Shown: positions 1 through 20,045 of the stretch, in pieces
How the letters are laid out: each line of letters opens with the position of its first letter
Numbering within the stretch: the first letter of the stretch is position 1
The notes under the pieces: generated by a model
What the model saw: the letters and a program-made list of their open reading frames with translations, nothing else
Told to the model about the DNA's origin: nothing
Databases searched by the model: none
DNA from: a virus
DNA: 20,045 nucleotides
IMG/VR virus record: IMGVR_UViG_3300013101_000134
Coordinates: 1-20,045 of that record
Strand: one strand, 5' to 3'
Position numbers and translations under genes: made by a program

Positions 1-144
1 GAAGAAGTATTAAGGATTATAGCAACCGTTAAATCCTATGAAGAACAATCAAAAATATTTGTACCTAGGTCAGAGATTGATTACAAGTTTGATATCTTCA
101 TAAAGAACCAAGAAAAGATAATGAAAAAATTAGATGTAAACTAA
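1..144 (+). CDS. 3' end of unknown protein (partial)
   Basis: Frame 1 is open from the first base to a TAA at 142-144, giving the last 47 residues of a protein that begins upstream. The fragment is charged and probably helical (EEVLRIIATVKSYEE near its start, KNQEKIMKKLDVN at its end). It has no membrane segment, cysteine or recognisable motif. It ends 7 bases before the next start and is in the same direction, so it probably belongs to the same operon as the lysis-like genes that follow. I do not recognise the family, and function cannot be assigned from this fragment. Confidence 0.55.
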   Translation, partial: EEVLRIIATVKSYEEQSKIFVPRSEIDYKFDIFIKNQEKIMKKLDVN

Positions 145-151
145 ACCCCTT

Positions 152-346
152 ATGAATATATCATTTAAAAGACCGCCTTGGTCATGGACAATAACTTTTG
201 TAATAGTAGCCTCAATAATAGGTTACTTCTTAATAACTAAAAAAGAACCTACTAGTGAAATGGTAATGATAGCTATAATAGTTATCTGTGTAATATTACT
301 AGGGTGGCTAGCATGGTTATTTTTACTATCTAATAAGAAGAAATGA
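152..346 (+). CDS. Small two-segment membrane protein, candidate holin
   Basis: A 64-residue protein with two hydrophobic segments (about residues 11-28 and 37-60), a short polar turn (KKEPTSE) between them, and a basic C-terminus (NKKK). This size and hairpin topology fit class II holins, which make the inner-membrane lesion that releases a cytoplasmic endolysin. Context supports it: three genes downstream lies an M23 peptidase without a signal peptide. The stop overlaps the next start as ATGA, suggesting coupled translation. No residue is diagnostic of holins, so the assignment rests on topology and position; a generic small phage membrane protein is the alternative. Confidence 0.5.
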   Translation: MNISFKRPPWSWTITFVIVASIIGYFLITKKEPTSEMVMIAIIVICVILLGWLAWLFLLSNKKK

Positions 347-735
347 TTTACCATTTAATCTTAATACTAGTTGGGTACATCATAGCCTTTGAAATTGAAT
401 CAAGGCATGACAAAGTAATATCTAGCTTAAAACAAACTACAGAACAAAATAGAAGTTGGCACATAGACGACTGGATGTACCTAGCGGTAATATCTACAAT
501 GGTAGTATATGGTTACAACGAAATATCTATTGAATCTGCTATACTCATACCGTACATCGTATCCTTAAGGATAACTTATTTCAACATACGTTTAAATAAA
601 AGAAGAAACAAACCAACCTTTCACTTAGGTGATAAAGGTTGGGATGGTATATTTATTAATCATAAGGTATTATATTTCACTACAGCCTTCATAATGTTAG
701 CTGGAAGTATCTACCTTTCATTCTGGGCTATATGA
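343..735 (+). CDS. Multi-span membrane protein, unknown function
   Basis: A 130-residue protein with about four hydrophobic segments (residues 2-18, 44-58, 62-80 and 108-129). A polar loop (about 19-43) and a basic loop (about 82-107, including RLNKRRNK) separate them; the basic loop is likely cytoplasmic. It overlaps the preceding holin-like gene by 4 bases and the following 34-residue gene by 4 bases, both as ATGA, so the three are probably translated as a coupled set. Position within a putative lysis cassette suggests a holin, antiholin or lysis accessory role, but no catalytic or diagnostic motif is visible and I do not recognise the family. Confidence 0.6.
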   Translation: MIYHLILILVGYIIAFEIESRHDKVISSLKQTTEQNRSWHIDDWMYLAVISTMVVYGYNEISIESAILIPYIVSLRITYFNIRLNKRRNKPTFHLGDKGWDGIFINHKVLYFTTAFIMLAGSIYLSFWAI

Positions 736-836
736 AAAAATTCTACAATTGCATCAAAGAAGGTATCAAACAAACATTAACATTAATATGGTTGAACATA
801 AGATACTCAGCTAGAAGACATAGATTCTATGATTAA
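732..836 (+). CDS. 34-residue basic peptide in the lysis cassette
   Basis: A short ORF running from ATG 732 to TAA 834-836. It starts inside the previous gene's stop (ATGA) and overlaps the M23 peptidase start at 829 by 8 bases. The product begins MKKFYNCIKEGIKQ, has a short hydrophobic stretch (LTLIWL, about residues 16-21) and ends in a strongly basic RYSARRHRF segment. A stop-start overlap at both ends argues that it is translated, if only to carry ribosomes into the peptidase gene. It could be a small membrane-active lysis peptide or merely a coupling ORF. No family is recognised. Confidence 0.45.
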   Translation: MKKFYNCIKEGIKQTLTLIWLNIRYSARRHRFYD

Positions 837-1233
837 TCCTATAGCAAAAATAATATTAAGAGGAGATGACCCAACAGGTCATGGTTACTATGGAGCTAAA
901 CGTGGTAATAGAAAACACTTCGGTGTAGACATATTAGCAACACCGGGGGATAAAATAGTTATACCCTTCAGTGGTGTAATAACTAAATTGGGTCAAGTCT
1001 ACAAAGCTACTACCTTATTCAGGTATGTAGAAGTAACATCTGATGTATATAGAGCAAGGCTTATGTATGTATTACCTGAAAAATTAAAAATTAACCAACG
1101 AGTATTCGAAGGACATTTAATGGGCTATGCACAGGACGTAGCTAGCTACTGGGATGGTGGTATGTTAAACCACATACACTATCAACTATGGAAACATGGA
1201 TTACTAACTGATCCAGAACCACTATTAACTTAG
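829..1233 (+). CDS. M23-family zinc endopeptidase, probable endolysin
   Basis: A 134-residue protein with both metal motifs of the M23 (lysostaphin/LytM-like) peptidases: HFGVD (H30, D34) and HIH (H115, H117). Family knowledge says the first His, the Asp and the last His bind zinc, and the other His of HxH helps catalysis. The enzymes cut peptide cross-links of peptidoglycan. The protein is essentially the catalytic domain alone; no signal peptide, membrane anchor or wall-binding domain is visible, so release would need a holin, and two membrane proteins lie just upstream. Position next to these, rather than within the baseplate genes, favours a lysis endolysin over a virion-borne peptidase. 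Confidence 0.82.
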   Translation: MINPIAKIILRGDDPTGHGYYGAKRGNRKHFGVDILATPGDKIVIPFSGVITKLGQVYKATTLFRYVEVTSDVYRARLMYVLPEKLKINQRVFEGHLMGYAQDVASYWDGGMLNHIHYQLWKHGLLTDPEPLLT

Positions 1234-1299
1234 TTCACCAGACTACTGGTTGTGTATAAAATAAAGAAAATCTAGATATAAAAAATAAACATGTAAATT
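1234..1299 (+). promoter_or_regulatory. AT-rich leader upstream of sheath gene, possible late promoter
   Basis: This 66-base gap separates the lysis-like genes from the sheath gene and is one of only two sizeable gaps in the window. It holds a small hairpin (ACCAG 1237-1241 pairing with CTGGT 1246-1250) and a TATAAA-like tract at 1255-1260 in very A-rich DNA. A promoter is expected ahead of the most highly expressed tail gene, but neither a Bacteroidetes TAnnTTTG box nor a convincing -35/-10 pair can be seen. The assignment is positional only. Confidence 0.25.
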
Positions 1300-2853
1300 A
1301 TGAGTACTAATGCAGCACAAGTAAAGTTCAGTGTAAATAATTTAACTACGGTCGTAAACACTCCCGTTACTGGTATCTCATTCGTAATGGGTAGATCAGA
1401 GAGAGGTCCATTTGCAGACCCTAGTACAATTATAAATACGTGGGCTCAATTCCAAAAACTATATGGTGGATTACTGGATTACACCGATGCAATCCATAAC
1501 GTAAAAAGAATGTTAGAGAAAGGAGCTTCAATCCGTTTCTGTAGGGTAGGTCATTACACTGACCCAACTTCTGCAGCAACATTAGATGCAGCTCTAGCAT
1601 TACCGGATGATGACTTCGTAGATGGAGTAAATGAATTATTCGAATTATTACCTAAATATAAAGGGGCAGATGGTAACAAGTTAAATGTTGATGCTAAGGC
1701 AGCAAGCAATGCCGATGCTGATTACTTCAACATTGAGATCAGTCATACAGAAGATGGTATCTTAGAAACCTATACTAATCTTATTATACCTGGAACACCA
1801 ACAGTATTACAATCTGATTACTTAAAAATAATTACAGAGTCAAGTCAATATGTTGATGTAGTATACAAAGACTTATCCGGATTCACTGGACCATTATCAG
1901 CAGACCCAGTAGCAATAAGCTTCACAGGAGGTTCAGATGGTACTGACCCAGTAGCAGCAGATTATGCTGGAGACTCGGCTGCACTCAATGGATTCTTTGC
2001 TTTTGATGCATACGATGATTCAATGCAAATTGGTATATTAGATCAAGCAATGGCTAACTCTACTTTCATAGCAGGTTCTGCTTATGCCGCTGGAAGAAAA
2101 GATTTAATGTTCTTTATGCATTTTGCTAATTCAGCAATAACATCTGCAGCAATAATAGTATTAAGGGCTGCAACTACCATTGACTCTCAGTACACAGCAA
2201 TGTATTCAGGAGGTTTAAAAATTAATGACCCATTAACTAATACTTCTAAAAATATAGAAGCTCTAGGGGATATCATGGCATTAGCATCTGCTTCTGAAAA
2301 TGATTATGGGGCATGGTATTCTTTTGCTGGACACAACAGAGGACAATTCTTAGATGCACTAGGGGTAGTTAATAACTTCGGTAGTCCAGCTAAGGCAGCA
2401 GACTTAGATAATCTAGCTAACCGTCAAACTAACATGGCTATCAATAGAAGTAGCAAGTTAATGTTATGGGGTAACTTCTCAGGCCAACTAGCAAACAACC
2501 AAGAAAGCCAAGTATCAATCGTAAGGTTAATTATATACTTAAGAAAATCACTGATACCGGCATTGGAATATTACCTAGAAGAACCTAATGATATACCAAC
2601 ATGGAAGAGAATGTATTACACAGTGAAACCATTCTTAGACAATCTAGTAACCAAAAGAGCTTTATATGAGTACTCATGGCAAGGTGACCAAGATGCACCA
2701 AACATGGATACCCTAACGATCAACAACGGGGCTGATGTTACAGCAGGCAAATACCAAATCCAATTAGGTATTAAAGCTATACCAAGTATACAAGAAATAT
2801 CTATCGCAATTAACTTGACTACAGCAGGAGTTAGTTTCGAGGTAATTAATTAA
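1300..2853 (+). CDS. Contractile tail sheath protein
   Basis: A 517-residue protein matching contractile tail sheaths. Near the N-terminus it has the typical strand and turn VMGRSERGPFADPS followed by a WAQFQKLYGG segment. A central variable domain (about 90-260) follows, and the C-terminal part (about 400-517) contains VRLIIYLRKSLIPALEYYLEEP, split here by nothing but helix, and a final beta region. In this family, sheath subunits form the outer helical cylinder around the tube and contract on adsorption. The ATG follows an A/T-rich leader with no Shine-Dalgarno box. Phenylalanine is mostly TTC (17 of 23 codons), unlike several low-copy genes downstream, consistent with high expression. The tube gene follows after 18 bases. 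Confidence 0.93.
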   Translation: MSTNAAQVKFSVNNLTTVVNTPVTGISFVMGRSERGPFADPSTIINTWAQFQKLYGGLLDYTDAIHNVKRMLEKGASIRFCRVGHYTDPTSAATLDAALALPDDDFVDGVNELFELLPKYKGADGNKLNVDAKAASNADADYFNIEISHTEDGILETYTNLIIPGTPTVLQSDYLKIITESSQYVDVVYKDLSGFTGPLSADPVAISFTGGSDGTDPVAADYAGDSAALNGFFAFDAYDDSMQIGILDQAMANSTFIAGSAYAAGRKDLMFFMHFANSAITSAAIIVLRAATTIDSQYTAMYSGGLKINDPLTNTSKNIEALGDIMALASASENDYGAWYSFAGHNRGQFLDALGVVNNFGSPAKAADLDNLANRQTNMAINRSSKLMLWGNFSGQLANNQESQVSIVRLIIYLRKSLIPALEYYLEEPNDIPTWKRMYYTVKPFLDNLVTKRALYEYSWQGDQDAPNMDTLTINNGADVTAGKYQIQLGIKAIPSIQEISIAINLTTAGVSFEVIN

Positions 2854-2871
2854 TATCTAAAAATAAAATAA

Positions 2872-3333
2872 ATGGCACAAATACAAAATCCGAGAAAGAA
2901 ATTTAATTTCAGCATCCAGATAGTACCACAACCTATCAATCCATTTCTCGCTCAGAAAGTAGTCATACCAGAGGTAGCCTTAGGTATGGTTAAGCATGGT
3001 GATACAAACCATGACATCAAAACTGCTGGAAGAGTAGAATATGGTGATGTAGAAATAGAAAAAATCAGTACAACCTCTGGAGCAGATAATTACTTCTTCG
3101 ATTGGTTAGTATCATGTCAGGATGCCGTAATAGGCGGAGGGCTTTTACCTAACCAATATAAAAGGATAATAACTATCACAGAGTTAGCTGAAGACGGTAC
3201 ATCTATATTGAACACATGGGTTTTAACTGGGGCATGGCCTAATAAAATCAATGGTACAGAACTAAGCAGACAAGATACAGAGAACACAATGGAATCTGTT
3301 TCAATCTGCGTAGACAAGATAGAGAAATTATAA
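2872..3333 (+). CDS. Tail tube protein (gp19-like)
   Basis: A 153-residue protein directly after the sheath gene, with the size and position of the major tail tube protein. Its N-terminal part (KFNFSIQIVPQPINPFLAQK, residues 10-29) and the pattern of beta strands around a central loop fit the gp19/T4-like tube family. Subunits stack as hexameric rings that form the inner conduit for DNA. The start ATG lies in an AAAATAAA leader without a Shine-Dalgarno sequence. A strong hairpin follows about 30 bases after the stop, suggesting that sheath and tube form a high-level transcript separate from the genes beyond. Confidence comes from order as well as sequence. Confidence 0.87.
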   Translation: MAQIQNPRKKFNFSIQIVPQPINPFLAQKVVIPEVALGMVKHGDTNHDIKTAGRVEYGDVEIEKISTTSGADNYFFDWLVSCQDAVIGGGLLPNQYKRIITITELAEDGTSILNTWVLTGAWPNKINGTELSRQDTENTMESVSICVDKIEKL

Positions 3334-3362
3334 CATTAACTTAATACAAAATGTTACCCAAG

Positions 3363-3399
3363 GATAATAGAGGATTTTATAAGTCCTCTATTATTGTTT
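3363..3399 (+). terminator. Terminator-like hairpin after tube gene
   Basis: An 11-bp perfect inverted repeat (3364-3374 with 3384-3394, core ATAGAGGA/TCCTCTAT) has a 9-base loop that can close further. A G-U pair extends the base. A short, interrupted T-rich run (TTGTTTATATT) follows. It is the only strong intergenic hairpin in the window and sits between the high-copy sheath/tube pair and the low-copy chaperone and tape measure genes. The weak T tract suggests partial rather than complete termination, because no obvious promoter is visible before the next gene. Confidence 0.65.
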
Positions 3400-3424
3400 A
3401 TATTAATAATTAAATACCTACAAA

Positions 3425-4213
3425 ATGTCAAACGAATTAACAAAAGAATTACTCTGGGGAGAAACAAAAGAATTGTTATTACCTTCAGGCAGAAAAGTAA
3501 AAATTAGAGAACAGAATGGTAATGATGATGATATCTTATCTAACGTATCTACTAGTAAAGACTTAACAAACATTGACCTATTCTTAGCTGGGGTAGTCGT
3601 AGAGGCGGACTTCACTGATAACAAGTCATTAACTATAGAAGATGTAAAAGGATTACTACTACGGGACAAATATTTTATTCTATTTGCTTCTAGGGTTCAC
3701 TCAATAGGTCCTGAAATAAAATTCAAATATGATTGGGGCGAAGACAACGGTGGTGAGTTTCCATACAAAGAAGATTTATCTAATTACTTATGGGACTACA
3801 CAGAAGAATTTCCTACTCAAGGAATCAAAGGTTATTTCAAACAAAGAATATCACCTTATCCACAAGGAGCTTATGATATTCAGAAATTCACAACGACTTC
3901 TGGGAAAGAATTAACATTTAAATGTTTAGACGGCCATGCCGAGAAAGAATTATTAGCTAAGCCAATTGGGGAACTAACTAAGAACGTAGAGCTAATAGCT
4001 AGAGACCTTAAGATAAAAGGTGAAGTTGATTATGAAAAGGTGCATAACTTTAAGTTCTTTACTAAAAGGGATATGATGGAGATTCATAATTATGTTAGTG
4101 AAGTGGATGAAACTTTTATGGGTACAACAGAAATCAACAACCCTGTTAACGGTCAATCAATAGATTACCCTATAATGCAGTCAACGGATTTTTTCTATCC
4201 ACAGGAAATTTAG
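3425..4213 (+). CDS. Tail assembly chaperone, frame-0 product (gpG/gp26-like)
   Basis: A 262-residue soluble acidic protein between the tube and tape measure genes, the classic place of the tail assembly chaperone. The N-terminal part (LPSGRKVKIREQNGNDDD, about residues 19-36) and the overall pattern resemble the T4 gp26-type baseplate/chaperone family, from memory of that family and not a search. Such proteins bind the tape measure and keep it soluble while tube polymerises around it; they are not usually in the finished virion. A T TTT TTC site lies in phase at codons 256-257, only five codons (YPQEI) before this stop, and leads into a -1 frame that stays open up to the tape measure. The ATG follows CTACAAA with no Shine-Dalgarno box. 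Confidence 0.8.
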   Translation: MSNELTKELLWGETKELLLPSGRKVKIREQNGNDDDILSNVSTSKDLTNIDLFLAGVVVEADFTDNKSLTIEDVKGLLLRDKYFILFASRVHSIGPEIKFKYDWGEDNGGEFPYKEDLSNYLWDYTEEFPTQGIKGYFKQRISPYPQGAYDIQKFTTTSGKELTFKCLDGHAEKELLAKPIGELTKNVELIARDLKIKGEVDYEKVHNFKFFTKRDMMEIHNYVSEVDETFMGTTEINNPVNGQSIDYPIMQSTDFFYPQEI

Positions 4214-4350
4214 AAGATTTATATTTCTACCTTTCCAAGTCAGGTTTCAATTTCACCTGGCGAGAGTATATGGGAGTTACAATCCAGAGAAGAAATAAGC
4301 TTGAAAAGATAGCAAACAATTACAATGAAGAAATTAATAAAAAGAAGTAA
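3425..4350 (+). CDS. Tail assembly chaperone, -1 frameshift fusion (gpGT-like)
   Basis: Reading 3425-4195, slipping back one base and continuing 4195-4350 gives a 308-residue protein: the first 257 residues of the chaperone plus a 51-residue extension. The extension begins LSTGNLEDLYFYL and ends in a basic NEEINKKK; it contains the aromatic FTWREYMG segment. The TAA at 4348-4350 abuts the tape measure ATG. In many long-tailed phages the T part of such a fusion recruits tube subunits to the tape measure. The -1 frame has no suitable ATG near its start, so it is unlikely to be an independent gene. The alternative is that the T6 run is a miscounted T7, making one continuous 308-residue ORF. Confidence 0.75.
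4189..4195 (+). promoter_or_regulatory. -1 programmed frameshift slippery heptamer
   Basis: The bases T TTT TTC match the X XXY YYZ rule. They are in phase with the chaperone frame: GAT (4187-4189), TTT, TTC. Both tRNAs can re-pair after a one-base backward slip. The frame entered is open for 51 codons and ends immediately before the tape measure start. Position between tube and tape measure genes matches the known frameshift sites of tailed phages. Confidence 0.78.
4204..4236 (+). promoter_or_regulatory. Candidate frameshift-stimulating hairpin
   Basis: GGAAA (4204-4208) pairs with TTTCC (4232-4236) and TAGAA (4211-4215) with TTCTA (4225-4229). They are separated by a 2x2 mismatch and closed by a 9-base loop. 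The base of the stem is 8 bases after the slippery site, within the spacing usual for -1 frameshift stimulators. The stem is AT-rich with three G-C pairs, so its stability is modest. A second small stem (CAGGT 4241-4245 with ACCTG 4255-4259) lies just downstream. Confidence 0.45.
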
Positions 4351-6498
4351 ATGATAAACGTATCAGGTTCTAATTTAGGTATTGGTATATCACTCATAAT
4401 GCGGGATGGCTTTAGCGGTCCTGCAATGGTTGCTGGTGCCAACATGGATAAGCTTCAAATGAAAGCCCATAGGTTGGCAACTCAACAGATGACTATGGCT
4501 AGGAATGCTAATGCTATGGGAGCTGCAATAGGTGGAGCTGCAATATATGGTTTGAGTAAATGGGTTAGTGAAGGAGCTAAGTTCAATTACACAATGAAAT
4601 ATGTATCTGCTATATCTGGTGGAGTTGGTAAAGAATTTGATAGGTTAAATAATAAGGCTGTAACATTAGGGGAATCTACAATGTTTACCGCTCACCAAAT
4701 ATCAGATGGTATGAGGTGGATGGCTCAAGCAGGTATGGATGCTAACAGTATCTACAACTCAATGGGTGCAATAGCTAACTTGGCCGGTGCCACAATGTCC
4801 AACATTGAAGGCAGGGGTGGGGCAGCTGACTGGGTTACTAACGTAGCTAAGGCATTTGATATTACCTTAAATGAAAAGAACGTAACAAAGATATCTGATG
4901 TTATCGCAGTAGCGGTGAACAAATCTAATACAAAACTTTACGAGTTTGGTGAAGCAATGAAATATGCTCAATCAACAGCGAAGGATTTAAGTATGACATT
5001 TGAAGAAACCTCTGCTGGTATAATGGTATTAGCCAATGCTGGTATTCAAGGTACGATGGCTGGTACTGCTTTAGAAAATATGATGAGGTATGTTACCAAG
5101 GCCGCTGGTACTTCTGCAACTAAAAGACAGATTCGAGCTTTAGGTATATTAGGAATGACTCAAAAGGATTTACAGGATGCTAAAGGTGACTTACTATCTT
5201 ATGGTACAATCTTAACTAAGGTTTCTAAGATAGCGGGTACAATGGGTAACGTAGATGCTCAGAATGCTTTAATTGATTTATTCGGAGTAAGGGGTAAAAG
5301 GGGAGCTTCTACTATTGCTAGGAAATTAATGGATTACTATAAATTCTTAGATGACCTTAATAATTCTGGAGGTAAGGCTAAAGGATGGATGGATGATATG
5401 ATGGGGTCAGCACAAGGTTCTATCTTACAACTAACATCTGCATGGACTTCATTTAAAATTGCTTTCTTCGAATCACTGGAACCAGTACTAGTACCTTTCA
5501 TAAAAGGTATGACTGGTATATTAAAAGTTATTAATGCAATCGCTAGAACAGGTATAGGTAAAGTACTAATGATAGCTGGTTCTGCCTTATTAATAATGAA
5601 GACAGCAGGAATGGCTTTCAGGACTGTATTATATACAGTTAAATTATTAGCCGGTGATGTAGGTATGACAGTAGTTAACTCAGCAGCAAGGGGTACTGCT
5701 GGATTAAATACAATGACCAATGCTGCTAACAGGGCTGCAGCTGCAATGGGTAATGTCAATGCAATGAGTACTAGAGGCGGTATGGGTTACTTATGGAATT
5801 TTGCTACTGGAGGTAAAAATAAGAATGTAGGTAAGGCTGGCGTAATGTACAATGCCTCTAATCGTGCTTATGACCCAGCAACTGGTAGGTTCTTAAGTAA
5901 TAAAGCAGTAGCTGCAAAACAAGCTTCTGCAGGTTTAGGTTATGGTAAAACAGGATTTAGTAGTTGGGGTAAACATGCTGGTAAAGGATTAGGCATAGGA
6001 CTACTTGGTTCAATGGCAGTAGGCATGGCTTCAGGTGCAGTAGGTACTGAATCAAATTTTGGTAAAGGATTGGGAGTAGCCTCTGATGCACTTACTTATG
6101 GTTTAACTGGTGCAAGTATAGGTACATTCTTTGGCCCGATGGGAACATTGGTTGGGGGTATTGGCGGAACAGTTGGGGGATTACTTTGGGGATTATATGA
6201 CAAGGTATATAATGTAAAAGAAGAATTAGATTCAGTTGATATGTCTGGGGCAGATGATATAACTAAAGCTGGTAAGTGGAAAAAATTACTTAGTAAAGAA
6301 ATACCAAAAGGATTAGAAGAAAGGGGTTCACATCAACAATTCAGATACCAAGGTGATGATGGAGGGTTTGGTCCTTTCTTCGATATGAATAAAACATTTA
6401 GTAGTAACATAACAATTAACTTAAATGGTGAATCTGTATATGAGGAAAAAATAGATGAACCAAATGCAGATGTTGATGTTAGCTTAGGATTAAATTAA
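4351..6498 (+). CDS. Tail tape measure protein
   Basis: A 715-residue protein starting directly after the chaperone fusion stop. Residues about 80-300 resemble the TP901-type tape measure domain (segments such as MRWMAQAGMDANSIYNSMGA and MVLANAGIQGTMAGTALENM). It is rich in Ala, Gly and Met. Hydrophobic stretches lie at about 55-70, 400-440, 545-567 and 581-617, as expected for a protein packed inside the tube and ejected towards the membrane. The length predicts a tail of roughly 105 nm at 1.5 angstrom per residue. The C-terminus (NITINLNGES) is polar and beta-like and probably contacts the baseplate hub. No lytic domain is visible. Confidence 0.9.
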   Translation: MINVSGSNLGIGISLIMRDGFSGPAMVAGANMDKLQMKAHRLATQQMTMARNANAMGAAIGGAAIYGLSKWVSEGAKFNYTMKYVSAISGGVGKEFDRLNNKAVTLGESTMFTAHQISDGMRWMAQAGMDANSIYNSMGAIANLAGATMSNIEGRGGAADWVTNVAKAFDITLNEKNVTKISDVIAVAVNKSNTKLYEFGEAMKYAQSTAKDLSMTFEETSAGIMVLANAGIQGTMAGTALENMMRYVTKAAGTSATKRQIRALGILGMTQKDLQDAKGDLLSYGTILTKVSKIAGTMGNVDAQNALIDLFGVRGKRGASTIARKLMDYYKFLDDLNNSGGKAKGWMDDMMGSAQGSILQLTSAWTSFKIAFFESLEPVLVPFIKGMTGILKVINAIARTGIGKVLMIAGSALLIMKTAGMAFRTVLYTVKLLAGDVGMTVVNSAARGTAGLNTMTNAANRAAAAMGNVNAMSTRGGMGYLWNFATGGKNKNVGKAGVMYNASNRAYDPATGRFLSNKAVAAKQASAGLGYGKTGFSSWGKHAGKGLGIGLLGSMAVGMASGAVGTESNFGKGLGVASDALTYGLTGASIGTFFGPMGTLVGGIGGTVGGLLWGLYDKVYNVKEELDSVDMSGADDITKAGKWKKLLSKEIPKGLEERGSHQQFRYQGDDGGFGPFFDMNKTFSSNITINLNGESVYEEKIDEPNADVDVSLGLN

Positions 6499-6509
6499 AT
6501 TAAAAAGCA

Positions 6510-7412
6510 ATGGCAGTATTAGTACCATACCCACCAATAATTGAGAAGGTAACTTCTTATGTACCTACACCGCAGGTAGACTCAGCAGTCTGGTTAGCGG
6601 GTAAGTTTATGAGGTTCAAAATCATAGCAGATAGAAGAAGGCCTCAATTTACTAACGTAGACAAGGATGGACCTCGTGGAGCTTATGAACATGAGGCAAC
6701 TAATAAGAATGGTATCTGGGAAAGTAAACCACATATCAGTCAGATGATTGAGAACGGTAAGAATAATCTTTATATAACAAGCGAGGGTTATACACATGAC
6801 CCAGTAAAGAGACACACTACATTTGATTCAGAAGCTAGATACCGTCGATCTCAAGAAGACCCTAATGCTGGCTTTGATAAAATAAGTATTATAGATGTTG
6901 ACTATAATGGCGGTGCTTTATATACTAGAAAAAAATACAGCTCATTAACTTTACCCTTTGTGCCTCGTGAATTGAATTACTCCATAGCTTCAAGATTTGT
7001 AGGTATTGCCACTATGGGGAGGAACAACCCTTTTTATCAATTCACGGGTTCAGAGGACAAACTAGAATTTGAAATAGATTGGTTTGCCGAAAAGGAAAGC
7101 AGGGAAGATGTTATATATAACTGCCGATGGTTAGAATCATTAACTAAAGGTGATGGATATAATTCACCACCTCACAGAGTCATATTATCATGGGGCTCTA
7201 ATAATAAATTATGGCAAGATTCAATTTGGTTGGTAACCGGTGCTAGTTATAACTTATCAAATTTTACAAGGGGTTACAGAGACCCGAATACTAACAACTT
7301 AGTATCTACTCATCTGCTACCACAACAAGCTAAACAATCTGTTAGACTTGTAAGGTTAGCAAGTTCAAATAGGATGACTATGGATATTGAAGGTAATTTA
7401 CAAGGATACTAA
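6510..7412 (+). CDS. Baseplate tube-initiator / gpU-position protein
   Basis: A 300-residue protein between the tape measure and a LysM protein. The second half carries a pattern seen in tube-initiator or 'CIS tube' proteins of contractile systems: LPFVPRELNYSIASRF, then FTGSEDKLEFEIDWFAE, then a helix (VIYNCRWLESL) and a proline-rich turn before a strand (PPHRVILSWG). Such proteins join the hub to the first tube ring. In P2-like order this slot is gpU, with gpX and gpD following, as here. The N-terminal 130 residues are polar, with many Arg and Tyr, and not recognised. Product type is inferred from pattern and gene order; exact homology is uncertain. Confidence 0.65.
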   Translation: MAVLVPYPPIIEKVTSYVPTPQVDSAVWLAGKFMRFKIIADRRRPQFTNVDKDGPRGAYEHEATNKNGIWESKPHISQMIENGKNNLYITSEGYTHDPVKRHTTFDSEARYRRSQEDPNAGFDKISIIDVDYNGGALYTRKKYSSLTLPFVPRELNYSIASRFVGIATMGRNNPFYQFTGSEDKLEFEIDWFAEKESREDVIYNCRWLESLTKGDGYNSPPHRVILSWGSNNKLWQDSIWLVTGASYNLSNFTRGYRDPNTNNLVSTHLLPQQAKQSVRLVRLASSNRMTMDIEGNLQGY

Positions 7413-7414
7413 TT

Positions 7415-7678
7415 ATGAAAAATTTATATACAGAAGGTTTTATATTAGAGTATGAAGAAGATGAGATATCATTGGAAAGGTTACCAGAGTTATTAAGGCC
7501 AGACATAGATGACACTGTTCATATAATTATTGATGGTGACACTTTACAAAGCATAGCCTTTTTATATTATAACAATTCATCTCTATGGTATATCATTGCA
7601 GATATCAATAATATAGATAACCCTTTCTTTTTGCAAACAGGGGATAAATTAATTATACCTACCAAAAACAATGTCTGA
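7415..7678 (+). CDS. LysM-domain baseplate protein (gpX-like)
   Basis: An 87-residue protein whose residues about 35-82 form a LysM fold signature: VHIIIDGDTLQSIAFLYY, then LWYIIADINNI, then a closing TGDKLIIP strand. Short LysM proteins (P2 gpX type) and LysM parts of T4 gp53 or Afp7-like proteins lie beside the tube-initiator and hub in contractile tails, where they act as structural adaptors, not as wall-cleaving enzymes. The gene starts 2 bases after the upstream stop and overlaps the hub gene by 8 bases, indicating tight co-expression. An N-terminal acidic stretch (LEYEEDEISLERL) precedes the LysM. Confidence 0.83.
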   Translation: MKNLYTEGFILEYEEDEISLERLPELLRPDIDDTVHIIIDGDTLQSIAFLYYNNSSLWYIIADINNIDNPFFLQTGDKLIIPTKNNV

Positions 7679-9449
7679 TAATTTACAAATCTTACCTCAA
7701 GCTTATGGTACACCTTTAGTGTGGGTGACATATAGCAATGGTGACAAAATGGAATTCATCGATCCAAGTTATAACTTAGATAAGGCTAGAAGTATAAATG
7801 AATTTATCGTAAACCTTAGATATATCTATGATGAGGAAAATGATGATGAGTGTGTTATAACATTACAGTTTCAAAACATGGCTCAAGCTAATGCTGCACG
7901 ACAAGAAGAAGATACATTACTAACTGCTCAATGGGGTTACTTAGTACCTGGTGGATCATTAATTAAATCACCTAAAAGGACTATAGCTATTAGGAATATC
8001 AATACAAATCAAACCCAAAATAAATTAACAATTGAATGGCACTGTACTGACTTGGTTTCATACTTAAGAAATACAAGGACTAACCGTAGAACAGATGCCA
8101 ATTATTTTGAAGATTACTTAAGAGAATTAATAGATGGTAGGTTCACAGCTTCAACAACAGTTGATAGGATTACTACAGTTATAAGTTCAACTACTAAAGA
8201 GGTGATGAGGATAGATGAAAGAAGGAGCACTACTACTGTAGAACCAATAAGCGAAAGAACTTCAATCTTAGGTGTTGAACATGATAAAACAGTAAAGGTA
8301 GGTTGGAGCTTAGCAGTAAGATCAGCTTTAGAAGCTAGGCTTAATGAAGCTAAGAATGGCCCATTCTTTATAGATGGTAGAGACAATAGAATTAATATAT
8401 TAAAGCGTGACTTTGAACAAGAACCTTTTGCAACATTTACTTATGCTGGTAATAGTGGGGAATTAATAGAATTCAAAACTAAGACAAACCTAAAATCTAA
8501 GAAGGTTGATGCTACTAAGAACACAACAGTTAACCCAGTAACTAAAGAGGTTCTAAAGAATGAAACACATTACCAAGAAGGTGATCAACCCCTTATCACT
8601 GATCAAGAAATGTCTAGTGTATTTAAGTTGGTAAAGAAAACATGGGACTGGAACAAAGACTTTCCTCACGATCAAGTTGAATTTAACAAAATTGATATAC
8701 GTAGAAAACAATATCAACAAAGTTTCAAACGAGAAGATTGGAATAACCCATCTGTTCAACGTAGGGATGTAACTGACGTAGGTATAAAACCTTTGACAAA
8801 TAGAATTAAATTCTCAGTACCTATCAATACAATATTAAACATGCCAGGCTTTGCTAATGAATATAATAAGTGGGTAATGGATAATTACATACTAAAGAAA
8901 TTAGAAAAACAATTTACTGCTACTGCTAGGATTATGGGAGACCCCACTTTAATAACCAGTAAAATATATGATTTCAAGAATGTACTTAAAGATGTAGAAG
9001 GAGAATGGTATGCTATAAGGATAGAACATAATATTAATGCCAGGTCTGGTTATACTTGTTTACTACACCTCATAAGAATGCCAAATACATTAGGTGTATT
9101 CAGGCAATCAGTAAAGACTAAGATAGTTAGTACAGATGCAGAATATATTGAAGAACAAAATAAGGTAGATCAAGCTAATGAGAAACGTTATGAAGCTGCC
9201 AATAAGAAGAAAGAAAATAAAAAGAAACTATCTGAAGCTGAAAGAAAAAAATTAGCAGATGATACATCACTTGGTAATTACTTAACTACCGGAGAATTGA
9301 AAGGTTCTTTATTAAAACAAAAACATAGGCAAGCAATCAATGAAGGCGACAGAGTAACATTTGAAGATGCCAATAATAAACTAAATAAAGATGTAGTGAG
9401 TAAGGTAGAAAAATATCGTAAAACTTTAAAAGCAAGTGATGGTAACTAA
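7671..9449 (+). CDS. Baseplate hub protein (gpD/gp27-like) with charged C-terminal extension
   Basis: A 592-residue protein in the gpD (late control D) slot between the LysM and spike genes. In this family the protein forms the trimeric ring that holds the spike and connects to the tube. The N-terminal region (about 1-140) is beta-rich, with LTIEWHCTDLVSYLRNT near its end, and the middle (about 190-470) continues in mixed alpha/beta form. Residues about 486-592 form a Lys/Glu-rich, probably coiled-coil extension (segment KKKENKKKLSEAERKKLADD), which makes it longer than typical gpD proteins of roughly 350-400 residues. The end overlaps the spike gene. Assignment is by order, size and general pattern. 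Confidence 0.7.
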   Translation: MSDNLQILPQAYGTPLVWVTYSNGDKMEFIDPSYNLDKARSINEFIVNLRYIYDEENDDECVITLQFQNMAQANAARQEEDTLLTAQWGYLVPGGSLIKSPKRTIAIRNINTNQTQNKLTIEWHCTDLVSYLRNTRTNRRTDANYFEDYLRELIDGRFTASTTVDRITTVISSTTKEVMRIDERRSTTTVEPISERTSILGVEHDKTVKVGWSLAVRSALEARLNEAKNGPFFIDGRDNRINILKRDFEQEPFATFTYAGNSGELIEFKTKTNLKSKKVDATKNTTVNPVTKEVLKNETHYQEGDQPLITDQEMSSVFKLVKKTWDWNKDFPHDQVEFNKIDIRRKQYQQSFKREDWNNPSVQRRDVTDVGIKPLTNRIKFSVPINTILNMPGFANEYNKWVMDNYILKKLEKQFTATARIMGDPTLITSKIYDFKNVLKDVEGEWYAIRIEHNINARSGYTCLLHLIRMPNTLGVFRQSVKTKIVSTDAEYIEEQNKVDQANEKRYEAANKKKENKKKLSEAERKKLADDTSLGNYLTTGELKGSLLKQKHRQAINEGDRVTFEDANNKLNKDVVSKVEKYRKTLKASDGN

Positions 9450-10185
9450 TAAATCACCTTGGTATAGTTTAGTCTTTTATGGCTTAGAATTTCTCGGTAG
9501 ATATTATTCATCCTATCGAGGTTTCGTTGTAGACAACCTTGATTTAGATGGAATGAATAGAATTAAAGTTACTGTACCAGTTTTAAACAGTTATGATAGA
9601 ACCGGTGTATGGGCATATCCTAAAGGTAATTGGGGAGGTAAAAATTATGGGGTAAACTTCTTACCACAGAAAGGTGATATGGTATGGGTAGAGTTTGAAC
9701 ATGGTGATCAGAATTATCCCGTGTGGAGCTTTGCTTCTTATGGTGAGAATGAAATACCAGAAGAATTTAATTCACCCAATAAATATGGATTCAAAACTCC
9801 AGCTGGAAGTATCATACTAATCAATGACGTAGAAGGAGAGGAAGAGATACTTATTAAACACAGTAATTCAAATGAATATATACAACTACTTAAAGATAAC
9901 GCTACTCTAGAAGCTAAGAATATAGTATTAGAAGGTACAACAATAAATCTAGGGGAGAAGGGAGAAGAGAAAGCTTTGATGGGTGATACCACAAAAGAGA
10001 AAATTGATGATTTAGCTTCGGCAGTAGAAGATCTCATTAAGGCTTTAACTTCTCATACACATCCAGCTCCCAATACTCCATCAGTAGATTTTCCTGGTAC
10101 ATCAGCTGCTATCACTTCTAAATTGGTTAGTATTAAAACAACACTGGTAGATATATTAAGTAATAAGGTAAAAATTGACAAATGA
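9439..10185 (+). CDS. Baseplate spike protein (gpV/gp5 OB-fold) with HxH tip motif
   Basis: A 248-residue spike protein. Residues about 20-115 match the gp5/gpV OB-fold: YRGFVVDNLDLDGMNRIKV, then a strand with GVWAYP, then LPQKGDMVWVEFEHGD and YPVWSFASYGE. Repetitive short strands follow (SIILINDVEG to INLGEKGE) that would form the triple beta-helix. A helical segment and an HTHP motif (H206, H208) near the C-terminus recall the His-x-His iron site at some spike tips. In this family the trimer is the membrane-puncturing point below the hub. A GTG at 9436 is an alternative start; the ATG at 9439 is preferred. It overlaps the hub gene by 11 bases and the next gene by 4 (ATGA). Confidence 0.88.
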   Translation: MVTNKSPWYSLVFYGLEFLGRYYSSYRGFVVDNLDLDGMNRIKVTVPVLNSYDRTGVWAYPKGNWGGKNYGVNFLPQKGDMVWVEFEHGDQNYPVWSFASYGENEIPEEFNSPNKYGFKTPAGSIILINDVEGEEEILIKHSNSNEYIQLLKDNATLEAKNIVLEGTTINLGEKGEEKALMGDTTKEKIDDLASAVEDLIKALTSHTHPAPNTPSVDFPGTSAAITSKLVSIKTTLVDILSNKVKIDK

Positions 10186-10571
10186 TAAACAGATTCATAG
10201 GTAGCGGTATAGTATTTCCTTTCGTAGTAAACAGCGATGGTAGACTAGATATTGTCAATGATAACAAACTTATTGAGGCATCAATAAAGAATATATTATA
10301 TTGGCCAAAAGAACATAGGTTCTTTAATTTAAAATATGGTTGTAGAATAGAAGAGGTATTAGAAGAACCTAATGATAACATAGGTTCAACATTGGCTAGG
10401 CACTTTATATTTGAAGCAATAGAAAGGTGGGATAAAAGAATACAATTAACTGATATTAAGATTCTAGACTCAACACCTAAATTAGTAAACATACAATTAA
10501 CATATATAATGCGAAGTACAAGGATAGAAGAAACCATGATATTTCCTTTTTATAAAAACTTAACTTTCTAA
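10182..10571 (+). CDS. Baseplate wedge protein, gpW/gp25-like
   Basis: A 129-residue protein of the GPW/gp25 family, a conserved baseplate component that starts sheath assembly at the baseplate edge. The helix IEASIKNILYWPKEHRFFN is followed by the family's compact motif (YGCRIEEVLEEPND) in place of the common YG(S/C)-R-L-x-x-x-x-F-E-P pattern. The length is typical. ATGA overlap with the spike gene and a one-base gap to the gpJ-like gene place it in the canonical V-W-J-I order of P2-type baseplates. Despite the historical 'lysozyme' label for gp25, a lytic activity is not implied. Confidence 0.88.
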   Translation: MINRFIGSGIVFPFVVNSDGRLDIVNDNKLIEASIKNILYWPKEHRFFNLKYGCRIEEVLEEPNDNIGSTLARHFIFEAIERWDKRIQLTDIKILDSTPKLVNIQLTYIMRSTRIEETMIFPFYKNLTF

Positions 10572-10572
10572 G

Positions 10573-12258
10573 ATGGCATTAAATAATCCTTGGGTAACAT
10601 ACATAACTAGAAGTTACTCAGATATAAAAGCAGAACTATTAGCTAAGTTACCAATCGTAACACCGGAGCTAACAGACCACTCAGATTCGAATATCTTAGT
10701 TATCATTATAGATATATTTGCTGGGATAGCAGAGATGATGAATTACTATATTGATAACATGGCAAGAGAAGCTTTCGTTACAACAGCAAGAAGGTATTCA
10801 TCAATGGTTAAGCATGCAGCATTAATTGATTATAGAATCAAGGCATCAATACCTTCAACAGTAGATATCTTAGTACAATTCTTAGATGCAGGCCAAGACC
10901 CATTAGCAGCACCAGGAAATTTTACAATAGCTAAAGGTGCTCAATTCTCTACAGAGAATGGGGTTGAGTTTGTAACAGTAGAAAACATAGATGTACTAGC
11001 TGGTTCAGAATCTGTAATATTACCTGTAAGGCAAATGACAGAAAGCTTAGCAGTAATCTTAGGAGTTACTACTCCAGACATAGATCAGACATTTGCAATA
11101 GGTACAACTTATGCACATGATACAATTGATTTAAAAGTGGGGGCTGAAACATGGTATCTTAAATCAACGCTGGGTAGATCAGGTCCGGCAGACAAACATT
11201 ATATAGTAGAGATATCTTCTGACAAGGTAGCATACGTAAAATTTGGGGATGGTGTAAATGGCGCTATTCCTACTTCAGCGAATAACGTAACAGCAGATTA
11301 CTTTACTACTCAAGGTTCATTAGGTAATGTTAATGCAGCAACAATAATAAATACATCATATAACTTTGCTGCACACAGTATACCTAACACAGATGTTACA
11401 AATACTTTAGCCGCAGTAGCTGGTACAGACTATGAAGATATTGAAAGAATAAGAAGATCAGCACCTTTATCATTAAGAACTTTAGATAGGGCTGTAACTA
11501 AACAGGATTATATTGATGTTGCAAGGTTAGCTCCGGGAGTTGATAAATGTAATATCGATTTTGATTGTGGCAAAACAATAAACTTATATATAACTCCAAA
11601 CGGTGGGGGTATAGCAGCAAACGATTTACTAGATACAACTAATGATTATGTAAGCTTAAGGAAAATGATCACTACGTTCGTTAATATATTGCCTGCCGGG
11701 GAGTCATATATATATGTGAAGATAAATGCTAAAGCTAGATTCAGGGCCTCAGCCTTATTAGCAACTCAGGATATCTTAACAGAACTATCTGAACAATACT
11801 CATACGAAACATCAGATGTAAACAAGCCAGTCAGAACATCCGATATAATAGCTCTAGTTGATAACTTAGATAAAATAGATTATCTTACACTAGAGTATAT
11901 CTATTTAATCCCGTACATGAGACCCACAACTTCTAGTACAGTTGAATTAATAAAGGATATGTCAATCAATGAAGGTTCTTCAGGGAAATTGAATTGGAAG
12001 ATACAATTTGACGGTACCTATATGAGATTATTCAAGGAAGGTAAAAACATTGCAAACAATATATCAGTCGGAAGTGAATACACTGACCCAGCTAATATAC
12101 TAACTATGACTATAAATCCAAGTGCTTACACAGCGGGGATGGAATGGACATTCGTAACCTATGCATACAATCAGGATATTGAGTTAGATGATTACACTAT
12201 CCCAATAATTGATACTAACAACTTAAACATAAATGTTGAAGAAACATTAACACTATAA
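10573..12258 (+). CDS. Baseplate wedge protein, gpJ/gp6-like
   Basis: A 561-residue protein. The N-terminus shows the gpJ signature: a helix with an acidic, Asp-rich start (DHSDSNILVIIIDIFAGI) leading to MMNYYIDNMAREAFVTTA, and then the region with KHAALIDYRIKASIPST. Beta-rich central domains follow, including VKFGDGVNGAIPTSANNV, a pattern common to Baseplate_J proteins. In this family the protein dimerises with its neighbours to build the baseplate wedges that respond to fibre binding. It is longer than P2 gpJ (about 300 residues) and closer to T4 gp6 in size, with a beta-rich C-terminal part (after about 430) that may bind fibres. It starts one base after the gp25-like gene. Confidence 0.88.
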   Translation: MALNNPWVTYITRSYSDIKAELLAKLPIVTPELTDHSDSNILVIIIDIFAGIAEMMNYYIDNMAREAFVTTARRYSSMVKHAALIDYRIKASIPSTVDILVQFLDAGQDPLAAPGNFTIAKGAQFSTENGVEFVTVENIDVLAGSESVILPVRQMTESLAVILGVTTPDIDQTFAIGTTYAHDTIDLKVGAETWYLKSTLGRSGPADKHYIVEISSDKVAYVKFGDGVNGAIPTSANNVTADYFTTQGSLGNVNAATIINTSYNFAAHSIPNTDVTNTLAAVAGTDYEDIERIRRSAPLSLRTLDRAVTKQDYIDVARLAPGVDKCNIDFDCGKTINLYITPNGGGIAANDLLDTTNDYVSLRKMITTFVNILPAGESYIYVKINAKARFRASALLATQDILTELSEQYSYETSDVNKPVRTSDIIALVDNLDKIDYLTLEYIYLIPYMRPTTSSTVELIKDMSINEGSSGKLNWKIQFDGTYMRLFKEGKNIANNISVGSEYTDPANILTMTINPSAYTAGMEWTFVTYAYNQDIELDDYTIPIIDTNNLNINVEETLTL

Positions 12259-12259
12259 T

Positions 12260-13033
12260 ATGGGCTGCTCTAGGATATATACTACACCAGATTTTTTTGG
12301 TGATGATTTTTTACTGGATGATTTTTATGTAGAGAATCCGGCTTTCTCCACTACAGTAGATGTAGTATTTAAAGAATACCTATTCGAAAGGTTACCTCAT
12401 TACTTCGTAAGTCAAGATACTTACAAGGATGGACAAGGGGAAGGTTTACTACAAAGATACTTATCAATCTTTGGTGATTACTTAGATGCGGCTGTAATGG
12501 CTGAGATAGAATGTTATCTAAATATTATAGATGCATCATTAACATCAAGTAATTACATAGGTATATTATCTGATGGCCTCGGTAATCCACCAGACATTTT
12601 CAACAATGAAGAAAAATACAGAAACCTATTACAATACATTGCTTCTGTATATAAGATCAAAGGTACATTAGAATCCTACGAATTATTCTTTAGCATTCTA
12701 GGATTTGATATCATACTAACTGAAGTACCATTACCTATATTAGATGACCCAGAAAAAATGTATGATGCAGAACCAGTTCTGGGAGATTATGATGATACTA
12801 ATATATATGACTCTGATGAATGCCAACCATGTTCAGAATATGATATTGCATTCATACCGGTAGACGGAAGCTTCACTGGAGTAAGTGAAACTATGTTAGC
12901 AAGGATTAACGAATCTATTAAATTCAATGAACCAGTTAACGCCAAGCTAAGATATTTAACAATGGGTATTCAAATAGAAGATACATTGGATATTACTATA
13001 GCAGAATCAGCAACAGAAAACGTAACACCATAA
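12260..13033 (+). CDS. Baseplate protein, gpI-like (Tail_P2_I type)
   Basis: A 257-residue protein immediately after the gpJ-like gene, in the gpI position. Residues about 131-150 (YKIKGTLESYELFFSILGF) match the conserved KGT...LG stretch of the P2 gpI family. These proteins pair with gpJ-type wedge subunits and link the baseplate to the fibres. The N-terminal 25 residues are unusually acidic and aromatic (FFGDDFLLDDFYVENP). A Cys-x-x-Cys pair (C188, C191, CQPC) lies in an acidic loop and could bind metal or form a disulphide. Start is one base after the upstream stop, with ATAATATG and no Shine-Dalgarno sequence. Confidence 0.82.
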   Translation: MGCSRIYTTPDFFGDDFLLDDFYVENPAFSTTVDVVFKEYLFERLPHYFVSQDTYKDGQGEGLLQRYLSIFGDYLDAAVMAEIECYLNIIDASLTSSNYIGILSDGLGNPPDIFNNEEKYRNLLQYIASVYKIKGTLESYELFFSILGFDIILTEVPLPILDDPEKMYDAEPVLGDYDDTNIYDSDECQPCSEYDIAFIPVDGSFTGVSETMLARINESIKFNEPVNAKLRYLTMGIQIEDTLDITIAESATENVTP

Positions 13034-13034
13034 T

Positions 13035-13421
13035 ATGGACTTAACTAAAATAGGTACATTCTTTAATACATTCTTATTATTGGTAGCAGTAATAGGAGGA
13101 TTGTATGGAGGATATATCTGGGTACAAAACCAAGGTAAAGAAGAAGCAAAACAAGAACAGTTAATGTTTCCTTCTCCAGAGATGAGACACAGAACTGTAA
13201 TCCACGTAGAAGATACAGAAGAAATTATAGTAGAGCTTAAGGATTTACTTAGAGCAGAAACAAAAGATAAAAAAGCAGCAACAGAAAGTAGGGCTAAGAG
13301 AGATAGTATTCAGCGAGAATATTTAGACTTGGTTCGAAGAAACGCAGTAACAACACATCAAAATAAACAAGCTACCGATAGTATTTTAAAACTATGGGAA
13401 AAATATAATAACGAAAACTAA
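13035..13421 (+). CDS. Membrane-anchored coiled-coil protein, spanin-like
   Basis: A 128-residue protein with one N-terminal membrane segment (about residues 6-30, ending YIWVQNQGK) and a long charged helix (about 61-125, including VELKDLLRAETKDKK and SIQREYLDLVRRN). This topology is like inner-membrane spanins (Rz type), which span the periplasm and help disrupt the outer membrane, and like other phage anchored coiled-coil proteins. No lipobox-bearing partner gene overlaps it in another frame, which weakens the spanin reading. It lies among structural genes, one base after the gpI-like stop and overlapping the fibre gene start by one base. Function is uncertain. Confidence 0.5.
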   Translation: MDLTKIGTFFNTFLLLVAVIGGLYGGYIWVQNQGKEEAKQEQLMFPSPEMRHRTVIHVEDTEEIIVELKDLLRAETKDKKAATESRAKRDSIQREYLDLVRRNAVTTHQNKQATDSILKLWEKYNNEN

Positions 13422-14938
13422 TGCCAGTAACAGTAACAGCAAATTTAACAGACATCAGTACAGTAGAAACAATGACAGGATGGTCAAGTGGTTCTACTTT
13501 TGGCTCATCAGGAACAGGTTTGATTTCTGGTGACGGTGTATTTAAACAGGGTACTGATTCAGCTTCAGAGAAAATATCTAAAAATAATTCTCTTTGGATT
13601 CAACATATAGGTACTGCTCAAGATATGTCTGCCGCTGATACTCATTTATATTGGTGGCTGCTTACTGCTATCCGACCTAATATGACTGCTATGGAAATTC
13701 GTATAGGTGATAGTAGTGGAAACTATACAGGGTGGAATCCTGCTACATTTGCTTTATGGGACGGTTCTTGGAAATGTTTTGTACAAGATTTAGCTGCAAC
13801 TCCTGACACATCATCGGGCACTATCGATTTAACAGATATTGTAACTTTAGGTGTTCTTTATAGTACTATAGGCTCTAACTTTAGGGCAATTGAAAATTGT
13901 TGGGTAGATGCTTGTAGATTTGGTACAGGTTTAACTGCAACAGGAACAAGTTTTAGTTTAAAAGACATAGCAGATGATGATGAACTTGTAGGCAACAAGT
14001 ATGGAATATTAGAAAATAAAGGTGGTGTAATTTTCTCGCAAGGAAGAATAACAATAGGATCAGGTGCTACCACTACAACATTAGTTTCTGACAATGAAGT
14101 ACTCGCATTTTTAGATGGAGCAGTTAGTCCTACTTTATATGAGCTAAATTTTGTAGGCACAGGTAACGTATCAGATATTAAGGATTTAACATTACGTTCA
14201 GATGGTACAACAGATAATGCTAGATTTTACCTTGATGCAAGTGACCCAGATGCCGATGTTACAATAGATGGTTTGGCTTGTACAAGAGCAGGACTTATTG
14301 ACTTTGCCTCAACCTCTGATATTCAAAACTTCACATTTAATAACTGCCAACAAATAGACCCAAGCACCGGTATATTTAAATATGGTACTGTTAAGAATTA
14401 TATTGGAACAACCGGAGCTATAATATGGCCAAGTGATGATACAAACATTTCTGATATAAAATTTACTATTTGTGATAATGATATAGAATATGCATCTGGT
14501 AGTGATGCCACACCTTCTTTAGTAAATATTATACATGATGACAATGCTGGAGACTACGATATTAATAACACAAGTGGTGGTATAATAACACTAGTATTAA
14601 GCGGGACATCAAATGGTAATTCATACCAAGGTTCTACTGTTACTTTTAGTAACCCTAAATTATTTAAATTTACACTTAATCCAAGCGTAACAAGTTATGA
14701 GTGGAGATTATATGAAGTTACAACATTAGGTAGTTTAGTTGGAGCAGTAGAGAAAGATGGGGAAGAAGTAGCATCAGCAGACAATCAAACTTATAATTAT
14801 ACATATTCTGCAGATCAACCAATAGCAATACAAATCATACATAATTCTGGTGATTATATAGAAGCAGTAGAATACTTTACACTTAAAAATAGTGACCAAG
14901 ATATAACTATAAACTTACAAATTGATGAAAATAATTAA
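13421..14938 (+). CDS. Tail fibre-like / receptor-binding structural protein
   Basis: A 505-residue, Thr/Ser/Gly/Asp-rich protein without membrane segments. Residues about 1-170 look like a beta-sandwich (jelly-roll or carbohydrate-binding-like) with Trp-rich strands (LYWWLLTAIRP, NPATFALWDGSWKCF). Residues about 180-400 have repeated short strands with Asn/Asp turns (DIQNFTFNNCQQIDPSTGIF) suggestive of a parallel beta-helix. The C-terminal 90 residues (FTLNPSVTSYEWRLYEV) resemble an Ig-like domain seen in phage tail proteins. Position after the baseplate genes supports a role in host recognition. Phenylalanine is encoded by TTT in 18 of 20 cases, opposite to the sheath gene. Receptor and exact role are unknown. 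Confidence 0.6.
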   Translation: MPVTVTANLTDISTVETMTGWSSGSTFGSSGTGLISGDGVFKQGTDSASEKISKNNSLWIQHIGTAQDMSAADTHLYWWLLTAIRPNMTAMEIRIGDSSGNYTGWNPATFALWDGSWKCFVQDLAATPDTSSGTIDLTDIVTLGVLYSTIGSNFRAIENCWVDACRFGTGLTATGTSFSLKDIADDDELVGNKYGILENKGGVIFSQGRITIGSGATTTTLVSDNEVLAFLDGAVSPTLYELNFVGTGNVSDIKDLTLRSDGTTDNARFYLDASDPDADVTIDGLACTRAGLIDFASTSDIQNFTFNNCQQIDPSTGIFKYGTVKNYIGTTGAIIWPSDDTNISDIKFTICDNDIEYASGSDATPSLVNIIHDDNAGDYDINNTSGGIITLVLSGTSNGNSYQGSTVTFSNPKLFKFTLNPSVTSYEWRLYEVTTLGSLVGAVEKDGEEVASADNQTYNYTYSADQPIAIQIIHNSGDYIEAVEYFTLKNSDQDITINLQIDENN

Positions 14939-14941
14939 AAC

Positions 14942-15268
14942 ATGAATGACCTACAAACCGCATACGCTACTCAGCACGATGGAGCTGATGGTAAATCAGA
15001 TTGGATAATTTACAATACTAAGAAGGAAGAAATATATAAACTACCTAAAGGTTGGACCGAGAAACAAGTTATGGCTGCAATCAAATTGGGAAGAAAATTT
15101 GAAACCATATCTTTTAACCAAGGTATCAATTTTCAAAAAGAAAAAATACCTCAGGAGTTAAAGAACTTAAGAGCAATAATTCAGAACTTAACTGCTGAGA
15201 AAGAATTCCTTATAAAAGAGAACGATAAAATCACAACAGAAATAGATAAATTAATTTTAAAAGAATAA
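14942..15268 (+). CDS. Small coiled-coil protein in fibre region
   Basis: A 108-residue protein. The first half contains a compact polar domain (ADGKSDWIIYNTKKEEIYKL and PKGWTEKQVMAAIKLGRKFE). The second half (about 68-108) is a predicted coiled coil, LKNLRAIIQNLTAEKEFL, ending in a charged ILKE tail. It has no membrane segment or enzyme motif. It lies between two large structural genes, with 3-base gaps on both sides, so it is likely co-expressed and could be a fibre-assembly chaperone or trimerising connector. I do not recognise the family from sequence alone. Confidence 0.5.
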   Translation: MNDLQTAYATQHDGADGKSDWIIYNTKKEEIYKLPKGWTEKQVMAAIKLGRKFETISFNQGINFQKEKIPQELKNLRAIIQNLTAEKEFLIKENDKITTEIDKLILKE

Positions 15269-15271
15269 CAC

Positions 15272-16825
15272 ATGGCTACACCAGCACTAATTGACTTATC
15301 GAACTATGCAGCATTGCTGGTTCAGTCTACACAAGGAAGATCAGGAACACCTGATGGTAACATCTACTTTGATGTTGCAAACAAAAGAATTGAATTAATA
15401 ACCGCAGAAGAAGAGGCTAACGTAGTATACCCATCGGGGCATCCTAGTTATGTTGCTGGAGCACCAGAAGCTAATCCTCTAACCGAGGACTTAGGTATTA
15501 AGATGGAAGCTCTCTATGCATTTGAAAATGGAGAAAGGGGTTCAGATGAAGCACTAAGGGCTTTTGATAGGTACTTCAAAGGAACGTTTAAGTTTGGTGG
15601 TGCATTTGAATTAGTGAATGCAAACAAGTTTGATGATGCCAATGGTTCTGCTACATCATTAACTACTGATGATAGATTTAAGATCAGGGGTTCTGGTTGG
15701 ATCGAAAGAAACGTAGCCGGTGCAATAGGCCGTATATATTATGGGGTTAAATCATTAGGGAACATAGAGGCTCTATCACAACCTTACTACCAATTAGCAG
15801 CGGGTATCGCTGGAGCTCCAGTAAACTTTGATAAGGATGGACCTATTGATGAGGCGATCCAAGTATTTGGGAATGCCGTAGTAGATACAGATACAACTAC
15901 ATTTGATACGAGAATATATCTATCTAATAAAATTAGAACCTTTGGGTATAACTTCGATGAAAAAATATTAGCTGATCCAGGGGTAACTGAGATGGGTGGA
16001 TATGCATCTGGGTTTGCGATTGGAGAAACTCCTCACTTGACTTCTGGTAATTATACTTTAGCAGATGTATATGGTGGTGCTCAAGCAGCACCTTGGACTA
16101 CAATGGGCTTAGAAGAGAAAGATACACCACAAACTGAAACTGGGTTTACAACAGCTGATGGGGACTTTACTTGGGTATTAAATAATACAATAGGAGACTT
16201 AGATGAATGTGTAGCATTCTTAGATGCATTAGCACAATCACCGGATGTCGATGATATCAATGATCATGCTTCTAATACCTTATCTGGAAAACGGGTTGGT
16301 GTATGGTATGATTATTCTGCAGATGGTAAGATTCAACCTAAGGTTGGAACAGGGGCTGCTAGTGAAGGTTTATTTATTGATGGTTTAGTTGGTACTGATA
16401 AGAACAGAGTTATCTTTACAGATGATGCTGGAGATACCAAAATATATCCTTCTTACTCTAACGTAGCAGTGGAAGTTGGACAAGGGGCAGTAGATGATAC
16501 CAATGCTTGGTTTCATGCTTTCTTCTTAGATGGTCCAGCAGCAGCTGATTACAATACAGCAGCAGCCCTAACAGTTGAGGATGCATCTGCGGCAGCAGTA
16601 AAAGGTGTTACTGATGGTTCAACAGGACACAGTTCAGGAACACAAGTATTATTTGAATTTGACTGGTACCTAGATACTATAGGTGGTCCTATCGAAACTA
16701 ATAAGGATTGCGTATTCTTATGTGAAGGTGATGGTGGGGTAACACAAGCTAAAACAGTATTCACTTTAACTAATGCAGCTTCTATCTCAGCTTCATGTGT
16801 ACCATTAGTAGAAAACAACGTATAA
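15272..16825 (+). CDS. Large tail-associated structural protein
   Basis: A 517-residue, Asp/Ala/Gly-rich soluble protein, with low Lys/Arg content in its second half. Residues about 28-116 share a pattern with the N-terminal 72 residues of the next gene: DxANxRIxL, then LY plus an aromatic helix, then a Gly-Ala-Phe turn. The middle contains segments such as GGYASGFAIGETPHLTSGNY and TLADVYGGAQAAPWT; the C-terminus is a beta region (VFLCEGDGGVTQAKTVFTL). I recall similar tandem proteins in tail regions of marine phages, but no search was possible. A baseplate-attached shaft or spoke protein is the likely role. The preceding TAACACATG start has no Shine-Dalgarno sequence. Confidence 0.6.
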   Translation: MATPALIDLSNYAALLVQSTQGRSGTPDGNIYFDVANKRIELITAEEEANVVYPSGHPSYVAGAPEANPLTEDLGIKMEALYAFENGERGSDEALRAFDRYFKGTFKFGGAFELVNANKFDDANGSATSLTTDDRFKIRGSGWIERNVAGAIGRIYYGVKSLGNIEALSQPYYQLAAGIAGAPVNFDKDGPIDEAIQVFGNAVVDTDTTTFDTRIYLSNKIRTFGYNFDEKILADPGVTEMGGYASGFAIGETPHLTSGNYTLADVYGGAQAAPWTTMGLEEKDTPQTETGFTTADGDFTWVLNNTIGDLDECVAFLDALAQSPDVDDINDHASNTLSGKRVGVWYDYSADGKIQPKVGTGAASEGLFIDGLVGTDKNRVIFTDDAGDTKIYPSYSNVAVEVGQGAVDDTNAWFHAFFLDGPAAADYNTAAALTVEDASAAAVKGVTDGSTGHSSGTQVLFEFDWYLDTIGGPIETNKDCVFLCEGDGGVTQAKTVFTLTNAASISASCVPLVENNV

Positions 16826-16831
16826 ACAAAG

Positions 16832-18121
16832 ATGAGTGTAGCAACACCCATAGTACAAACTTGGGATGGAGCTAATCGTCGCATCTATTTGAAACAGGGT
16901 GTAGCCGATTATTTTCCTATCGACGACCTTTATAAAGAGTATAGAGATGCTCGTAAACTAGAAACAGCTGGGATACGAAAATTCAATGCTCTGTTAAAGG
17001 CAGAGGGCAATGTACCTAAAGGTGCTGGAGCTTTTACACCACGTTATGTTGTACTACTAGAAGGAACAAAGATTATCCCCTATGATGAAAGCTTACAGCT
17101 TAATCAATTAGGGGATATGATTACTGACGATCCTGATGTAGACCCAACTCTTTATGATATATCTTTACTAACAAATCCTAAACCTATATTCATTAAGCCT
17201 TCAGAGGCTGAAACAATACAGCTAAACAGTTTATCAATAGAACACAGTTCTTATGGTGGAGGAGTTACAATAGATGTAATAAATGGAGAACCGGGAATTG
17301 ATGGTGGGGCAGGTACTCCATTGGGTACTGGACTAAGACCTTCTAACAATGAGGCTGATACACATGCAATCTGTTTAAAGAATGGTTTTAAAAAGGTATT
17401 CGTAAGAGGTGATTTATTACTAGATGATCTAGAGATAGATTGGATAGGGTTTGAATTTGTAGGAGAATCAGTTATTAAAACATTAATAACTATAGACCCA
17501 GATGCAGATGTATTCAATTGTGAATTTTATGATTGCACTGTATCAGGTACATTAGATGGTACATCACAAATTGAAAGGGCAGTAGTTACTGCATTAGATT
17601 TTGTTGATGGTTATATTTTCAGATGTTCAATAGGTCCAGCTACCATATCACTAGGTACTACTACTACTTGTAATATATTCAGTTGTTACTCAACAGTAGC
17701 AGGGGCACTTACTCCAACAGTAGATTGTAATGGTACAGGTGTAATAGCCTTAAGAGATTACAATGGAGGAATGAAATTTATTAATTACTCTGGTTCTGAT
17801 GCTCATAGTATAGATTTAGCAAGAGGCCAAATAATACTGGACTCTACTTCTATCACAGGTGGTACTTGGGTAGTAAGGGGTATTGGTAAATTAGTAGATG
17901 AGAATGGTGTTACAATTGAAACTGGAACATGGAATACAGGAGTTACTATTGTAAATGAATTAGTTGACCCAAGGAAATTACAAATGATGTTAGACTTATT
18001 ACAAGGTGATGTAATACCTAAAGCAACTCTATTTAAAATCTTACATAGAATAACTAAAGAAGAATTACTAGTTAAGACTGCAACAGTTAACCTAGATGGC
18101 CTCACAGAATTAACAGAATAA
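16832..18121 (+). CDS. Tail structural protein with predicted beta-helix
   Basis: A 429-residue protein. Residues 8-72 (QTWDGANRRIYL to GAGAFTPRYV) form a domain shared with the upstream gene and likely used for attachment. About residues 152-200 hold a short collagen-like run of Gly-X-Y triplets (GEPGIDGGAGTPLGTG) leading to a motif-bearing helix and strand (HAICLKNGFKKVFVRGD), a typical entry into beta-helical fibre domains. Residues about 200-360 have regularly spaced short strands with Cys and Asp turns (VFNCEFYDCTVSGTL). The C-terminal 60 residues are mostly helical (PRKLQMMLDLLQGDVIPK) and may trimerise or dock a partner. Probable receptor-recognition or fibre-connecting role; no enzyme motif seen. 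Confidence 0.6.
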   Translation: MSVATPIVQTWDGANRRIYLKQGVADYFPIDDLYKEYRDARKLETAGIRKFNALLKAEGNVPKGAGAFTPRYVVLLEGTKIIPYDESLQLNQLGDMITDDPDVDPTLYDISLLTNPKPIFIKPSEAETIQLNSLSIEHSSYGGGVTIDVINGEPGIDGGAGTPLGTGLRPSNNEADTHAICLKNGFKKVFVRGDLLLDDLEIDWIGFEFVGESVIKTLITIDPDADVFNCEFYDCTVSGTLDGTSQIERAVVTALDFVDGYIFRCSIGPATISLGTTTTCNIFSCYSTVAGALTPTVDCNGTGVIALRDYNGGMKFINYSGSDAHSIDLARGQIILDSTSITGGTWVVRGIGKLVDENGVTIETGTWNTGVTIVNELVDPRKLQMMLDLLQGDVIPKATLFKILHRITKEELLVKTATVNLDGLTELTE

Positions 18122-18133
18122 ATCAATACTATT

Positions 18134-18319
18134 ATGACTTGGTATAATACATTCTATAATACAGGAACAGGAGGAGGTGGAGTTACTATCGTAGTGTGTG
18201 ACCAGTTAAGCGCTAGTATTAATACTACTACATTAGGTAGTAATATTAGTAATGGAGTAAAAGAATTACTAGGGAATGTCAATACAACCCAATTAACAGC
18301 AACAATCGAATCATGTTAA
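18134..18319 (+). CDS. 61-residue Gly/Thr-rich small protein
   Basis: A 61-residue protein beginning MTWYNTFYNTGTGGGG, followed by two similar stretches that may be an internal duplication (QLSASINTTTLGSNI and ELLGNVNTTQLTATI). It has two cysteines (C22, C61) and is otherwise uncharged. It follows the beta-helix gene and overlaps the next gene by 7 bases (ATG 18313 against TAA 18317-18319), which supports real translation. The Gly-rich start and strand-like repeats suggest a tail-associated peptide or linker. I do not recognise it. Confidence 0.5.
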   Translation: MTWYNTFYNTGTGGGGVTIVVCDQLSASINTTTLGSNISNGVKELLGNVNTTQLTATIESC

Positions 18320-18702
18320 AAAGAAAATTTAAGGATGACGGTAATCTAGAGATAACCATAAATAACCTTGCCGATATAAACAAAGTCTTTGCCGATATTA
18401 CAGACATATATTTTGGGCTAAAGGTATTAGAGACTGATGCTGATGATGCATTATTCTATAAGACTGTAAACACTAGTCCCGGTCCCGGCGGTATCACAAC
18501 TATACCACTAGAGAATAAGGTAATTATAGAATGGAAGGCTACTGAGTATGAAAATTTAGGTACAGGTAATGATCAGAGTTTGGTGATAGGGGAAAAATAC
18601 TTCTTATGTTTCTCAGCTTTATTCAATGGAGAAACTATTCAAAGAGAAATTGATATCGATCACAGTAAAGTAGAAATAGAACAAGATAGAGTAAGAAGAT
18701 AA
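18313..18702 (+). CDS. Baseplate/fibre adaptor with Ig-like fold (BppU_N-like)
   Basis: A 129-residue beta-rich protein: strands LEITINNLADINKVFADITD and IYFGLKVLETDADDALFYKT, then VIIEWKATEYENLGTG, and finally EKYFLCFSALFNGETIQREI. The order resembles the small beta-sandwich domains (BppU N-terminal type and related) that attach receptor-binding modules to baseplates, in which a D-A-D-D pattern follows the second strand. It is co-translated with its neighbours (7-base overlap upstream, 1-base overlap downstream at TAATG). A structural adaptor for the fibre at 19107 is the likely role. The family call is from memory of the pattern and is tentative. Confidence 0.5.
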   Translation: MLKRKFKDDGNLEITINNLADINKVFADITDIYFGLKVLETDADDALFYKTVNTSPGPGGITTIPLENKVIIEWKATEYENLGTGNDQSLVIGEKYFLCFSALFNGETIQREIDIDHSKVEIEQDRVRR

Positions 18703-19103
18703 TGGATATATTAAAACCACAAATAAAAGGTTATGTTGTAATAACAGACCTCAAATCCGGTAAGGTGTTATTCGAGGGGAGTAACACCACTACTGGTGAT
18801 GCCTTAGAAATAACAGCACGGTCCTTGTCAAACCTGAATTCAGCCCCTGCCATAGATTTGATTAGAGCTATAGGCAGTGGCTTTTCAGTAGATAAGGCAA
18901 TAGCAACTGCAACGTACAACTCGGGAGAGAACAGTATGAACTTCTCTGCAATATTTTTAGAAGCAGACTTCGACGGTACAGTAACAGAAGCTAGATTAGC
19001 CTCATCTGTATTAGGATTAGACTTTGCAATTAAAACAGGATTGAGTGTATTGAAAGGAGCTGCATCGCAACTATCAATAGCTTGGAAAATAACACTAACA
19101 TAA
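18702..19103 (+). CDS. Small tail structural protein, fibre-associated
   Basis: A 133-residue protein with a beta-rich N-terminus (IKGYVVITDLKSGKVLFEGS, residues 8-27) and a Ser/Ala-rich mixed remainder (ARSLSNLNSAPAIDLIRAIG, GLDFAIKTGLSVLKGAASQL). No membrane segment or catalytic motif is seen. The 'GKVLFEGSN' strand followed by a helix is a pattern I associate with small phage virion proteins beside baseplate adaptors. It overlaps the upstream adaptor by one base and ends 3 bases before the fibre start, so it probably acts in the same substructure. Function is inferred from context only. Confidence 0.5.
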   Translation: MDILKPQIKGYVVITDLKSGKVLFEGSNTTTGDALEITARSLSNLNSAPAIDLIRAIGSGFSVDKAIATATYNSGENSMNFSAIFLEADFDGTVTEARLASSVLGLDFAIKTGLSVLKGAASQLSIAWKITLT

Positions 19104-19106
19104 ATC

Positions 19107-20045
19107 ATGGCTCAGAAAACATTTATAAATTACAAGGACGAAACCAAGTCATACGAACTAGGGGAGAAACATATAGGTATGTTCAAGCCGGGGAGATACT
19201 CTGGATTTGATGTATTAGAAACTGGTGGGGGAATGACTGTAAGAATAAATCATGCAGGTAAATTACCCAAAACAAATAAAGATGAATCACAAACTTTAAA
19301 CTTCGGTGCATTACTATTACCTTCAGGTACAGTATTACATGAAGATGAGTATGTATCATTAAATGTATCGGTTAATTCAGGTAACACATTTCCTAGATAT
19401 GACTGGGTAATCGTAGAACATTTATATGAGGAAGTAGTAAATGGTACTCTAGCAACCTATTCAATTATACAAGGTCCTAATGATGGTACAGAACCTTCAT
19501 TGGTTGATGCTTCTAAACAAGTGTTAATAGGTAAGTTACTTATAGTACCAGATGGTGATGAGTTTACGGATATAACTTATACACCAGAAACTGTACCGTT
19601 CTTAGGAGATAATACCCTACAAGAATTCTACAACTCATTCGAGCCTTTGGTAGCAACAGATATCCAAGCAGCAATAGATGCTATACCTGATGCATCCTAT
19701 GGGGATAAAGGTTTAATTGCCTTAGCAACTGATGAAGAAACAAATACTGGTACTGAGAAATTAAAAGCAGTATCACCTTTCAGTTTAAAACAAAACATAG
19801 GACAGTATGGATTCGTAGTAGATACAGATTATGTTCACTCCGATGTAAACTTTACACAGGACAGAGCTACTAAACTAGACGGGCTTACAGCAGGTGGAGA
19901 ACCTAATGTACAAATAGATTGGGACTCTACCTCAGGTATGAACTCAATATTAAACAAACCAGTAGTAGTTAATGTAATGGCAGAAGGTACAGTGCAGATT
20001 GGAAATATTGCTTCTGAGTATGTAGGTAAGAACTTAACTGTAACA
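19107..20045 (+). CDS. Tail fibre protein, 5' part (runs off window)
   Basis: An ORF from ATG 19107 stays open to the last base (313 codons) without a stop. The N-terminal 170 residues form a beta-rich domain (YELGEKHIGMFKPGRYSGFD, then TLNFGALLLPSGTVL and YDWVIVEHLYEE) that probably binds the baseplate and adaptor proteins upstream. Residues about 198-231 (GLIALATDEETNTGTEKLKA followed by VSPFSLKQ) match the repeat of long phage tail fibres (Phage_fiber_2 type), which joins globular and fibrous parts. The remaining residues continue as fibre shaft. The receptor-binding tip lies beyond the window. The start has no Shine-Dalgarno sequence. Confidence 0.78.
   Translation, partial: MAQKTFINYKDETKSYELGEKHIGMFKPGRYSGFDVLETGGGMTVRINHAGKLPKTNKDESQTLNFGALLLPSGTVLHEDEYVSLNVSVNSGNTFPRYDWVIVEHLYEEVVNGTLATYSIIQGPNDGTEPSLVDASKQVLIGKLLIVPDGDEFTDITYTPETVPFLGDNTLQEFYNSFEPLVATDIQAAIDAIPDASYGDKGLIALATDEETNTGTEKLKAVSPFSLKQNIGQYGFVVDTDYVHSDVNFTQDRATKLDGLTAGGEPNVQIDWDSTSGMNSILNKPVVVNVMAEGTVQIGNIASEYVGKNLTVT

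Follow-up and report, generated by a model that had tools for sequence, protein, structure and literature searches.

The tail assembly chaperone gene of the window (the whole 20,045-nucleotide stretch of viral DNA analysed here) is very probably expressed through a -1 programmed ribosomal frameshift near its 3' end. In the zero frame, the gene has its own ATG and encodes a short product of 262 aa (3425-4213, plus strand). It closes with GAT TTT TTC TAT CCA CAG GAA ATT TAG, where the stop codon TAG occupies 4211-4213, and the slippery heptamer T TTT TTC lies in phase at 4189-4195 of the plus strand, followed by five sense codons. Past the heptamer, the -1 frame reads CTA TCC ACA GGA ... AAG TAA and forms an extension of 51 codons plus TAA (4195-4350, plus strand; LSTGNLEDLYFYLSKSGFNFTWREYMGVTIQRRNKLEKIANNYNEEINKKK), whose TAA at 4348-4350 directly abuts the ATG of the tape measure gene at 4351. 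At this locus the -1 frame offers no start codon (ATG, GTG or TTG) ahead of the zero-frame stop, and its first ATG is found 19 codons past that stop. The predicted frameshifted product has 308 aa, with the peptide ...STDFFLSTGNLEDLY... across the junction. A preliminary description of this DNA had proposed that a -1 frameshift joins two halves of the chaperone at a T TTT TTC that is in the phase of the chaperone frame and precedes its stop by five codons, that the -1 frame stays open for 51 codons and ends against the tape measure ATG, and that the extension has no near-start ATG of its own. The sequence features are as it described them, and the proposed frameshift is now supported by 80 loci, by selection, by RNA structure and by gene order. 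We regard the frameshift as very likely real, ribosomal, in the -1 direction and of a type already known. What is new is the link to gp26 and gp51 of phage T4, not the frameshift as such; this relation and the RNA structure downstream of the heptamer are additional to the preliminary description.

The genes of this region are arranged in the order sheath, tube, chaperone and tape measure, followed by baseplate genes including gp25. The sheath gene (1300-2853) is located upstream of the gene for a T4 gp19-like tail tube protein (2872-3333, plus strand), which matches PF06841 (E 2.8e-17) and the PHROG tail tube family, and the tape measure protein (4351-6498, plus strand) matches the PHROG tape measure family (E 5.6e-50) and PF10145 (E 3.1e-30). 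These matches bear out the position between tube and tape measure that the chaperone had been given from the sequence alone. A Shine-Dalgarno (SD)-like 4-mer is absent within 20 nt upstream of 22 of the 23 window genes. This scarcity fits a Bacteroidota host, which we infer on that basis. Several contigs related to the window are 75-88 kb long.

Since TTTTTTC by itself is common in the AT-rich window (11 copies on both strands versus 6.4 expected from shuffles), the case for the frameshift rests on conservation. The heptamer at 4189 is the sole copy of TTTTTTC on the plus strand, and no other in-phase T TTT TTC exists in the 23 main ORFs; in these, the general pattern X XXY YYZ occurs in phase at 26 sites out of 6449 positions. 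In-phase T TTT TTT and T TTT TTA also occur at 12292-12313, near the start of the ORF 12260-13033. Protein and alignment scans provided a homologue set of 80 usable loci including the window, which form 50 clusters at 70% identity and have a median pairwise identity of about 35%; a scan for the DNA motif returned 61 stretches, some of them on the same contigs as the homologues. The zero-frame stop together with a -1 frame open for 40-61 codons beyond it was found in all 80 loci. In 47 of the 50 clusters, the equivalent point carries an X XXY YYZ heptamer that begins with six Ts (T TTT TTC in 44, T TTT TTA in two and T TTT TTT in one). It is this conservation that gives the heptamer its significance, as upstream in the same chaperone genes in-phase T6N was found at 6 sites among 12,414 positions. 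Conservation of T TTT TTC and of both frames in relatives, the check put forward in the preliminary description, thus came out in favour of its proposal. In KX501134 (L010:200-430), the true frame of the chaperone carries no annotation, and the hypothetical protein annotated there is a minus-strand ORF lying over it.

Three of the 50 clusters have no X XXY YYZ at the usual point, and both frames are still kept in them. The site reads T TTC TTC in L002, T TTT TAC or T TTC TAC in the cluster of L097, L107 and L113, and G TTT TTT in L122; the last of these also has T TTA AAA in phase slightly upstream, eight codons ahead of its stop, as well as a 13-bp stem downstream. Tandem slippage does not neatly account for these three clusters. 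In L002 and in the L097/L107/L113 cluster a P-site slip is possible, in which the Phe tRNA on the first codon would re-pair one base back.

We scanned the RNA of 41 cluster representatives for folding in sliding 50-nt segments from -308 to +600 relative to the heptamer. The lowest mean folding z-score (-1.50) belongs to the segment that starts at +7 from the heptamer start, and a second peak appears at +37 (mean z -1.22); the remaining segments are above -0.9. Purine-rich and pyrimidine-rich codons may give the appearance of a stem, and for this reason we used a register-free half-swap test, in which the stem halves are exchanged between homologues (20,000 permutations). The native halves fold at -10.5 kcal/mol versus -7.7 kcal/mol for the swapped ones (z -8.4, none of the 20,000 permutations as low), as compared with z-scores of -1.9 to -3.3 in control regions. 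We relied on this test because the fixed-register pairing count was not significant (0.593 versus a permutation mean of 0.584 for the 6-pair register of the consensus stem). The arms can be lineage-specific, with 13-14 bp in L076, L004 and L120 and a different sequence in the 13 bp of L122; taken one by one, only some 15-20 of the 50 clusters have a strong stem-loop. In the window, the minimum free energy (MFE) fold predicts a stem-loop at 4204-4236 of the plus strand, 8 nt after the heptamer and with the zero-frame stop inside it; its arms (4204-4208/4232-4236 and 4211-4216/4224-4229) form 5 + 6 bp with an internal loop. A possible second hairpin, with arms 4239-4245/4255-4261 (4239-4261, plus strand), appears in the same type of fold and corresponds to the family peak at +37. 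A downstream RNA stimulator is present at the level of the family, and its signal is weak for the window locus taken alone (chimera percentile 0.38; z -2.45 for +12..+72). As another candidate stimulator, we considered the purine-rich, SD-like stretch that follows the heptamer; it was rejected, given that it encodes conserved residues of the -1 frame, that it serves as the 5' arm in many of the folds and that SD-like 4-mers are scarce ahead of the window genes.

The same fusion would arise without ribosomal frameshifting if RNA polymerase slipped on the T6 run, so that some transcripts gained a U. The run is indeed kept in most loci, as such slippage would lead one to expect, but L002, L107 and L113 have at most three Ts in a run at the site and keep both frames all the same, and a stem placed about 8 nt past a heptamer in phase is what a site of ribosomal slippage looks like. 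Six Ts are, moreover, a short run for polymerase slippage, and we consider this explanation improbable.

The distribution of start codons bears on two further readings, in which the extension would be an independent small gene that starts by itself, or would be translated through reinitiation or coupling, the latter being frequent among overlapping phage genes. Yet 78 of the 80 loci have no ATG, GTG or TTG between the upstream -1 stop and the zero-frame stop, the exceptions being L101 (ATG) and L143 (TTG). In L001, only a few codons separate the upstream stop of the -1 frame from the conserved region, and none of them is a start codon. An independently started extension is accordingly a most unlikely reading of this locus.

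Downstream of the zero-frame stop, close pairs of extensions have a pN/pS of 0.27 in the -1 frame and differ by 339, 256 and 892 substitutions at the three codon positions, counted over within-cluster pairs and so not independent. To judge from this pattern, the extension is under selection at the protein level in the -1 frame. The stretch +7..+24, where both frames are coding, carries a mean information of 0.83 bits per base versus 0.35-0.47 in its flanks. Homopolymers are error-prone and the sequence is metagenomic, so that a base could have been lost from the T run of one continuous ORF in sequencing or assembly; but the same split recurs in the 80 loci and 50 clusters, from many separate records, and the zero-frame tail and the -1 frame are conserved together past the heptamer, which leaves such an error hardly credible. 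Of the findings that the preliminary description had named as speaking against its proposal, seven Ts and relatives with a single continuous ORF did not turn up. Equally far-fetched is the view that only the short product matters and that the -1 frame merely happens to be open, given a frame open at every locus and the pN/pS value above.

For the preferred reading, a -1 ribosomal frameshift, we infer slippage itself along with its rate, the product ratio and the function of each form. Most ribosomes would stay in the zero frame and produce the chaperone of 262 residues. The remaining minority, whose Phe tRNAs occupy TTT and TTC, would slip back by one base at 4189-4195, aided by the RNA structure that starts about 8 nt downstream, and would go on to produce the 308-residue form with its 51-residue C-terminal domain. 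By analogy with gpG/gpGT of phage lambda, the short form would cover the tape measure protein in many copies, and tube subunits would be brought in by the rare long form.

AlphaFold2 with 45 homologues gave a confident model of the chaperone (pLDDT 95.7). Among the structures in the PDB, the HK97 tail assembly chaperone 2ob9 matches it best, with a Foldseek probability of 0.93 and a modest E value of 0.12 over residues 1-94 only; VIA gave a Z of 5.3 for the same structure over 88 residues in the N-terminal half of the model. Matches in BFVD, which are predicted models only, are annotated as T4-like baseplate hub assembly proteins (E down to 4e-12, TM 0.67), and the chaperone model thus appears to share its overall fold with these proteins. 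A sequence-profile search of solved structures with the chaperone returned no match. The window chaperone scores 17.4 bits (E 0.0037) against PF12322 (T4_baseplate; gp26, gp51), below the Pfam gathering cut-off of 24.5, and 16 of 39 family members match PF12322 at E<0.1, the best at 1.5e-8. We therefore describe the chaperone as related to PF12322 and not as a formal member. Since hhalign gave no convincing alignment of the chaperone profile with the single T4 gp26 and gp51 sequences, the link to PF12322 is based on the matches of the other family members and on the structure matches. In the annotated phage collection, the chaperone family of the window occurs in nine records only, all of them uncultured phages.

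The G/GT tail chaperone frameshift system has been described in a review, where the tail frameshift is said to be widely conserved "except T4" (PMC5009743). T4 gp26 (208 aa) and gp51 (249 aa) both belong to PF12322 (genes 26 and 51, L192:7803-9229), and the C-terminal tail of gp51, which is in frame, resembles the extension; gp26 has no such tail. Seven phages outside the window family (L201, L210, L211, L212, L213, L214 and L215) have PF12322-like chaperones whose stop is followed by an out-of-frame extension, which is either unannotated or annotated separately. The extension lies in the +1/-2 frame in five of them, namely SP-15 (66 codons), Listeria LIS04 (72), Streptococcus GXN1 (89), LR756508 (86) and Microcystis Mel-JY01 (69). 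It lies in the -1 frame in the other two, with T TTT TTC present in both: LR756511 (51 codons), where the heptamer is located further upstream, and Agrobacterium Atu_ph07 (74 codons, entered at T TTT TTC). As candidates read from single sequences, these extensions may likewise be reached by frameshifting.

Copy numbers were compared across the same phages. Exactly one PF12322 match was found in six of the outer phages and none at threshold in Mel-JY01, and all 12 window-family records examined have one chaperone each. Two copies each are present in seven T4-like phages and Campylobacter CP220; downstream of the stops of gp26 and gp51 in these two-copy phages there is no hidden 50-residue extension, as the frames either close within 20 codons or run for more than 120 into the neighbouring gene. 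In single profile-profile comparisons, the window-family extensions matched the outer extensions with a probability of 92.8 (E 4e-7), and the gp51 C-termini matched the outer extensions with a probability of 58.9 (E 9.3e-5) and the combined extension set with a probability of 64.3 (E 6.4e-5). No column shuffle was as good as the matches of the gp51 C-termini, the effective number of shuffles being less than 200, and an earlier shuffle test of the window-family extensions against gp51 gave 2 of 400. Compared as single sequences, the extension and T4 gp51 gave no match, whereas profile against profile did.

On balance, we favour a scenario in which the chaperones of the superfamily of gp26 and gp51 were ancestrally made from one gene in a short form and a form extended through frameshifting (-1 here, +1/-2 in others), and in which the T4-like phages duplicated the gene, leaving gp26 as the short form and gp51 as the permanently extended one. 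If true, it would explain why T4 is listed without a tail frameshift, and the "hub assembly catalyst" gp51 would act as the equivalent of gpGT. One gene plus a frameshift versus two genes offers a testable account of gp51 function. We found no paper in the open literature that joins PF12322 chaperones, the extensions and the T4 exception. The analysis adds a previously unannotated frameshift for a chaperone family known, in the annotated collection, only from uncultured phages; what makes the frameshift valuable is how widely it is conserved, the structure downstream of it and a testable account of the T4 exception.

Among known systems, the frameshift of lambda gpG/gpGT was reportedly described by Xu, Hendrix and Duda in 2004. 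The locus resembles it in the placement of the gene before the tape measure and in the pairing of a short with a C-terminally extended product, and differs from it in the contractile tail, in a shift only five codons before the stop and in an extension of only about 50 aa. The lambda heptamer is G GGA AAG, unlike T TTT TTC here. The E/E+E' frameshift of P2, a phage with a contractile tail, uses T TTT TTG, and the two systems share a T-rich -1 heptamer and a position between tube and tape measure in a contractile-tail phage; to our knowledge the P2 proteins form a different chaperone family. Of the solved structures, the HK97 chaperone 2ob9 comes closest to the N-terminal half of the model, but it is from a siphovirus and the match is modest. 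T4 gp26/gp51 share a homologous core with the window chaperone via intermediates, and the C-terminus of gp51 resembles the -1 extension, whereas in T4 the two forms are encoded by two separate genes with no frameshift.
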